62,010 bases of DNA from Gammaproteobacteria bacterium (GTDB taxonomy: Bacteria; Pseudomonadota; Gammaproteobacteria; S012-40), in NCBI GenBank assembly GCA_029884425.1, contig JAOUHV010000012.1, positions 1-62,010 of the forward strand, read 5' to 3'. Numbering within the stretch: position 1 is the first letter of the stretch; every line of letters starts with the position of its first letter. The notes below the pieces were generated by a model, which saw only the letters and a program-made list of their open reading frames with translations, was not told the origin of the DNA and ran no database searches. The position numbers and the translations under genes are program-made. Shown piece after piece: positions 1 to 62,010 of the stretch.

Positions 1-1062
1 ATGCGCCTTGCCGGTTTTTGAGCCAGCCGATTCAATCACGTCAGGATAAATCGTGCCCTGTGCCAGCCACTTGGCTGCCTTCAGCTTGTTGGATTCTTCT
101 TCGAAAATTTTGACAAACAGATTGCCGATGATTTTGCGTTTTTTCTCGGGATCGTTTTCGCCGGCCAGCGCATCGAGGAAACGTTTTTCCGCGTCAACGC
201 GAATCACCTTCACCCCCATGTGCTGGGCAAAAGTCGCCATCACCTGATCACCTTCTTTGTGACGCAGCAAGCCGTTGTCGACAAACACGCAAGTCAGCTG
301 TTTGCCGATGGCCTTGTGCAGCAGCGCAGCCACCACGGAGGAATCAACACCGCCGGACAAACCGAGAATCACTTCGTCGCTGCCCACCTGTTCGCGAATG
401 GTGCGAATTGCATCTTCCGCGATGTTGCTGGAATTCCAATTGGCCTCACAGCCGCAGATCTCGTGCACAAAACGCTCGATAATGCGCTTGCCCTGACGGG
501 TATGCGTTACTTCCGGGTGGAACTGCACGCCGTAGAAATTTTTATCTTCGTTGGCAATACCGGCAATCGGTGCCGATTCAGTGGACGCCATCAGCTTGAA
601 ACCGGTCGGAATATCGCAGACGCGATCGCCGTGGCTCATCCACACGTCCAGCATGCCGTAGCCTTCGTCGGTGGTGTGATCTTCGATGTCCTTCAACAAA
701 CGAGTGTGGCCACGCGCGCGAACTTGCGCATAACCGTATTCGTGATGATCGGCGTTTTCCACTTTGCCGCCTAATTGCATCGCCATGGTCTGCATGCCGT
801 AGCAAATGCCAAACACCGGCACGCCCAGCTCAAACACCACTTGTGGTGCTTTGGGCGCATTGGCAGCGGTCGTGCTTTCAGGGCCGCCAGAAAGAATAAT
901 CCCCTTGGGCGCGAAGGCACGAATATCCGCCTCAGTCATATCCCAGGGATGCAGTTCGCAGTAAACACCGGCTTCGCGCACGCGACGGGCAATCAACTGC
1001 GTGTACTGCGAACCAAAATCCAGAATCAAAATACGATGGGCGTGAATGTCAGCGACGGTCAT
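1..1062 (-). CDS. guaA: GMP synthase (glutamine-hydrolysing), C-terminus cut by window edge
   Basis: Converts XMP to GMP using glutamine and ATP, the last step of guanine nucleotide synthesis in the cytoplasm. The 354 visible codons start at an ATG at 1062 and run off the left edge in frame. The N-terminal class I amidotransferase domain shows the nucleophile loop GICYGMQ and the His-Glu pair in QFHPEVTHT. It is followed by the ATP-pyrophosphatase loop [10 protein letters not shown]. The C-terminal dimerisation domain lies outside the window. It follows guaB on the same strand after 68 bp, the usual guaBA order, but a strong hairpin sits between them. Identification is secure. Confidence 0.97.
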
Positions 1063-1098
1063 ACACTTTCTCTAAAAAATTCGAAGGTCAAAAAGCAA

Positions 1099-1120
1099 AC
1101 CGCGGGCCTTAGCCCGCGGT
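1099..1120 (-). terminator. Hairpin between guaB and guaA, possible terminator or attenuator
   Basis: A perfect 9-bp stem (ACCGCGGGC / GCCCGCGGT) with a 4-nt loop lies just past the guaB stop. On the transcribed strand it is followed by a T-rich run, TTTGCTTTTT. It has the form of an intrinsic terminator. Because guaA follows 37 bp later without an evident promoter of its own, partial termination is the likelier role. The effect on transcription is inferred. Confidence 0.6.
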
Positions 1121-1130
1121 GTGTGCTGCA

Positions 1131-2658
<1,528 letters not shown>

Positions 2659-2758
2659 CCAGCAAGCCAAACGAGGCGGGGTTATTAAAACTGGTCAAGC
2701 CTCCCCGGCGCGTACTACTATTGGTTCAAACCCGATGTTTTCACAGGAGATTAACTCG

Positions 2759-3076
2759 ATGAAATACGTCCTGCCACTGCTGGCTGCGATACTGCTGGCC
2801 GCTTGCGCAACCACTCCCAGCGGCCCGCCGCCGCCCAAATTCACCCTGCAACAGGTCACCGAAGCCATTCAACTGGCCCAGGCAGCCATCAAAAAATCCA
2901 GCGCAGCCGGCAACGAGTGGCGCGATGCCAGCAAATTGCTTGGCCAGGCCAAAATGGCCGCTGAAAATGGCGAATACGATGACGCCATGCGCTATGCCGA
3001 ACTGGCCCGCCAACAGGGTGAACTGGCCTATCAACAGGCCCAGGATCAAAAGCTCGCAAAACCTTGGCTGTTCTAA
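2759..3076 (+). CDS. Small DUF4398-like lipoprotein
   Basis: A 105-residue predicted lipoprotein. The start at 2759 is chosen because CAGGAG lies 8-13 bases upstream and the product begins with a typical signal, MKYVLPLLAAILLAAC, whose lipobox ends in Cys16. After a Pro-rich spacer the rest is helical and rich in Ala and Gln (residues ~30-95), resembling DUF4398 proteins, small outer-membrane-associated lipoproteins of unknown function. It lies between divergent guaB and downstream xseA, 28 bp from xseA, so the two may be cotranscribed. Function unknown. Confidence 0.75.
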   Translation: MKYVLPLLAAILLAACATTPSGPPPPKFTLQQVTEAIQLAQAAIKKSSAAGNEWRDASKLLGQAKMAAENGEYDDAMRYAELARQQGELAYQQAQDQKLAKPWLF

Positions 3077-3104
3077 ACACCCCCTCTTTTTGATTGGCTA
3101 GACA

Positions 3105-4439
3105 ATGCAGCAACGGCATATTTTTCAGGTTTCCGAACTCAACCGCGACGTGCGCCAACTGCTGGAAAGCGGCTTTGCGCTGGTCTGGCTACAAGGCGAA
3201 CTGTCCAACTTCACCGCCCACGGCTCAGGCCACTGGTATTTCAGCCTCAAGGACGCCAAGGCGCAAATCAGCGCCGCCATGTTCAACATGAAAAACCGCT
3301 TGGTCAACTTTCAGCCGCGCAGCGGCATGGAAGTGGTCGTCCGCGCCCGCGTTACCCTGTACGAGCCGCAAGGCCGATTTCAAATTGTGGTCGAGCACAT
3401 GGAAGAAGCCGGCAGCGGCGCGCTGCAACGATTGTTCGAGGAATTAAAAGCCAAGCTGCAAGCCGAGGGGCTATTTGCCACTGAACGCAAAAGACCATTG
3501 CCGGCCATGCCGCAACAAATCGGCGTTATTACCTCGCCCACCGGCGCAGCGATTCGGGACATACTCACCACCTTGCAACGGCGCTGTGCCAGCCTGCCGG
3601 TGATGATTTATCCGGTGTTGGTGCAGGGCGATCAAGCCGCAGCCCAGATTGCACGCACCATTGCCCTGGCCAATCAGCGTAACGAATGCGACGTGCTGAT
3701 TCTCGCCCGCGGCGGTGGCAGCATTGAAGATTTGTGGCCATTCAATGACGAACGTGTCGCCCGCGCAATTGCTGCCAGCGACATTCCGCTGGTATGCGGC
3801 GTGGGTCACGAAGTGGATTTCACCATCGCTGATTTTGTCGCCGATTATCGCGCCGCCACGCCCACTGCAGCCGCAGAAATTTGCAGCCCGGACCAAACCT
3901 TTCTGCAAAAACGCCTTGATCAGCAACAGCAAGCGCTGCAGCGATTATTGCAGCACCATCTGCAACGTGCCGGCGAACGCCTCGCACACGTACGCGCGCG
4001 ACTGCAAAGTCCTGCGCGCCGCGTGCAGGATCAACAGCAACGTCTTGACGAGTTACAGCAGCGCTTAAGTCGCGCCACATTGGCGCGCCTGCGTCATGAT
4101 CAACACCGTCTCGGCCAAAGCCGGGCACAGCTCCTGCAACACGCACCAGCGCAAACGCTGGCCACACTGACATTGCGGAACCAGCAATTGCAGCAACAAT
4201 TGTCACGGGCAATGAGCAAGGTCGTCACTGGCCACAGGCAAACACTGGCGCAATTGATCCGCACCCTTAACGCGGTCAGTCCGCTGGCGACGCTGGAACG
4301 CGGTTATGCGATCAGTTTTCTGGCCGACGGCAAAACCGTCGTCACTGACGCCAGCCAATTGCAACCCGGCGATTTGATGCAAACCCGTCTGGCCCAAGGC
4401 CGGATCACATCTCAGGTAGTGGAGTGCAACGATGAATAG
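3105..4439 (+). CDS. xseA: Exodeoxyribonuclease VII large subunit
   Basis: Large subunit of exonuclease VII, which degrades single-stranded DNA from either end in mismatch repair and damage processing together with XseB (not in this window). At 444 residues it matches the family. An N-terminal OB-fold (about residues 5-100, with the VWLQGELSNF segment) is followed by the catalytic domain. That domain carries GVITSPTGAAIRD, the LARGGGSIEDLWPFNDE motif and GVGHEVDFTIADFVAD. A Gln/Arg-rich coiled coil fills residues ~265-400. Its 3' end overlaps the next gene by 8 bp, so they are translationally linked. Confidence 0.97.
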   Translation: MQQRHIFQVSELNRDVRQLLESGFALVWLQGELSNFTAHGSGHWYFSLKDAKAQISAAMFNMKNRLVNFQPRSGMEVVVRARVTLYEPQGRFQIVVEHMEEAGSGALQRLFEELKAKLQAEGLFATERKRPLPAMPQQIGVITSPTGAAIRDILTTLQRRCASLPVMIYPVLVQGDQAAAQIARTIALANQRNECDVLILARGGGSIEDLWPFNDERVARAIAASDIPLVCGVGHEVDFTIADFVADYRAATPTAAAEICSPDQTFLQKRLDQQQQALQRLLQHHLQRAGERLAHVRARLQSPARRVQDQQQRLDELQQRLSRATLARLRHDQHRLGQSRAQLLQHAPAQTLATLTLRNQQLQQQLSRAMSKVVTGHRQTLAQLIRTLNAVSPLATLERGYAISFLADGKTVVTDASQLQPGDLMQTRLAQGRITSQVVECNDE

Positions 4440-5238
4440 AATTTTGGTATCACTGCTGTTATTGCTGCCATCGCTGGCCATGGCGTTGCCGGAACAATCG
4501 CTGGTGCCCGGCGGCATCGCCATCATTGATCTGGGAAATGCGGCACAAAAACCCCAGGTCAAATACAACGACGACGCAGTAATGGTGATCAAAGCCAACG
4601 ATCAGTGGAAAGCCATCGTCGGCATCGGCCTGTCGGCAAAGTTGGGCGAGCACAGTATCGACGTTGAAAGTGCCGGGCAAGCCACCAGCAAAATCAGTTT
4701 TACTGTGGTCGACAAACAATACCTGACCCAACACCTGACCGTGAGCAAGCGTCACGTCAATCCCAATGAACAAGATATGAAACGCATCAACGCGGAAAAA
4801 GAACGCATTGGCGCGGCGTTCACTCACTGGAGTGACATTGACGCGGTGCCGCTGCAATTTAAGGTGCCCAGCCAGGGCGAAATGTCCAGCTCGTTTGGCC
4901 TGCGCCGTGTGTTCAACAACGAACCGCGCAATCCGCACAGCGGCATGGACATCGCGTCCCCCATGGGGGCCAGTGTCACCGCGCCCGCCGATGGCACGGT
5001 GATAGAGACCGGCGATTTTTTCTTTAACGGCAACACCGTGTTTATTGATCACGGCCAGGGCCTGATCACCATGTACTGCCACTTATCAAAAATCAGCGTT
5101 CAACCCGGGCAGAAAGTGCATACCGGCGATCTGCTGGGCAAGGTCGGTTCCACTGGGCGTGCGACCGGACCCCACTTGCACTGGACGGTCAGTTTGAATA
5201 ACGAACGAGTCGATCCCAAGCTGTTTCTGAAAAAATAA
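4432..5238 (+). CDS. Periplasmic LytM-type M23 metallopeptidase
   Basis: A 268-residue exported peptidase likely to cut peptidoglycan cross-links or to act on cell-wall hydrolases. A signal peptide covers residues 1-19 (MNRILVSLLLLLPSLAMA). The middle is a small beta-rich domain. The C-terminal M23 domain (about 155-265) keeps the zinc ligands HSGMD and HLHW, plus the upstream His in MYCHLSKI, so it should be active rather than an EnvC/NlpD-type degenerate factor. It overlaps xseA by 8 bp, an arrangement seen in other gammaproteobacteria. Convergent with the ABC transporter genes. Confidence 0.92.
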   Translation: MNRILVSLLLLLPSLAMALPEQSLVPGGIAIIDLGNAAQKPQVKYNDDAVMVIKANDQWKAIVGIGLSAKLGEHSIDVESAGQATSKISFTVVDKQYLTQHLTVSKRHVNPNEQDMKRINAEKERIGAAFTHWSDIDAVPLQFKVPSQGEMSSSFGLRRVFNNEPRNPHSGMDIASPMGASVTAPADGTVIETGDFFFNGNTVFIDHGQGLITMYCHLSKISVQPGQKVHTGDLLGKVGSTGRATGPHLHWTVSLNNERVDPKLFLKK

Positions 5239-5240
5239 TC

Positions 5241-5990
5241 TCAGGCAGGAAAATACCAGCGACCAGCGCGCTCCATGGCACAGCCATAGAGCCGTTGCAG
5301 ATTCTCTGCGGTAATCACGGATTCCACCGGACCATGCAGGATTTCATCAGCAAACATCAGCAGCGCCCGATCGCAAAAACGCAGTGCCAAATTGACATCG
5401 TGTAACACCAGCAGCGCGATTCCCTGTTCACGTTGCACCTTGGTCTGCACCTGCGCCATCAAACTTAGCTGGTGGGCAATGTCCAAATGATTCACCGGTT
5501 CATCCAGCAACAACAGCGGCGTTTGCTGCGCCAGCAGTTGGGCAAACTGCACCCGACGACGCTCGCCACCTGACAAGGTTTGCACATTGCGCTGGGCAAA
5601 ATCAGCCAAGCCCACTTGCTGCAACGCCTGCATCGCAATATCGATATCGTCCGCCGATTCCATTTGCCAGCGCGACAAATACGGATGACGGCCAATCAAC
5701 ACCGTGTCCAGCACACTGGCAGGAAACGCCTGCTCAGGCTCCTGCAGCAACAGCGCCATTTGTTTTGCCCGCGTCGACAATGGGCATTGTTGCAGCGGTT
5801 GTCCATGCAGGCGAACCTCGCCTTCACCCGGCGACGCCAACCCCGCCAGGGTCAGCAGCAAACTGGTTTTCCCCACACCGTTTTGGCCCAGCAGCGCCCA
5901 GCACTCGCCAGCATTGGCCTGCCAGGTCAAGGGCTGACACAGCGGCTTGCCATCCACGCTCACGACCAAATCATGACAACTGAGCATCAT
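5241..5990 (-). CDS. ABC transporter ATP-binding protein, cobalamin/Fe3+-siderophore type
   Basis: A 249-residue ATPase of the BtuD/FecE class that powers import of a metal chelate. Walker A is GQNGVGKTSLL, the signature is LSGGERRRVQ, and Walker B is LLLLDEPVNHLD, followed by the switch His in LVLHDVN. Its start overlaps the permease stop by 4 bp (ATGA). No substrate-binding protein or TonB-dependent receptor is nearby, so the substrate (B12 or siderophore) cannot be assigned. The length and position next to a FecCD permease fit btuD, but that symbol would be a guess. Confidence 0.9.
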   Translation of the reverse strand: MMLSCHDLVVSVDGKPLCQPLTWQANAGECWALLGQNGVGKTSLLLTLAGLASPGEGEVRLHGQPLQQCPLSTRAKQMALLLQEPEQAFPASVLDTVLIGRHPYLSRWQMESADDIDIAMQALQQVGLADFAQRNVQTLSGGERRRVQFAQLLAQQTPLLLLDEPVNHLDIAHQLSLMAQVQTKVQREQGIALLVLHDVNLALRFCDRALLMFADEILHGPVESVITAENLQRLYGCAMERAGRWYFPA

Positions 5991-6982
5991 AGGCGGTGAG
6001 TCCGGTTCAGCAACAACAGGAACAGCGGCACGCCAACCAGCGCGGTAATCACGCCCACCGGCAGCTGCTCTGGTGCAATCACGGTACGCGCCAAAGTGTC
6101 AGCCAGCAACACCAGCAGCGCACCGGCAAATACCGATGCCGGCAGCAAAATCCGGTGATCGCTGCCCACCAGCAAACGCATCAGGTGCGGCACGATCAGC
6201 CCAACAAAACCGACGCTGCCGGCCAGCGACACTGCCGCTCCTGCCAACAGCGACGCCAGAAAATAAATCGCGTAGCGCAGCCTGCGCACGTTAACACCAA
6301 GCGCACTGGCCCGCAGTTCGCCATAGGCCAGCACATTAAGTTCACGGGCAAGCATCCACGCCAGCAGCGTCCCCACCAGCAACACTGCCAATGCCAATCC
6401 CGGTTCGGTCACGTGCGACAAGTCGCCCATCAACCAGAACAACATGCCGCGCAAATTATTGTCTGCCGCCACCGCCAGCACGAAACTGATCAACGCCCCC
6501 CAGCCGGCCGCCACCACCACACCGGTGAGCAACAAACGGGTCGGCGTCCAACTGCCACGACCATGCGCCAAGGCAAACACCAGCAACATCGACAGCAGCG
6601 CGCCAGCAAAACTGCCCAGGGTCAGCAACCAGGTCGCCGTTCCCAGCGACAAACACAACAGCGCCACCAGCGAGGCACCACCAGACACGCCGAGCACATA
6701 GGGGTCGGCCAGTGGATTGCGCAGCAATACCTGCATCAGCGCCCCGGCCAGGGCCAACAGACCGCCCGTCGCCAGTGCTGCCAGCGCACGCGGCAGGCGC
6801 AATTCGTTCACCACCGTCGCCGCCATGCTCGACTCGTCGCCCAGCAACACCCACCAGACATCGGTAAAACTCAGCGACACGCTGCCTGTGGCCAGCGATA
6901 GCAGCAATGCGCCGAGGCACAACGCCGCCAGCGTCAACAGAATCAGACTATAGCGCGCTAGCGCAGACTGATGTGCGGCCAT
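5987..6982 (-). CDS. ABC transporter permease, BtuC/FecCD family
   Basis: A 331-residue inner-membrane permease with about ten hydrophobic segments. It shows family marks such as RLPRALAALATGGLLALAG, NPLADPYVLG and the C-terminal GSVGFVGLIVPHLMRLL (coupling region). The ATG at 6982 is chosen because the protein then begins MAAHQSALARYSLILL; a longer in-frame extension would only be antisense sequence. The first 25 bp overlap the 3' end of the HAD phosphatase gene, so the HAD, permease and ATPase genes are probably one transcript. It imports vitamin B12 or an iron chelate with the adjacent ATPase. Confidence 0.9.
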   Translation of the reverse strand: MAAHQSALARYSLILLTLAALCLGALLLSLATGSVSLSFTDVWWVLLGDESSMAATVVNELRLPRALAALATGGLLALAGALMQVLLRNPLADPYVLGVSGGASLVALLCLSLGTATWLLTLGSFAGALLSMLLVFALAHGRGSWTPTRLLLTGVVVAAGWGALISFVLAVAADNNLRGMLFWLMGDLSHVTEPGLALAVLLVGTLLAWMLARELNVLAYGELRASALGVNVRRLRYAIYFLASLLAGAAVSLAGSVGFVGLIVPHLMRLLVGSDHRILLPASVFAGALLVLLADTLARTVIAPEQLPVGVITALVGVPLFLLLLNRTHRL

Positions 6983-7611
6983 CCCTGCTTCTCGGCCTCG
7001 CTGGCCAGTTTGGGATCGGCGTCCACCGCCACCGCATTGGTCACGCGGCGCAGCAGGGGCAAATCGTTGTGCGAATCGCTGTAAAACCAGGCACCGTTCA
7101 AATCTGCCTGATTTTGCTGCAGCCATTCAGTCAGACGCACCACCTTGCCCTCCTGAAAACAAGGCGTACCGGCAACGCGACCGGTGTAGCGATCACCTAC
7201 CATTTCCGGGTCAGTCGCCAGCAGGTGCGGCACGCCCAACAGTTCGGCAATGGGCTCGGTGATAAAACGGTTGGTAGCGGTGATAATCATCAGCGTGTCA
7301 CCGGCCTGACGATGTTTGGCGAGAATCTCCGACGACTTGGCGGCAATCATGGGGCGAATTTTCTGTTCAATGAACTGCGCACGCCAGGCATGCAGTTGCG
7401 CCAGCGGGTGTTCACTCAAGGGTTTGAGACTAAAAGCAAGGAACTCAAAAATATCCAGCGTACCCGCTTTATATTCCTGGTAGAAGCGCTCGTTTTCCGC
7501 GCCATAGGTGTCGGCGTCCACCACACCCAGCTCCACCAAAAACTCGCCCCAGGTGGCATCGCTGTCACCCGCCAGCAAGGTATTATCCAAATCAAAAATC
7601 GCCAGTGCCAC
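6958..7611 (-). CDS. HAD-IB family phosphatase (SerB-like)
   Basis: A 217-residue haloacid dehalogenase-superfamily phosphatase. Motif I is AIFDLDNTLL (nucleophile Asp and general-acid Asp), motif II is IITATN, and motif IV is FYSDSHNDLPLL. A helical cap lies at about residues 20-90. The GTG at 7611 is taken as start because it puts motif I at residues 4-8 and has GAGGGTGG just upstream; sequence farther upstream is only antisense to the divergent intergenic region and rppH. It is divergent from rppH-ptsP, the same neighbourhood as PA0335-PA0337 in Pseudomonas aeruginosa. The substrate is unknown; such proteins are often annotated as phosphoserine or histidinol-phosphate phosphatases. Confidence 0.88.
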   Translation of the reverse strand: MALAIFDLDNTLLAGDSDATWGEFLVELGVVDADTYGAENERFYQEYKAGTLDIFEFLAFSLKPLSEHPLAQLHAWRAQFIEQKIRPMIAAKSSEILAKHRQAGDTLMIITATNRFITEPIAELLGVPHLLATDPEMVGDRYTGRVAGTPCFQEGKVVRLTEWLQQNQADLNGAWFYSDSHNDLPLLRRVTNAVAVDADPKLASEAEKQGWPHISLR

Positions 7612-7770
7612 AACCACCCTCGCTGTAAACAAACCAAAACCAGTGGCGCATTCTACCCACAGCCCCCTGACAACACCACCCGCCCCCGTACAATACTTCG
7701 CCAAGGCCGGTAATCCCAGCAACATCATAAGGTTGCCCGATGGCGCTGCTTGTGGAAGAATGGAATCATT

Positions 7771-8283
7771 ATGAACGTAAGCCGCAAATCCAATTCGCTG
7801 ATCGATGAAAACGGATACCGCCTCAATGTGGGCATTATCCTGTGCAATCAGCATCACCAACTGTTGTGGGCTCGCCGCATCGGCCAGGAGGCGTGGCAAT
7901 TCCCTCAGGGTGGCGTTCGCCCCCGGGAATCCGCCGAGCAGGCTTTGTTCCGCGAATTGCACGAGGAAGTGGGACTGGAACCACCGCAAGTGGAAATTCT
8001 GGGCACCACCAGCGACTGGCTGCATTACCAACTGCCCGAGCGCCTGATTCGCTATAGCAGCAAACCGCTGTGCATTGGCCAGAAGCAACGCTGGTTCTTG
8101 CTGCGTTTGCTCGGTTCTGACCACGATATTCGCCTGGATCGCGCCGAAAAACCGGAATTTGATCACTGGAAGTGGGTTGACTACTGGCAGCCGCTCAGCG
8201 AAGTGGTAGACTTCAAGCGAGACGTGTATCAACGTGCGCTTGCCGAACTCGAACCACTGTTACGCCAACCGCGCGCCTCCTGA
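7771..8283 (+). CDS. rppH: RNA pyrophosphohydrolase (Nudix)
   Basis: Removes pyrophosphate from the 5' end of transcripts and so triggers RNase E-dependent decay. The Nudix box [20 protein letters not shown] with the following VGL is intact. The family marks [21 protein letters not shown] and WKWVDYW are present. The start at 7771 (MNVSRKSN) gives 170 residues, within the normal range; an upstream in-frame ATG at 7750 has no better ribosome site. It is followed 73 bp later by ptsP on the same strand, a conserved pairing in gammaproteobacteria. Confidence 0.95.
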
Positions 8284-8356
8284 TACCCGCTTCGCCGTCG
8301 GTGCGCAGCAACTGGACGGTTCATACCAACGATCGCCAACCCTGGAAGTCTTTAGC

Positions 8357-10624
8357 TTGTTCGACACCTTACGTCGCATAGTGCAGGAAGTTAACAGTGC
8401 CGAGAATCTGGATGAGGCACTGGAAACCATCACCCGTCGCGTCAAAGAGGTGATGCAAACCAACGTTTGCTCTATCTACCTGACGGATCCGCAGACCGGC
8501 AACAACCTGCTCATGGCGACAGACGGTTTGAATCCAGATGCCGTCCATCACGTCAATCTGGAACCAGGCGAAGGTCTGGTGGGCATGGTGACCAGCCGCA
8601 GCGAGCCGGTCAACCTTGAAGACGCAGCCAGCCACCCTGCCTACAAATACGTTCCCGAAACCGGCGAAGAACGCTACCACGGATTTTTGGGCGTCCCCAT
8701 CATCCATCACCGCAAGGTGCTGGGCGTGGTGGTGGTACAGCAGCTCACCAGTCGCCGCTTTGACGAAAACGATGAAACCCTGTTAGTCACTATCGCTGCA
8801 CAATTGGCCGGGGCCATTGCCCATGCGCAGGCCATCGGCGAAATCGACAAACTGCAAAACCAGGCGGTCAATGACAATCGGCCATTTCGCGGCCTGCCCG
8901 GCGCACCGGGCGTTGCCACCGGCACCGCGCTGGTGGTCTATCCGTCAGCGGATCTGGATGCTGTCCCCAACCGTCGCTGCAAAGACATTGAGGCTGAAAT
9001 CAAGGTATTCCACGCGGCAGTCATGGCTGTCCGTAGTGAGATCGGCGAAATCAAGGAGCAAGTCACCCACCTGCCCGAAGAAGATCAGGCCATTTTTGAC
9101 GCTTATCTGATGATGCTGCGCAGCAACAGCCTGATCAAAAAGACCGAGGAACGCATTCACCAGGGGTTCATGGCCTCCACCGCCCTGCGCGACACGGTGC
9201 GTGAGCAAATCCATGTTTTCGAGAGCATGTCAGATGACTATCTGGCGGACCGGGCACAAGACATCAAAGACCTGGGCCGACGCATATTGATGCACATCCA
9301 GTCGAAGAAACCCGGTCCTCGGGTATACCCAAACCGAACCATTTTGGTGGGCGAGGAACTGAGTGCCTCTACCCTCATGGAAGTGCCCAAGGATCAACTG
9401 GCCGGCGTGCTGTGCGCCAGCGGTTCCAGTTCGTCCCACGTCACGATTCTGGCCAAGGCAATGGGCATTCCCGCCGTCATGGGCGCGTCAGACCTGCCCA
9501 TCGGTAAAGTGGAAAACCATCACCTGATTCTTGATGGCTATCAGGGGATTGTTTATGTCAATCCGTCCAAAACTGTGCAGAACGAATATGCGCGCCTGAT
9601 CAAAGAAGAGGCCGAGCTGTCCAGCAACCTGGCCACACTCAAAGAACTGCCAGCGGAAACCCCTGACGGCCACCAGATTCCGCTGTACGTGAACTCTGGC
9701 CTGCTGTCCGACCTGAACAATTTCGTCGACAGTGGCGCCCAGGGCATCGGCCTGTACCGCACCGAATTTCCGTTCATGATTCGCGACCGTTTTCCCGGCG
9801 AAGAAGAACAACTACACATTTATCGACAAATTCTTCAGGACATGGCCCCCAAGCCGGTGGTGCTGCGCACCCTGGACATTGGCGGTGACAAAAACATTCC
9901 GTATTTTCCAATCAAGGAAGACAATCCCTTCCTCGGCTGGCGCGGTATCCGTATCAGCCTGGATCACCCGGAAATTTTCGTCACCCAATTGCGCGCCATG
10001 ATGCGCGCCAGTGATGGGCTGGACAACCTACACATTTTGTTGCCTATGATCAGCTCGGTCAGTGAAGTGCAGGACGCCGGACAACTAATCCGCCGCACCC
10101 ATGCTGATTTGGTAAGCGAAGGTTTCGACCAAATTCCCATGCCGCGCGTTGGCGCGATGATTGAAGTCCCGTCGGCGGTTTATCAGACGCGCTCCATTGC
10201 CAAACACGTAGACTACTTGTCCATCGGCACCAACGATTTGGTGCAGTACCTATTGGCGGTGGATCGCAACAACCCCAACGTCGCTGCGCTGTACAACAAC
10301 TTGCATCCGGCAGTGATTGAAGCGGTTCATCATGTCATCACCACCGGCCAACAACACGGCGTACCGGTGAGCGTCTGCGGCGAAATGGCCGGCGATCCGG
10401 CAGCGGCCATTTTGTTGCTGGGCATGGGCATAGACAGCTTGAGCATGAGCGTCATCGCCCTGCCCCGCATCAAGTGGGTCATCCGCAGCGTCACTCAGAA
10501 AAAAGCCAAACAGCTGCTACAGCAAGCTCTGACCCTAGACGATCCGAAAGAAATTCGCCAATTGCTGGTGGATGAACTGGACAAACAAGGCTTGGGCGGT
10601 TTGATTCGCCCCGGCAAGCACTAA
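8357..10624 (+). CDS. ptsP: Phosphoenolpyruvate-protein phosphotransferase of the nitrogen PTS
   Basis: Enzyme I-Ntr takes phosphate from PEP and passes it to NPr, linking nitrogen state (glutamine sensed by the GAF domain) to regulation. Order: GAF domain (about 1-160), PEP-utiliser N-terminal helical domain, swivelling domain with the phosphorylated His in SSSSHVTILAKAMG, and a C-terminal TIM barrel with GLYRTEFPF, SIGTNDLVQYLLAVDR and catalytic Cys in VCGEMAGDP. I place the start at the TTG at 8357 (product begins LFDTLRRIVQEV) because TGGAAG lies 8 bases upstream. The resulting 755 residues match Pseudomonas PtsP; the longer reading would overlap rppH by 50 bp. Confidence 0.95.
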   Translation: MFDTLRRIVQEVNSAENLDEALETITRRVKEVMQTNVCSIYLTDPQTGNNLLMATDGLNPDAVHHVNLEPGEGLVGMVTSRSEPVNLEDAASHPAYKYVPETGEERYHGFLGVPIIHHRKVLGVVVVQQLTSRRFDENDETLLVTIAAQLAGAIAHAQAIGEIDKLQNQAVNDNRPFRGLPGAPGVATGTALVVYPSADLDAVPNRRCKDIEAEIKVFHAAVMAVRSEIGEIKEQVTHLPEEDQAIFDAYLMMLRSNSLIKKTEERIHQGFMASTALRDTVREQIHVFESMSDDYLADRAQDIKDLGRRILMHIQSKKPGPRVYPNRTILVGEELSASTLMEVPKDQLAGVLCASGSSSSHVTILAKAMGIPAVMGASDLPIGKVENHHLILDGYQGIVYVNPSKTVQNEYARLIKEEAELSSNLATLKELPAETPDGHQIPLYVNSGLLSDLNNFVDSGAQGIGLYRTEFPFMIRDRFPGEEEQLHIYRQILQDMAPKPVVLRTLDIGGDKNIPYFPIKEDNPFLGWRGIRISLDHPEIFVTQLRAMMRASDGLDNLHILLPMISSVSEVQDAGQLIRRTHADLVSEGFDQIPMPRVGAMIEVPSAVYQTRSIAKHVDYLSIGTNDLVQYLLAVDRNNPNVAALYNNLHPAVIEAVHHVITTGQQHGVPVSVCGEMAGDPAAAILLLGMGIDSLSMSVIALPRIKWVIRSVTQKKAKQLLQQALTLDDPKEIRQLLVDELDKQGLGGLIRPGKH

Positions 10625-10626
10625 CG

Positions 10627-11007
10627 CTAAAAAATTCCCGCGTTGCGCTGTTCCTGACGGACATAGGCCACCACGTGCCCGGTCATCTCCGGCGTCACGT
10701 CTGGCTGCGTGGGCATGTTGCCAAAATGCCAATGATGTTGAAGCACGCCACTGCGTACTGCCTGATAAAAAGCCAGGTCAGCGTGATGATCCGGGCGATA
10801 CACCTCGTTAATCAACGGCGGTCCCTTCAGCGCATTGCCACGCAAATTCTGTCCATGACAAACGGCACAATGCTGCTGATAAATCTGCCGCCCTAACGTT
10901 GCATCCGCCTGAAAATTCGGCGGCGGTAAAAAAGGCTCTGGTTTGCTGCAGGCAAACAAACTGATTCCCAGCAACAGCGTTATCACCGATCTCGCAAGCC
11001 ACGCCAT
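10627..11007 (-). CDS. Monohaem cytochrome c lipoprotein
   Basis: A 126-residue envelope protein with a lipobox in LLLGISLFAC (Cys20) and one haem-binding motif, CAVCH. Downstream Met residues (GNMPTQP or PEMTGH) could be the distal haem ligand. It fits the class I cytochrome c fold and probably carries electrons in the periplasm, anchored to a membrane. It is convergent with ptsP (2 bp between stops) and divergent from gluQ. No oxidase or dehydrogenase genes are close, so its partner is unknown. Confidence 0.9.
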   Translation of the reverse strand: MAWLARSVITLLLGISLFACSKPEPFLPPPNFQADATLGRQIYQQHCAVCHGQNLRGNALKGPPLINEVYRPDHHADLAFYQAVRSGVLQHHWHFGNMPTQPDVTPEMTGHVVAYVRQEQRNAGIF

Positions 11008-11049
11008 AACCTATCCTCTTGGCAATTTATTGTTACGACAGCAGTCCGC

Positions 11050-11055
11050 TATACT
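11050..11055 (+). promoter_or_regulatory. Putative -10 element of gluQ, close to the start codon
   Basis: TATACT ends only 8 bases before the gluQ ATG at 11064, and no purine-rich ribosome site lies between. A transcript from this -10 would start about 1-3 bases before the ATG and so be leaderless or nearly so. The -35 is poor (TTATTG, 17 bp upstream). Inference from spacing only. Confidence 0.4.
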
Positions 11056-11063
11056 AGCGCCCC

Positions 11064-11963
11064 ATGACAACAAGATCTACTTATCGTGGCCGTTTCGCCC
11101 CCTCACCCACAGGACCACTTCATTTGGGTTCGCTGCTTGCCGCCGTCGGCAGTTATTTGCAAGCACGCGTCAACCAAGGTCAGTGGTTGGTGCGCATCGA
11201 AGATATCGATCCGCCACGCGAAGTTCCCGGTGCCGCCGATGATATCCTGCGCACGCTGGAAACGTACGGCCTGCATTGGGACGAAGCCGTGCTGTACCAG
11301 TCTGACCGCCACGATGCCTACGCCGCCGCCCTGGAACAACTGCGTCAGCAACAGTTGCTCTATCCCTGCCACTGCAGCCGCAAAACCATCAGTGACCAGG
11401 CTCGGGTTGGCGTCGCCGGGCCGATTTACCCGGACATCTGTCGCCACAAAACACCGAACTATTCACCGCCGTATGCCTTGCGAATCCGCACCGGCGAACA
11501 GACCATAGGTTTTGAGGATCCCGTGTGTGGCCCGCTGGCGCAAAACATCCACCACGACGTCGGCGACTTTGTACTGCAACGTGCCGATGGACTGTACAAC
11601 TACCAACTCGCAGTCGTGGTTGACGACGCCTTCCAGGGCATCACCGACGTGGTGCGCGGCCACGATCTCCACGGCCTGACACCGGCGCAAATCTTCCTCC
11701 AGCAACAGCTCGGCGTTGCCACACCGCGCTACGTGCATTTGCCATTACTCATCAGTTCCCAGGGACAAAAACTGAGCAAGCAAAACGGTGCCACAGCCAT
11801 CGACAAGCACAACCCCATCCCCAACCTGTTGAAAATTCTAGGCTATCTTGGCCAGGAACCCGAGCAGGAACTGATCGACGCCAACCTCGACGAATTCTGG
11901 CAATGGGCCATTGCCCACTGGCAACTGAGCCGCATTCCCCGCCACAGCCAAATTCCGTTGTAA
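11064..11963 (+). CDS. gluQ: Glutamyl-Q tRNA(Asp) synthetase
   Basis: Attaches glutamate to the queuosine base at the wobble position of tRNA(Asp). It is a truncated GluRS: 299 residues with the catalytic Rossmann fold but no anticodon-binding domain. The HIGH-like motif reads GPLHLGSLLAA, and the KMSKS-like motif is KLSKQNGA. The zinc site is CHCSRK with a Cys in DICRHK. The gene often sits beside dksA, which is not seen here. It stands alone between a divergent cytochrome gene and the vWA gene. Confidence 0.95.
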   Translation: MTTRSTYRGRFAPSPTGPLHLGSLLAAVGSYLQARVNQGQWLVRIEDIDPPREVPGAADDILRTLETYGLHWDEAVLYQSDRHDAYAAALEQLRQQQLLYPCHCSRKTISDQARVGVAGPIYPDICRHKTPNYSPPYALRIRTGEQTIGFEDPVCGPLAQNIHHDVGDFVLQRADGLYNYQLAVVVDDAFQGITDVVRGHDLHGLTPAQIFLQQQLGVATPRYVHLPLLISSQGQKLSKQNGATAIDKHNPIPNLLKILGYLGQEPEQELIDANLDEFWQWAIAHWQLSRIPRHSQIPL

Positions 11964-12088
11964 GCCACAACTTTAATCACAAATAGCGTTGCATATCACA
12001 TATTTAAGTATTGATTTTTACTGTCGATACAACTCCTGGGCACCACCGCCTCTTTAACTATTGGAACCGCAATAAAGGCAACCATGGC

Positions 12089-13840
12089 GTGAAATACCCA
12101 GCGATACTCCAGCTGTTCATTATTTTGCTGACCTCCCTCATCGGCACGACCGCCTATGCCGCGACAACAGCCCAGGCTGAACAAGGCATCGACATCGTTT
12201 TCATCGTCGACAGTTCCGGCAGCATGAAACAAAACGACGCGCAACGACTGCGGGTAGAAGCTGGAAAAATGTTCCTCAACCTGCTGGACGCCCGCGACCG
12301 CGCCGCCATCATCAGCTTCAGCGATAAGGCATTGCAGATAACGCCTCTGCTCAACCTGAAAACCAACGACAATGAACGCCAACTGCTGCAAGGCATGGAT
12401 GCTGTCAGCGAACGCGGTGCCTTCACCAACATCTACGACGCCCTTGATCAAGGTTACGCCCTGCTAAACAAGGCTCGCAGCAAAGGCCGCAAACAGCACA
12501 TCGTTTTAATGTCCGATGGCAAAATGGATGTCGGCCATCATGAAACTGACCTGCGCCTGACCGAAAAAACCCTGGATGTCATTGGCCCCAAATTCGCCAA
12601 AGCACGCATCAAGGTGCACACCATTACCTTCACGCGTTCTTCCAACTTGCCGCTGATGAAACTGGTGGCGGAAGATACGCGCGGCACGTTCAACATACTC
12701 AACAGCACCGCTGAGATTCACGATGTCTTCAGCCGAATTTTTGAACACAGCAAATCTCCCGACATGTTGCCGGTCAACGAAGACAGCTTCATCATCGACA
12801 ACAACATCCGCGAATTCACCGTACTCATCTCCAAGTACAAACCCAATTCGCTGGTTGCCCTGGAAAATCCTGATGGCGATTTGATCGACTCCAATACAAA
12901 GCACCGCGACGTCCGCTGGTATAACGCTAAAAAATTCAGTCTGATCACCGTACGCAATCCCGTTTCTGGTTATTGGCTGATCAAATACAGCGAAGGTGGC
13001 AACAAAGCCTACATCATTACCGATCTCAAACTGAATGTTGAAAACGCCGCAGAAATAGCAATGGGCGATTCCGACGTTATACGCGCCTGGCTGGAAAAAG
13101 ATGGCAAACTGATTCGTCGCAATGCTCTGGCCAACACCTTCAAGTTCAAATTAAAAATGACTGCACCTTCCGGCAAGGTCAGCGAATACGCGCTGGTTGA
13201 CGACGGCATTGATGGCGATGATCTGGCCAACGACGGTTACTATCAGCGATCAGTTGATTACACCGAAACCGGTGAATACAAACTCGACATTTTGGTCAAC
13301 AGCGAAACGTTCGACCGTAAAAAAACCTTATTTGTTACGGTCAAGAATTCCTCCACCGGACAAAACCCATTCTCGGTAAAAGACGCCAGTGAACCTGCGG
13401 TTGCGGTTGCAGAGAGTGCCACACATGAGGCACCAGCCGCAGAACAACATACTCCCCCTGCTGCACCAGTAGTTGACCCTCATAAAAATGTCCCTCCTAC
13501 CGAACACGTTCAACCAGCAGAACCGGCACATGAATCCGCAGCAGCAGCCACCGAACACACCGCCCCCGAAGCGACAACTGAACTCCCCGCAAAAGATGAA
13601 CACGCAAAAAGCGATGTGACAGACAGCGTGCTGATATTTGTACTGATCAACGTCATCATTGGAGCCATTGCAGGCGCCTACGTTATCATCAAACGCCTAA
13701 GGAAAAAATCATCTGCCTCGGTCACCACCACTGACACAAAAGATGAAATTGACTTGGAAAATAGCAACACAACAACCGAAGAAGGAGATAATGCTCAACC
13801 TGAACCAGAAATAAAAGACAAACCGGACAACAACCAATGA
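12089..13840 (+). CDS. Membrane-anchored von Willebrand factor A domain protein
   Basis: A 583-residue protein with an extracytoplasmic vWA domain. The GTG at 12089 is preferred: AAAGG lies 10 bases upstream and the product then opens with a good signal peptide (residues 1-24, ending in TAYA). The vWA domain (~34-230) keeps the full metal-binding site: DSSGS at 41-45, a Thr at ~113 and the Asp of LMSDGKMD near 143, so it should bind Mg2+ and a ligand. A beta-rich region follows (~240-440), then a Pro/Ala/Glu/His-rich linker. One transmembrane helix (~515-535) is followed by an acidic cytoplasmic tail. The next gene starts 7 bp on. Function unknown. Confidence 0.85.
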   Translation: MKYPAILQLFIILLTSLIGTTAYAATTAQAEQGIDIVFIVDSSGSMKQNDAQRLRVEAGKMFLNLLDARDRAAIISFSDKALQITPLLNLKTNDNERQLLQGMDAVSERGAFTNIYDALDQGYALLNKARSKGRKQHIVLMSDGKMDVGHHETDLRLTEKTLDVIGPKFAKARIKVHTITFTRSSNLPLMKLVAEDTRGTFNILNSTAEIHDVFSRIFEHSKSPDMLPVNEDSFIIDNNIREFTVLISKYKPNSLVALENPDGDLIDSNTKHRDVRWYNAKKFSLITVRNPVSGYWLIKYSEGGNKAYIITDLKLNVENAAEIAMGDSDVIRAWLEKDGKLIRRNALANTFKFKLKMTAPSGKVSEYALVDDGIDGDDLANDGYYQRSVDYTETGEYKLDILVNSETFDRKKTLFVTVKNSSTGQNPFSVKDASEPAVAVAESATHEAPAAEQHTPPAAPVVDPHKNVPPTEHVQPAEPAHESAAAATEHTAPEATTELPAKDEHAKSDVTDSVLIFVLINVIIGAIAGAYVIIKRLRKKSSASVTTTDTKDEIDLENSNTTTEEGDNAQPEPEIKDKPDNNQ

Positions 13841-13847
13841 CTTGAGT

Positions 13848-15011
13848 ATGGAAATCAATATTTACGTCTTGTATGGTTTGGTAGAAGCAGTCATTGTACT
13901 GGCCGCCCTGGTTGTCTATCTTTATTTTCGCCAACGCAAACTCAAGACATATGCGCTAGCCCAGGTTGATGAGCGGGAGTTCCACAAGCGTTATTTCAAA
14001 AAGCTGATCAAAGAAACCCGTGATTACGCCAAAAAACTCAACGCCCCTGCCGAGGCGGGCGACAATACCGCAATAAAATATCGCCAACACATGGTCGCCC
14101 GTCTCAATTGGCTGTCCCTTGAACGAGATTTTGTCTGTATAGAAAAACCTAACGATACTTACTGGACCAATATCAACAGAAAAATTGCTCAACTTCTCAA
14201 TCGCTGGCAACAAGCCGACTTGGTTGATGGGCCACCCGATACGCGCATCATTGATCAAATGATAGAAAACAGCGAGCTGATTGATGACACCCAAATCGAG
14301 CATCATCACAATAAAAACTCGGTTGAGATCAACTATGATTCGCAAGCTCAAAAAGAAATTGAAAAATTGAAGAAACAACTTCGCAACCTTAACGGCTACA
14401 AAGCACTGTACCATTCCCAGCAAAATGCCTACGCCAAAATGGTCGACTCCTACAAGAAGCTCAAGCATTCACTAACTGAACTCGAGCTTGAATCTGGTAA
14501 TTCTGAAAAACTCCGCAAGCTGCTCTCCCAGCATGAAATGACCGAAAACATGATGGAAGATCAAATGAAGGAAATGGAGAAACAGCAAGAGCGTCTGAAT
14601 GCAGAACTGCAACAACTGGAAGCTGTATTTAATTTACAGCAACAGGAACTGGACAAGCAGTTTGAAGAAAAACCCACTGAACAGCCACCCGCAGAACCAA
14701 GTGCACCTCTACCCGAGAAAGAACTCGATCAGGTCCATGCTTTGATCGACCAGCAAAATAGCGCCATCCGCGAACTAAAAACCACCGTTCTAAGCCTGAA
14801 TGTCGAAACCGATGTTCGCCTTGAACTAGAAGAACACTTGGATAAAATCGAGAAAAACAGCAGCGAACTGCAAACCTGCCTGCAAATGCTGGAACTGGAA
14901 CGCGAGCGCCTCAACAGCGAACTAACCAACATGCGCCACGACGAAACCGTCGACGTGTCCAACATGCTCAACAATCTAGATGGGCTGGATGATCCAGCGC
15001 CGGGGAAATAG
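13848..15011 (+). CDS. Membrane-anchored coiled-coil protein
   Basis: A 387-residue protein with one N-terminal transmembrane segment (~7-26, VEAVIVLAALVVYLYF) followed by RQRKLK, so the rest is predicted cytoplasmic. A basic helical region (~40-105) precedes long heptad-rich coiled coils (~155-275 and ~295-370, rich in E, Q, L, K). It starts just after the vWA gene, with little ribosome site of its own, so translation is probably coupled. A TTG six bases upstream is an alternative start. No known family recognised. It may link the acidic tail of the vWA protein to a cytoplasmic partner; that is inference. Confidence 0.75.
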   Translation: MEINIYVLYGLVEAVIVLAALVVYLYFRQRKLKTYALAQVDEREFHKRYFKKLIKETRDYAKKLNAPAEAGDNTAIKYRQHMVARLNWLSLERDFVCIEKPNDTYWTNINRKIAQLLNRWQQADLVDGPPDTRIIDQMIENSELIDDTQIEHHHNKNSVEINYDSQAQKEIEKLKKQLRNLNGYKALYHSQQNAYAKMVDSYKKLKHSLTELELESGNSEKLRKLLSQHEMTENMMEDQMKEMEKQQERLNAELQQLEAVFNLQQQELDKQFEEKPTEQPPAEPSAPLPEKELDQVHALIDQQNSAIRELKTTVLSLNVETDVRLELEEHLDKIEKNSSELQTCLQMLELERERLNSELTNMRHDETVDVSNMLNNLDGLDDPAPGK

Positions 15012-15033
15012 TTAGTCATCCCATCTCTGCACC

Positions 15034-15059
15034 GGGCCGCCACAACGATGTGGCGACCC
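15034..15059. terminator. Inverted repeat between two convergent genes
   Basis: GGGcCGCCAC-AACGAT-GTGGCGaCCC forms a stem with one mismatch in the 63-bp gap between the coiled-coil gene and the RHS gene. No T-run follows on either strand, so a bidirectional terminator role is only suggested by position. Confidence 0.35.
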
Positions 15060-15074
15060 AGCACACTGGCGAAA

Positions 15075-18000
15075 CTAAAGCTTCATCCCACCACACAATT
15101 GCCCGGCAATTTTAGCTTCGGCCTTGAGCGGAATATCAAAGGTTGTGGAATCCAGACCTTTGTAATTACCTTCGGTAATACCTTCAAATTTGCCTTTGAA
15201 AGGTCCAACTTTGATCGATGGATCGATACTGAAACAATCGCCCACGCCACCGATCTCAACACCGGCACCGAATGGTCCCAGGCCCACTTCGCCGACAATG
15301 GAAGGTTTGATATCCACATCTCCCACGGCCTCATTGGGATCAATATCCAGGCTGCCGCCTATGCCAAATCCCACCTCGCCACAAATCTTGAAGCCGGTAC
15401 TATCGATGGTAAGGCGTAAACCGCCACCCACACCGTCGTAAAGTGAACCACCAACGCTGAATAGCCCACTGGGGTCGGTGTGATTCACCGGATCATTTCC
15501 CACGTAGCTGTAGAAATTGAGCTGACGGCCATCATAGAGCGCCGGATCACGCGCCACCCAACGGCCCGCAGCGGGATCGTAATCGCGGAAGCCCATGCGC
15601 AACAAACCGGTCACAGGATCGGCCAAGCCACCAGCAAAACCAATCGGCAATACCAAGGTAGGATCGCTGTCGTTTAACACGCGACCATAGCTGTCGTAGC
15701 TAATGGTTTTGAGTACACTGCCATTGCTGTCTGCCAGCACGCGTGGCGTCCCTAGACCATCGCTGCCAACGTAGGTGTACGTCGACCCTTGCTGAATCGC
15801 AATCAACACACCACGCTGATCATAGTGATACACACTGAGCACATTGGTCGATGAACGCGAAGCCGTCAGTTGCAACGGATTATTCGGATTCGCGTAGAGA
15901 TACTGCGTGAGTTTACCCGCTTCGGTGCGACTGATGCGCCGTCCCAATCCATCGTATTGATAGGTCACGGTGGTACCAGCAACCGTCGCGGACAACAACT
16001 CACCACGCGCACTGTAGACAAACGTGTCGCTGCCACGTTGTTGCAACATGCCGTTGGCGTTGAACTGGTAATTCACACCGTTAAGCGTCAACATCCGATC
16101 TTGTGCGTCGTACGTTGCTGACGGCAAATTGCGATTACCATTCAGATCGTATGCATAGCTTTCCAGCGTGGCGCTGCCTTCTTTTACTGTCACCAGTTGG
16201 CCGTCGGCGTCATAGAGATAGTCCTTGGTGTGACTATCACCATTGACTGTTTCGCTGAGTCGCGCCAAGCGTCGACTGCTGCCGTAGTCCATCGACGATT
16301 GATAGAGCACCACGTTATTGACTTTGACGCTGCGATTATTTATCCGTCCCTGGCTGTTGTAGGCAAGATCGATGACCAGCTTATTGTCATCGCTGTTAAT
16401 TTGACTGACCGATCCCGCCGGTCCATTGCGAGTGAAATTAAACACACCTTGTTTGGTCACCACGCCATCGTCATCGCGAGTGATAGCAACGTTCAACACA
16501 TTGCCACCAATCGATGCGAGCTGCATGCGATTGTCGTAACCGTAGGTGAAGCTGCCGGTGGCAACGCCCGTCCAGTTCATTGCCGTTAAAAATTCCGCAT
16601 CGTAACTCAGACCAATCGTTTGCATCGCGCCAACGCTGGGCGTGCTCTTGATGCTGCTAATGCGCTGCGTTGCATCGCTGTAATCAAAGTTCACCGTTGC
16701 ATCGCTGTAATTGCGTCCGGTTGTTCGACCACCGTTATCATAGCTGGCGTTGAGTATGCTGCCATCCAGCAAGGTACTCTGAACCCAGTCACCATCCAGA
16801 TTGTAGCCATAACTCAATTCGGCACTGCTGTCGGCTGGACTGTATGCCGCATCAAGATTATTTGCCGTGTATTTCAGCACATGAATTTTGCCGTTAGGCA
16901 TGATGACATTGGTCGCATTGCCGTTGGCGTCATAGGCAAATTGATAGGCTCGCCCGCTGGGCAAGGTAAGCCTGGTCATGCGATCTGCTGCGTCGTATTG
17001 ATACGCGGTGCGATGGCCGGCGTTATCCTCGACACTGATCAAACGGTTGAGATGATCGTAACTCAGCGTATTGCTGAGACTACCCTGAGTGATGTTCGAC
17101 AACCGCCCCTTGTTGTCATAACTGCGAGCCACCGCATCAATCTGAGCAGCGATTTGTGTTCCGCTTAAACGCCCCAGTTCATCCAGCGTAAAACGGAATT
17201 GTCGCCCTTGCGCCGAACTGAGTGTAAACACGCGGCTCGCTGCATCGTAATGCAATGTGCGTGTTTTGCCATTTTCGGTGAGCGTGTCATTCATACTCAC
17301 CAGACTCCACGGATTGCTTGCATCAGTCAGTTCGACGCTGCGTTTCAATTCCAGCGTACGCGTCAAACCGGCTTTCGTAGTAACCACCACGCGACCAACA
17401 TACGGATTACTCCAACGTGGATCGACATCAAACTGGTACAGTGCCGTACTGCCATTGGCGGCGTTCACCTCAATATCGCCATTGGAGCGCAACATGGTCA
17501 CGGTGATTGCACCGCTAGGATCAATTTCCGTACTGCGCACTTCACCGCTGGCCATCGCTTCAGTTTGATAGCTGTGCGCTCGGCCTTCTGCACTGGTCAG
17601 CGTAATCGTACTGCCTTGCGGCTGCACCAAACGCGTCAGCGTCAGACTGCCACCATCTGGATTGCTGTCTTTGCTGAGTCGACCGCGAGTGTCGTACTCA
17701 AAGAGGTGCTCGCCGCCTTTAGGTTCCGTTAAATTGGTGAGCAATCCGCGTGCATCGTAGTCAAGACTATACGAATCACCCACCGGGTTGCTGACAGCGG
17801 TGACCTGACCATCACCGTCAGTCGTCAATTCGGTGCGTTGTCCACCTGGCGCCACAATCGCGGTAGGCACACCACCGCTGCGTTCGATCAACGTTTCGTT
17901 ACCGCTGGCATCGGTTATTTTGCTCAAATGGCCGTCGCTGTCATAACTAAACTGGTATCGCACCGCGCCGGTAAAGCTGTCGCGCGTCTGCGTATGTCGA

Positions 18001-20918
18001 CCAAACTCGTCGAATTCATAGACCTTGCGTCTATCACTCGAAAGCATGGGTTTGCGGCCCGTAATATCCGCAAACAAATAAGAGTCAGCCATCACCGCAC
18101 GAATTCGCCGGTTGCCGTTATCGGCGATGTATAGACGGTTGTTGGCGCCAACGGCGATCACGTCTGGATAATTAAGCAACGCATCGCCGGCGTTACTGCC
18201 ATCGCCAGCGTAACCGGACTTATGAGAATACGGGTTTTCCAGATCAACATACCCTGCGACGACCACCAGTTTGCCTTCCTGGTTGATACGATAAACTTGG
18301 TGGTATTCACCCACAGAAAGATACACACTGCCGTCTGGGCCAACCGCTATGCCACCTATCGCCGTGCTTATTACTGCTTCCTTGGCCAACGCATCGGGTG
18401 CAAATGCCCCGATCAAGGGCGCGGGATCATAGGGACTGGCACCCGCCAAACGAACAACCGCGCCATCCGTACCCAACTTGCAAAGCAACGAACCATAGTA
18501 ACCCGCATTGGCACTGTAAATCAGCGAACCATCCCCGCCCATCGCCAGGTACTGTGGTGACACACGTGCATCGTAGTTGCCGCAATCGGCCCCCTGCCCA
18601 CCATTGCCGAGCAACGTTGTGATTACACCATCGGTGCCCACCCGCCGCAGGCGATTGCCATCCACGAAATACACCGTACCATCTGTGCCAACGGTAACCG
18701 CCTTCGGTAGCTCCAAGCCGGCATCAATCGCCAAACCACCATCGCCAGTGGACTCAAATGGACCGGCGTTATAATCGGCTGGCGCCTTGCCGGCCACGGT
18801 GTGCAGATTACCTGCAGTATCCACCCGGAAAATGCGCTTGTGCCAAGCATCGGCGATGTACAAACTGCCATCCTTGCCCATAGCCAATCCGCCAGGGAAT
18901 GGGGTGAGATAGGTATCAGTAGCCGGACCACCTTCGGCGACAGCTTTAAAGTCGTAGTTATAGCCGTTGCCAACAAAGATGGGCGGCGCTCTGCCAGCCA
19001 CCGTAGACAATAATCCATCGGCGGCCACCCGGCGTATGCCGGTGTCGCCGTGGGAGTAATACACCGCGCCATCAGCGCCTACCGCCATCGCCCAGATGTT
19101 ATGCATTTTGGCACTAAGCGCATTACCACCATCATCGGCAGCGTCAAAACCACTGACGCCACTGCCTGCCAGTGGTTTGATCAAATTACGCCGCTCATCG
19201 TTGCGGTCGCCATTGCCTAGCAACATTTCCATGGTGTACGGCGAATACTGATGCTGTACGTCCAGACTCCAGCCTGGCAGATTAAGGCCATCATGTACCA
19301 GTCTGCCGACCGTGGTGTCGTACACCGTCCACAGGGTAACTTCGATTCGATCTCGGTCGCCACTGATCGGTTGGCCGTCGCCGTTGTAACCAAACCGACT
19401 GGTTTTTTGGTAAACGCCCTTGTAGGTGTAGCCCACCCGCACATTCAGTTTCTGCCGGCCATTTAACTCACGGCCATAAGCGTCCTTACCATCGAAGACA
19501 AATTCGTAGGACAACCCCGTCTGCGGCAAAAATTGCTTGGTTTCGCTCTGCCCGGCGACACTCAACTGCAGCTCAACGCTTTTTAGTGAGGCAGGATAGC
19601 TGTCACCGATCAAGGGAATATTGATGACATTGCGCGCCTCGGCCACCTGATTGCTGTTGTAATGCAGCGTGAATGGCGTGCCAGTGACCGGCAACACTTC
19701 GCCCAGCGACTGGTCTTCACAGCGGATGACCGAGCCACAGCGCTTGTGGTTGTTCAGCACCGGATTGGGATTAATGTGTGGCGGGCGGGTCGCGTCTGAG
19801 GGCGGACCAAACGGCCAGTTCATGTCCCAGGACGAGAAGTGCTTCAATGGTACCCGCCACAGGATTTTGCCGGCGGTGTACAGGCCAGCCAGTTTCTGTA
19901 ATTCTTCGGCATCCACGCCAATGCTGCTAGCGTCATCGGCCAAACCATCACCATCGATGTCCAGCGTCGCACTGCCGCCGTCCACGCTGAGAACCTGGAT
20001 GATCACACCACTTTCTTCGGCAATCCATTGGCCTTTGAGCCGGTCGTAATACCCCACTGGCACCGGAATGCCCACCGGAAAACCGAGAAAGTTGTCCACA
20101 TACACCGGCACAGGCTGGCTGAACTTCACGGTTTCCGCACCTACCGCAATCGCCTGATCCAGGCTGAATTCAGCCGCGTAGGTGTAACCACTGTTGGCCG
20201 GCAGCTCCGCCGGCATGGCCTTGGGACCATTCTCACCGACAGTGTATTCGGTGACGCGCACGTTGATTTCGTTCAGCGGCTGTTCACTGCCATCAGGCAA
20301 TACCAGGCTGGCCGTGGTGCCTGAGGGAAACAGCACCGTCGCCTGACGCGTGCCGTCGACATCAGTCATTTCGCTGCCGCGCGCGACCTTCATCCCCGGC
20401 GTATTCAAAAACAGCTTGGTCATCTGCGGGTCCAACGCCAACATGATCACTTCGTCAGCTACCACGTAATCCTGCCAGGGCGTGGCGACATCGCGCTGCA
20501 CCGGCAGCAATCCGGTTTTTTGGTAGTGAATGGTCAGCTGACTGCCACCATTGACCGCCATGTCGAACATGCCGTCGTCCTGGGTATGGGTCTGGCCAAA
20601 TTCTGGGTGGCCTAGCACCGTGATGTTGACGCCGGAGATGGGTTGCAGGTCTTTGTCCAGCACCCTGCCGCGCACGATCACCACCCGTTCCTCGACGATG
20701 GTGCCGGGAAGCACGCCAGTCTGCACCGGATTGGCGCCGCTGTAGAGAAACGCCGTAGACTCAAGCAAATTGCTGCCCGACGGCGTGTCGATCGGTGTGG
20801 GCGGATTGTGATCACCAGCGCTGTCACCCGAACCGCCGCTGCAAGCCAGCAAACTGCTGTACAACAGAGCAATCACCAAAAACTTGGTCAAGCGTAAGGC
20901 AAAACTGGTGGAAATCAT
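15075..20918 (-). CDS. Giant RHS/YD-repeat lipoprotein with NHL propeller (teneurin-like)
   Basis: A 1947-residue surface or periplasmic protein. A lipoprotein signal ends at Cys26 (SSLLACSGG). A carboxypeptidase-regulatory-like fold spans ~80-145. A beta-rich stretch follows, with a calcium-loop-like DIDGDGLADD at ~320. A second beta-rich segment lies at ~395-600 and begins CGSVIRCEDQ. Six NHL blades (~605-945) each read VGxDGxVY...RRV...L.TVAG. YD repeats run from ~955 to 1790 (for example YDANGNATNV, YQYDGLGRRISR). The RHS core end MGFRDYDPAAGRWVARDP...YSYVGNDPVNHTDPSG precedes a 127-residue Gly-rich tip (1821-1947) that resembles no toxin I know. No immunity gene follows. It is downstream of a BTAD regulator gene. 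Confidence 0.9.
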   Translation of the reverse strand: MISTSFALRLTKFLVIALLYSSLLACSGGSGDSAGDHNPPTPIDTPSGSNLLESTAFLYSGANPVQTGVLPGTIVEERVVIVRGRVLDKDLQPISGVNITVLGHPEFGQTHTQDDGMFDMAVNGGSQLTIHYQKTGLLPVQRDVATPWQDYVVADEVIMLALDPQMTKLFLNTPGMKVARGSEMTDVDGTRQATVLFPSGTTASLVLPDGSEQPLNEINVRVTEYTVGENGPKAMPAELPANSGYTYAAEFSLDQAIAVGAETVKFSQPVPVYVDNFLGFPVGIPVPVGYYDRLKGQWIAEESGVIIQVLSVDGGSATLDIDGDGLADDASSIGVDAEELQKLAGLYTAGKILWRVPLKHFSSWDMNWPFGPPSDATRPPHINPNPVLNNHKRCGSVIRCEDQSLGEVLPVTGTPFTLHYNSNQVAEARNVINIPLIGDSYPASLKSVELQLSVAGQSETKQFLPQTGLSYEFVFDGKDAYGRELNGRQKLNVRVGYTYKGVYQKTSRFGYNGDGQPISGDRDRIEVTLWTVYDTTVGRLVHDGLNLPGWSLDVQHQYSPYTMEMLLGNGDRNDERRNLIKPLAGSGVSGFDAADDGGNALSAKMHNIWAMAVGADGAVYYSHGDTGIRRVAADGLLSTVAGRAPPIFVGNGYNYDFKAVAEGGPATDTYLTPFPGGLAMGKDGSLYIADAWHKRIFRVDTAGNLHTVAGKAPADYNAGPFESTGDGGLAIDAGLELPKAVTVGTDGTVYFVDGNRLRRVGTDGVITTLLGNGGQGADCGNYDARVSPQYLAMGGDGSLIYSANAGYYGSLLCKLGTDGAVVRLAGASPYDPAPLIGAFAPDALAKEAVISTAIGGIAVGPDGSVYLSVGEYHQVYRINQEGKLVVVAGYVDLENPYSHKSGYAGDGSNAGDALLNYPDVIAVGANNRLYIADNGNRRIRAVMADSYLFADITGRKPMLSSDRRKVYEFDEFGRHTQTRDSFTGAVRYQFSYDSDGHLSKITDASGNETLIERSGGVPTAIVAPGGQRTELTTDGDGQVTAVSNPVGDSYSLDYDARGLLTNLTEPKGGEHLFEYDTRGRLSKDSNPDGGSLTLTRLVQPQGSTITLTSAEGRAHSYQTEAMASGEVRSTEIDPSGAITVTMLRSNGDIEVNAANGSTALYQFDVDPRWSNPYVGRVVVTTKAGLTRTLELKRSVELTDASNPWSLVSMNDTLTENGKTRTLHYDAASRVFTLSSAQGRQFRFTLDELGRLSGTQIAAQIDAVARSYDNKGRLSNITQGSLSNTLSYDHLNRLISVEDNAGHRTAYQYDAADRMTRLTLPSGRAYQFAYDANGNATNVIMPNGKIHVLKYTANNLDAAYSPADSSAELSYGYNLDGDWVQSTLLDGSILNASYDNGGRTTGRNYSDATVNFDYSDATQRISSIKSTPSVGAMQTIGLSYDAEFLTAMNWTGVATGSFTYGYDNRMQLASIGGNVLNVAITRDDDGVVTKQGVFNFTRNGPAGSVSQINSDDNKLVIDLAYNSQGRINNRSVKVNNVVLYQSSMDYGSSRRLARLSETVNGDSHTKDYLYDADGQLVTVKEGSATLESYAYDLNGNRNLPSATYDAQDRMLTLNGVNYQFNANGMLQQRGSDTFVYSARGELLSATVAGTTVTYQYDGLGRRISRTEAGKLTQYLYANPNNPLQLTASRSSTNVLSVYHYDQRGVLIAIQQGSTYTYVGSDGLGTPRVLADSNGSVLKTISYDSYGRVLNDSDPTLVLPIGFAGGLADPVTGLLRMGFRDYDPAAGRWVARDPALYDGRQLNFYSYVGNDPVNHTDPSGLFSVGGSLYDGVGGGLRLTIDSTGFKICGEVGFGIGGSLDIDPNEAVGDVDIKPSIVGEVGLGPFGAGVEIGGVGDCFSIDPSIKVGPFKGKFEGITEGNYKGLDSTTFDIPLKAEAKIAGQLCGGMKL

Positions 20919-20962
20919 TGCGGCATCCGTCTGAAGTTAGATCCCGGCATGGTATCTCATCA

Positions 20963-20982
20963 GGCGTGACTGGGGCGTGACT
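20963..20982 (-). promoter_or_regulatory. Tandem heptamer repeats, candidate SARP/BTAD operator for the RHS gene
   Basis: On the minus strand two exact copies of AGTCACGCC lie 11 bp apart, that is GTCACGC-CCCA-GTCACGC. Streptomyces SARP regulators bind heptamer direct repeats with 4-bp spacers just upstream of the -10. Here a weak -10-like GATACC (3 of 6) follows 6 bp after the second copy, 45 bp before the RHS start. The regulator gene ends 5 bp upstream. The match in form is direct; function is inferred. Confidence 0.6.
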
Positions 20983-20987
20983 GACCG

Positions 20988-22508
20988 CTACTCGCTGTCT
21001 CGCGACGACTTGTTCAGAAGATCCTGACCTGATTCAAAACATGCGGTGGCCAAGCGCACCAACGCCCCCGGCAAACCATCGCAGCGCTGATGTAATGTCT
21101 GGGTATCGCCGTTTGAATCGATGCCCATGGACGCCAACAACTCGCCAAAGGTGTCAACCCCCAGCGGCGCAAGAGAAATGAACGCGACCATGCCCGTTTC
21201 CACCGCCGCGGTCAGCGCCTGCCTGGCCTGCGGGTCGAGCAAATCCTCTTGCAGACAGACAACCGTACGCATGCCATCCAACCGCCCCCAATATTGCGAG
21301 CTGACAAAATGGCCGGCCTCAATGCTCGCCAAATCAGAATAATGCAGATCATCAATCAGCACATGGCGCATACCCGCCGCAACCGCCAACCGAGTCGCCT
21401 CGGCCTTGGCCTGGTAGAAACGCAGTTTTTGTTCAGCCTCACGCACCGGCCCCGGACTAACACCCAACTCGGGGAGAATACGCGCCAGCTCGTTACGCAC
21501 CCACGTCGGTAACTCAATTTCGGGAAAGGCCTGGAGCAGCTCACGATACGTTCGCGCATGGGCGGCATAGGGAACATCGTGATCGGCAGGACGTGTTCTG
21601 AAAGCGTAGAAACGCCCCTTGCTGGCCAGAAACTCGCGCGCCAGCCGCGTTTTACCCACCCCCAACGGCCCGGCAAGAAAAATCGCCTGACCTTTTTGCC
21701 AGGCCTGCTCCATCAGTCGCCAAACATCGGCGCGACCAATCAGGCTTGGCGGATGCGACACGCTGGGCGGGATAGTTGATGCCACTGCCGGCGGCGACAC
21801 AATCAATCCTGCACTGATGTCGCGTGCCAGAGCCTGCGTCTGCGGCATGGGATCAAGATCAAGTTCGCGACGCAGCAACGTCACAAAACGCTGATAGGCA
21901 TTGAGCGCCGCCGCCCGGTCATCCATGTTGAAGTGCGCCTGCATCAAGCGTCGCCAGGCATCTTCAGAAAGCGGTTCAGTTTCCACCAAACGTTGCGCCA
22001 TACCGAGGGCTTCGCGGTATGCGCCATCTCGCTGATAATTGTCGTACAGTATGGCCAGAGAGCGCTGTTTTAGTCGCAAAAATTGATCGTTATGCCGCTG
22101 CAGCCAAAAAGAAAACTCGGGACAGTCATCGTAGTACAGACCAGACAGCAGCGCGGTGCTGCACACGGCCACTTTTTCGTGCTCACCCTGCAGATGCTGC
22201 ATTTCCAACTGTTTGCAATCCACCACCCAGTGCGGCGTCAACGCCAGCGTCTCGGCTGTTTGAAACAAGGGCGTATCGCCGCACTGGGCTTTAAGGCGTC
22301 GCATGGTTTGCGACAAATTATTTCGCGCAGTTGCCTCGGCAGAGTCCGGCCACAACAAGCCTGCCAGTTGACTGCGGCTGGCCGGGCCATGCAACGCAAG
22401 AAAAGCGACCAGTGCCGCTGCTTTGCGCTCCAATAAAAATGGCGAAGCGCCTGCTGGTTGCAGCTGCGCTTCGCCAATCAAGATGATTTGGTTAACGGTA
22501 AATTCCAA
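20988..22508 (-). CDS. BTAD-domain (SARP/AfsR-like) transcriptional regulator with AAA ATPase
   Basis: A 506-residue predicted transcriptional activator. An OmpR-type winged helix spans ~1-95 (RKAAALVAFLALHG...LAGLLWPDS...ARNNLSQTMRRL). It is followed by a bacterial transcriptional activation (BTAD) TPR domain (~98-240, ending ELDLDPMPQTQALARD). A linker leads to a STAND/AAA-like domain with Walker A GPLGVGKTRLAREFL (~277). No C-terminal LuxR or TPR array is present, so it is shorter than AfsR or MalT. The start is a TTG at 22508; a stop codon four codons upstream excludes a longer form in frame. Probable target is the adjacent RHS gene. Confidence 0.85.
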   Translation of the reverse strand: MEFTVNQIILIGEAQLQPAGASPFLLERKAAALVAFLALHGPASRSQLAGLLWPDSAEATARNNLSQTMRRLKAQCGDTPLFQTAETLALTPHWVVDCKQLEMQHLQGEHEKVAVCSTALLSGLYYDDCPEFSFWLQRHNDQFLRLKQRSLAILYDNYQRDGAYREALGMAQRLVETEPLSEDAWRRLMQAHFNMDDRAAALNAYQRFVTLLRRELDLDPMPQTQALARDISAGLIVSPPAVASTIPPSVSHPPSLIGRADVWRLMEQAWQKGQAIFLAGPLGVGKTRLAREFLASKGRFYAFRTRPADHDVPYAAHARTYRELLQAFPEIELPTWVRNELARILPELGVSPGPVREAEQKLRFYQAKAEATRLAVAAGMRHVLIDDLHYSDLASIEAGHFVSSQYWGRLDGMRTVVCLQEDLLDPQARQALTAAVETGMVAFISLAPLGVDTFGELLASMGIDSNGDTQTLHQRCDGLPGALVRLATACFESGQDLLNKSSRDSE

Positions 22509-22580
22509 ACAATAATTGCCTACATCACCAACCTGCGCTCAGGGTAACGCCATCACCACGAGCACAGGAATAAAACCACA

Positions 22581-25211
22581 TTACACTTCGCCCAGTGACT
22601 TGGCCACAATTTCAAACACGTCCTTGGCCAATCCGTCAGTCTGACGAATGCGCTGCAACTGCGCCTGCATCAAACCCTGACGAACCGGTTCAAACCGACG
22701 CCACTGACTAAAACCACTGGCCATACGCGCTGCCATTTGTGGATTCAGTTTATTCAACACCAACACCTGATCCGCGAGGAATTCATAACCCGCCCCATCC
22801 GCTGCGTGGAAATGCGCCGGATTGCCCATGCAGAATCCGCCCACCACGGCGCGCACTTTGTTGGGATTGCGAATTTCGAATGCTTCGTGCTGCATCAGTT
22901 GCTTGACATGATTCAGCACATCATCGGCGTCGGCACGCGCCTGCAAACTCAGCCACTTGTCGATCACCAACGGATCATGCTTCCACTTGGCATAAAACTC
23001 ATCCAGCGCCTGTTGTCTCACCGCGCCTTCAACATTCATCAGGGCAGCCAGTGCGCCCAGCGCATTGGTCATGTTGTCGCTGTTGCGGAACTGCGCGAGC
23101 ATTTTCTCAAGCAGTGACTTGTTCGCCACACGCGACAGATACTGCAAACACACATTGCGCAAGCTGCGACGGCCCATGTGCTGAGCATCATAACGGTAAG
23201 GTTCCGTGCTATCACAAGCAGCATACACCGCCAGAAAATCTGCCGCTAAACGACGCGCCAGTTCATCGCGCACAAAACTGCGTGCTCGGTGAATCGCTGC
23301 CGGATCAACGACCGTCGCCAGATCCGCCAAATAACGCTCATTCGGCAAACTCAGCGCCTGCGCCATCAAGGCACGATCCAGCGTCTTATGCAGTAACACC
23401 TTGCGCACCGCATCAACGTAACCTGCATTCAGCTCCAACGGCTTGCCCTGCTGAATATCGCAGACCAATTGCTGAATGATGCGCGTTGACAACCGTTGAC
23501 CTGCTTCCCAGCGATTAAAATCATCGCTGTCGTGCGCCATCAAAAACATCAGTTGTTCATCGCTGTAATCATAAGCCAAACGCACTGGTGCGGAAAAACC
23601 ACGCAACAACGATGGAAGCGGTTTTTCCGCAACCTGAGTGAACACAAATTCTTGTTCAGCTTCGGTCAGTTGCAACATGTGTTCGGTAGCAACTTGGCCG
23701 CTGTACTCCAGCTTCATATCAGCGCCCTGACTGTTGAGCAGGCCCACGGCGACGGGAATATGGAACGGCAATTTTTTCGCTTGCCCTGGCGTTGCCGGAC
23801 AATGCTGACGCAGCGTCAAGCGATAAGTCCGAGTGGCGCTGTCATAGCGGTCGCTGGCCTCAATCACCGGCGTGCCTGCCTGACTGTACCAGCGACGGAA
23901 CTGAATCAGATCAACACCGGTTGCATCTTCCATCGCTTTGACAAAATCATCAGTCGTCACTGCCTGACCATCGTGACGATCAAAATAAAGATCACAGCCC
24001 TGACGAAAACGTTGCTCGCCCAACAGATTGTGAATCATGCGCACCACTTCAGCACCCTTGTTGTACACCGTTACAGTGTAAAAATTGCTGATATCGATGT
24101 AGGAATCAGGCCGTACTGGATGCGCCATCGGCCCTGCATCTTCGGGGAATTGCGCGGTGCGCAACACATTCACTTCGCTGATGCGCTTCACTGCCCGACT
24201 GCCCATGTCGGAGCTGAACTCCTGATCACGGAAAACGGTAAAACCTTCTTTCAAACTCAGTTGGAACCAGTCTCGACAGGTAACGCGATTACCCGACCAG
24301 TTGTGAAAGTATTCGTGACCGATGATGCCTTCGATGTTCTCGTAGTCATCGTCAGTGGCTGTATCAGGACGCGCCAGCACGCAGGCAGAATTGAAAATAT
24401 TCAATCCCTTATTTTCCATCGCGCCCATGTTGAAGTCATTCACTGCCACGATCATGAAAATATCCAGATCGTATTCGCGACCAAACACTTCTTCATCCCA
24501 GCGCATGGATTTTTTCAGCGAGATCAGCGCATGCTCGCATTTGTCGATATTGGCTGGCTCGACAAAAATGCGTAATGTCACTTCACGACCGGAACTGGTA
24601 ACGAACATGTCTTGTTTGTGCAGCAGATTTCCAGCCACCAGCGCAAACAAATAAGAAGGTTTGAGAAACGGGTCTTCCCAGGTGGCAAAATGACGTCCGC
24701 CATCCAGCTCACCCTCCGCAACTAAATTTCCGTTAGACAGCAGTACCGGATAGTTTTTCTTGTCTGCCGCAATAGTAGTGGTGTAGCGCGTCATCACATC
24801 GGGACGATCAAGAAAATAGGTAATGCGGCGAAAACCTTCTGCCTCACATTGGGTACAGAACATGCCCGATGACTTATACAAACCTTCCAGCGCAGTATTT
24901 TTTTCCGGGTGAATCCGAGTTTTGACCTGCAATTCAAATTTTACCGGCACCGCGTCAATGCGCAGCTGAGTCTCACTCGCCTGATAGCTGCCAGCAGTAA
25001 GCACCTTGCCATCCAGACATACGTCGAGCAACTCAAGCTCGTTACCTTCAAGCACCAGCGTCGACGCATTGCCCAGCCGTCGCATTACACTGGTGGCGGT
25101 CACGATGGTTTCATGATCAAACAAATCAAAATGCAATGTCAGCGAATCGATCGCAAATTGTGGTGGCTGATAATCTTTTAGATAGGTAACTGCCGGCTGA
25201 GATTGACTCAT
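22581..25211 (-). CDS. pepN: Aminopeptidase N
   Basis: A zinc-dependent M1 aminopeptidase that removes N-terminal residues from peptides in the cytoplasm. At 876 residues it matches E. coli PepN in length. The substrate-gating GAMEN is in NMGAMENKG. The zinc motif is GHEYFHNWSGN with the distal Glu in SLKEGFTVFRDQEF. The C-terminal helical domain typical of PepN (from about residue 540) is complete. darP lies 2 bp upstream on the same strand, so they share a transcript. Confidence 0.97.
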   Translation of the reverse strand: MSQSQPAVTYLKDYQPPQFAIDSLTLHFDLFDHETIVTATSVMRRLGNASTLVLEGNELELLDVCLDGKVLTAGSYQASETQLRIDAVPVKFELQVKTRIHPEKNTALEGLYKSSGMFCTQCEAEGFRRITYFLDRPDVMTRYTTTIAADKKNYPVLLSNGNLVAEGELDGGRHFATWEDPFLKPSYLFALVAGNLLHKQDMFVTSSGREVTLRIFVEPANIDKCEHALISLKKSMRWDEEVFGREYDLDIFMIVAVNDFNMGAMENKGLNIFNSACVLARPDTATDDDYENIEGIIGHEYFHNWSGNRVTCRDWFQLSLKEGFTVFRDQEFSSDMGSRAVKRISEVNVLRTAQFPEDAGPMAHPVRPDSYIDISNFYTVTVYNKGAEVVRMIHNLLGEQRFRQGCDLYFDRHDGQAVTTDDFVKAMEDATGVDLIQFRRWYSQAGTPVIEASDRYDSATRTYRLTLRQHCPATPGQAKKLPFHIPVAVGLLNSQGADMKLEYSGQVATEHMLQLTEAEQEFVFTQVAEKPLPSLLRGFSAPVRLAYDYSDEQLMFLMAHDSDDFNRWEAGQRLSTRIIQQLVCDIQQGKPLELNAGYVDAVRKVLLHKTLDRALMAQALSLPNERYLADLATVVDPAAIHRARSFVRDELARRLAADFLAVYAACDSTEPYRYDAQHMGRRSLRNVCLQYLSRVANKSLLEKMLAQFRNSDNMTNALGALAALMNVEGAVRQQALDEFYAKWKHDPLVIDKWLSLQARADADDVLNHVKQLMQHEAFEIRNPNKVRAVVGGFCMGNPAHFHAADGAGYEFLADQVLVLNKLNPQMAARMASGFSQWRRFEPVRQGLMQAQLQRIRQTDGLAKDVFEIVAKSLGEV

Positions 25212-25213
25212 GA

Positions 25214-25720
25214 TTACTCCCGTCCTGCTTGCAAGCCTGTGATCAATTTAAACAATCCGCGATACGCTTTTCCGAGTTGTCCACCCACTTTTTCCTGACG
25301 CGCATCGACGATTAATTTCCGCAACTCCGTTACATCCGCAGCCGGATATTCGGCGACAAACACAGCGATCTGCTGATCGTCCGCCAACAAACGCTCGCGC
25401 CATTTTTCAGCTTGATGAAATTGTGCAACCGCCTGCCGGTGCGGTGCCTTGAGTCGCGCCAATATTTCTGCCACCGAACCAACATCCACATCGCGCATCA
25501 ATTTGCCAATGTATTGCAGTTGACGTTTTTTGGCGCTGTGCGAATTGATGGTCTGCGCATGTTTGATGGCTTCAAGCAACTTGTCGGGCAAACCAAATTG
25601 CGCCAGTTGCTTGGCATTGAGCTCAACCAGCTCGGCTCCCAACCGCTGCGCAGCATCGGCGTCGCGCTTCATTTGACTTTTACTGGGACGGTCGTCCTCA
25701 AAGTCGTCTTCGTAATCCAT
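25214..25720 (-). CDS. darP: Ribosome-associated protein DarP (YjgA, DUF615)
   Basis: A late 50S assembly factor. The product has 168 residues from the ATG at 25720 (MDYEDDFEDDRPSKSQMKRD). This start is chosen because family members begin with the same acidic segment followed by SKSQxKR; a longer in-frame extension upstream is hydrophobic and not seen in the family. Helical marks such as ELVELNAKQLAQFGLPDKL and the RQLQYIGKLMRDVD segment are well conserved. Next to pepN, with only 2 bp between. Confidence 0.93.
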   Translation of the reverse strand: MDYEDDFEDDRPSKSQMKRDADAAQRLGAELVELNAKQLAQFGLPDKLLEAIKHAQTINSHSAKKRQLQYIGKLMRDVDVGSVAEILARLKAPHRQAVAQFHQAEKWRERLLADDQQIAVFVAEYPAADVTELRKLIVDARQEKVGGQLGKAYRGLFKLITGLQAGRE

Positions 25721-25854
25721 GGATTCCAACCTTACTGTAGTGACCAGGGTGATTAGCGTATATACTACCGCAACGAGCATGGTGTACGACACCGATTCGT
25801 CATGACGCACAATAATATCACTTTGCAGATTCAACTACTTAGCGGAGCTTGTCC

Positions 25855-26148
25855 ATGTCACAGCCTCAAGATAAAAGCCTGATTCACTGCAACAATTGCC
25901 ATTTTGAGGGCAAGGTACATGCCTCCGGCGCGAAGCAGTTTGCGCTGTTCATGCTCATGCTGGCGGCCTCGGCCTATTTTCTGCCCATGATCGTCGTCGC
26001 ACTGGCGTACATGATTTTCATCCTCTCCCAATCGCCCAAACGCATGTGCCCCAAGTGCAAGTCCACCAACTTGACCCCTATCAGCGCACTTTCAGCGACC
26101 GAGAAAACCGAGAAAACCAGCACTGCCAATGGTGATCAAGCAGCATAG
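25855..26148 (+). CDS. Small membrane protein with split zinc-ribbon Cys pairs
   Basis: A 97-residue protein. The start at 25855 has GGAG 7 bases upstream. Two CxxC pairs, CNNC (about 13-16) and CPKC (about 63-66), flank two hydrophobic segments (about 30-60). Both pairs would face the cytoplasm and could form one zinc ribbon across the helical hairpin. No known family was recognised and no function can be assigned. It is divergent from darP and not tightly linked to the next gene. Confidence 0.7.
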   Translation: MSQPQDKSLIHCNNCHFEGKVHASGAKQFALFMLMLAASAYFLPMIVVALAYMIFILSQSPKRMCPKCKSTNLTPISALSATEKTEKTSTANGDQAA

Positions 26149-26214
26149 CAGAGTATTTCGCTCGGAAAGGTTGACGATTCCCCCGGAGTCATGTTGAATA
26201 GGTTTCGACGCAGT

Positions 26215-26242
26215 TTGGGGTAACCCAAGCGGGTTGCCCCAA
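26215..26242 (+). other. Strong hairpin in the leader of a secreted-protein gene
   Basis: TTGGGGTAACCC-AAGC-GGGTTGCCCCAA forms a 12-bp stem (one G-U pair) with a 4-nt loop, ending 32 bases before the start at 26275. It is followed by AGTTAAAAAACC, not a T-run, so it is not a normal terminator on the plus strand. A 5'-UTR stabiliser or a protein-binding dyad are both possible. Confidence 0.45.
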
Positions 26243-26274
26243 GTTAAAAAACCTATAACAAAAGGGGAATTGTA

Positions 26275-26634
26275 ATGACAAAAAGACTTCTTACTGCCGT
26301 AATCCTGAGCACCGGTTTATTCAGCCTATCACTGTCCGGAGCCCATGCCGCCAACGTCAATTTGAACAGCCCACAGTGGCTGGGCGGTCTGAAACTCGAA
26401 AAAAATCAACTAAAAGACATCAGCAAAGCCGTCGAAAAAGCACTGAGTTCGCCCATCGATGCCTCGCAGCAATGTGGCGCCTCGCGCCAGGATTGCGAAG
26501 TTCGCGCAGCGCGTGAATGGACCGTCGAAGGCGACCTGTACCGCGAAATCGTCATCAATGTCCACACAGTCGGCCACGCCTCCTCGACCGTCAAACAAGA
26601 CAACGGGAAGTGGCCTGCCATCGTCGCGCAGTAA
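26275..26634 (+). CDS. Small secreted protein of unknown function
   Basis: A 119-residue exported protein. A signal peptide covers residues 1-25 (ending SGAHA-AN) and a good ribosome site, AAAGGGGA, precedes the ATG. The mature part has one Cys pair (CGASRQDC) that may form a disulfide, then a beta-rich segment (TVEGDLYREIVINVHTVG). No family was recognised. A strong hairpin lies in its leader. It sits between a zinc-ribbon membrane protein and a Calx-beta/Lcl_C lipoprotein gene, but spacing (126 and 254 bp) suggests it is transcribed alone. Confidence 0.7.
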   Translation: MTKRLLTAVILSTGLFSLSLSGAHAANVNLNSPQWLGGLKLEKNQLKDISKAVEKALSSPIDASQQCGASRQDCEVRAAREWTVEGDLYREIVINVHTVGHASSTVKQDNGKWPAIVAQ

Positions 26635-26853
26635 TTGTCGACCAACGGCTCAGTCGTGCCCTGACTTCATCCCTCAAGGGAATCGAGCTTGGGGAGGGGC
26701 ATTCCCTGGCTATCGGGATGGGGTATGACTGAGCTTTTAATCTATCGCCTTTCAGTTTCACTTTCAGTAAGATAGCTCCGCATGTAGACCACTCCATATG
26801 CGTGCGACATCACACACTTCCGCCATATTGAGCTTTAAAACGGTCGATTTCCC

Positions 26854-26875
26854 CCGATATCTGAATTGATATCGG
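26854..26875 (+). promoter_or_regulatory. Perfect dyad just upstream of the Calx-beta/Lcl_C lipoprotein gene
   Basis: CCGATATC-TGAATT-GATATCGG is an 8-bp perfect inverted repeat ending 13 bases before the ATG at 26889, where the ribosome would bind. No Shine-Dalgarno sequence is visible. It could be a repressor operator or an RNA hairpin limiting translation. Confidence 0.45.
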
Positions 26876-26888
26876 TATTCGCAGCCCA

Positions 26889-28667
26889 ATGGACATGATG
26901 AATTTTAAGCGTCGCGCCCCAGCCAAGATCGCATCTGCCCTGCTGTTAGCCTCGGCTATTCTGGCGCAGGCCGGCTGCATTCTGCCCGAACGGGCCAAGG
27001 ACGACCCACCTCCGGCAGCCAGTACCTTGCCAACCGTCAAGATTCGTTTCCTCACTTGGGATCCGACGGCGTTAAACCCCTATCCAGAACTCACCGTAGA
27101 TACAACCACCGGCTATTTCAGCCTAAACGAAACATCCCCCGTTGGCGACGCCTCTCGTGTGGTCATCATCGCCTTCAACCTGATTGGCGATTACCCAGCA
27201 GACATCCCTGCTGACCAACGTGCCCGCCTGGAAATGAAATTTGCCAAGGAAAGCTCCGCAACCCCCCTGCAAGATTTCAACGTCGTCGGCACATCATCCC
27301 CAAGCCTCATTAACACCGTTATGTTTTACCGCCCCGATGAGGCCGCCGCCTTGGCCGTCGACCCACTATGCCCCGACCCCATTCGCCAAGCCATTGCCGC
27401 CGATAATTGCCGCATCATCAATATCACCGACGACAAGGTTCACGAGCGCATGGCAATTATCAAAAACAACCGCATCGAAGAATTGCGCATGGAAGATTTT
27501 GCCATCTATTTCCAGGCCGAATTTCATGTACAGTTAGAGGCTAATAACAAAAAACCTAGCCTGTTTTACATCGTCGACGACGACCCCGAACCCAGCATCA
27601 GCATTTCGTTGCCCGGCTATTTGTACGTTGGCGGCAAATACCAGATCAGCGAAAGTATCCCCCAGATCCCGTTTGAAATTAAATTACTCAACGGCCAATT
27701 GACCGAGTGGCCTATATTTATTCCGATTCTGTACTCGGGAACTGCAGAAACACAGGTGGATTACGTTCCGCTAAACGACTTAACTTTCGCCCCAAAGGAC
27801 GACAACGGCTATTTCAATTCGGTCTACACCGGATACATCCAACTCAACGATGACATTTTGGGCGAAGCCAACGATGACGATACCCTCATCATTACCCTGG
27901 GCACACCGACCAACGGCGTGCTAGCCACCGACGGCTCCCCCACCTCCGTCCAAATCTCCATTACTGACAACGAAGGAACCGGAACAGTCAATCCCACCGT
28001 CGCCAATCGCTGCATTGACCCCAACCTGGATAGCTCATCGTCGTATTTTGTCCCCACTACAGCATTGAGGGATTGCAATACCTACAATACCGTCAATTAC
28101 CAGGACGGTCATCAGTCAGCAGGGGCCATTTTCGATTTTACGCCATCCTCAACCGGTGAATGCGTACTGGACAATCGCACTGGGCTGGTCTGGGAAATCA
28201 AATCGACTGTCACCAACAGCTACCGTCAAGATTCTGAGTACAGTTGGTACAACACATCCACCAACAGCAATGGCGGTCACCCTGGCAGCGAAGGCCAAGC
28301 TACAGGCTGCGGAGGTATCCCCGGCATGTGCAACACCAGCGATTACGTTAGTGCCGTCAATAGCGACGGTGCCCCGTTATGCGGCTTCAACGATTGGCGC
28401 CTGCCCACCGCCGTAGAACTCTATGGCCTGGTAAGTTTTGACACCTTCGGCACCAACCAAATGCATCTCCCGCCAAATTTTACAAACAAGCGTGCGCAAT
28501 ACTGGACCAGCACTCCGGTCGCCAGTGACCCGGAAAAAGCTTGGGCAGTCGATTTCGTTACCGGGCAACTGCTGCCTATCAAAAAATACGATCCGAATTC
28601 CGCAGCCATCAAAGGTGCTGCGATTATGCTTGTACGTGCAAAGCTACCAAGCGAGGTGCTGCCATGA
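26889..28667 (+). CDS. Lipoprotein with Calx-beta-like and C-terminal Lcl_C (DUF1566) domains
   Basis: A 592-residue predicted lipoprotein. The signal region ends at Cys30 (ASAILAQAGC). A beta-rich N-terminal half holds a Calx-beta-like segment at about 220-370 (SGTAETQVDYVPL...LNDDILGEANDDDTLIITL...SVQISITDNEG). This is usually a calcium-binding repeat in surface adhesins. The C-terminal Lcl_C/DUF1566 domain (about 420-585) carries LDNRTGLVWE, FNDWRLPTAVEL and YWTSTPV. Lcl_C occurs in Legionella collagen-like adhesins and many secreted proteins. The next gene overlaps by 4 bp (ATGA) and has the same C-terminal domain. ATGs at 26895 and 26898 are alternative starts. Confidence 0.8.
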   Translation: MDMMNFKRRAPAKIASALLLASAILAQAGCILPERAKDDPPPAASTLPTVKIRFLTWDPTALNPYPELTVDTTTGYFSLNETSPVGDASRVVIIAFNLIGDYPADIPADQRARLEMKFAKESSATPLQDFNVVGTSSPSLINTVMFYRPDEAAALAVDPLCPDPIRQAIAADNCRIINITDDKVHERMAIIKNNRIEELRMEDFAIYFQAEFHVQLEANNKKPSLFYIVDDDPEPSISISLPGYLYVGGKYQISESIPQIPFEIKLLNGQLTEWPIFIPILYSGTAETQVDYVPLNDLTFAPKDDNGYFNSVYTGYIQLNDDILGEANDDDTLIITLGTPTNGVLATDGSPTSVQISITDNEGTGTVNPTVANRCIDPNLDSSSSYFVPTTALRDCNTYNTVNYQDGHQSAGAIFDFTPSSTGECVLDNRTGLVWEIKSTVTNSYRQDSEYSWYNTSTNSNGGHPGSEGQATGCGGIPGMCNTSDYVSAVNSDGAPLCGFNDWRLPTAVELYGLVSFDTFGTNQMHLPPNFTNKRAQYWTSTPVASDPEKAWAVDFVTGQLLPIKKYDPNSAAIKGAAIMLVRAKLPSEVLP

Positions 28668-29308
28668 TGCGCACGCGCATCGTCAATACTCTTTTACTCT
28701 GCCTGTTGCCAAGCATTTCGCTGGCGCAACTCTGCAATAGCAGCAGCATTCTGGAATCCACGCCCGCAGCGAATTTCGTCACCGCCATCCCTGCCGTTGA
28801 CCCAACGGGAAAATATGCTGCAATTACCACCCCTCTTCCCTCAAATGGAGAAGAAGTGCTGGACTTGACAACCGGCCTGGTTTGGCAACGCTGCAGCAAG
28901 GGCCAGACCTGGATTGCCGATCAACATCGCTGCGCTGGCATCCCCCTAAAATATACTTGGAAAGATGCGCTGGCGCTTAGCAGCACAACAAGCAAATGGC
29001 GTGTGCCAAACATCAAAGAGCTGACATCGCTAATCGACTTCCGCTGCCAGGCACCACCGCTAAACCCCGAAATTTTTCCTGATACACCAGCATCGGTCAT
29101 CACACTGATTGGTGGCACCAGCTACTATGGTACTGGCTACTGGAGTTCCACCCCCAACCTGTCACCAGGCACAGATTCATCAATGCCAAAAATTGGCGCA
29201 TGGATCATGGATTTGAACACCGGTTCGCCCATGCTGTTTTCCGTCGAGGCCAATAACACCTCTATTGTCTATGCCAAACATTTTGTCCGATTGGTTCGTA
29301 GCAACTAG
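28664..29308 (+). CDS. Secreted Lcl_C (DUF1566) domain protein
   Basis: A 214-residue exported protein. The ATG at 28664 overlaps the previous stop by 4 bp and follows GAGG. The first residues form a signal peptide (MMRTRIVNTLLLCLLPSISLA). The mature protein is essentially one Lcl_C domain: LDLTTGLVWQRC, WRVPNIKELTSLIDFRC, YWSSTPN, AWIMDLNTG and the ending HFVRLVRS. Several Cys residues suggest disulfides. It is translationally coupled to the Calx-beta/Lcl_C lipoprotein and may act with it at the cell surface; the exact role is unknown. Confidence 0.85.
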   Translation: MMRTRIVNTLLLCLLPSISLAQLCNSSSILESTPAANFVTAIPAVDPTGKYAAITTPLPSNGEEVLDLTTGLVWQRCSKGQTWIADQHRCAGIPLKYTWKDALALSSTTSKWRVPNIKELTSLIDFRCQAPPLNPEIFPDTPASVITLIGGTSYYGTGYWSSTPNLSPGTDSSMPKIGAWIMDLNTGSPMLFSVEANNTSIVYAKHFVRLVRSN

Positions 29309-29365
29309 CCTCGTGTTTAACAACTCCCAACAAAATTATTGCTCAATAAATTTTCAGATTTACTG

Positions 29366-29374
29366 TGGTATAAT
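29366..29374 (+). promoter_or_regulatory. Extended -10 promoter
   Basis: TGG-TATAAT is an extended -10 (TGn plus perfect hexamer) 77 bases before the start at 29452. No good -35 is visible, as is common for extended -10 promoters. It shows that the downstream gene has its own transcript. Confidence 0.5.
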
Positions 29375-29451
29375 TCCCCTTGTGGACGATAACGATAGGG
29401 GGTGGTTCTACATCCCGGCACCTTGGTTTCGTTGTCCGTACAGGTGAGAGC

Positions 29452-30702
29452 ATGAGCAAGACATTAAAAGTTAAAGATTTTTCCTGTCTACCTCTGTTGG
29501 GGCTATCGCTGCTAATGGCAATCCCTGCTGCCCATGCTGCGCCCCCCATCAAATTCGATTCCTGGCACGTCGACAATAGCGGAAAAATAGTTGCCCAGTG
29601 CCCCATTGGTTTCAACTGTTTTGGCTCCACCACCTCTCAGGGCATGTTTCAACAAACAGTGATCACTCCTGAAGGCAAACGCTATGTACAAAACATCGTC
29701 TACGACAAAGACAAAACCCAGGGCCTGCTGACCGACGAGAATTTCGTCAACATTGACCCCATCAACAATGGCGGCAATGGTGGCATTTCCGGCAAACAGG
29801 TTATCAAAGGCAGCAATACCCAGGGCGATTACGATTCCGTGGTATTGCTCAATCTTGGCTGGGCCGCCAGTAATGATGCCCCTGAAATCCTCATTGATTC
29901 CACCATCTTTGGCACCGGTAGAGAGAAACGCGGCCGCAGCCAGGGCACCTACTACGAACATTTCCGCTACGAGGGCGAAAAAGACAGAGAAGGTAACGAC
30001 TTGGGTTCGTTCACCCTTACCCGCTCCGAACTGGGAGCGAGCAAAGACCGTAAAGTCCAGGCTTGGCAGGTGTTTGAAACGCGAATAGCGACAGGCACGC
30101 GCGTCGCCAATGCGGGTGCGATTACCACCACCGATGAAGGCGTCCCCAGTTTTTGGAGTGGCCGTCGCGGCCCAGGCAATGTGAACGACAACTCTGGCTA
30201 TTTAGGTAGCTCTGATCCTACCCCCGTCGACAATTGGGCAAAAGCTCCCAAGACCAATCCAGGCATGGGCCCCAATGTTGGCGGATCACCAGGACCTGGT
30301 TCGGGCGGACGCCCAATCTCGGGCGGGGATGTCGCCAAGAGCGGACCGTTTGGCTCGTTCAACTATGACCCCACCGGTGACACAGACGGCGCCAACCTTC
30401 AGGTGGCTGGACGTTATGCCGGTACGGTTAGATGGAATCCTGGCGACAAGGTACAAACCGTGTACATTGGTCAAGACTTAGGATCGGGGGTAGGTGCGTT
30501 CTCATTCCAGGCATTCGATAATCTGTCTAACACCGAGAGCTATGCCGCTATCCGCAAGTTGCGCGATACCACTCCCACTGTCTGGACTATGGATCCCTTT
30601 GGTCCACTTACCGGGATGAAGACCGACGGTTTAAGCTTAGCTAACGATAAAAGTTTTACGGCAGCTTCCACACCTACACCGCCCGGCGGCACGGGACCAT
30701 AA
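29452..30702 (+). CDS. Secreted Gly-rich protein, no family recognised
   Basis: A 416-residue exported protein. The ATG at 29452 follows CAGGTGAGAG. The signal peptide is about residues 1-29 (LLMAIPAAHAA). The mature part has an N-terminal region with two Cys (AQCPIGFNCFG), a central mixed region, and a Gly/Pro-rich linker (~265-300, MGPNVGGSPGPGSGG). A C-terminal beta-rich part follows (NLQVAGRYAGTVRWNPGDK) and the tail is PTPPGGTGP. It is convergent with the next gene, 12 bp between stops. Its position after two Lcl_C proteins suggests an envelope or surface role. Function unknown. Confidence 0.7.
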   Translation: MSKTLKVKDFSCLPLLGLSLLMAIPAAHAAPPIKFDSWHVDNSGKIVAQCPIGFNCFGSTTSQGMFQQTVITPEGKRYVQNIVYDKDKTQGLLTDENFVNIDPINNGGNGGISGKQVIKGSNTQGDYDSVVLLNLGWAASNDAPEILIDSTIFGTGREKRGRSQGTYYEHFRYEGEKDREGNDLGSFTLTRSELGASKDRKVQAWQVFETRIATGTRVANAGAITTTDEGVPSFWSGRRGPGNVNDNSGYLGSSDPTPVDNWAKAPKTNPGMGPNVGGSPGPGSGGRPISGGDVAKSGPFGSFNYDPTGDTDGANLQVAGRYAGTVRWNPGDKVQTVYIGQDLGSGVGAFSFQAFDNLSNTESYAAIRKLRDTTPTVWTMDPFGPLTGMKTDGLSLANDKSFTAASTPTPPGGTGP

Positions 30703-30714
30703 GGAAAGGTGACC

Positions 30715-31539
30715 TTAGGCGCGCCCAGCAACAACGTCCGAGGTTTCGACAAGCTCCTTGGCGTTTTCCTCTATGCCAAGGAATACCTCGCGATAGGCGA
30801 CATACATGTACACACCTAGTAGCGGCAACAAAGCCAGCGACAACCACGGTAATGCCGCCAAAGCCCCCAACAACAAAATACTCCAGCTAAGCAGCACCAC
30901 ACTCATCGGGTGGATATTCATCAACGTCGCCCTATGACTGAGCGCCTGAGCCTCGGCATAGCTCAGCTCATGAAACATCATCAACGGGATCGCAAAGAAA
31001 ATACGCAGTGAAAACGTGGCCAGCACCGAGAAATACAAAAACGCCGCAGCCAACTTCATTTCCAGTTGTACCGCTGACAAACCGGCTGCCTCTGCCAATC
31101 GGGCCGCCAGCTCATTACAGCCAGCCAACACACTTTTATCCGGCGCTACCGTCAAAGTAACTACCCAATAAAACGCCCCGATGAACAAAGTCAAAAGTGC
31201 CATTTTAAACAACGATCGCTGACAACGCAGAAGCGCAAAGATATGGCCAGTAAATGTCACAGTCTGTGAATTATCCGCCGAATAGGCGAGCACCACCAAG
31301 TCGCCGAACACAAAACAAAGCACACAGGCCACGAATAGAAACAGTACTGACAGCAGCACAACCGATGGGGTCAACTCCGCCACACTTGTACCGGCAGACA
31401 AGGCAAAAAAAACGGATAAAAAAAACACCAGCTCAGTGGTCAAAAAAGCCAGCCAGCGGCGCCTGATCAGCATCCAGGACTGCTTAAACCAGTTAAGTGG
31501 ATGCATTAATTCAACGTGATGTGGTTCCAGCGTTTTCAT
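30715..31539 (-). CDS. Polytopic inner-membrane protein of unknown function
   Basis: A 274-residue protein with about six hydrophobic segments (roughly 30-50, 58-85, 110-130, 165-190, 210-235 and 238-255). The architecture resembles the BPSS1780-type membrane proteins of gammaproteobacteria, but I cannot show homology. Loops carry HELSYAEAQALSHRA between the fourth and fifth segments. No catalytic motif is visible. It is convergent with the secreted Gly-rich gene and separate from the PilZ gene. Confidence 0.7.
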   Translation of the reverse strand: MKTLEPHHVELMHPLNWFKQSWMLIRRRWLAFLTTELVFFLSVFFALSAGTSVAELTPSVVLLSVLFLFVACVLCFVFGDLVVLAYSADNSQTVTFTGHIFALLRCQRSLFKMALLTLFIGAFYWVVTLTVAPDKSVLAGCNELAARLAEAAGLSAVQLEMKLAAAFLYFSVLATFSLRIFFAIPLMMFHELSYAEAQALSHRATLMNIHPMSVVLLSWSILLLGALAALPWLSLALLPLLGVYMYVAYREVFLGIEENAKELVETSDVVAGRA

Positions 31540-31746
31540 ATAGCCCCCTTGCTTTAGCAGTTATCAATATCCCTATTAACTGCAAGGGCTAGACCGAATA
31601 TAAGCACTTCGTACCCGAATCACAAGGGAAAGAAACTCCCTCAGCTCCAGGTCGTGTTCAGCCAACATGGTCCTCATTGCTCCATAACGGCATAGGAAAT
31701 AGCGCGCTGAAGACAATCAGATTGGGATGAAGGAAAGCAGAGCCAA

Positions 31747-31773
31747 TCTGGTTGCGTAGCTACGCTCTCCAGA
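31747..31773. repeat. Palindrome in a 279-bp gap
   Basis: A perfect 12-bp palindrome, GCGTAGCTACGC (31754-31765), is nested in TCTGG...CCAGA. It lies between the membrane-protein gene and the PilZ gene. It could be an operator or a weak hairpin; no T-run follows on either strand. The rest of the 31540-31818 gap shows nothing else I can name. Confidence 0.35.
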
Positions 31774-31818
31774 CCAACGCTCAAAAGAATTTAAAGACAA
31801 ACAACCGGCAATCCGCGT

Positions 31819-32439
31819 TTATTGATTATCGTTTCCATCAATAACTTGCCTAATCTGTTCCCGCTGCCGATCAAAAATAAACCGAGTTAATTGCTTACGC
31901 TCGTAATCGGTAATCAATGGGAAAGATACACCAACACGGTACATTTTCGGATCATCTTCGACTGTCCCCAGGTAAACAACCTTGGCATATGTCTGCAATC
32001 CCAACTGAAAACCACTGATAGAAACTCGACAAAAAACGAAGCTACCTTTTTTGGGCGGCTTGGGCGTATCAAAACTCAACCCCCCTTCACTGATATCCAC
32101 GGTTTTCGCTCGTACAAACCGGTTACCCGACGAATCCGCCAAGCTGGCATTGTGAAAAAACACCATTCCGGCGATCACATCCAGTTTTTGATTTAAACCT
32201 TCCAGGTACTGAGCTATCGCCGGCGACTCTGCCCGCACATTGGCCAGCAGCGGCATTAACTGACGACTGATCGCATCGAGCATGAAGGTCGCGTCAATCT
32301 TGCTGCCTTCCCCTCCCTTGCGGATTTTAGCCGCTTCCTGCACTTCTTCCAGAGTCGCAGCCCGGTACTCCAAGGCCACCTGCTCCTGAAGACGAAAGAA
32401 ATTACGCTGTTCTTCCCCGGCGTCTTTTTCGCTACTCAT
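31819..32439 (-). CDS. PilZ-domain protein with inserted helical region
   Basis: A 206-residue cytoplasmic protein. The C-terminal part has the PilZ marks VDISEGGLSF (D/NxSxxG motif) and MYRVGVSFPLI. The N-terminus RNFFRLQEQVALEY looks like the first PilZ strand. A helical insert of about 90 residues separates it from the D/NxSxxG strand. The usual RxxxR c-di-GMP motif is incomplete: only one Arg of the pair is clear. The layout recalls tetrameric PilZ proteins with a long helix (XC_6012 type), some of which do not bind c-di-GMP. It lies alone downstream of the RND operon. Confidence 0.82.
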   Translation of the reverse strand: MSSEKDAGEEQRNFFRLQEQVALEYRAATLEEVQEAAKIRKGGEGSKIDATFMLDAISRQLMPLLANVRAESPAIAQYLEGLNQKLDVIAGMVFFHNASLADSSGNRFVRAKTVDISEGGLSFDTPKPPKKGSFVFCRVSISGFQLGLQTYAKVVYLGTVEDDPKMYRVGVSFPLITDYERKQLTRFIFDRQREQIRQVIDGNDNQ

Positions 32440-32542
32440 TCGACACTTTCCTCATGACATACAAAAGACTGGCACTACCCATCTGCAACATCCATGCTGG
32501 ATAACCTAGAGAAAATAACAAGGTAAGAAGAGGAAAATCATT

Positions 32543-32582
32543 TTGAAAGGGACGGCGCGCCTTCCGTGACGCGCCATTTCAA
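32543..32582 (-). terminator. Long interrupted hairpin after the RND operon
   Basis: TTGAAA...GGCGCG-N10-CGCGCC...TTTCAA forms a two-part stem 107 bases past the end of the permease gene. No clear T-run follows on the minus strand, so it may be a terminator or a 3'-UTR structure. Confidence 0.4.
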
Positions 32583-32688
32583 CCACATCCTTGCCACCAC
32601 CGATCCCGTGGGGTGCAGCAAATCCGCTTTGCCGTCCGTGTCGCAACAGAGTACCACAGCAAAACTTACCCACAATCCCCCAAAGGTA

Positions 32689-35600
32689 TTATGCAAACTT
32701 CACATTTTTCCTAGACATCCTCAACAGGCTGGGTAACAACAACAGGGTGAAAATTGTACTCACAGCCATCCCACCGACAATAACCGCCGCCAGCCCTCGG
32801 TACAGCTCACTGCCCGCACCGGGCATCAGCAGCAGCGGCAGCATGCCGCAGATACTGGTCGTAGTCGTCATAAAAATCGGTCTTAACCGCAGCCTGACCG
32901 CCTGAGCCACCGCCTCATCACGATTTAAGCCGTTTCGTTCGGCAGTACGTGTCTGATCCACCAGCAGAATGGCATTATTCACCACCAGACCAAGCAGAAT
33001 GACAAAGCCAATCATGGTCAACAAATCCATGGGCTGCGAGGTCAACGCTCCCGTCACCCGCAATGCAATCACTCCTCCGATGGTCGCCAGCGGAATGGTC
33101 AAAATCACCAGCAAACTATCAATGAACGAGCGGAACAACGCACTGATCAACAGATAAAGGATAACGATCGCCAGCACAAAACTGCCCAACATGGTTTCCA
33201 GAGCGGTATCCAGCTTGTCCGCCGTACCGGAATAACGCACAGTCCCGTCAGGAGGCATTAGATTCACCAGCGCAGGCTCGACTTTTTCCCGCAAAATATC
33301 AATCGCCTGCTCCAAAGGCATCCCCTCGGGCGGCGTCACCTGCAGGGTTATCGTGCGACGACGATCCAGACGGCGAATTTCCTCCGGCCCCGCTGTCCGC
33401 ACCACGTTCACCAGTTCACCCAGCGGAACCACGCCAGCATTGGGCGTCGCCAACGGTATGGATTGCAGTTCTTCCGGCGATTCCCATGACTGGCCACGCA
33501 GCACCACATCCAACCGTTGCTCACCGTCAAAATAATCACCGACCAGCAAACCATCACCCAACGCTCGAATGACGCCTGCCAACTGCGCCCGGGTCCAGCC
33601 CACTTCGGCAATGCGCCGCTCGTCCGGGTCCAGACTCAATTCCGGATTAGCCAGATCCAGACTGGGAAACGGCCGCACCGAGGCTCCTGGCAAGGCTTCC
33701 ATGATCGCACCAAATCCCATTTGCGCGGCTTCCACCAACGAGTCAATCTGACTTCCCTGGATATTCACATCAATGGTGTTACCCCCGGAAAAGCCGCCAA
33801 ACAGCGACGACCGCTTGGCAAACGCCATGGTGTCGGGAAAACCGCCTATCAATTGGTTGACCATGGGCACCAGTTCATTGGTGCGACTGGGATCTGCCGC
33901 CTGCACCCCCATAAACACCGCGCCATTAACGGCGACAAAGAAATAATGCTTCACCTGCGGCTGCTGCTCACCCTGCACATAGGGTTCCATTCGCTTGGCA
34001 ATGACCTGCCCCATTTCTTTCTCGATGGCATCGATATTCAATCCTGGCGGCGGCAGAATAAATGCGAAAACCAGGTTTCGATTTCCTTCCGGCAAATAAT
34101 CCGCTTTGGGCTTAAACGCCAACACCGCGACAACCGGGATCAACATCAACGCCAGCACCCACATCCAGCGCTGCTTCGGCGAATCCGTTAATCGCATAAT
34201 GCGGCTGGTAGTGTTATCCCAGGTCTTTGCCCACGGCTCGTGCGCCAATTCCTGGGTCAAATACCGACGCGCCAGCGTGGGCAACACGGTCACGGCGACG
34301 ATCAACGAGAAGGTAATCGCTACCGCAATCGTTACCGCCAGATCCGCAAACAATTGCCCTGCTTCTTCGCGCAAAAATACCACCGGTAAAAATATCGCCA
34401 CGGTAGTCACGGTGGATGCCAGCAACGCCGCCCACACTTCCGAGGTACCTTGCAACGCTGCCTTGTCTGGGGGCAATCCTTTTTCACGTAACCGGACAAT
34501 GTTTTCCAGCACCACGATTGCGGCATCCAGCACCATGCCCACTGCGAACGCGATCCCGGCCAAAGAAATCACGTTCAGCGTTCGGCCAAACATGTCGAGC
34601 AAAATAAATGTCGCAATCAACGACGTTGGAATCGCCATCGCAACCATCAACGTGGCGCGGAATTGCCACAAAAACAGCCATAGCACCGCGACCGACAAAC
34701 CTATCCCCAACACAATATTGGAAGTCACCATCGATACAGACTGATCGATGTACTCGGTTTCGTCATACACCTGATAAATCGATAAACCGGCACGCTGCAA
34801 TGGACCGCTGCTCAGCTCGGTCATTGCCTGGCGCAATTCCGCCATGACCGTGAGCACATTCACGCCGGTTTCGCGGTGCGCATTAACAGCAATGGCACCT
34901 TCGCCATTTTGAATTACAAAACCAGTGCGATCTCTCAATCGGGTTTCAACTGTCGCCACATCACGCAAATACACTGGGCGACCATTGCGCCATTCCAGCA
35001 CCATTTCCTGCAGGTGCTCGACATCGTATTTACCGGTAAAACGCACAGCATACTGACGTTTGCCCACGTCCACATCACCGGCAGACACGTCTTTGCCGCC
35101 GCCAGTCAGCTGCGACACTTTGGGAAGTTGAATGCCTAAACTGGCTGCTTTGTAGGGATCAAACGTGATGCGGACTTCTTTTTCCCGCCCGCCCCGCACT
35201 TCCGACATCGCTACGCCGGGAACGCGCTCGAATCGCGTTTGCACCACCTCTTCAACAAAATCCTGGTAGGTTGCGATAGGTTTATCGTTGCCCTCATTGG
35301 GCTTGATAATAAACCAGGCAATGGGGCGCGAATCGCCACCGATATTACTGATGATGGGTTCGTCCGCATCATCGGGATAACTGGGAACGCGGTTGAGACG
35401 ATTCATTACCTCAAGCAAGGCGCGCTTCATGTCCATTTCGACCGCGAAAGTAATCGACACTTCACCGCGACCGCGCTTGGCTTTGCCCACCATTTCGGTC
35501 ATGCCGGGCAAACCGCGCAACACTTTTTCCTGCTGCTCAACAATCTCTGATTCGATTTCTTCCGGTGCTGCAGAACGCCACACAGTGGTAATTGTGATTT

Positions 35601-35730
35601 GTGGCTGCTCCACTTCAGGCGTCAATTGAATGGGCAGGCGGCTCAAACTGATCACACCAAAAACCACTGCCAGCAACACTGCCACCAAAACAGCAACCGG
35701 ATTTCCCAAAGATGCGCGCGTCAAATTCAC
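32689..35730 (-). CDS. RND-family efflux permease (AcrB-like)
   Basis: A 1013-residue inner-membrane pump using proton motive force. Twelve transmembrane segments and two large periplasmic loops are arranged as in AcrB. Recognisable segments include GNPVAVLVAVLLAVVFG, the proton-relay helix GMVLDAAIVVLENI and the helix VVNNAILLVDQTRTAE. AcrB has Asp-Asp in the first and Lys in the second; here the second Asp is Ala and the Lys is Asn, a pattern of a different RND subgroup. The adaptor gene ends 2 bp upstream; no TolC-type outer-membrane channel is nearby. Substrates unknown. Confidence 0.93.
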   Translation of the reverse strand: MNLTRASLGNPVAVLVAVLLAVVFGVISLSRLPIQLTPEVEQPQITITTVWRSAAPEEIESEIVEQQEKVLRGLPGMTEMVGKAKRGRGEVSITFAVEMDMKRALLEVMNRLNRVPSYPDDADEPIISNIGGDSRPIAWFIIKPNEGNDKPIATYQDFVEEVVQTRFERVPGVAMSEVRGGREKEVRITFDPYKAASLGIQLPKVSQLTGGGKDVSAGDVDVGKRQYAVRFTGKYDVEHLQEMVLEWRNGRPVYLRDVATVETRLRDRTGFVIQNGEGAIAVNAHRETGVNVLTVMAELRQAMTELSSGPLQRAGLSIYQVYDETEYIDQSVSMVTSNIVLGIGLSVAVLWLFLWQFRATLMVAMAIPTSLIATFILLDMFGRTLNVISLAGIAFAVGMVLDAAIVVLENIVRLREKGLPPDKAALQGTSEVWAALLASTVTTVAIFLPVVFLREEAGQLFADLAVTIAVAITFSLIVAVTVLPTLARRYLTQELAHEPWAKTWDNTTSRIMRLTDSPKQRWMWVLALMLIPVVAVLAFKPKADYLPEGNRNLVFAFILPPPGLNIDAIEKEMGQVIAKRMEPYVQGEQQPQVKHYFFVAVNGAVFMGVQAADPSRTNELVPMVNQLIGGFPDTMAFAKRSSLFGGFSGGNTIDVNIQGSQIDSLVEAAQMGFGAIMEALPGASVRPFPSLDLANPELSLDPDERRIAEVGWTRAQLAGVIRALGDGLLVGDYFDGEQRLDVVLRGQSWESPEELQSIPLATPNAGVVPLGELVNVVRTAGPEEIRRLDRRRTITLQVTPPEGMPLEQAIDILREKVEPALVNLMPPDGTVRYSGTADKLDTALETMLGSFVLAIVILYLLISALFRSFIDSLLVILTIPLATIGGVIALRVTGALTSQPMDLLTMIGFVILLGLVVNNAILLVDQTRTAERNGLNRDEAVAQAVRLRLRPIFMTTTTSICGMLPLLLMPGAGSELYRGLAAVIVGGMAVSTIFTLLLLPSLLRMSRKNVKFA

Positions 35731-35732
35731 AA

Positions 35733-36791
35733 CTAATTACCTGCGATTACGTTGACAGTCTGGCCCGGCCGCAAGCGCTCGCCGCCCCGCAGTACAATTT
35801 TGTCGCCCGCTTTTAATTGACCTTTCACCGCAATTAAATCGCCGCTGGCAATGCCGGTCTCAACATCCACCCGTTCGGCGGTTTTATCTTCGCCGACGCG
35901 ATAAACGTAATTGCCGGTGCGTCGCAAGATCAGCGCATCACGTGGAATCACTATCTCCTGTCGGGCATCACCAACTGGCACTGACAACCGAACGGTTTGT
36001 CCACCGCGCCACTGCGCACCTTCCACTGCCACCGCAACATCAAACAACAACGATTGCTGATCACCCAATGGCACCAGTGTGCGCACCACGCCTGTGCTGC
36101 GCTGATTGCCCTGTTGCACATCAACCCGTTGCCCCACTTTGATAAATCCGACGGACTCCACCGGCACGTGGGCTCGCACTTCTAGCGAAGAAGGATTGGA
36201 AAAATTCACCACGGTATTGCCGCTAGTCACCCATTCGCCCTCGCGTTTGCTGCGATTAATCACCACACCGGCAAACGGTGCCCGCACGGTAAAACGCTTG
36301 AGCTGTTCTTCATCTACCGCCAGTTTGGCGCGTGACACGGATAATTCACTGGCCACGACATCCCGATCCAACTGCATTTTATCCAACTGACTTTTGGCGG
36401 CGAATTCTTGCTTGCTCAATTGATGGATGCGCTTTAGTTCGTTATCTAAATAATTCAGCCGTGCTGTATCGCGCTTCAGCGCGGCACGATTCTCGGCAAC
36501 GCGCAAACGAAACATGGTGTCATCCAGTTTGGCCACGGGATCACCCCAACGAATCTGCGTACCGACCTCCGCCACCCACACCAGACGACCATCGACCTCC
36601 GCAGGCACCGCCGCCTCTTGCTGACTCCAAACAGTACCCGACACCATAACCGTGGGTGAGATCTGCAACTGTTTAACCTGACCGAGCTCTACGGGCGCAG
36701 CCGGCCGCTGGCGTTTTTGCTCTTCAGCAGATAATGCCGATGCACTCAAACACAAACATGCAACGAGACCCAACCTCAAAATCGGTTTCAA
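35733..36791 (-). CDS. RND efflux periplasmic adaptor (membrane fusion protein)
   Basis: A 352-residue exported adaptor linking the RND pump to an outer-membrane channel. The start is a TTG at 36791, with GGGAGG upstream. The signal peptide is about residues 1-22 (ending SALSA). Order: barrel-sandwich half (VDGRLVWVAEVGTQIRWGD), alpha-helical hairpin (~75-150), second lipoyl half (RAPFAGVVINRSKREG), beta-barrel (VRAHVPVESVGFIKVGQRV) and membrane-proximal domain. First gene of the two-gene pump operon. Confidence 0.93.
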   Translation of the reverse strand: MKPILRLGLVACLCLSASALSAEEQKRQRPAAPVELGQVKQLQISPTVMVSGTVWSQQEAAVPAEVDGRLVWVAEVGTQIRWGDPVAKLDDTMFRLRVAENRAALKRDTARLNYLDNELKRIHQLSKQEFAAKSQLDKMQLDRDVVASELSVSRAKLAVDEEQLKRFTVRAPFAGVVINRSKREGEWVTSGNTVVNFSNPSSLEVRAHVPVESVGFIKVGQRVDVQQGNQRSTGVVRTLVPLGDQQSLLFDVAVAVEGAQWRGGQTVRLSVPVGDARQEIVIPRDALILRRTGNYVYRVGEDKTAERVDVETGIASGDLIAVKGQLKAGDKIVLRGGERLRPGQTVNVIAGN

Positions 36792-37009
36792 ACTTGCCTC
36801 CCTCTGTTAAAATTCGTCCACAGCTTCAACCGTTGCCACAGACCAGTCAACAACACATTTATCTGTCTTGTGACTCTCAAAATGCCAACAAGGTTCGTGC
36901 CGGGATAAAGCCAAAATTATCAATCATTCGAATAGTTTAATCATACCGACAAATAAGCTGCCGCTAACAATTTAAATTTCGTGTTTCAACCCTTAGAGGA
37001 ATAAGGATT

Positions 37010-37453
37010 ATGCGCTGGTCTCCCCATGTTACCGTTGCTGCCGTCATTGAGCACAACAATCGCTTTTTGATCGTCGAAGAACTGGTGAGAGGCGAAGCAC
37101 GCTTTAATCAGCCGGCGGGACATTGGGAACCCAACGAATCATTGATCGAGGCTGTCATACGCGAAGTGCTGGAAGAAACCGCATACGATTTCACACCAAC
37201 ACACCTGCTGGGAATATATCACTGGCACAACACAGACAATAACATCACCTACCTGCGGTTTGCCTTTTGCGGTGAAGTGGGACAAAAACAGGATCGCAAA
37301 CTTGATGACGGCATTATCGCCGCCCACTGGTTGAGCTATGAGGATATCGAAAAATCACAAGAACAGCACCGCAGTCCGCAAGTGCTGCGCTGCATCGATG
37401 ATTTTCTGGCAGGCAAACGTCTGCCCATCGACGCCATTATTGAAGTGAGCTAA
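37010..37453 (+). CDS. nudJ: Nudix hydrolase, NudJ-like phosphatase
   Basis: A 147-residue Nudix enzyme. The box is GHWEPNESLIEAVIREVLEE with TAYDF following. Flanks match E. coli NudJ/YmfB, which hydrolyses hydroxymethyl-pyrimidine pyrophosphate and other nucleotide pyrophosphates: begins RWSPHVTVAAVIE, and has YLRFAFCGEVG and AAHWLSYEDI. The ATG at 37010 follows AAGGA. In many gammaproteobacteria nudJ precedes mnmA; here it is convergent with an HNH nuclease gene, stops abutting. Symbol assigned on sequence recall, moderately sure. Confidence 0.8.
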   Translation: MRWSPHVTVAAVIEHNNRFLIVEELVRGEARFNQPAGHWEPNESLIEAVIREVLEETAYDFTPTHLLGIYHWHNTDNNITYLRFAFCGEVGQKQDRKLDDGIIAAHWLSYEDIEKSQEQHRSPQVLRCIDDFLAGKRLPIDAIIEVS

Positions 37454-38041
37454 CTATTTCAAATCCAGCAAACGATCGTGACGGAATTGTTTTTTTAGGA
37501 ACTGCATCTGATCTGCCAGTATTTTGCGATTCAGTAATGCCAGATATTCCGCTGGATTGGGCACAAACGGCACGGCCAGCAACGGCATCCCCGCTTGCTC
37601 AGGCGTCCTCGCCCCCTTGGCCACGTTACAGCGCTTGCACGCGGCAACCACATTGGTCCAACGGTCTGCGCCATTTTGGGCTTTGGGAATGATGTGGTCA
37701 CGGGTCAAATCCCCGTCTGAGAAACGCTGTCCGCAATACATGCACAAATGGCCATCACGGCGGAACAGCTCGCGGTTACTTAAGTGAGGTGGGTGGATTC
37801 CGTAGTACTTGTGATTCAGTGTGCCATGAACGGCGATGATGGAGTTTACTTTGAGGGAGGATTGCTGACCGGTGAACCGCGAACACCCTCCCCTCACCAG
37901 CATATTGTTCTCGCCCACCTCCCAAGCAACCAGTTCTTTCGCGTAATAACACGCTGCCTCTTCCCAGTGTATCCAAGAAAGTGGCCGCCCCGTCACGTCC
38001 AACCGCAAAACCGTCAATGGCGCCGAGTTCAACATATCCAT
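37454..38041 (-). CDS. HNH endonuclease family protein
   Basis: A 195-residue protein with an HNH fold near the middle: CMYCGQRF, then LTRDHIIPKAQNG (catalytic His), WTNVVAACKRCNVAKG. The two CxxC pairs bind a structural zinc. The N-terminal ~90 residues are typical of a widespread family of chromosomal HNH proteins (VLRLDVTGRPLSWIHWEEA). These are not linked to restriction or introns and their role is unclear. No methylase or mobile-element genes are next to it. An ATG two codons in is an alternative start. Confidence 0.88.
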   Translation of the reverse strand: MDMLNSAPLTVLRLDVTGRPLSWIHWEEAACYYAKELVAWEVGENNMLVRGGCSRFTGQQSSLKVNSIIAVHGTLNHKYYGIHPPHLSNRELFRRDGHLCMYCGQRFSDGDLTRDHIIPKAQNGADRWTNVVAACKRCNVAKGARTPEQAGMPLLAVPFVPNPAEYLALLNRKILADQMQFLKKQFRHDRLLDLK

Positions 38042-38210
38042 CCCTCAAGCAGACAAGCAATACCGCACGTCGATCATACCGAATTGATATTTCAATTAAT
38101 ATATCGGCGTATAAATTACACACCTGAAGCCAAAATGTGACCTGGGCCACACTTCATGGTAAACAAATTCAAAATATGTACCGGCACCACTTGTTTTCTT
38201 AAGGCGAAAA

Positions 38211-38234
38211 AAAACCGGCTGCCGCCGGTTTTTT
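38211..38234. terminator. Bidirectional intrinsic terminator
   Basis: AAAACCGGC-TGCC-GCCGGTTTT is a perfect 9-bp stem with an A-tract before and T6 after. It lies just past the stop of the SleB-type hydrolase gene (minus strand) and upstream of the HNH gene, and can work in both directions. Confidence 0.85.
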
Positions 38235-38248
38235 CCCTCGCAAGATAA

Positions 38249-38713
38249 TTACGAATTATCCTTGCCTCTGAGGAACACATGACCACCCACTTTCAGGGTC
38301 TGCTCTTTGACACGCGCCCAGTATGGGTCTGCCAAATCCGGCGCGTAGTAGTACATCGCACCCTTGGTGTAATCAAGGTTCTTGTCGCGAATCGTCTCGT
38401 AGTTGTTGTAAACATGCCGGGCAATTTTTACCGCTTTATCCCAGGCATCTTTATCCACTGGACGATCGCTTTTGCCATCGTGTGTCCACGAAAATTGACG
38501 GCGCTGCCATACCACCTGACAGACCGTATCAGGAAACGAACCACTAAAGACCCGGTTCATCGTCACCAGACCAACTGCCAGCTGGCCAAATGCAGATTCA
38601 CCGCGCGCTTCAAAGTAAATGTTTTGCGCCAAACAACGCTCTTCCTGACTCAACGAGGTAGCCGCTGCTGTCCCAGTCGTCATTACAAGTAGCAAAAACA
38701 CCCATGCTCTCAT
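38249..38713 (-). CDS. Cell-wall hydrolase, SleB/CwlJ type
   Basis: A 154-residue exported enzyme. A signal peptide spans about residues 1-18 (LLLVMTTGTAAA). The hydrolase_2 domain carries the lytic-transglycosylase-like start CLAQNIYFEARGES (catalytic Glu) and GLVTMNRVFSGSFPDTVC, QFSWTHDGK and YYYAPDLADPYWA. It resembles SleB of Bacillus spores and the non-spore relatives common in proteobacteria. AGGTGGA lies near the ATG. A sigma-54 promoter match lies ~140 bp upstream and a strong terminator follows. Confidence 0.9.
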   Translation of the reverse strand: MRAWVFLLLVMTTGTAAATSLSQEERCLAQNIYFEARGESAFGQLAVGLVTMNRVFSGSFPDTVCQVVWQRRQFSWTHDGKSDRPVDKDAWDKAVKIARHVYNNYETIRDKNLDYTKGAMYYYAPDLADPYWARVKEQTLKVGGHVFLRGKDNS

Positions 38714-39336
38714 AACTCATTCCACCTATATGTAAATAGACAGTAAATACGTAGTGCCAATGTTAATGCCCAAATCTTTTGTCTAAATTAAGGCCGCCAA
38801 ATAATTGACGATCAAAAGCATTCCCTTGGTACATCGCCTCCGGGCTTATTGCACTTATAGTGCCAAGTTTAGTTTTATTTTTTAATCAACAAGTTACAGC
38901 CGACTGTTAAAGTAACCGAAGGTTGGATGTAAAAAATACCTAACAAAAAAGGTTAAGAATTAATCAACTTCGGGTCAGTTCGGCAATCGAACGCGAGATT
39001 TTCTGTATGGGGAATAGCGACAGCGGTATTTTATTAATAGCAAATCAGTAGGTTATAGCCGGCTTCCCTCCATGATCATAAAATTGTTTAATTTTCACTC
39101 AATAAATCCAAAAGCGTAAATTTATCCGACACTTTTCACCTTGAGTTGCCTATTTATTGTTCACACCCTTGTTTTATCACACTTTTTCTATAAAAATTTC
39201 CGACATTTATGATCATTTTTTTTGATCGACAAGAAAAATCGACCTCTTTTCTGGATAAAAACACAGTTATTTTAGTCTCTGATTTGAGACAAATTAACTT
39301 CGCTCATAAAATAGACTGATAAAACAGCAGAAATAA
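38714..39336. other. AT-rich gene-free region between sleB-like and glnB genes
   Basis: This 623-bp stretch is clearly richer in A and T than its neighbours and has no credible open reading frame on either strand. It holds a sigma-54 promoter match facing the SleB-type gene (38849-38866) and a repeated TAGTGCCAA (38752-38760 and 38858-38866). No tRNA fold or terminator-ended small RNA was seen by eye. It may hold binding sites or a small RNA; I cannot name one. Confidence 0.5.
38849..38866 (-). promoter_or_regulatory. Putative sigma-54 (RpoN) promoter
   Basis: On the minus strand, TTGGCAC-TATAA-GTGCAA matches the RpoN consensus TTGGCACG-N4-TTGCA with correct spacing of the -24 GG and -12 GC. 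It faces the SleB-type hydrolase gene, with a leader of ~125 nt. No enhancer-binding protein gene is nearby. Confidence 0.6.
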
Positions 39337-39361
39337 AAAAAGCCCCCATTGGGGGCTTTTT
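39337..39361 (-). terminator. Terminator of the sucCD-nadE-glnB operon
   Basis: AAAAAGCCCCC-ATT-GGGGGCTTTTT is a strong stem whose minus-strand copy is followed by a T-run. It ends 25 bp past the glnB stop and closes the operon. Confidence 0.85.
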
Positions 39362-39385
39362 AAAATTGCGCGAAGCGGTCCGTGA

Positions 39386-39760
<375 letters not shown>

Positions 39761-39781
39761 TCACAGGCCCGCAACAGTGTA

Positions 39782-41404
39782 CTAATCGCGAAACCCGGAG
39801 GTAATAGGATAGCGCCTGTCCTTGCCGAACGCCCGGGGCGTGATGCGTATTCCCGGCGCGGCCTGACGTCGCTTGTATTCATTTCGATCCACCATTCGTG
39901 TCACACGAATGACTTCCTGTTGATCAAACCCCATAGCCACAATATCGGCAACACTCATGTCGCGCTCAACATAGGCTTCGAGTATTGGGTCCAACAGCGC
40001 ATAATCTGGCAGACTATCGCTGTCTTTTTGATCTGGTCGCAACTCCGCTGACGGCGGGCGATCAATAATCCTTTGCGGAATCACTTCATGCTGACGGTTA
40101 CGGTAGTTACTCAGATCGTACACCAGGGTTTTGGGCACGTCCTTCAACACATCCAGGCCACCGGCCATGTCGCCGTACAAGGTGGAATAACCAACCGCCA
40201 TCTCGCTCTTGTTACCTGTCGACAAAACCATGCGACCTTTCTTGTTGGAGATGGCCATCAAAATCACACCGCGGCAACGCGCCTGAATATTTTCTTCGGT
40301 GACATCGGCCGCAGCTCCGGCAAATTCATCGGCCAACAGCTCGGTAAATGCAGCAAACGCTTTTTCAATCGAAATACTGCGATAGGTTACACCCAACCGC
40401 TTTGCCATATCGGCCGCATCCCACTCGCTGATGTCTGCGGTATAACGGGACGGCAACATCACCGCTTCCACATTGGGCGCGCCCAAGGCATCAACGGCGA
40501 TCGCCATCGTCAGCGCCGAATCAATTCCGCCGGACAGTCCCAGCACGACACCTTTAAAACCATTTTTTCTCACGTAATCGCGCAAGCCAAGCACCAAGGC
40601 ATCGTAGACTGCCGCCAGATTATCGGGCCGATCGGTTGACACGGACTGGGTACTGCTCAGCCCGTGAGGCGTCAGTTCAAATTCGACCAGCGATATGCTT
40701 TCTTCAAAACTCGCCGCACGGTGCACCACCGTGCCACGGGCATCAACCACAAACGAGGCGCCGTCAAACACCAGTTCATCCTGGCCACCTATCAAATTGA
40801 CGTACACCACCGGCCCCCGTCCTTCCTGAGCACGCTTGGCGACTACCGCTTCACGCTGTTCCATCTTTCCCTGATGAAATGGCGAGGCATTCAGATTCAA
40901 AATCAATTGTGCGCCATGCTCAACCGCTTGCGCGCTCGGTCCCGGAAACCAGATATCCTCGCATACCGACAGCCCCAAACGGATACCATTGACATCGAAA
41001 ATTGATGCTTCTTGTCCGATCGAAAAATAGCGTTTTTCGTCAAACACCGAATAGTTCGGCAACTGTTGCTTGCGATAACAGGCCACATCGACTCCGTCAT
41101 GCAGCACCAACGCGCAATTGAACAACTCGCCATTCACCCGCTGTGGGCAACCGATCACCACGTACATGCCCATGCTGCAGCTGCGCAAATCATTTACTGC
41201 ACTATCAACCTGGCGCATCAATCCTGGACGTAATAACAAATCTTCGGGAGGATAACCGGTGAGACACAATTCGGGAAACACCACCACCTGCGCCCCTTCC
41301 ACGCGCGCACGCGCCACCGCTTCACGAATGCGCACCGTGTTACCGGCAATATCGCCCACTAAAAAATTCAGTTGCGCCAGCGCAATACGCAGCTTTTGAG
41401 TCAC
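39782..41404 (-). CDS. nadE: Glutamine-dependent NAD+ synthetase
   Basis: Amidates deamido-NAD to NAD using glutamine-derived ammonia. The 540-residue two-domain form has an N-terminal nitrilase-like glutaminase with Glu in FPELCLTGYPPED, Lys in CYRKQQLPNYSVFDEK and Cys in GLSVCEDIWF. The C-terminal synthetase carries the ATP-pyrophosphatase loop GLSGGIDSALT and LSTGNKSEMAVGYSTLYGDM. It lies 2 bp after sucD and 57 bp before glnB in one operon. Confidence 0.97.
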   Translation of the reverse strand: MTQKLRIALAQLNFLVGDIAGNTVRIREAVARARVEGAQVVVFPELCLTGYPPEDLLLRPGLMRQVDSAVNDLRSCSMGMYVVIGCPQRVNGELFNCALVLHDGVDVACYRKQQLPNYSVFDEKRYFSIGQEASIFDVNGIRLGLSVCEDIWFPGPSAQAVEHGAQLILNLNASPFHQGKMEQREAVVAKRAQEGRGPVVYVNLIGGQDELVFDGASFVVDARGTVVHRAASFEESISLVEFELTPHGLSSTQSVSTDRPDNLAAVYDALVLGLRDYVRKNGFKGVVLGLSGGIDSALTMAIAVDALGAPNVEAVMLPSRYTADISEWDAADMAKRLGVTYRSISIEKAFAAFTELLADEFAGAAADVTEENIQARCRGVILMAISNKKGRMVLSTGNKSEMAVGYSTLYGDMAGGLDVLKDVPKTLVYDLSNYRNRQHEVIPQRIIDRPPSAELRPDQKDSDSLPDYALLDPILEAYVERDMSVADIVAMGFDQQEVIRVTRMVDRNEYKRRQAAPGIRITPRAFGKDRRYPITSGFRD

Positions 41405-41406
41405 AT

Positions 41407-42279
41407 CTACCCCTTAAAAAATTCCCACATCCGCTGTCCCATATCCAGCGGTGACCGCACCACCAGCGCTCCGCCAGATTCCAGTGCGTTGATTTTACTT
41501 TTTGCCGTTCCCAATCCGCGTGCCACCAGCGCCCCGGCGTGTCCCATGCGCGCGCCAGCCGATGCAGTTGTGCCTGCGATATAAGCCACCACGGGTTTGC
41601 GTACACGCTGACGAATAAATTCTGCAGTCTCTTCTTCTTCGTTGGTGCCAATCATGCCGAGCATGATCATGCCTTTAGTCTTGCGATCGCTTTCAAACAG
41701 CTCCAGCGCCTGCATAAAATTCATGCCGTGAATGGGATCACCGCCAATGCCAACGCAAGTGCTCTGCCCCAAACCCAGCTCAGTGGTTTGGCGAACGGCT
41801 TCGTAGGTCAGCGTACTGGATCGGGAAATGATACCGATAGTGCCAGGCGAATAAATTTCCGGCGGCATGATGCCAAGATTGCACTCGCCCGGCGTGATGA
41901 TTCCAGGCGTGTTCGGTCCCACCAAACGTGCGTTATAAAACGTTAGCGCGGCTTTGACCCGTAACAAATCGTGCACCGGAATGCCACGCGTAATACACAC
42001 GATCAGATTGATTCCGGCCTCAGCGGCCTCAATGATGGCATCGGCTGCAGTTGAAGCGGGCACAAAAATAACGCTGGCGGTCGCGCCGGTCGCTTCGACC
42101 GCATCCCGCACGCTGTTGAAAACCGGCACACCCAGGCAGCGCTCGCCACCGCGTCCAGGCGTCACCGCCGAAACAATCCGGGTGCCATATTCCTGCATCC
42201 GCTGCGCATGAAACAAACCCTGCACACCAGTCATGCCCTGTACAACCACTCGCGTATCTTTACCGGCCAGAATGCTCAT
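41407..42279 (-). CDS. sucD: Succinyl-CoA synthetase alpha subunit, divergent
   Basis: A 290-residue homologue of SucD, which binds CoA and carries the phosphohistidine that passes phosphate to ADP. The CoA-binding QGMTGVQGLFHAQ and the catalytic His in ARMGHAGAL are kept. But the Glu that stabilises the phosphohistidine in E. coli (Glu208, in GEIGG) is Met here (LGMIGTNEE), and GPNCPG is GPNTPG. It starts inside the sucC stop (4-bp overlap) and precedes nadE by 2 bp. It may be a paralogue with altered activity; no second sucCD is in the window. The symbol is by homology. Confidence 0.8.
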   Translation of the reverse strand: MSILAGKDTRVVVQGMTGVQGLFHAQRMQEYGTRIVSAVTPGRGGERCLGVPVFNSVRDAVEATGATASVIFVPASTAADAIIEAAEAGINLIVCITRGIPVHDLLRVKAALTFYNARLVGPNTPGIITPGECNLGIMPPEIYSPGTIGIISRSSTLTYEAVRQTTELGLGQSTCVGIGGDPIHGMNFMQALELFESDRKTKGMIMLGMIGTNEEEETAEFIRQRVRKPVVAYIAGTTASAGARMGHAGALVARGLGTAKSKINALESGGALVVRSPLDMGQRMWEFFKG

Positions 42280-43433
42280 AGCCTGCCCTTTTTGGCCATG
42301 TCCACCACCGCAGCGACAGCCTCCTGGAATCCATCCATCAAACGGAAACCAAACTCCGAATCATTGAGCAACATCAAACCTTCTTTGGCATTGGTTCCGG
42401 CAAAGCGCACCACAGTTGGCTTGTTGGCTTTGCGCAATCGCAACGCGACCAACATTCCGCGCGCCACCATGTCGCAGCGCACAATGCCGCCAAAAATATT
42501 CACCAGCAACACATCCACCTGCGGATTGTCCAGCAACGACCCATAGGCCTCAGCCACTTCCTGCTCATTGGAACGACCACTGATGTCGAGCACACAGGCG
42601 GGCTCTTCCCCGGGCAGGCGAATCAAATCCAGCGTTGCCATTGCCAAGCCAGCACCATTGAGTATGCAGCCGATGTTGCCCTGCAACGGCACATCCGTCA
42701 GCACATACCCCTGCGCATCCAGGCCGACAACACTGGTCCCGCGAACATCACCAAACGTCCCCAGGTCCCTTTGGCGAAACGATGCGTTGCTGTCCGCCAC
42801 CAGTTTGGCATTAAGTGCGGATAATTGATTGTCATCAATGATCGCCAGTGGGCTGATTTCCAGTAACAGCAATTCCTTCTCGACAAACAAGCGATAGGCA
42901 TTGCTCATCACCTGCGATAACTGCACCGCCAACGCCCCGGTCAAGCCAAGGTTCTGCGCCATTTGTCGACAATGATACGGACGAAATCCGAACACGATAT
43001 CCGCGACTTCGGTAAAAACCAGTTCGGGTTTTTCGCGCGCCACCACATCAATCGAGGCGCCGCCGGTATCCGCCGCCATGCAGACAATGCGCTCCAGCAA
43101 AGGGTCAATGCTCATGGCCAGATAAAGGTGCCGCTGCACCTCGGCAGGGCGTTCAATCAGCACCGCAGCCACCGCCTCCCGGCGCTTATCCACGTCACCC
43201 TTGAACATTTGCCCCACCAGCAGGCGAGCATGTTCCACCCCGACCGCCCAGCGCACATAGCCATCCAGACGGGATCGCCCCGCCAAACTTTGCGCTTTGA
43301 TAATCCAGCGATCACCGCCCAACGCGGCCAAGGCCGCCTCCACCTGGGCGTTATCGGTCACCAATTGGGAATCAGGTACGGGAATGCCATAGTCGGCGAA
43401 CAGTCGCTTGGCGTGATATTCGTAGAGTTTCAT
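42276..43433 (-). CDS. sucC: Succinyl-CoA synthetase beta subunit, divergent ATP-grasp
   Basis: A 385-residue homologue of SucC. The start at 43433 gives the typical MKLYEYHAKRLFADYG; a longer in-frame extension is not family-like. The C-terminal ligase region keeps GNIGCILNGAGLAMATLD and VNIFGGIVRCD. In the ATP-grasp part the Gly-rich loop HAGGRGKAGG of E. coli reads LAGRSRLDGY. The Mg2+ ligands Asn199 (EINPL) and Asp213 (LDGKLGAD) appear as EISPL and LNAKLVAD. GNNAELG is GTNAKEG. Nucleotide use may be altered or lost. First gene of a sucC-sucD-nadE-glnB operon, divergent from the desaturase gene. Confidence 0.8.
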   Translation of the reverse strand: MKLYEYHAKRLFADYGIPVPDSQLVTDNAQVEAALAALGGDRWIIKAQSLAGRSRLDGYVRWAVGVEHARLLVGQMFKGDVDKRREAVAAVLIERPAEVQRHLYLAMSIDPLLERIVCMAADTGGASIDVVAREKPELVFTEVADIVFGFRPYHCRQMAQNLGLTGALAVQLSQVMSNAYRLFVEKELLLLEISPLAIIDDNQLSALNAKLVADSNASFRQRDLGTFGDVRGTSVVGLDAQGYVLTDVPLQGNIGCILNGAGLAMATLDLIRLPGEEPACVLDISGRSNEQEVAEAYGSLLDNPQVDVLLVNIFGGIVRCDMVARGMLVALRLRKANKPTVVRFAGTNAKEGLMLLNDSEFGFRLMDGFQEAVAAVVDMAKKGRL

Positions 43434-43563
43434 GAGTGGTTTCCTGCTTCCTGGGATAGCCAGGCAAGCCAGTAAAATAGTCGGGGAATTATGCCCAAGC
43501 TGCCGTTGTTTTAAAAGCCCCGTGAGATACCATAAAATAAATCGAAAACCACGGAACGGAAAC

Positions 43564-44430
43564 ATGAATCCGCGCGACTACAACTACCAAGCTTCAGACA
43601 TGGCTCGCTTCAAACTCGAAGTGCTGCTGTGTAACGCGATCATCCTCGCCCTGTTCGCCTATTTCATCGGCACCGGCGAACATCTCTGGCTCTGCCTGAT
43701 ACTGCTTAACATCAGTTTAGTCCGCTGGATGCTGGCCGTGCACGAGCTATTTCATCATTGCCACAGCGAACAGCTCCATCCGCTGATTCGCAGCTTTCTG
43801 ATTCCGTTTTCACCGCTCAACATTGGCTACGCCGAATACCAGCAATTGCACGCCGGCCATCATGCCCATACCGCCAGCGAACAAGACCCTGACGCTTTCC
43901 ACATTCGCGGTGGCCACCTGCGATCGCTGCTCGGCGCCCTGCGCTTTCCGGAGCAATGCAGCTTACACTATGTCCGCCAACAGGCTGGAGGCTATCGCCC
44001 AGACGCGGCGGTGCTGGCACGCCTGTCACTGTTCGTTCTGCTCGCCTGGTGGGGCGGTATGGCGTTCTGGATCATGTGGCTGGCGCTGCGCATCAACTAC
44101 GGCATTGCCGTCTGGGTCTTTTTCCATCATCTGCACTACCGCCAGCAACAATACGGCACCTTCGAATTACCGCTGCCAATGCTGCTGCAACGCGGACTGG
44201 CTCTGCTGTATGGCAAACCTGCGTTGCTGGCCACCATGCATCACGACGTTCACCACCAGTGGCCCAAAGCCGCAGCCTGGCATTTGCCCACCCTACGCCC
44301 TTTGCTGATCGCAATCAGGGACGGTGCATCCAGCGATCCAACCACACATCAATCCGGCCCCAGAACCGTTCCAGCCAGCGCCGGTACCAGGGCCGCCGCA
44401 GCCAGTGCTCAAGCGAAATCTGCCGACTAG
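43564..44430 (+). CDS. Membrane fatty-acid desaturase family protein
   Basis: A 288-residue membrane di-iron enzyme of the fatty-acid desaturase/hydroxylase superfamily. Three His boxes are present: HELFHHCHSE (~60), HAGHHAHTASEQD (~97) and HHDVHHQW (~226). Hydrophobic helices lie near 20-55 and 155-190. GGAAC and GGAAA precede the ATG at 43564. The last ~38 residues are a low-complexity tail (rich in Ala, Ser, Thr) encoded on the strand opposite the 3' end of the cardiolipin synthase gene. The substrate (acyl lipid, sterol or carotenoid) cannot be told. Confidence 0.85.
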   Translation: MNPRDYNYQASDMARFKLEVLLCNAIILALFAYFIGTGEHLWLCLILLNISLVRWMLAVHELFHHCHSEQLHPLIRSFLIPFSPLNIGYAEYQQLHAGHHAHTASEQDPDAFHIRGGHLRSLLGALRFPEQCSLHYVRQQAGGYRPDAAVLARLSLFVLLAWWGGMAFWIMWLALRINYGIAVWVFFHHLHYRQQQYGTFELPLPMLLQRGLALLYGKPALLATMHHDVHHQWPKAAAWHLPTLRPLLIAIRDGASSDPTTHQSGPRTVPASAGTRAAAASAQAKSAD

Positions 44431-45460
44431 CGGCAAAATCACGCTCAAACATCTCCGCCACCTGCCGGGCAAAACTCTCGTCCTCCAGCTCCTGGTTAGC
44501 TTCCAGATTCCAGCGAAAATTCCAGCGGTCAATGTTGCTCGAGCCAATCGACACCCAGGCATCACACATCTGCACTTTCGCATGAGTGAAACGTGGCTGA
44601 TATTCAAAAATGCGCACGCCCGCGCGTAACAGCGAATAGTAAAAACGCCGCCCCGCATGACGCACCGAAGGATGATCGGTCTGCGGCCCCGGCAACAACA
44701 ATCTCACATCCACGCCGCGACGAGCAGCTCTGGCCAATGCGCGGCGCAACTTTACTGACGGCACAAAATACGCGGTTGCAATCCAGACACGACGTTCAGC
44801 CGCGCGTAACCGCTTCATCAACGTCTGCTTAATTTCCTGCCCATACTGCCCTGACGAAGGACTGACCCGCCCCTGAAAACGATCAGCAAACGTCTGCACC
44901 ACAAAATCATTCGCCAGCGAAATATCACCACTACATTGCCGCCATGCCTCAATAAACAACTGTCGCCAGTCTTGTAAACAAGGTCCGCGCAAGGCCAACA
45001 TAGTTTCACGCCATGCCAATTTCCCGTGGACAAGCGCATCAAACTCATCCGCAATTCCGGCACCACCAACAAACGCCAGCGCACCATCTACCAGCAATAA
45101 TTTGCGATGATCGCGAAACAAGGCTCGGCGCAATCGACCATAATGTAAGGGGTTATAAAAGTGCAGCCGAACTCCGGCTCTGCGCAAGTGGTCGCGATCT
45201 GCCGTTTTCAGTGCATGACAGCCAAAATCATCCAGCAACAAATAAACTTGCGCGCCACGCTGGGCAGCGCGACAAAGAGAGGAAATAAAACGATCAGCGA
45301 CCTGACCAGATTCGAACAAATACATCTCAAGCAGCACTTCCTGTTCTGCCTGATCAATGGCCTGCAACATGCGCGGAAAAAAAATCTCGCCGTCACACAA
45401 CAGCTCAGCATCGTTACCATCACGCCAGCCAAATCGGGTCGTGTGATAATGAATGTTCAT
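44315..45460 (-). CDS. Cardiolipin synthase, phospholipase D superfamily
   Basis: A 381-residue enzyme that makes cardiolipin from phosphatidylglycerol, most like ClsB. Two HKD motifs are present: HRKLLLVDGALAFVGG and HAKVQMCDAWVSIGSSN. No transmembrane segments precede them, as in ClsB. The ATG at 45460 (MNIHYHTTRFGW) is chosen; an upstream in-frame extension lies inside ubiB antisense and is Cys/Trp-rich. It follows ubiB by 1 bp and ends the hslV-to-cls operon. Its 3' end overlaps the desaturase gene tail-to-tail by 116 bp. Confidence 0.9.
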   Translation of the reverse strand: MNIHYHTTRFGWRDGNDAELLCDGEIFFPRMLQAIDQAEQEVLLEMYLFESGQVADRFISSLCRAAQRGAQVYLLLDDFGCHALKTADRDHLRRAGVRLHFYNPLHYGRLRRALFRDHRKLLLVDGALAFVGGAGIADEFDALVHGKLAWRETMLALRGPCLQDWRQLFIEAWRQCSGDISLANDFVVQTFADRFQGRVSPSSGQYGQEIKQTLMKRLRAAERRVWIATAYFVPSVKLRRALARAARRGVDVRLLLPGPQTDHPSVRHAGRRFYYSLLRAGVRIFEYQPRFTHAKVQMCDAWVSIGSSNIDRWNFRWNLEANQELEDESFARQVAEMFERDFAASRQISLEHWLRRPWYRRWLERFWGRIDVWLDRWMHRP

Positions 45461-45461
45461 A

Positions 45462-47108
45462 CTAACTCTTGCGCGGCCACTGCCACAGCCAGCTGAGCAA
45501 ACCAGCGCCCAGCAGCATCCAGCCCAACGGCTGTTGCCAGGCGGCCTGAGTCGGCCCCAGCAAAAGCACCAATACTGCCGCAAGTACCAACGTGCTGCCG
45601 GTAATCGTAGCGAATTGTTTGCGGCTGTTGACTTGCAGAGCACGCACCAACAATTCGGTATCATCTTCACGCCGCTGGCGTGCCCACTGTTGCTGTCGCG
45701 TCAATGCCATCACATCGTGCAGCAGGTCAGGCATGTCGGGGAATTTTTCCAGCCAGCCCGGCGCGCGCTTTTTGATCATTCTGAACACCGCTGCTGGCCC
45801 AACGCGATCGCGCATCCAGTTTTCCAAAAATGGTTTGGCGGTACGCCACAAATCCAGATCAGGATTAAGCTCACGGCCCAAGCCTTCAATGTTGAGCAAG
45901 GTTTTTTGCAGCAACACCAACTGCGGCTGCACTTCCATATTGAACCGACGCGCCGTCTGGAAAAGGCGCAGCAACAATTGGCCGAATGAAATTTCCGCCA
46001 ATGGTTTTTCAAAAATAGGCTCACACACGGTACGAATCGCTGCTTCAAATTCATCCACCCGGGTCGTCGCGGGCACCCAGCCAGATTCCACGTGCAACTC
46101 GCCCACGCGGCGATAATCGCGATTGAAAAATGCCAGGAAATTTTCTGCCAGATAACGCTGATCTTCCGGATTCAGCGTGCCAACAATGCCAAAATCAACA
46201 GCGATGTACTGACCTTCCGGCGAGACAAAAATATTGCCTGGGTGCATATCCGCATGAAAGAAATTATGCTTAAACACCTGGGTGAAAAAAATCTCCACCC
46301 CACGTTCAGACAGCGCTTCCAGATTAATCCCTGCCTCACGCAAGGCCGGCACATTGCTGATGGGAATGCCGCTGATGCGTTCCATCACCATCACACTGGG
46401 ACGAGTGTACGTCCAATGCACTTCGGGAATGTAAAGCAATGGCGAACCATCGAAGTGACGACGAATCTGCGAGGCATTGGCCGCCTCACGCTGCAAGTCC
46501 AGTTCGTCGAGAATGGTTTTTTCATACTCGCTCACCACTTCCACAGCACGCAAGCGTTTACCTTCCGACCAATATTTTTCTGCCAATTCCGCCAGCGTGT
46601 ACAGCAAGGCGATATCGCGTTTGATCACTTTCTTGATCTGTGGCCGCACCACTTTGACAATAACTTCACGACCATCTGCCAATTTGGCCGGATGTACTTG
46701 CGCAATCGACGCAGACGCCAAGGGCGTCTCATCAAAATCGCACAGCACTTCCTCAATGGGTTTGCCGTAGGCTTTTTCGATGACGGCACGCGCCTCATGG
46801 CCGGGAAACGGTGGCACGCGGTCTTGCAGCTTGGCCAACTCCTGCGCAATATCCGGCGGCAACAAATCTGGACGCGTGGAAAGCATCTGACCGAATTTGA
46901 CAAAAATTGGCCCCAAATCTTCCAATGCATGACGAATTCGTTCGCCGCGCGGCTGTTGGTTTCGACCAAACCAATTCCACGGCAAGAGATGCAACACAAA
47001 ACGCACCGGCCGGAACAAATGCATGGCCAAAATCAATTCGTCCAGGCCATGACGAACCAGCACTCTATTGATGGTCAATAAGCGCAATAACTGGGAAATA
47101 CGTTTCAA
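45462..47108 (-). CDS. ubiB: Ubiquinone biosynthesis atypical kinase/ATPase UbiB
   Basis: A 548-residue member of the ABC1/ADCK/UbiB family, needed for ubiquinone synthesis, probably as an ATPase that helps extract lipid intermediates. The KxGQ motif reads [20 protein letters not shown]. The Ala-rich nucleotide loop is [11 protein letters not shown]. Catalytic HADMHPGN and the metal-binding AVDFGIVG are present. Two C-terminal transmembrane helices (~500-545) anchor it. It overlaps ubiJ by 4 bp. Confidence 0.97.
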
Positions 47109-47722
47109 CCGTTGTTCTCCAGCTGGGTCTGCAGGCGCATAATTCGCGCCGCCACACGATCAACGTGAGCGCGCACCTCATCTACCCGATTATAATAATC
47201 ATCCAGTTCAACTTTACTGGGAACATCGCGACGTTCTTCGGTCACATACTCTGCACTGTCGCGCAACAACCCCTGCACGGTTCGCGAAAAAAAGGAAAAC
47301 GCGTCCTGCGCCGCCCGCCCCAATTGATGAGCCGCCACATCGCCGACCACACGGGACAATGGTTCTTCCCAATCAAGTTCCATATTTTTCAAAATGTGCT
47401 GTACGCGCTGTCCCAAACGAACATCGCCTTCAATTTTGACATCGCCAGACAACACACGATCACGCTCATGCGTCATCGCCGTGTGCAACAGCGAAAACAA
47501 ACCACCACGAATCGTGGCATCGACCTGACCATCATAATGATCGGCCAAGCGCACACCATCCAGAGCAGGCATCAGGTACAAAATCAGTCCCGTACCAATC
47601 GCATCAATGACGATCACTTTTCCAGACAAACCATCAAATGCTTCCAGACTTTCCGGGTCCATGCGCAACACCCGGTTAAAAGCCATCTCCATGCTCATCA
47701 ATACAGGCGCAGGTAATCTCAT
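47105..47722 (-). CDS. ubiJ: Ubiquinone biosynthesis accessory factor UbiJ
   Basis: A 205-residue SCP2-type lipid-binding protein that holds ubiquinone intermediates in the soluble Ubi complex. The SCP2 fold covers ~15-115 ([34 protein letters not shown]), followed by a helical C-terminus with a coiled-coil end ([20 protein letters not shown]). It overlaps ubiB and the RDD gene by 4 bp each. Confidence 0.93.
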
Positions 47723-48249
47723 CTCAATTCCTGTAACAACTGATCCAAACTTTTTTGTGATTCATCAACCTGCCAATGTTCGTGCTCAACCACAACCACC
47801 GTTTTGGCAATTTTATCGTGAAAACCCTGCTTGCGTTTATCCCACAGAATCCAGAAAAAACCCAGACCGAAAGGCAATAACGATAGAAAATAGGCCAGGT
47901 AACGAATAACTGCTTTTGCCGGTGTGATAAGTTTACCCGTATCGGCATCAACCACGTGACAGCGCATCAGCAGCTTGCCCGGCGTGCCGCCAAATCGCAC
48001 CCAAAAGTAAACGGTAGCCGCTAGAAAAAGGAGATTCGACAACCACCTTCCGTCGAAAATGCTAAAACTACCAAAGAAAAAATAATACTCTACCTCTTCT
48101 CCAAAAATGCGCTGCAACCCAGATACACCAAACAAACTCAGCAAAAACAGCACACCAACCAAATAGACAGCCCAAAAAATGAAACTATCGATTATGCTTG
48201 CGATTAGACGCCTCATGAATCCTACATACTGTAGCTGAGAAAGATCCAT
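47719..48249 (-). CDS. RDD-family membrane protein
   Basis: A 176-residue inner-membrane protein with three hydrophobic segments and the RDD marks: RRLIASIIDSFIFW near the N-terminus and FGGTPGKLLMRCHVVDAD in the middle. Some RDD proteins are Na+/H+ antiporters; most are uncharacterised. It sits between ubiE and ubiJ, sharing one base with the ubiE stop and 4 bp with ubiJ. I do not recall an RDD gene here in the common ubiE-ubiJ-ubiB order, so it may be a local insertion tied to membrane or quinone function. Confidence 0.88.
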   Translation of the reverse strand: MDLSQLQYVGFMRRLIASIIDSFIFWAVYLVGVLFLLSLFGVSGLQRIFGEEVEYYFFFGSFSIFDGRWLSNLLFLAATVYFWVRFGGTPGKLLMRCHVVDADTGKLITPAKAVIRYLAYFLSLLPFGLGFFWILWDKRKQGFHDKIAKTVVVVEHEHWQVDESQKSLDQLLQELR

Positions 48250-49001
48250 CAGAATTTATAACCTCGGTGCACCGCCACGATACCACCCGACAGATTGTGA
48301 TAGTCGCAACGCTCGAAACCAACATCCATCATCATCTGTTTCAGTTCGTCCTGACCGGGATGCATGCGAATGGATTCGGCCAGATAACGGTAACTTTCCT
48401 CGTCATCGGCAATCAATTTCCCCATCTTGGGCATCAGCTTGAAGGAATAAAAATCGTACACTTTGTCCAAACCGGGCAGCGTGGGTTTGGAAAATTCCAC
48501 TACCAACACTTTGCCGCCGGGCTTGAGCACACGATACATCGACGCCAGCGCCTGATCTTTGTGAGTAACATTGCGCAAACCAAACGCGATGGTAATGCAG
48601 TCAAAATAATTGTCAGGAAACGGCAGGCACTGCGCATTCGCTTGCACATAACGCACATTGCCAACAATGCCTTTGTCCAGCAAACGATCACGACCGACAA
48701 TCAACATCGAGTCATTGATGTCCGCCACCACCACTTCACCTTCAGCGCCAACCTGCGGTGCCATTTGCGCCGCCAGATCACCCGTGCCTCCGGCCAAATC
48801 AAGAATGCGTTGTCCCGGACGGGCACGCACCATTTCCACAGCGAAACGTTTCCACAAACGATGCACACCAAACGACAGGGCATCGTTCATGATGTCGTAC
48901 TTGTCTGCCACCGAATGGAAAACTTCAGCGACCTTGGCTGCTTTTTCGTTCACGCCAACCGTTTGAAAACCAAAATGGGTAGTTTGATCAGATTTGCTCA
49001 T
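48249..49001 (-). CDS. ubiE: Demethylmenaquinone/ubiquinone C-methyltransferase
   Basis: A 250-residue SAM-dependent methyltransferase for ubiquinone and menaquinone synthesis. SAM motif I is [13 protein letters not shown]. Family marks [19 protein letters not shown] and [16 protein letters not shown] are intact. The ATG at 49001 ([12 protein letters not shown]) is chosen because family members begin close to this point; the extension upstream overlaps the DUF971 gene. It overlaps DUF971 by 4 bp. Confidence 0.97.
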
Positions 49002-49387
49002 AATTTTTTCCCCTGAGAATCGGCGATCACCGGTTCGCGTGATTTCCCCGCAGCATCCAGCTTTTGCAGATATTCCTGCCAAAGTTCGTCTTGCATTCTG
49101 CCCATGCGATACAGCGTATCCCAGTCGTAAATGCCGCTTTGGTGACCATCACTGAAAAAAGGTTTGATGCCGTAACTGCCGACCGGCTCAATGTGCATAA
49201 TGTTGACTTCTTTTTTTCCAACCTGCAGCGTTTCCTGACCAGGACCATGACCGCGCACTTCTGCCGAGGGCGAAAACACACGTAAAAACTCACAGCTCAG
49301 TTGGAATGTTTCGCCAGTATCAAAACTGACTTCCAGCTTGCGCGATTTTTGATGCAATTTGATTTCTGTAGGTACGTGCTGAGTCAT
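48998..49387 (-). CDS. DUF971 (gamma-butyrobetaine hydroxylase-like N-terminal) protein
   Basis: A 129-residue protein made of one DUF971 domain ([43 protein letters not shown]). The fold is the non-catalytic N-terminal domain of butyrobetaine hydroxylases, seen also next to iron-sulfur carriers such as ApbC/Mrp. In gammaproteobacteria this gene is regularly between hslU and ubiE, as here, but its role is unclear. It overlaps ubiE by 4 bp and follows hslU by 12 bp. Confidence 0.9.
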
Positions 49388-49399
49388 TGAGTCAATTTC

Positions 49400-50734
49400 C
49401 TACAAAATATAACGACTGAGATCTTCGTTGATCACCAGTTCGCCCAACTGGGCATCCACATAGGCACGATCAACCATAATTGTCTGCTGGCCATGATCGC
49501 CGGCATCAAACGAGACACTTTCCAGCAGGCGTTCAAGCACCGTGTGCAAACGACGAGCACCAATATTTTCAGTGCGTTCATTCACTTCCCACGCCACTTC
49601 AGCCAATCGCTGAATGCCATCCTGAGAAAAAGTTAACTTCACCTGCTCGGTCGACATCAACGCGCTGTATTGCTCGGTTAACGAGTGATTGGGTTCAGTG
49701 AGTATGCGCACAAAATCGCTCACACTCAGTGCTTGCAGCTCAACACGAATCGGTAAACGACCTTGCAATTCGGGAATCAAATCCGACGGTTTGGATAAAT
49801 GAAATGCGCCGGAGGCAATAAACAAAATGTGGTCGGTTTTAATCATGCCGTGTTTGGTGGAAACGGTACATCCCTCGACCAGTGGCAACAAATCGCGCTG
49901 CACACCTTCACGCGACACATCTGCGCCGCTGGTTTCGCCACGCTTGCAGATCTTGTCCATTTCATCCAAAAACACAATACCGTTCTGCTCAACCGAATGC
50001 AGTGCCTGGGTTTTAATATCTTCTTCGTTCACCAGTTTAGAGGCTTCTTCATCTGCCAGCACTTTCTGTGCTTCACCAACAGTCATGCGCCGATTTTTAG
50101 TGCGGCCAGCAGACAAATTCTGGAACATGCTCTGCAGTTGGCTGGTCATGTCTTCCATGCCCGGCGGCGTCATGATTTCCACACCCATCGGTGCTTCGCG
50201 CACTTCGATGGTAATTTCCTTGTCATCCAGCGAACCTTCGCGCAGCATCTTGCGGAAACGCTGACGCGTACCGCTGGCATCCTGTTCTGCCGGACGATCA
50301 TCGTAAACGCTGCGACGTGGCGGTGGTAACAAGGCATCCAGAATGCGTTCTTCGGCAGCTTCTTCCGCGCGCGCTCTGACTTTGACCATCGCCTGTTCGC
50401 GCGTCAGTTTGATCGCCGCATCCATCAAATCTCTGACGATGGATTCAACATCGCGGCCCACATAGCCGACTTCGGTAAACTTGGTGGCTTCCACCTTGAT
50501 AAACGGTGCGTTGGCCAAACGCGCCAAACGACGCGCAATTTCTGTTTTGCCTACGCCGGTCGGACCAATCATCAAAATATTTTTAGGCGTTATTTCGTTG
50601 CGAATGGTTTCTTCCAGTTGCGAACGGCGCCAGCGATTACGCAACGCAATCGCCACCGCACGCTTGGCGGCGCTTTGACCGATGATGTGTTTGTCCAGTT
50701 CCTGAACAATTTCCCGAGGAGTCATTTCAGACAT
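49400..50734 (-). CDS. hslU: ATP-dependent protease ATPase subunit HslU
   Basis: A 444-residue AAA+ unfoldase that feeds substrates to HslV. Walker A is [15 protein letters not shown], the pore loop is GYVGRD, Walker B is FLDEMDKIC, and the I-domain covers ~110-230. The C-terminus EDLSRYIL is the tail that inserts into HslV to activate it. hslV is 6 bp upstream. Confidence 0.98.
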
Positions 50735-50740
50735 GTACGA

Positions 50741-51298
50741 CTAATCCTGCAACAGTTCGCTTGCCAACTCTTCAATGCGCAGATTGTGGTTGGTGTAGAT
50801 ACAAATATCGCCCGCAATATGCAGCGAGCGTTCGACAATTTCTCGAGCACTCAGGTCAGTGCTGTCCAACAAGGCGCGCGCCGCTGCCTGCGCAAACGCG
50901 CCGCCGGAACCAATCGCAATCAAACCATCGTTTTCCGGCTCAATCACATCGCCATTACCGGTAATGATCAGCGAGTGGGTTTTATCCGCCACCGCCATCA
51001 AGGCTTCCAGGCGACGCAGCACTCGATCGGTACGCCAGTCTTTGGCCATTTCCACCGCTGCGCGCAACAGATTGCCGGAATATTTTTCCAGCTTGCCTTC
51101 AAAGCGTTCAAACAAAGTAAACGCATCGGCAGTGCCGCCGGCAAATCCGGCCAGTACGCGATCCTGATACAAACGACGGACCTTGCGCGCATTGCCCTTC
51201 ATGACGGTATTACCCAGGGTGACCTGGCCATCGCCACCAATCACCACCTGATTGCCACGGCGCACTGACAGGATGGTTGTCCCTCTAAACTGCTCCAC
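50741..51298 (-). CDS. hslV: ATP-dependent protease peptidase subunit HslV
   Basis: A 185-residue threonine peptidase. The GTG at 51298 is chosen because a full AGGAGG lies 10 bases upstream and the product begins (M)[14 protein letters not shown]; an ATG 10 codons earlier has no ribosome site. The active-site Thr follows a short propeptide (residues 1-6), so the enzyme must be processed, as in Burkholderia-type Hsl[20 protein letters not shown] and [16 protein letters not shown] are conserved. First gene of the hslVU-DUF971-ubiE-RDD-ubiJ-ubiB-cls operon. Confidence 0.96.
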
Positions 51299-51504
51299 GT
51301 CGGTTGTCCTCCTGCGATAAAACGCCAAATTTTACACCATCTCGGCCCCGGCCACAGCCTCCGGATGACATTTCATCAGCTCAATCGGCGTCCGCCTATA
51401 CTGGATCAAAATTGACCGCAATTCCAGAAGGTCGGCAAGGGCTGCGTTCACTACGCGCAGACATTGGCGGATGATTTTCAGCCAACAAGCGGAAACCCAA
51501 CGGA

Positions 51505-52416
51505 CTAGGGCTTGTCTTTGGTCTTGCGGGCGCGGGGGTGGGCCTGATCGTAGACTTGCGCCAGGTGCTGAAAGTCCAGGTGAGTATAGATTTGGGTGGT
51601 GCTCAGATTGGCGTGGCCCAGCAGCTCTTGAACCGCGCGAATATCACCGCTGGATTCCAGCAAATGACTGGCGAACGAGTGTCGCAACCGGTGCGGATAA
51701 AGCCGGCCCGTCACACCCTGCTGCAAACCGCGCTGCCGCAGGCGCTGCTGAATTGAACGCACCGACAGGCGCTGCCCCTGCTGAGAAACAAACACGGCCT
51801 GCTGATCGGGCTCAACCATGCCGGCTCGCACCTTCAACCAGCGCTGCAATGCCTCCACCGCAAAGCGGCCAATGGGCAGTTCGCGCTCCTTGTTCCCTTT
51901 GCCGATCACCCGCAATTGGGCGGCACTCAAGTCCAGCCGATCCAGCGTCAAACCTGCCAACTCGGCAAGGCGCAAGCCGCTGGAATAAAACAACTCCATC
52001 ATCGCCAGATCGCGACAAGCCAAGGGGTCATCTTGCGGGAAATTCAGCAACTGTCCCAGTTCGTCCACGCCCAGTACCGACGGCAGTTTTTTCTCGACCT
52101 TGGGGCCGGTCACGGCCTCGACTGGATTGACTTTGAGCAGGCGTTTGCGCAGTAAAAAATCATAGAATACTCTCAACGTGGACAGCATCCGCTGAATGCT
52201 TTTGGCCGCCAAACCACGGCGATTCAAATACATCACAAACAGCCGCACATGCTGGCTGTGAACATCGGACCAATGGGTTAGATTTTGTTGGTCGGCAAAC
52301 GCCACCATCTCGGCCAAGTCACGGCCATAGGCCTTGCAGGTGTGCGGAGAAAGACGGCGTTCAAACGCGAGATGTTGCTGAAAATCCTGTTGCCACTGCT
52401 GCGCGATGGGCTGCAT
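51505..52416 (-). CDS. xerC: Tyrosine recombinase XerC
   Basis: A 303-residue recombinase that resolves chromosome dimers at dif with XerD. The SAM-like core-binding domain (~1-90) precedes the catalytic domain. Catalytic residues: Arg in SSGLRLAELAGL, Lys in GKGNKERELP, HRLRH, GHANLS (His) and the nucleophile Tyr in TQIYTHLD. It follows the DUF484 gene by 8 bp, as in dapF-DUF484-xerC of many gammaproteobacteria. The 206 bp between it and hslV hold nothing clear beyond the hslV ribosome site. Confidence 0.97.
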   Translation of the reverse strand: MQPIAQQWQQDFQQHLAFERRLSPHTCKAYGRDLAEMVAFADQQNLTHWSDVHSQHVRLFVMYLNRRGLAAKSIQRMLSTLRVFYDFLLRKRLLKVNPVEAVTGPKVEKKLPSVLGVDELGQLLNFPQDDPLACRDLAMMELFYSSGLRLAELAGLTLDRLDLSAAQLRVIGKGNKERELPIGRFAVEALQRWLKVRAGMVEPDQQAVFVSQQGQRLSVRSIQQRLRQRGLQQGVTGRLYPHRLRHSFASHLLESSGDIRAVQELLGHANLSTTQIYTHLDFQHLAQVYDQAHPRARKTKDKP

Positions 52417-52424
52417 GCAGACAA

Positions 52425-53093
52425 TCAGCGATTAAGAAAGCGGTGCAATACCGAACCGCCAATTTCACCGAGATACGCCAAAAATACCGTACTCATGCCG
52501 GCACGAAACCGTTCCCGGTCATGGCTGGCAACAGCGAACATGCCAATGGAATCCTTGTACACCAGCGGTACCACTGCGGCAGAGCCCACCTGCTCAGCCT
52601 CACGACCAAACAAAAATGCCAACTGCGATTGACTGAAGCGACCACACACCGGTTTCTTGCGCGCCAAAATGGAATCAAACAATGCGATGCCATCGGCTTT
52701 AGGCGAAATAAATTCAGCGCGAGTTTCATTGTCCCGCGTTGAAAATACCTTGGCCGCTACAAAATCCGCTGAAAAATCGCGCTTCAGATAATCGGCCAGA
52801 TCACGGAAAAAACTGTCCAGACTGCCGGAACGAATCAGCACCAAACTAAGCTCGTGCAGTTTGCCCATCAACACGTCGTTGTCGCGGGCAATTTCCATCA
52901 GTTCACGAATACGCTGACGCAACTGTCGATTGTCATCGCGAAGTACCGAAATTTGGCGCTCTATCAACGAAACGGCACCACCCGTCTGGTGAGGCACTTT
53001 CAAATCTGCCAGCAACTCCGGATGCTGATTAAAGAATTCCGGATTTTTGCGCAAATATTCGACGATTTCACGCTCATTCAAACGCGTGCTCAT
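52425..53093 (-). CDS. DUF484 family GAF-like protein
   Basis: A 222-residue protein with an N-terminal helical region (REIVEYLRKNPEFFNQHPEL), a coiled coil (~45-75, SLIERQISVLRDDNRQL) and a C-terminal GAF-like fold (DFVAAKVFSTRD, AVVPLVYKDSIGMFAVASHD). This is the standard DUF484 plan; function unknown. The ATG at 53093 is chosen: AAGG lies 7 bases before it, and the upstream ATG at 53126 overlaps the -10 of a probable promoter. It precedes xerC by 8 bp. Confidence 0.92.
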   Translation of the reverse strand: MSTRLNEREIVEYLRKNPEFFNQHPELLADLKVPHQTGGAVSLIERQISVLRDDNRQLRQRIRELMEIARDNDVLMGKLHELSLVLIRSGSLDSFFRDLADYLKRDFSADFVAAKVFSTRDNETRAEFISPKADGIALFDSILARKKPVCGRFSQSQLAFLFGREAEQVGSAAVVPLVYKDSIGMFAVASHDRERFRAGMSTVFLAYLGEIGGSVLHRFLNR

Positions 53094-53121
53094 TTGTCTG
53101 CCTTCGGTGTGGTCTATGGTT

Positions 53122-53149
53122 GTCATAATTGCAACTTTTGGCCCGTCAA
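53122..53149 (-). promoter_or_regulatory. Putative promoter of DUF484-xerC
   Basis: TTGACG (53144-53149), 16 bp, TATGAC (53122-53127) on the minus strand. It would start transcription near 53115, after the ATG at 53126, and so supports the start at 53093. Confidence 0.45.
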
Positions 53150-53220
53150 CGTTGATTCAAAAACAGCGAAACTCCATGTTAGCCAGTTGTTATCAGAAAA
53201 GAAACTTAATTTCTACCGGG

Positions 53221-54054
53221 TTAGGCCAACTCGATCATGCCGCGAAACACTTCCACCGCCGGACCAGTCATCATCACATGGTGGCCTTCGCCCGCCCAGT
53301 GAATGCGTAGACTGCCGCCGGGCAAATCCACCTGTACCGTGTCGTCCAGCAATCCCCAAGTGCGCCCCACCACCATGGCACCACATGCCCCAGTGCCGCA
53401 GGCCAGCGTTTCAGCCGCGCCGCGCTCATACACCCGCAGCGCGATGTGATCGGCACTTTTCACCTGCATGAAACCGACATTGACCCGTCTGGGAAACAGC
53501 GGGTGCGACTCCAATATCGGCCCCAACGTATCCACCGGTGCGCGAGTCACATCGTCGACCATAATCACTGCGTGGGGATTGCCCATGGACACTGCACCAA
53601 AAGTGGTCAATTCGCCATCAATCTCCACGTCGTAACGCGCCTGACGCGCCGCCATGGTCAGCGGCAACACCGCCGGATCAAAGCGCGGAACACCCATGTC
53701 GACCGTGACCTGGCCATCGTCCTGCAGACGCAAAACGATATCGCCACCGGCAGTTTCCACCGGAATTTCGGTTTTACTGGTCAAGCCATGATTGGCGACA
53801 AACCGGGCAAAACAGCGGGCGCCGTTGCCACACTGCTCCACTTCGCTGCCATCGGCGTTGAATATCCGGTAACGGAAGTCCACCGAGGGACGGCTCGCCT
53901 TTTCCACCAGCAACAATTGATCACAGCCCACACCGAAGTGGCGATCGGCAAGAAAACGCACCTGCTCGCTACTGAGATTGATCTGCTGATTAATGGCATC
54001 GATGACAACAAAATCATTGCCCAAGCCATGCATTTTGGAAAATTCGATCTTCAT
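53221..54054 (-). CDS. dapF: Diaminopimelate epimerase
   Basis: Interconverts LL- and meso-diaminopimelate for lysine and peptidoglycan. The 277 residues are of normal length. The two catalytic Cys are in [13 protein letters not shown] and [11 protein letters not shown]. The N-terminal [15 protein letters not shown] is typical, which fixes the start at 54054. It lies upstream of DUF484 and xerC with 127 bp between. Confidence 0.97.
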
Positions 54055-54166
54055 TGTGCGGTTCCCGGAAAACGGTTGCTCTGTGCCGGCTATTTTAGCA
54101 GGCATCGCCGCGCAGACTTAATTATTTCTAAATCAGCGCATTGCAAACTCCCCTGCATTTCATACA

Positions 54167-54195
54167 TGGAAAGGCCGGCGTAATACCGGTATAAT
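54167..54195 (+). promoter_or_regulatory. Putative promoter of hemN
   Basis: TGGAAA (54167-54172), 17 bp, then a perfect TATAAT (54190-54195), about 40 bases before the hemN start. No TTGAT-N4-ATCAA (FNR/Anr) box was seen, although hemN is often under such control. Confidence 0.5.
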
Positions 54196-54234
54196 TTTTA
54201 GGTCTATTTCACAGAAAATCAGTCAGGAATTATC

Positions 54235-55635
54235 ATGGATCAGTCGGTACGTTTTGACGAAGCCCTTATTCGCCGCTATGACAAATCGGGCCCCCGCTAT
54301 ACCTCTTATCCGACCGCAGTGCAGTTCCATGAGGGGTTTGCCGAGGCCGAATACCGGGCTTGGGCAGCCCGATCCAACGAACGCAGTCGTCAGCAAACCA
54401 AGCCCACGCCGCTATCGTTGTATTTCCATATTCCGTTCTGTGACACCGTTTGCTTCTATTGTGGCTGCAACAAGATCGCCACCAAGGACCGCTCCAAGGC
54501 CGCGCCCTACCTGGAGCGCGTCTACAAGGAAATCGCCATGCAGGCCGAATTGTTCGACAAGAACCGTGTGGTCGAACAACTGCACTGGGGCGGCGGCACC
54601 CCGACTTTTATCAGCCCGGACGAAATGAAAGAGCTGATGGCAATGACCCGCAAGCACTTCACCCTGGCTGACGATGACACCGGCGAGTTTTCCATCGAAA
54701 TCGACCCACGCGAAGTGACCCAGGATTCGCTACAACTGCTGCGCGATCTGGGCTTTAACCGTCTGAGCCTAGGTGTACAGGACGTAAGTCCGGTTGTGCA
54801 AAAAGCCGTGAATCGCATTCAGCCGCACGAAGTGACCGTGGCTGCCGTCGAAGGCGCGCGCAAGGCCGGCTTCAAGTCCATCAGTATCGACCTGATCTAC
54901 GGCCTGCCGCTGCAGACAGCCGAGAGCTTCAATGCCACGCTGAACTGGGCGATCGAGACCTCACCCGATCGCTTGTCGGTGTTCAACTATGCGCATCTGC
55001 CAGAGATGTTCAAACCACAGCGCCGCATCAACGAAGCCGACCTGCCCTCACCGGCACAGAAACTGGAAATCCTGCATCAGACCATCGACAAGCTGACCGC
55101 TGCCGGTTACGTCTACATCGGCATGGACCACTTTGCCAAGCCCGATGACGAACTGGCTGTAGCCCAACGCAACGGCACGCTGTATCGCAATTTCCAGGGT
55201 TATTCCACCCACGCCGATTGTGACCTGATCGCCATGGGCGTCACTTCCATCGGCATGGTTGGCGACAGCTACAGCCAAAACGCCAAAGACATCGAAACGT
55301 ATTACGCCGATATTGATGCGGGCAAACTGCCGGTATTCCGTGGTGTGGATCTGGATGCTGATGATGTACTGCGTCGCGCAGTCATCACCCAACTGATCTG
55401 CAACTTTGTGCTAAATATGCCGAGCATGGGCGAAAAATTCGGTATTAATTTCGCCGAATATTTTGCCACTGAACTGGCCGAGCTAAAACCGATGCAGGAA
55501 GATGGTTTGATCAGCCTGGATGCCGATAACATCAAAGTGCTGCCGGCTGGCCACCTGCTGATCCGTAACATCTGCATGGTGTTCGACAAATATTTGCGCG
55601 CGAAAAAAGAACAGCGTTTTTCCAAGGTCATTTAA
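54235..55635 (+). CDS. hemN: Oxygen-independent coproporphyrinogen III oxidase
   Basis: A 466-residue radical SAM enzyme that decarboxylates coproporphyrinogen III without oxygen. The [4Fe-4S] motif is CDTVCFYCGCNK (CxxxCxxC plus the HemN-specific fourth Cys). The N-terminal YDKSGPRYTSYPTAVQFHEG is the HemN trip-wire region, which separates it from HemW. The SAM-binding GGGTPTF follows. The ribosome site AGGA precedes the ATG. A single-gene transcript with a TATAAT upstream. It suggests facultative or anaerobic haem synthesis. Confidence 0.97.
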   Translation: MDQSVRFDEALIRRYDKSGPRYTSYPTAVQFHEGFAEAEYRAWAARSNERSRQQTKPTPLSLYFHIPFCDTVCFYCGCNKIATKDRSKAAPYLERVYKEIAMQAELFDKNRVVEQLHWGGGTPTFISPDEMKELMAMTRKHFTLADDDTGEFSIEIDPREVTQDSLQLLRDLGFNRLSLGVQDVSPVVQKAVNRIQPHEVTVAAVEGARKAGFKSISIDLIYGLPLQTAESFNATLNWAIETSPDRLSVFNYAHLPEMFKPQRRINEADLPSPAQKLEILHQTIDKLTAAGYVYIGMDHFAKPDDELAVAQRNGTLYRNFQGYSTHADCDLIAMGVTSIGMVGDSYSQNAKDIETYYADIDAGKLPVFRGVDLDADDVLRRAVITQLICNFVLNMPSMGEKFGINFAEYFATELAELKPMQEDGLISLDADNIKVLPAGHLLIRNICMVFDKYLRAKKEQRFSKVI

Positions 55636-55646
55636 AACGGGGCAGG

Positions 55647-55676
55647 GTCGTCACGCTTACGCATGGGTGTGACGAC
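55647..55676 (+). terminator. Inverted repeat after hemN
   Basis: GTCGTCAC-N14-GTGACGAC, an 8-bp perfect stem with a long loop, begins 12 bases past the hemN stop. Only TCTT follows, so it is a weak terminator candidate. Confidence 0.35.
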
Positions 55677-55714
55677 TCTTCACCTTCGCCAGACCACCCA
55701 AACCGCAACAATAA

Positions 55715-57361
55715 TTAAAACGAAACGATGTGTTTGTCTTCGTAGAGGCGATAACCAACGCCTTTGGTGTCTTCGCTGATAGTTTTATCTGCGTTGCCTA
55801 TTTTGATGACGGTCCCGGCAAAAGTATTACGCCCCACCAATACCTGACCTTTTTTGACGCGTTCGATCTGCATCATTAATTTTTCTTTTTTGGCTTCCAG
55901 TTCGGCAATTTGCCCTTCCAGGTTGCGCTTGTCCTGAATCAATTGCATGGCTTTTTGCTTGTTCACATTTTTGGGATCACGCCGGAAACTCAGCAATGTT
56001 CTTTTAACCTGGAACAATTTGTTGTCCTGCACCGCAATCTCATCGTCCAGCTTTTTAATTTCACCACCAATCCCTTTGGGGTAACTGATTTCAAAGACAG
56101 TTTTGACACCACTTTGACCGCCAGCCTGCAATACTTTGATGAAAACCCCGGAATGAGCCAGTCCTCCAACAACCTGGCCGCGACGCGCATTTTTGGTACC
56201 GACCACAACTTCGTTCAGCGCGTGCAACTCACAACTCATTGCCAGTTCTTCGACATAAATGCAGTCACCGGCCTCAACATACACATATTCGCCAACCTTG
56301 AACGACACCGCTGCCCCCGCCTTGATGGTCGCAGCAGTACTCAGCAGTTCTCCCTTGGGATCGCGCACATCACCACCACCGATAATGGAACCATCGACCA
56401 ACACATCGCCGCCAGCAAGCAGGATCGCAGCCTCCACCACACCTCGAATAATAATGTCCCCCGTGGCCTCAATTTTCATGCCGCGGGAAACTTCGCCTTC
56501 CACCTCGACGCTACCGTCAAACTTCACATTCCCCGTAGATAAATCCACTTTTTTTAAACGCAGCACATTTTCTATGGTTACGCCATTACCCTTGATCACC
56601 GGCTGCCCGGTCGTTGTCGAAATCAACAGGTCAGGATCGCCCTGAGAAACCTCAACCCCTTCCAGTCCACCGGAAAAATTCGCATCTTTCACTTGTTTGG
56701 GATTAATGGTCTGCCCATGCACATTGGTACCTGCCGCGCCCTGCCGAGCAGGCTGACGCCGCATCACCGGCACCCCCGGTTGAACGGTGTAAATTTCGCC
56801 CAGATCGCGATAATCCACCATGCCGTCTTCGCGCACTTGTGGAGTCCGATCTTTTATCTCTGGAATCAGCACTTCAAAACGGGCATGGGTTCCCTCTATC
56901 GCTGGCGTACCGCATGCAATCAGCACATCCTTGGCTTGCCCCTTTTGCAATGCATCTTTGATTTCCGGTAATAGCAGCCCAAAAATAATATTCTTTTCCC
57001 GCAGTGCTTTTTCCAGACCGTCCTTGGTCAGGCGCTGGCCTCCGTAGGCCGGCTCCAAATCCATGTAGGCTTCCATTTTGTCGGGAGAAATAGCCAGCGT
57101 CAGCTTGGCATCGCGCCGCTCACCAATGAGCACCGCGCCTGATGGTTCACCGTAGTTGTATTTGTGAATGAGGTCTTCAATGGCGCTCTCAGAAAGGTAC
57201 AAATGATCAAGATGCATGTCCACCAGCGCAGTTTGCACCCACTGACGATTGATCGTAGCAGGATTGCCAGGCGTGCGGAATTTGGCGACCACTTTCATGC
57301 GATCGTCAGTCAACAAAAACCGGACGCCACCCGCGGCATCACTCCCTGGTTCCGCTGCCAT
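55715..57361 (-). CDS. FapA/DUF342 domain protein
   Basis: A 548-residue cytoplasmic protein of the FapA (flagellar assembly protein A, DUF342) family. An N-terminal alpha/beta domain (~1-190) precedes a right-handed parallel beta-helix (~225-420) with repeats such as GNVKFDGSVEVEGEV, GDIIIRGVVEAAILLAGGDVLV and ECELHA-type turns. A C-terminal coiled coil spans ~440-510 (KRNLEGQIAELEAKKEKLMMQIER). In Vibrio FapA affects flagellar placement and glucose signalling, but no flagellar genes are near. The ribosome site is weak (GGAG, 11 bases from the ATG). Confidence 0.88.
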   Translation of the reverse strand: MAAEPGSDAAGGVRFLLTDDRMKVVAKFRTPGNPATINRQWVQTALVDMHLDHLYLSESAIEDLIHKYNYGEPSGAVLIGERRDAKLTLAISPDKMEAYMDLEPAYGGQRLTKDGLEKALREKNIIFGLLLPEIKDALQKGQAKDVLIACGTPAIEGTHARFEVLIPEIKDRTPQVREDGMVDYRDLGEIYTVQPGVPVMRRQPARQGAAGTNVHGQTINPKQVKDANFSGGLEGVEVSQGDPDLLISTTTGQPVIKGNGVTIENVLRLKKVDLSTGNVKFDGSVEVEGEVSRGMKIEATGDIIIRGVVEAAILLAGGDVLVDGSIIGGGDVRDPKGELLSTAATIKAGAAVSFKVGEYVYVEAGDCIYVEELAMSCELHALNEVVVGTKNARRGQVVGGLAHSGVFIKVLQAGGQSGVKTVFEISYPKGIGGEIKKLDDEIAVQDNKLFQVKRTLLSFRRDPKNVNKQKAMQLIQDKRNLEGQIAELEAKKEKLMMQIERVKKGQVLVGRNTFAGTVIKIGNADKTISEDTKGVGYRLYEDKHIVSF

Positions 57362-57519
57362 GCTATACCAAGCTCCGAGCCATCATCTCAACGTTCTGTG
57401 AAATAGCTGTTAGTTACTGTTTATAGGAAAAAAAACCGCCCTGCCCGTGATGTCGGCAAAACTTGTATAGTCTTTAGTCTGCAGGCTTCATTCCGTCACC
57501 CAGCAGCGATTAGCGACAA

Positions 57520-58470
57520 TCAATGCGGGTGATTACGGCTGTGATGATAATCGTCGAGCGAATGCTGCGATAAGGTAAATACAGCCACTTCAGGCTGCAG
57601 AGTGATGTGATCAATGTGGTAGTGATGTTCCAGCAAATGCTGCTGCGCCTTGAGAACGTCTGGCCAGTGACGCAAATCATCCAGTACCACATGAGCAGAC
57701 AAGGCCTGCTGTCCTGAAGCCAGGGTCCAGATGTGCAGGTCGTGCACCGACTTCACCCCGGTGACAGAAGCCATCTCTGCGCCCACCTTCCCCAGGTCGA
57801 TATGGGATGGAACCGCCTCCATCATCACCGCCACGACTTCGCGCAGCAGGCGCAGGGTAGACAACAAAATCAGCACACAAATCAGCACTGACAATACCGG
57901 GTCCATCCACAACCAGCCCCAGAAATAAATGGCCAGCCCCGAAATCAGCGCGGCTACCGAGCCCAACAAATCGCCCAACACATGCAGCATCGCGCCACGG
58001 GTATTGAGGTTCTGCTCGCCACGACTGAGTACCACCGCCACCACAATGTTGACCGCCATACCCAGCAAAGCTACCCAGATAACCGTACTGCCGGCAACGT
58101 CTTGCGGTTGGTGCAAACGATCAATCGCCGCCCAGACGATACTGGCAATTACCGCCAGCATGAATAGCCCATTAAACATCGCCGCCATGGCCTCGGCACG
58201 TACCAGACCGTAGCTGTGACGCAATGACGGTGGTCGCTTGGCCAACCAGGCTGCAAATGCCGCCAACCCCAGCGCCGCTGCATCACTAAGCATATGCCCG
58301 GCGTCACCCAGCAGGGCCAGGGAATTGGCCAACCAGCCGAAGACGGCCTCCACGGCAGCAAATCCCAGGGTAAGCAACAGGGCAATCACCAGCACCGTAC
58401 CACTACCGATATGGTGGTGATGGTGATGATGACCGTCATCGTGATGATGGTGGTGGTGTGAATGACTCAT
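57520..58470 (-). CDS. Cation diffusion facilitator with His-rich N-terminus
   Basis: A 316-residue inner-membrane Zn2+(Cd/Co)/H+ antiporter of the CzcD/ZitB type. The N-terminal ~20 residues are almost all His with a few Asp/Gly/Ser (MSHSHHHHHHDDG...), likely a metal-sensing or binding tail. Six helices follow; the transport site residues are in LLGDAGHMLSDAAALG (HxxxD) and LHVLGDLLGSVAALI (HxxxD). The cytoplasmic C-terminal domain (ferredoxin-like, VKSVHDLHIWTLASGQ) is complete. It lies downstream of ppa, with a hairpin between. Confidence 0.93.
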   Translation of the reverse strand: MSHSHHHHHHDDGHHHHHHHIGSGTVLVIALLLTLGFAAVEAVFGWLANSLALLGDAGHMLSDAAALGLAAFAAWLAKRPPSLRHSYGLVRAEAMAAMFNGLFMLAVIASIVWAAIDRLHQPQDVAGSTVIWVALLGMAVNIVVAVVLSRGEQNLNTRGAMLHVLGDLLGSVAALISGLAIYFWGWLWMDPVLSVLICVLILLSTLRLLREVVAVMMEAVPSHIDLGKVGAEMASVTGVKSVHDLHIWTLASGQQALSAHVVLDDLRHWPDVLKAQQHLLEHHYHIDHITLQPEVAVFTLSQHSLDDYHHSRNHPH

Positions 58471-58475
58471 AAAGA

Positions 58476-58500
58476 CAGGGCCGGGATTTCCCCGGCCCTG
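58476..58500 (-). terminator. Hairpin between ppa and the CDF gene
   Basis: CAGGGCCGGG and CCCGGCCCTG form a perfect 10-bp stem with a 5-nt loop just after the ppa stop. On the minus strand the tail TCTTTATG is only weakly T-rich and overlaps the CDF start region. It may reduce read-through from ppa into the transporter gene. Confidence 0.55.
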
Positions 58501-58506
58501 AAGATA

Positions 58507-59043
58507 TTACTTGTTAGAGGATTTGTAGTTGGCAGCTGCTTTGGTGATAGCAGCGCGGGCAGCGGCGGCATCGCCCCAGCCTTCAACCTTCACCCACTTG
58601 CCTTTTTCCAGATCTTTGTAGTGCTCAAAGAAATGTTTGATCTGTTCGCGCAGGATCAGCGGCAGGTCAGTTGCCTCTTTGACGTCGTCATACAGCGGAG
58701 TCAGCTTGGAAACAGGTACAGCCACCAGTTTCTCGTCGTGACCACCTTCGTCAGCCATATCCAGCACGCCAACCACGCGGCAGCGAATCACGCTGGCAGC
58801 TTTCAAGGGGATGGGCGTCACTACCAATACGTCCACGGGGTCGCCGTCGTCAGACAGAGTCTGGGGAATGTAACCGTAGTTGCAGGGATAGTGCATAGCG
58901 GTGCCCATGAAGCGATCCACCATCAGTGCTCCGGTATCTTTGTCGATTTCGTACTTAACCGGCTCAGCCATAGCTGGAATTTCGATAATGACGTTCACAT
59001 CATTCGGCACGTCTTTACCAGCGGGAACATTGTACAACCCCAT
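58507..59043 (-). CDS. ppa: Inorganic pyrophosphatase (family I)
   Basis: Hydrolyses pyrophosphate to phosphate in the cytoplasm, pulling biosynthetic reactions forward. The product has 178 residues, close to the 176 of E. coli. The signature [12 protein letters not shown] holds three metal-binding Asp. [15 protein letters not shown] and [14 protein letters not shown] are family-typical. Divergent from adk; tandem 10-bp repeats lie upstream. Confidence 0.97.
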
Positions 59044-59124
59044 CAGAATCTCCTTAATTTCTAAATATTAACGTCACCGGCGCTCACGGCAGCCCGTCCC
59101 AAAATTTGGCGCACAGTATACCCA

Positions 59125-59146
59125 AAAAGCGAACGTAAAAGCGAAC
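59125..59146 (-). repeat. Tandem decamer repeat in the ppa promoter region
   Basis: AAAAGCGAAC-GT-AAAAGCGAAC, two exact 10-bp copies with a 12-bp period, lie just upstream of a -10-like TATACT (minus strand) facing ppa. Could be a regulator site shared by ppa and adk. Confidence 0.45.
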
Positions 59147-59256
59147 CCCTCATAACCCTAGTTTGTGCTGAGAAAAGAGGTTTATAATTCCCCCCTTTGA
59201 TTTCGCAGGCCCTTCCGGGTAGGCGCATGTCTAACTCCACTGAAATGAGAGTCGCT

Positions 59257-59907
59257 ATGAGAATTATTCTGCTCGGAGCCCCCGGTTCTGGTAAAGGTAC
59301 CCAGGCCAAGATGCTGGTAGACAAGTACCAGATCCCTCAAATCTCCACCGGCGACCTGTTGCGCGCCGCTGTTGCCGCACAAACCCCGCTGGGATTGCAG
59401 GCCAAAGCCGTGATGGAAGCCGGTCAACTGGTCTCCGACGAGCTGGTACTGGGCATCATTCGCGAGCGTCTGGCCGAGAACGACGCCAAAAATGGCTTCA
59501 TCCTCGACGGCTTCCCCCGCACCCTGGTTCAAGCCAAGGCGCTGGACAAAATGCTGGCAGACCTGAAATGGCCGCTGGAAGGTGCGATCGAATTTGATGC
59601 CGACTACGAAGCCATCATCCAGCGCATCGCCGGTCGTCGCACCTGCAAGGACTGCGGTCAGGTGTTCAACATCCACACCTCACCCTCGGCCAAAGGCGAG
59701 CATACCTGTGACAAGTGCGGCGGCGAACTGCAACACCGGGCAGATGACAACGAAGCCACCCTGCGCAAGCGCCTGGGTGTGTACGACGAACAGACCGCGC
59801 CGCTGGTAGATTACTACCGCCAGGCGGGCAAACTGCACACCGTCAAGGCCGAAGGTGAAATCAGCGCCATTTTCGCCAAACTGAGCAGCGTCATCGACGC
59901 GCTTTAA
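59257..59907 (+). CDS. adk: Adenylate kinase with zinc-type LID
   Basis: Balances ATP, ADP and AMP. The 216 residues from the ATG at 59257 (MRIILLGAPGSGKGTQ) match the long bacterial form. The LID carries four Cys (CKDCGQVF and CDKCGG), a zinc site common in Gram-positive enzymes but absent from E. coli Adk, which has His/Ser/Asp there. The rest (QISTGDLLRAAV, GFILDGFPRT) is standard. It precedes hemB by 27 bp. Confidence 0.97.
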   Translation: MRIILLGAPGSGKGTQAKMLVDKYQIPQISTGDLLRAAVAAQTPLGLQAKAVMEAGQLVSDELVLGIIRERLAENDAKNGFILDGFPRTLVQAKALDKMLADLKWPLEGAIEFDADYEAIIQRIAGRRTCKDCGQVFNIHTSPSAKGEHTCDKCGGELQHRADDNEATLRKRLGVYDEQTAPLVDYYRQAGKLHTVKAEGEISAIFAKLSSVIDAL

Positions 59908-60948
<1,041 letters not shown>

Positions 60949-60958
60949 ATTCCAAACG

Positions 60959-60988
60959 AAAAACGGCCCGCTGAACGGGCCGTTTTTT
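60959..60988. terminator. Bidirectional intrinsic terminator after hemB
   Basis: AAAAACGGCCCG-CTGAA-CGGGCCGTTTTT is a strong stem with A- and T-tracts. It serves hemB on the plus strand and the small coiled-coil gene on the minus strand. Confidence 0.9.
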
Positions 60989-61003
60989 CTAAATTTTATA
61001 TCC

Positions 61004-61300
61004 TCAGGCGAATATCATACCGATACGTTTTGCTACAGCTTCCCAAATCACCATGGGACCGACCTGTTCAAAACTATCTTCTTGCCAATTTTTACGTACA
61101 TTGACTTTAACTTGCTCGATCCGATCCAGACAGCGTTGCCGTTCTTCTCTTAGCTTCAGCAACTGCCGATCCAGACTGGAGATCAACTTCGATTTGCTAT
61201 TTGCTTCAGGTACTTTACCACTTTCAACCTCTTGCAAATAACGCAGGCGCGCATCATATTCCAGGACACGTTGTTCAACCAGTTTTTCCCGCTGCATCAT
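61004..61300 (-). CDS. Small coiled-coil protein of unknown function
   Basis: A 98-residue cytoplasmic protein, almost all helix, rich in Arg, Glu, Gln and Leu (LISSLDRQLLKLREERQRCLDR split over two heptad runs). The start at 61300 has GGAGGTGAG just before it and begins MMQREKLVEQR; a longer reading has no ribosome site. No family recognised. Convergent with hemB, sharing its terminator; divergent from the MscS gene. Confidence 0.7.
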   Translation of the reverse strand: MMQREKLVEQRVLEYDARLRYLQEVESGKVPEANSKSKLISSLDRQLLKLREERQRCLDRIEQVKVNVRKNWQEDSFEQVGPMVIWEAVAKRIGMIFA

Positions 61301-61484
61301 GATCTCACCTCCAAATGGAATGAACTCAAGGTACACGACCGGACTAACGCCTCCTCCCCATCGCACATTCAGCCGCGCCATCGTTCACTTTGCCTTACTT
61401 TTCTTACGTCAACATTTTTTATTCAAATGCAATGAGTTATGATCTAACGTTGTATAACAATGTAATTCTGGAAAGTATCTGCAC

Positions 61485-62010
61485 ATGAGCATCTTTACCC
61501 AAGCCATCATCGCAAAAATCATTTTGTCGCTCACACTGATATTTCTCGTTTGGTTGGGCAGTCGCACCGTCAGCAACAAAATCCGCAACCATCAACCACT
61601 GATCGATGAAAACCAGCGTCGCTGGATATCCACCACGAAAAACATTGCCGCGACCATCGGTTTCATCAGCGTCATGATGGTATGGTGGCCGGAGTTAAAA
61701 GAATTTGCTCTTTCCATCGCAGCTGTTGCTGTCGCGATGGTTATTGCTGCCAAAGAATTAATTCTGTGCGTGAGTGGCACCATATTCCGCACCATCAGTC
61801 GCCCCTACACCATTGGCGACTGGATAGAGATCGGAAACTTGCGTGGTGAAGTCATTGACCAAAGCCCGTTATCCACCACCATCCAGGAAATTGTGAATGC
61901 CAATGATCGCTACGACTACACTGGTCGGACCGTAGTCATTCCCAATTCGCTGCTACTCAATACGCCGGTAAAAAACATGAATTTCATGCGTCACTATGTA
62001 TTCCATAGTT
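61485..62010 (+). CDS. MscS-type mechanosensitive ion channel, C-terminus cut by window edge
   Basis: The visible 175 codons encode an inner-membrane protein with an N-terminal helix (~8-27) and two more (~53-67, ~70-95). The MscS beta-domain mark SRPYTIGDWIEIGNLRGEVID follows, and then VVIPNSLLLNTPVKN. The ATG at 61485 follows GGAAAG. It continues past the right edge. Such channels release solutes under osmotic downshock; this one looks like a small MscS homologue. Divergent from the coiled-coil gene. Confidence 0.9.
   Translation, partial: MSIFTQAIIAKIILSLTLIFLVWLGSRTVSNKIRNHQPLIDENQRRWISTTKNIAATIGFISVMMVWWPELKEFALSIAAVAVAMVIAAKELILCVSGTIFRTISRPYTIGDWIEIGNLRGEVIDQSPLSTTIQEIVNANDRYDYTGRTVVIPNSLLLNTPVKNMNFMRHYVFHS

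What the first reader, a model, noticed from the sequence alone, without database searches (positions are those of the whole stretch)
15075..20918. Bacterial lipoprotein with the domain order of a teneurin ectodomain
The 1947-residue product reads lipobox, carboxypeptidase-regulatory (transthyretin-like) domain, beta-rich 'plug' region, six-blade NHL propeller, YD/RHS shell, RHS core end. Animal teneurins have TTR, FN-plug, NHL, YD shell, ABD, Tox in the same order. RHS toxins usually lack the inserted NHL propeller and TTR domain, and are exported by type VI or VII systems rather than lipid-anchored. A lipid-anchored prokaryotic relative could be an adhesion or contact protein.
Basis: partly seen in the sequence, partly recalled or inferred. 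Interest (0 to 1): 0.8.

Follow-up and report, generated by a model that had tools for sequence, protein, structure and literature searches.

The report
Bacterial teneurin-like lipoprotein, probable toxin
The gene encodes a lipid-anchored bacterial relative of animal teneurins, a real member of a family already described in 2018 and 2026 as shell-enclosed bacterial toxins, and is unusual mainly in having no protective immunity gene beside it.

Summary
Window 15075-20918 (-) is one intact 1947-codon gene. Its order is lipobox (LLAC26-S), teneurin TTR domain, TIP domain, FN-plug, NHL, YD shell, RHS core, then a 128-residue C-terminal domain (CTD). It aligns along nearly its whole length with the solved Bacillus teneurin-like protein (TLP; 9ifo/9pt5, about 1415 bits) and with animal teneurins (E about 1e-131). 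The idea is not new: bacterial TLPs were reported in 2018 and characterised in 2026 as polymorphic toxins, including Sec/SPII lipoprotein versions in Gram-negatives. My best reading is an anchored TLP toxin carrying a glycine-rich, probably membrane-acting CTD, rather than a dedicated adhesin. Two features are unusual. No plausible immunity gene follows; a hairpin and a conserved convergent gene fill the space. The closest relative, whose CTD is homologous, also lacks one. Also, TIP ends in H-[FLM]-[ST] in all 23 TLPs compared, resembling GAIN/ZU5 autoproteolysis sites; my homology test for that was inconclusive.

The parts
15075..20918 (-). teneurin-like protein (TLP) gene, 1947 aa
   Evidence: intact ORF; about 1415 bits to the solved bacterial TLP 9pt5/9ifo
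20841..20918 (-). signal peptide and lipobox LLAC26, Ser at +2
   Evidence: sequence reading; not tested with a signal-peptide predictor
20439..20693 (-). TTR-like domain, residues 76-160
   Evidence: Pfam PF25020 E 8.7e-26; best structural hits are teneurin TTR domains
19803..20429 (-). TIP domain, residues about 164-372, present in bacterial TLPs and absent from animal teneurins
   Evidence: region 61-393 matches BiTLP 382-709 at 411 bits while animal teneurin matches stop after the TTR; TIP profile finds only the two BiTLP entries in the PDB
19833..19841 (-). H360-F361-S362 at the end of TIP; H-[FLM]-[ST] in 23 of 23 TLPs
   Evidence: resemblance to the GAIN/ZU5 autoproteolysis tripeptide is a lead only
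19731..19736 (-). G395-S396, aligned with the experimentally seen plug cleavage G723|S724 of BiTLP
   Evidence: alignment; [GA]-[SC] in all 23 TLPs; cleavage site reported in PMC13018210
19119..19733 (-). FN-plug region, residues 396-600
   Evidence: Pfam FN-plug_TEN1-4 25.7 bits, just below its cut-off; continuous alignment with BiTLP and teneurins
18084..19118 (-). NHL propeller, residues 601-945
   Evidence: Pfam TEN_NHL E 2.8e-29
15474..18083 (-). YD shell, residues 946-1815
   Evidence: Pfam TEN_YD-shell E 1.9e-67
15462..15698 (-). RHS core with self-cleavage residues R1778, D1791 (DPAL), D1815 (DPSGL)
   Evidence: Rhs_assc_core E 3.3e-20; motif and spacing as in BiTLP R2103/D2116/D2140
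15078..15461 (-). C-terminal domain, residues 1820-1947, glycine-rich (23% G)
   Evidence: homologous to the CTD of the TLP in L108 (34% identity, E 3.2e-7); no Pfam or significant PDB match
15022..15069 (-). strong hairpin between the TLP stop and the convergent gene, probably a transcription end
   Evidence: -38.9 kcal/mol, z -5.8
13842..15011 (+). convergent conserved gene (389 aa) occupying the place where an immunity gene would be expected
   Evidence: conserved in 8 of the 12 other genomes of the family; shadow ORF on its other strand rejected
20988..22508 (-). BTAD/AAA_16 (SARP/AfsR-like) regulator 69 bp upstream, same strand; possible regulator of the TLP
   Evidence: Pfam BTAD E 3.4e-18; not seen in the 0-2.4 kb of upstream DNA held for other TLPs

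Best explanation
This is a lipid-anchored member of the bacterial teneurin-like protein family, working as a polymorphic toxin carrier. Shown by sequence: lipobox, teneurin superfold, RHS aspartyl self-cleavage residues, the aligned plug cleavage site, and a separate CTD. Inferred: the protein is exported by Sec, lipidated and held at the outer membrane (Ser at +2). It cuts itself after residue 1819 and keeps the 128-residue CTD inside the YD shell, perhaps tied to the plug by a disulfide (C394 or C400 with a CTD cysteine), as C719-C2216 in BiTLP. On contact or damage the glycine-rich beta-type CTD is released and acts on membranes of neighbouring cells. Delivery and trigger are unknown, as for the whole family.
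For: Near full-length match to BiTLP, whose CTD is encapsulated, cleaved and membrane-permeabilising in E. coli when exported. Cleavage residues R1778, D1791 and D1815 present with identical spacing. Plug site [GA]-[SC] in all 23 TLPs. The CTD belongs to a family found on four TLPs and one other RHS protein with a much shorter frame, so it looks like an exchangeable module. In three of the five (L106, L126, L110) the next gene is a small predicted membrane protein, which fits immunity to a membrane-acting toxin. No T6SS sheath in the genome.
Against: No adjacent immunity gene here or beside the nearest relative L108, whereas the published model has one beside almost every TLP. Structure prediction of the CTD failed (pLDDT 31), so its fold and activity are unknown. 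Membrane action is inferred from analogy and from neighbours' membrane proteins. Surface exposure and lipidation were not tested. CTD homology to L106, L110 and L126 is weak and composition-biased.
Confidence: 0.65

Rival explanations
1. It is an adhesion or contact protein whose CTD is no longer toxic; the teneurin superfold is the working part, as in animals. The missing immunity gene is then explained because none is needed.
For: No plausible immunity gene next to the window TLP or next to L108, the closest relative (tree support 1.0) with a homologous CTD. CTD and body have diverged to a similar degree between the two (37% and 37-62% identity), as if not exchanged.
Against: All residues for self-cleavage and encapsulation are kept, although animal teneurins lost them (PMC13018210, PMC5851990). 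Related CTDs have candidate immunity genes. The N-terminus lacks the added adhesion domains typical of other TLPs.
Confidence: 0.2
2. Ordinary RHS/YD toxin of the T6SS or Tc kind that only resembles a teneurin by sharing RHS and NHL repeats.
For: RHS core and YD repeats match T6SS Rhs and TcC structures at lower scores.
Against: TLP score is about 1415 bits against 112 bits for the best RHS effector; teneurin-specific TTR, NHL and YD Pfam models all match; Sec lipobox; no VipB in the genome.
Confidence: 0.03
3. A sub-case of the toxin reading: the immunity gene has been lost or lies elsewhere, or the toxin is aimed only at other kinds of cells so that the producer needs none.
For: Same facts as the toxin reading; immunity gene absent at the locus and no homologue of the L106 candidate in the genome (best E 0.135).
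Against: Immunity proteins are highly diverse, so the genome search has little power; two TLPs sharing the lack suggests a stable state rather than recent loss.
Confidence: 0.3

Closest known systems
Bacterial teneurin-like proteins (TLPs), prototype Bacillus inaquosorum BiTLP (PDB 9ifo, 9pt5; PMC13018210)
   Same: TTR, TIP, FN-plug, NHL, YD shell, RHS core in the same order; same self-cleavage residues and spacing; aligned plug cleavage site; short CTD of 128 residues
   Different: lipobox instead of the long N-terminal region with Ig-like domains; the alignment ends where the CTD begins, so the CTD is of another kind; no adjacent immunity gene
Animal teneurins (for example Ten2, PDB 6fb3)
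   Same: TTR, FN-plug, NHL, YD shell in the same order; E about 1e-131
   Different: animal proteins lack TIP and RHS self-cleavage, and carry a transmembrane segment, EGF repeats and ABD/Tox-GHH; the window protein lacks these
T6SS Rhs effectors and TcB/TcC toxins
   Same: YD shell and RHS core
   Different: no teneurin TTR, TIP or FN-plug; other export routes; far lower similarity
RHS polymorphic toxins with N-terminal ZU5 autoproteolytic domains (Zhang et al. 2012, PMC3482391)
   Same: N-terminal domain ahead of a propeller and RHS repeats; TIP ends in H-F-S
   Different: profile comparison of TIP with bacterial ZU5 domains not significant

Membership tests
[quoted passage not shown]
   TEN_NHL and TEN_YD-shell over cut-off; FN-plug 25.7 bits against a cut-off of 27.8, but the region aligns continuously with BiTLP and teneurins
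Bacterial teneurin-like protein (TLP) | TTR domain followed by TIP domain | tested here: met
Bacterial teneurin-like protein (TLP) | RHS core self-cleavage motif (Arg plus two Asp, DPxG) | tested here: met
   R1778, D1791 (DPAL, the Leu variant the paper allows), D1815 (DPSG)
Bacterial teneurin-like protein (TLP) | Sec signal; SPII lipoprotein in Gram-negatives | tested here: met
   lipobox LLAC|S by reading the sequence; no signal-peptide predictor was available
Bacterial teneurin-like protein (TLP) | immunity gene immediately downstream (almost all members) | tested here: not met
   a usual but not universal feature, so membership stands on the superfold
Animal teneurin | EGF repeats before the TTR, ABD and Tox-GHH after the shell | tested here: not met
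   no such Pfam matches in the 1947 aa
T6SS Rhs effector | T6SS in the genome | tested here: not met
   no VipB match in own genome, control E. coli positive
ZU5/GAIN autoproteolytic superfamily (for TIP) | detectable profile similarity to ZU5 | tested here: inconclusive
   hhalign probability below 1%, no better than shuffled controls, but the ZU5 profile held only 2-3 close sequences
ZU5/GAIN autoproteolytic superfamily (for TIP) | self-cleavage at H-F|S | not testable with these tools
   tripeptide present in 23 of 23 as H-[FLM]-[ST]
Published 'OMP-type' TLP CTD (Paenibacillus oryzisoli, Desulfosudis oleivorans) | predicted outer-membrane-protein-like beta fold | tested here: inconclusive

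The most novel reading that the evidence does not exclude
The TIP domain, for which I found no published fold assignment, is a GAIN/ZU5-type self-cleaving domain (H360-F361|S362). The lipid-anchored TTR-TIP piece would then hold the plug and shell non-covalently, and release by pulling apart would replace a secretion machine, mechanically like GAIN receptors such as latrophilin, the animal teneurin partner.
Probability: 0.15. Interest if true: 0.7.

Novelty: new member of a known kind. Interest (0 to 1): 0.3.

Why it matters
Bacterial TLPs are the presumed source of animal teneurins, so each well-defined member helps to show what the ancestor did. This one has a minimal form (anchor, TTR, TIP, superfold, CTD) and no neighbouring immunity gene, which makes it a good case for asking whether all TLPs are toxins. 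The conserved H-[FLM]-[ST] in TIP suggests a simple test of how the shell might be released.

Tried and rejected
Immunity gene: a 111-aa same-strand ORF (14729-15064) starts 10 bp after the stop, but it is the shadow of the conserved gene 13842-15011 (codon-position GC 0.33/0.62/0.62; its only good hit lies antisense to the same gene in G001). A homologue of the L106 candidate immunity protein elsewhere in the genome: best E 0.135. AlphaFold2 of the CTD alone: pLDDT 31, unusable. Model of residues 61-393 from two sequences: pLDDT 50, usable only for the TTR; TIP was barely tested by the structural comparison, so no match there shows nothing. TIP against ZU5 by hhalign: not significant. CTD against Pfam, PHROGs and PDB: nothing significant. 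Defence-system library: nothing. The search for related loci on genome contigs returned RHS relatives only, so TLPs were taken from whole-genome searches. Surface lipoprotein translocon SLAM: no match in own genome, but the controls did not ring either, so uninformative. No RNA family at the locus. Organism not identified; nearby DarP, PepN, PEP-utilising and ExoVII genes fit a gammaproteobacterium, which is inference.

Full report
Observation. The ORF at 15075-20918 (-) is real, 1947 codons from ATG with no internal stop. Pfam assigns teneurin-specific models to the TTR domain (76-159, E 8.7e-26), NHL (E 2.8e-29) and YD shell (962-1795, E 1.9e-67), with the FN-plug just below its cut-off (25.7 against 27.8 bits); NCBIfam adds the RHS core at 1741-1819. 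Against solved structures the two best hits are the bacterial Teneurin-like protein (9pt5, 9ifo; about 1415 bits, E 0), followed by animal teneurins (teneurin-2, E 6.4e-131, residues 400-1813), and only far below by T6SS Rhs effectors (112 bits) and Tc toxins.

Corrections. Residues about 164-372 form the TIP domain found in bacterial TLPs: the stretch 61-393 matches BiTLP 382-709 at 411 bits, whereas animal teneurin matches end with the TTR. A profile of TIP from eight TLPs finds only the two BiTLP entries in the PDB. The plug starts near residue 396. After the RHS core comes a separate 128-residue CTD. A low-confidence model of residues 61-393 still puts residues about 75-157 on teneurin TTR domains, with the five best structural hits all teneurins (Z 8.2-7.3, about 2.5 A over 77-80 residues); Z near 8 alone would not be decisive, but it agrees with the sequence match.

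What is already known. [quoted passage not shown] PMC13018210 (2026) gave cryo-EM structures of BiTLP, 139 TLP-positive genomes in six phyla, Sec/SPII lipoprotein prediction for Gram-negative TLPs, self-cleavage at the RHS core and in the plug (G723|S724), an encapsulated CTD, toxicity of several CTDs in E. coli and immunity genes immediately downstream of almost all TLPs. The window gene is a new member of this family.

Mechanistic residues. R1778, D1791 (in DPAL, the Leu variant the paper mentions) and D1815 (DPSGL) match BiTLP R2103, D2116 and D2140 in identity and spacing, so cleavage after L1819 is expected. G395-S396 aligns with the experimentally observed plug cut; in 23 aligned TLPs the pair is [GA]-[SC] throughout. 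C394 or C400 and CTD cysteines C1846, C1895 and C1942 could reproduce the plug-CTD disulfide of BiTLP; this is inference. The N-terminus has a lipobox with Ser at +2, pointing to the outer membrane by the Lol rule (established knowledge; no predictor was run). By eye or motif scan only three of the relatives fetched (L105, L108, L123) also show a lipobox, the rest having SPI-like or cut N-termini. The genome has no VipB T6SS sheath gene.

Relatives. Of the genomes compared in the class, 29 of 369 match the teneurin TTR model, 24 above its cut-off. Twenty-two complete or partial TLPs were read. The closest is L108 (G165; 1301 bits, about 40% identity); the two form a clade with support 1.0. Their CTDs are homologous (34%, E 3.2e-7). 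Weaker relatives of the CTD sit on TLPs L106 and L110 and on L126, an RHS protein whose 1189-codon frame is too short for a whole TLP. All are 22-25% glycine, and the scores between the window CTD and these three are marginal, so this wider grouping is tentative. In L106 and L126 the next gene encodes a 142-156 aa protein with three to four predicted membrane segments, and in L110 a 120-aa protein with one. That is consistent with immunity against a membrane-acting toxin, but those genes were not tested.

Missing immunity gene. In 15 of the 17 relatives with a readable C-terminus an ORF of at least 60 aa begins within 200 bp on the same strand; L108 and L104 (whose CTD is only 36 residues) are the exceptions (these are mechanical ORFs). 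In the window, 63 bp separate the TLP stop from a convergent gene and contain a strong hairpin (-38.9 kcal/mol, z -5.8). The convergent gene is conserved in 8 of the 12 other family genomes, and the only same-strand ORF is its shadow. Thus neither the window TLP nor its closest relative has an adjacent immunity gene. L108 lies near a contig end, with 1046 bp of downstream DNA read. This is the one respect in which the locus departs from the published picture; whether it means a non-toxic CTD, an unlinked immunity gene or a toxin aimed elsewhere is open.

TIP lead. All 23 TLPs have H-[FLM]-[ST] at the C-terminal end of TIP (H360-F361-S362 here). This is the tripeptide of GAIN (HL|T) and ZU5/FIIND (HF|S) self-cleavage (own knowledge; ZU5 domains at the N-terminus of RHS toxins are described in PMC3482391). 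A profile comparison with bacterial ZU5 domains was not significant, and scanning TIP against Pfam gave no ZU5 match. The ZU5 profile was thin and the TIP model poor, so the question stays open. BiTLP has the same HFS, and PMC13018210 reports no cut there in the text read.

Verdict. Ordinary in kind, well supported as a member of a recently described and interesting family. Interest 0.3; the TIP idea and the absent immunity gene are the parts worth a follow-up.

Noticed in passing
L142:8099-15715 (IMGVR_UViG_3300005261_000054): A 2539-codon TLP frame lies on a contig classed as viral, beside phage-like genes on the other strand; probably the host flank of a prophage.
   Followed up: partly
NZ_CP109481.1:2119697-2124985: A 2.35 Mb Streptomyces replicon listed as a plasmid carries a TLP with no listed annotation (33% identity over 91% of the window protein).
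   Followed up: no
L112, L118, L120, L121, L124: Arrays of orphan RHS-core fragments (110-660 codon frames) follow several TLPs, like the silent toxin cassettes of Rhs loci.
   Followed up: no
window 20988-22508 (-): BTAD/AAA_16 (SARP/AfsR-like) regulator directly upstream of the TLP on the same strand; not found in the short upstream stretches of other TLPs.
   Followed up: partly
window 26889-29308 (+): Two neighbouring proteins each with an Lcl_C domain.
   Followed up: no
window 19731-19733 (residue 396) and equivalents in the TLP alignment: The residue after the plug cut is Ser in some TLPs and Cys in others, which suggests a nucleophile; the passages of the paper that I read mention only the conserved Ser.
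   Followed up: no
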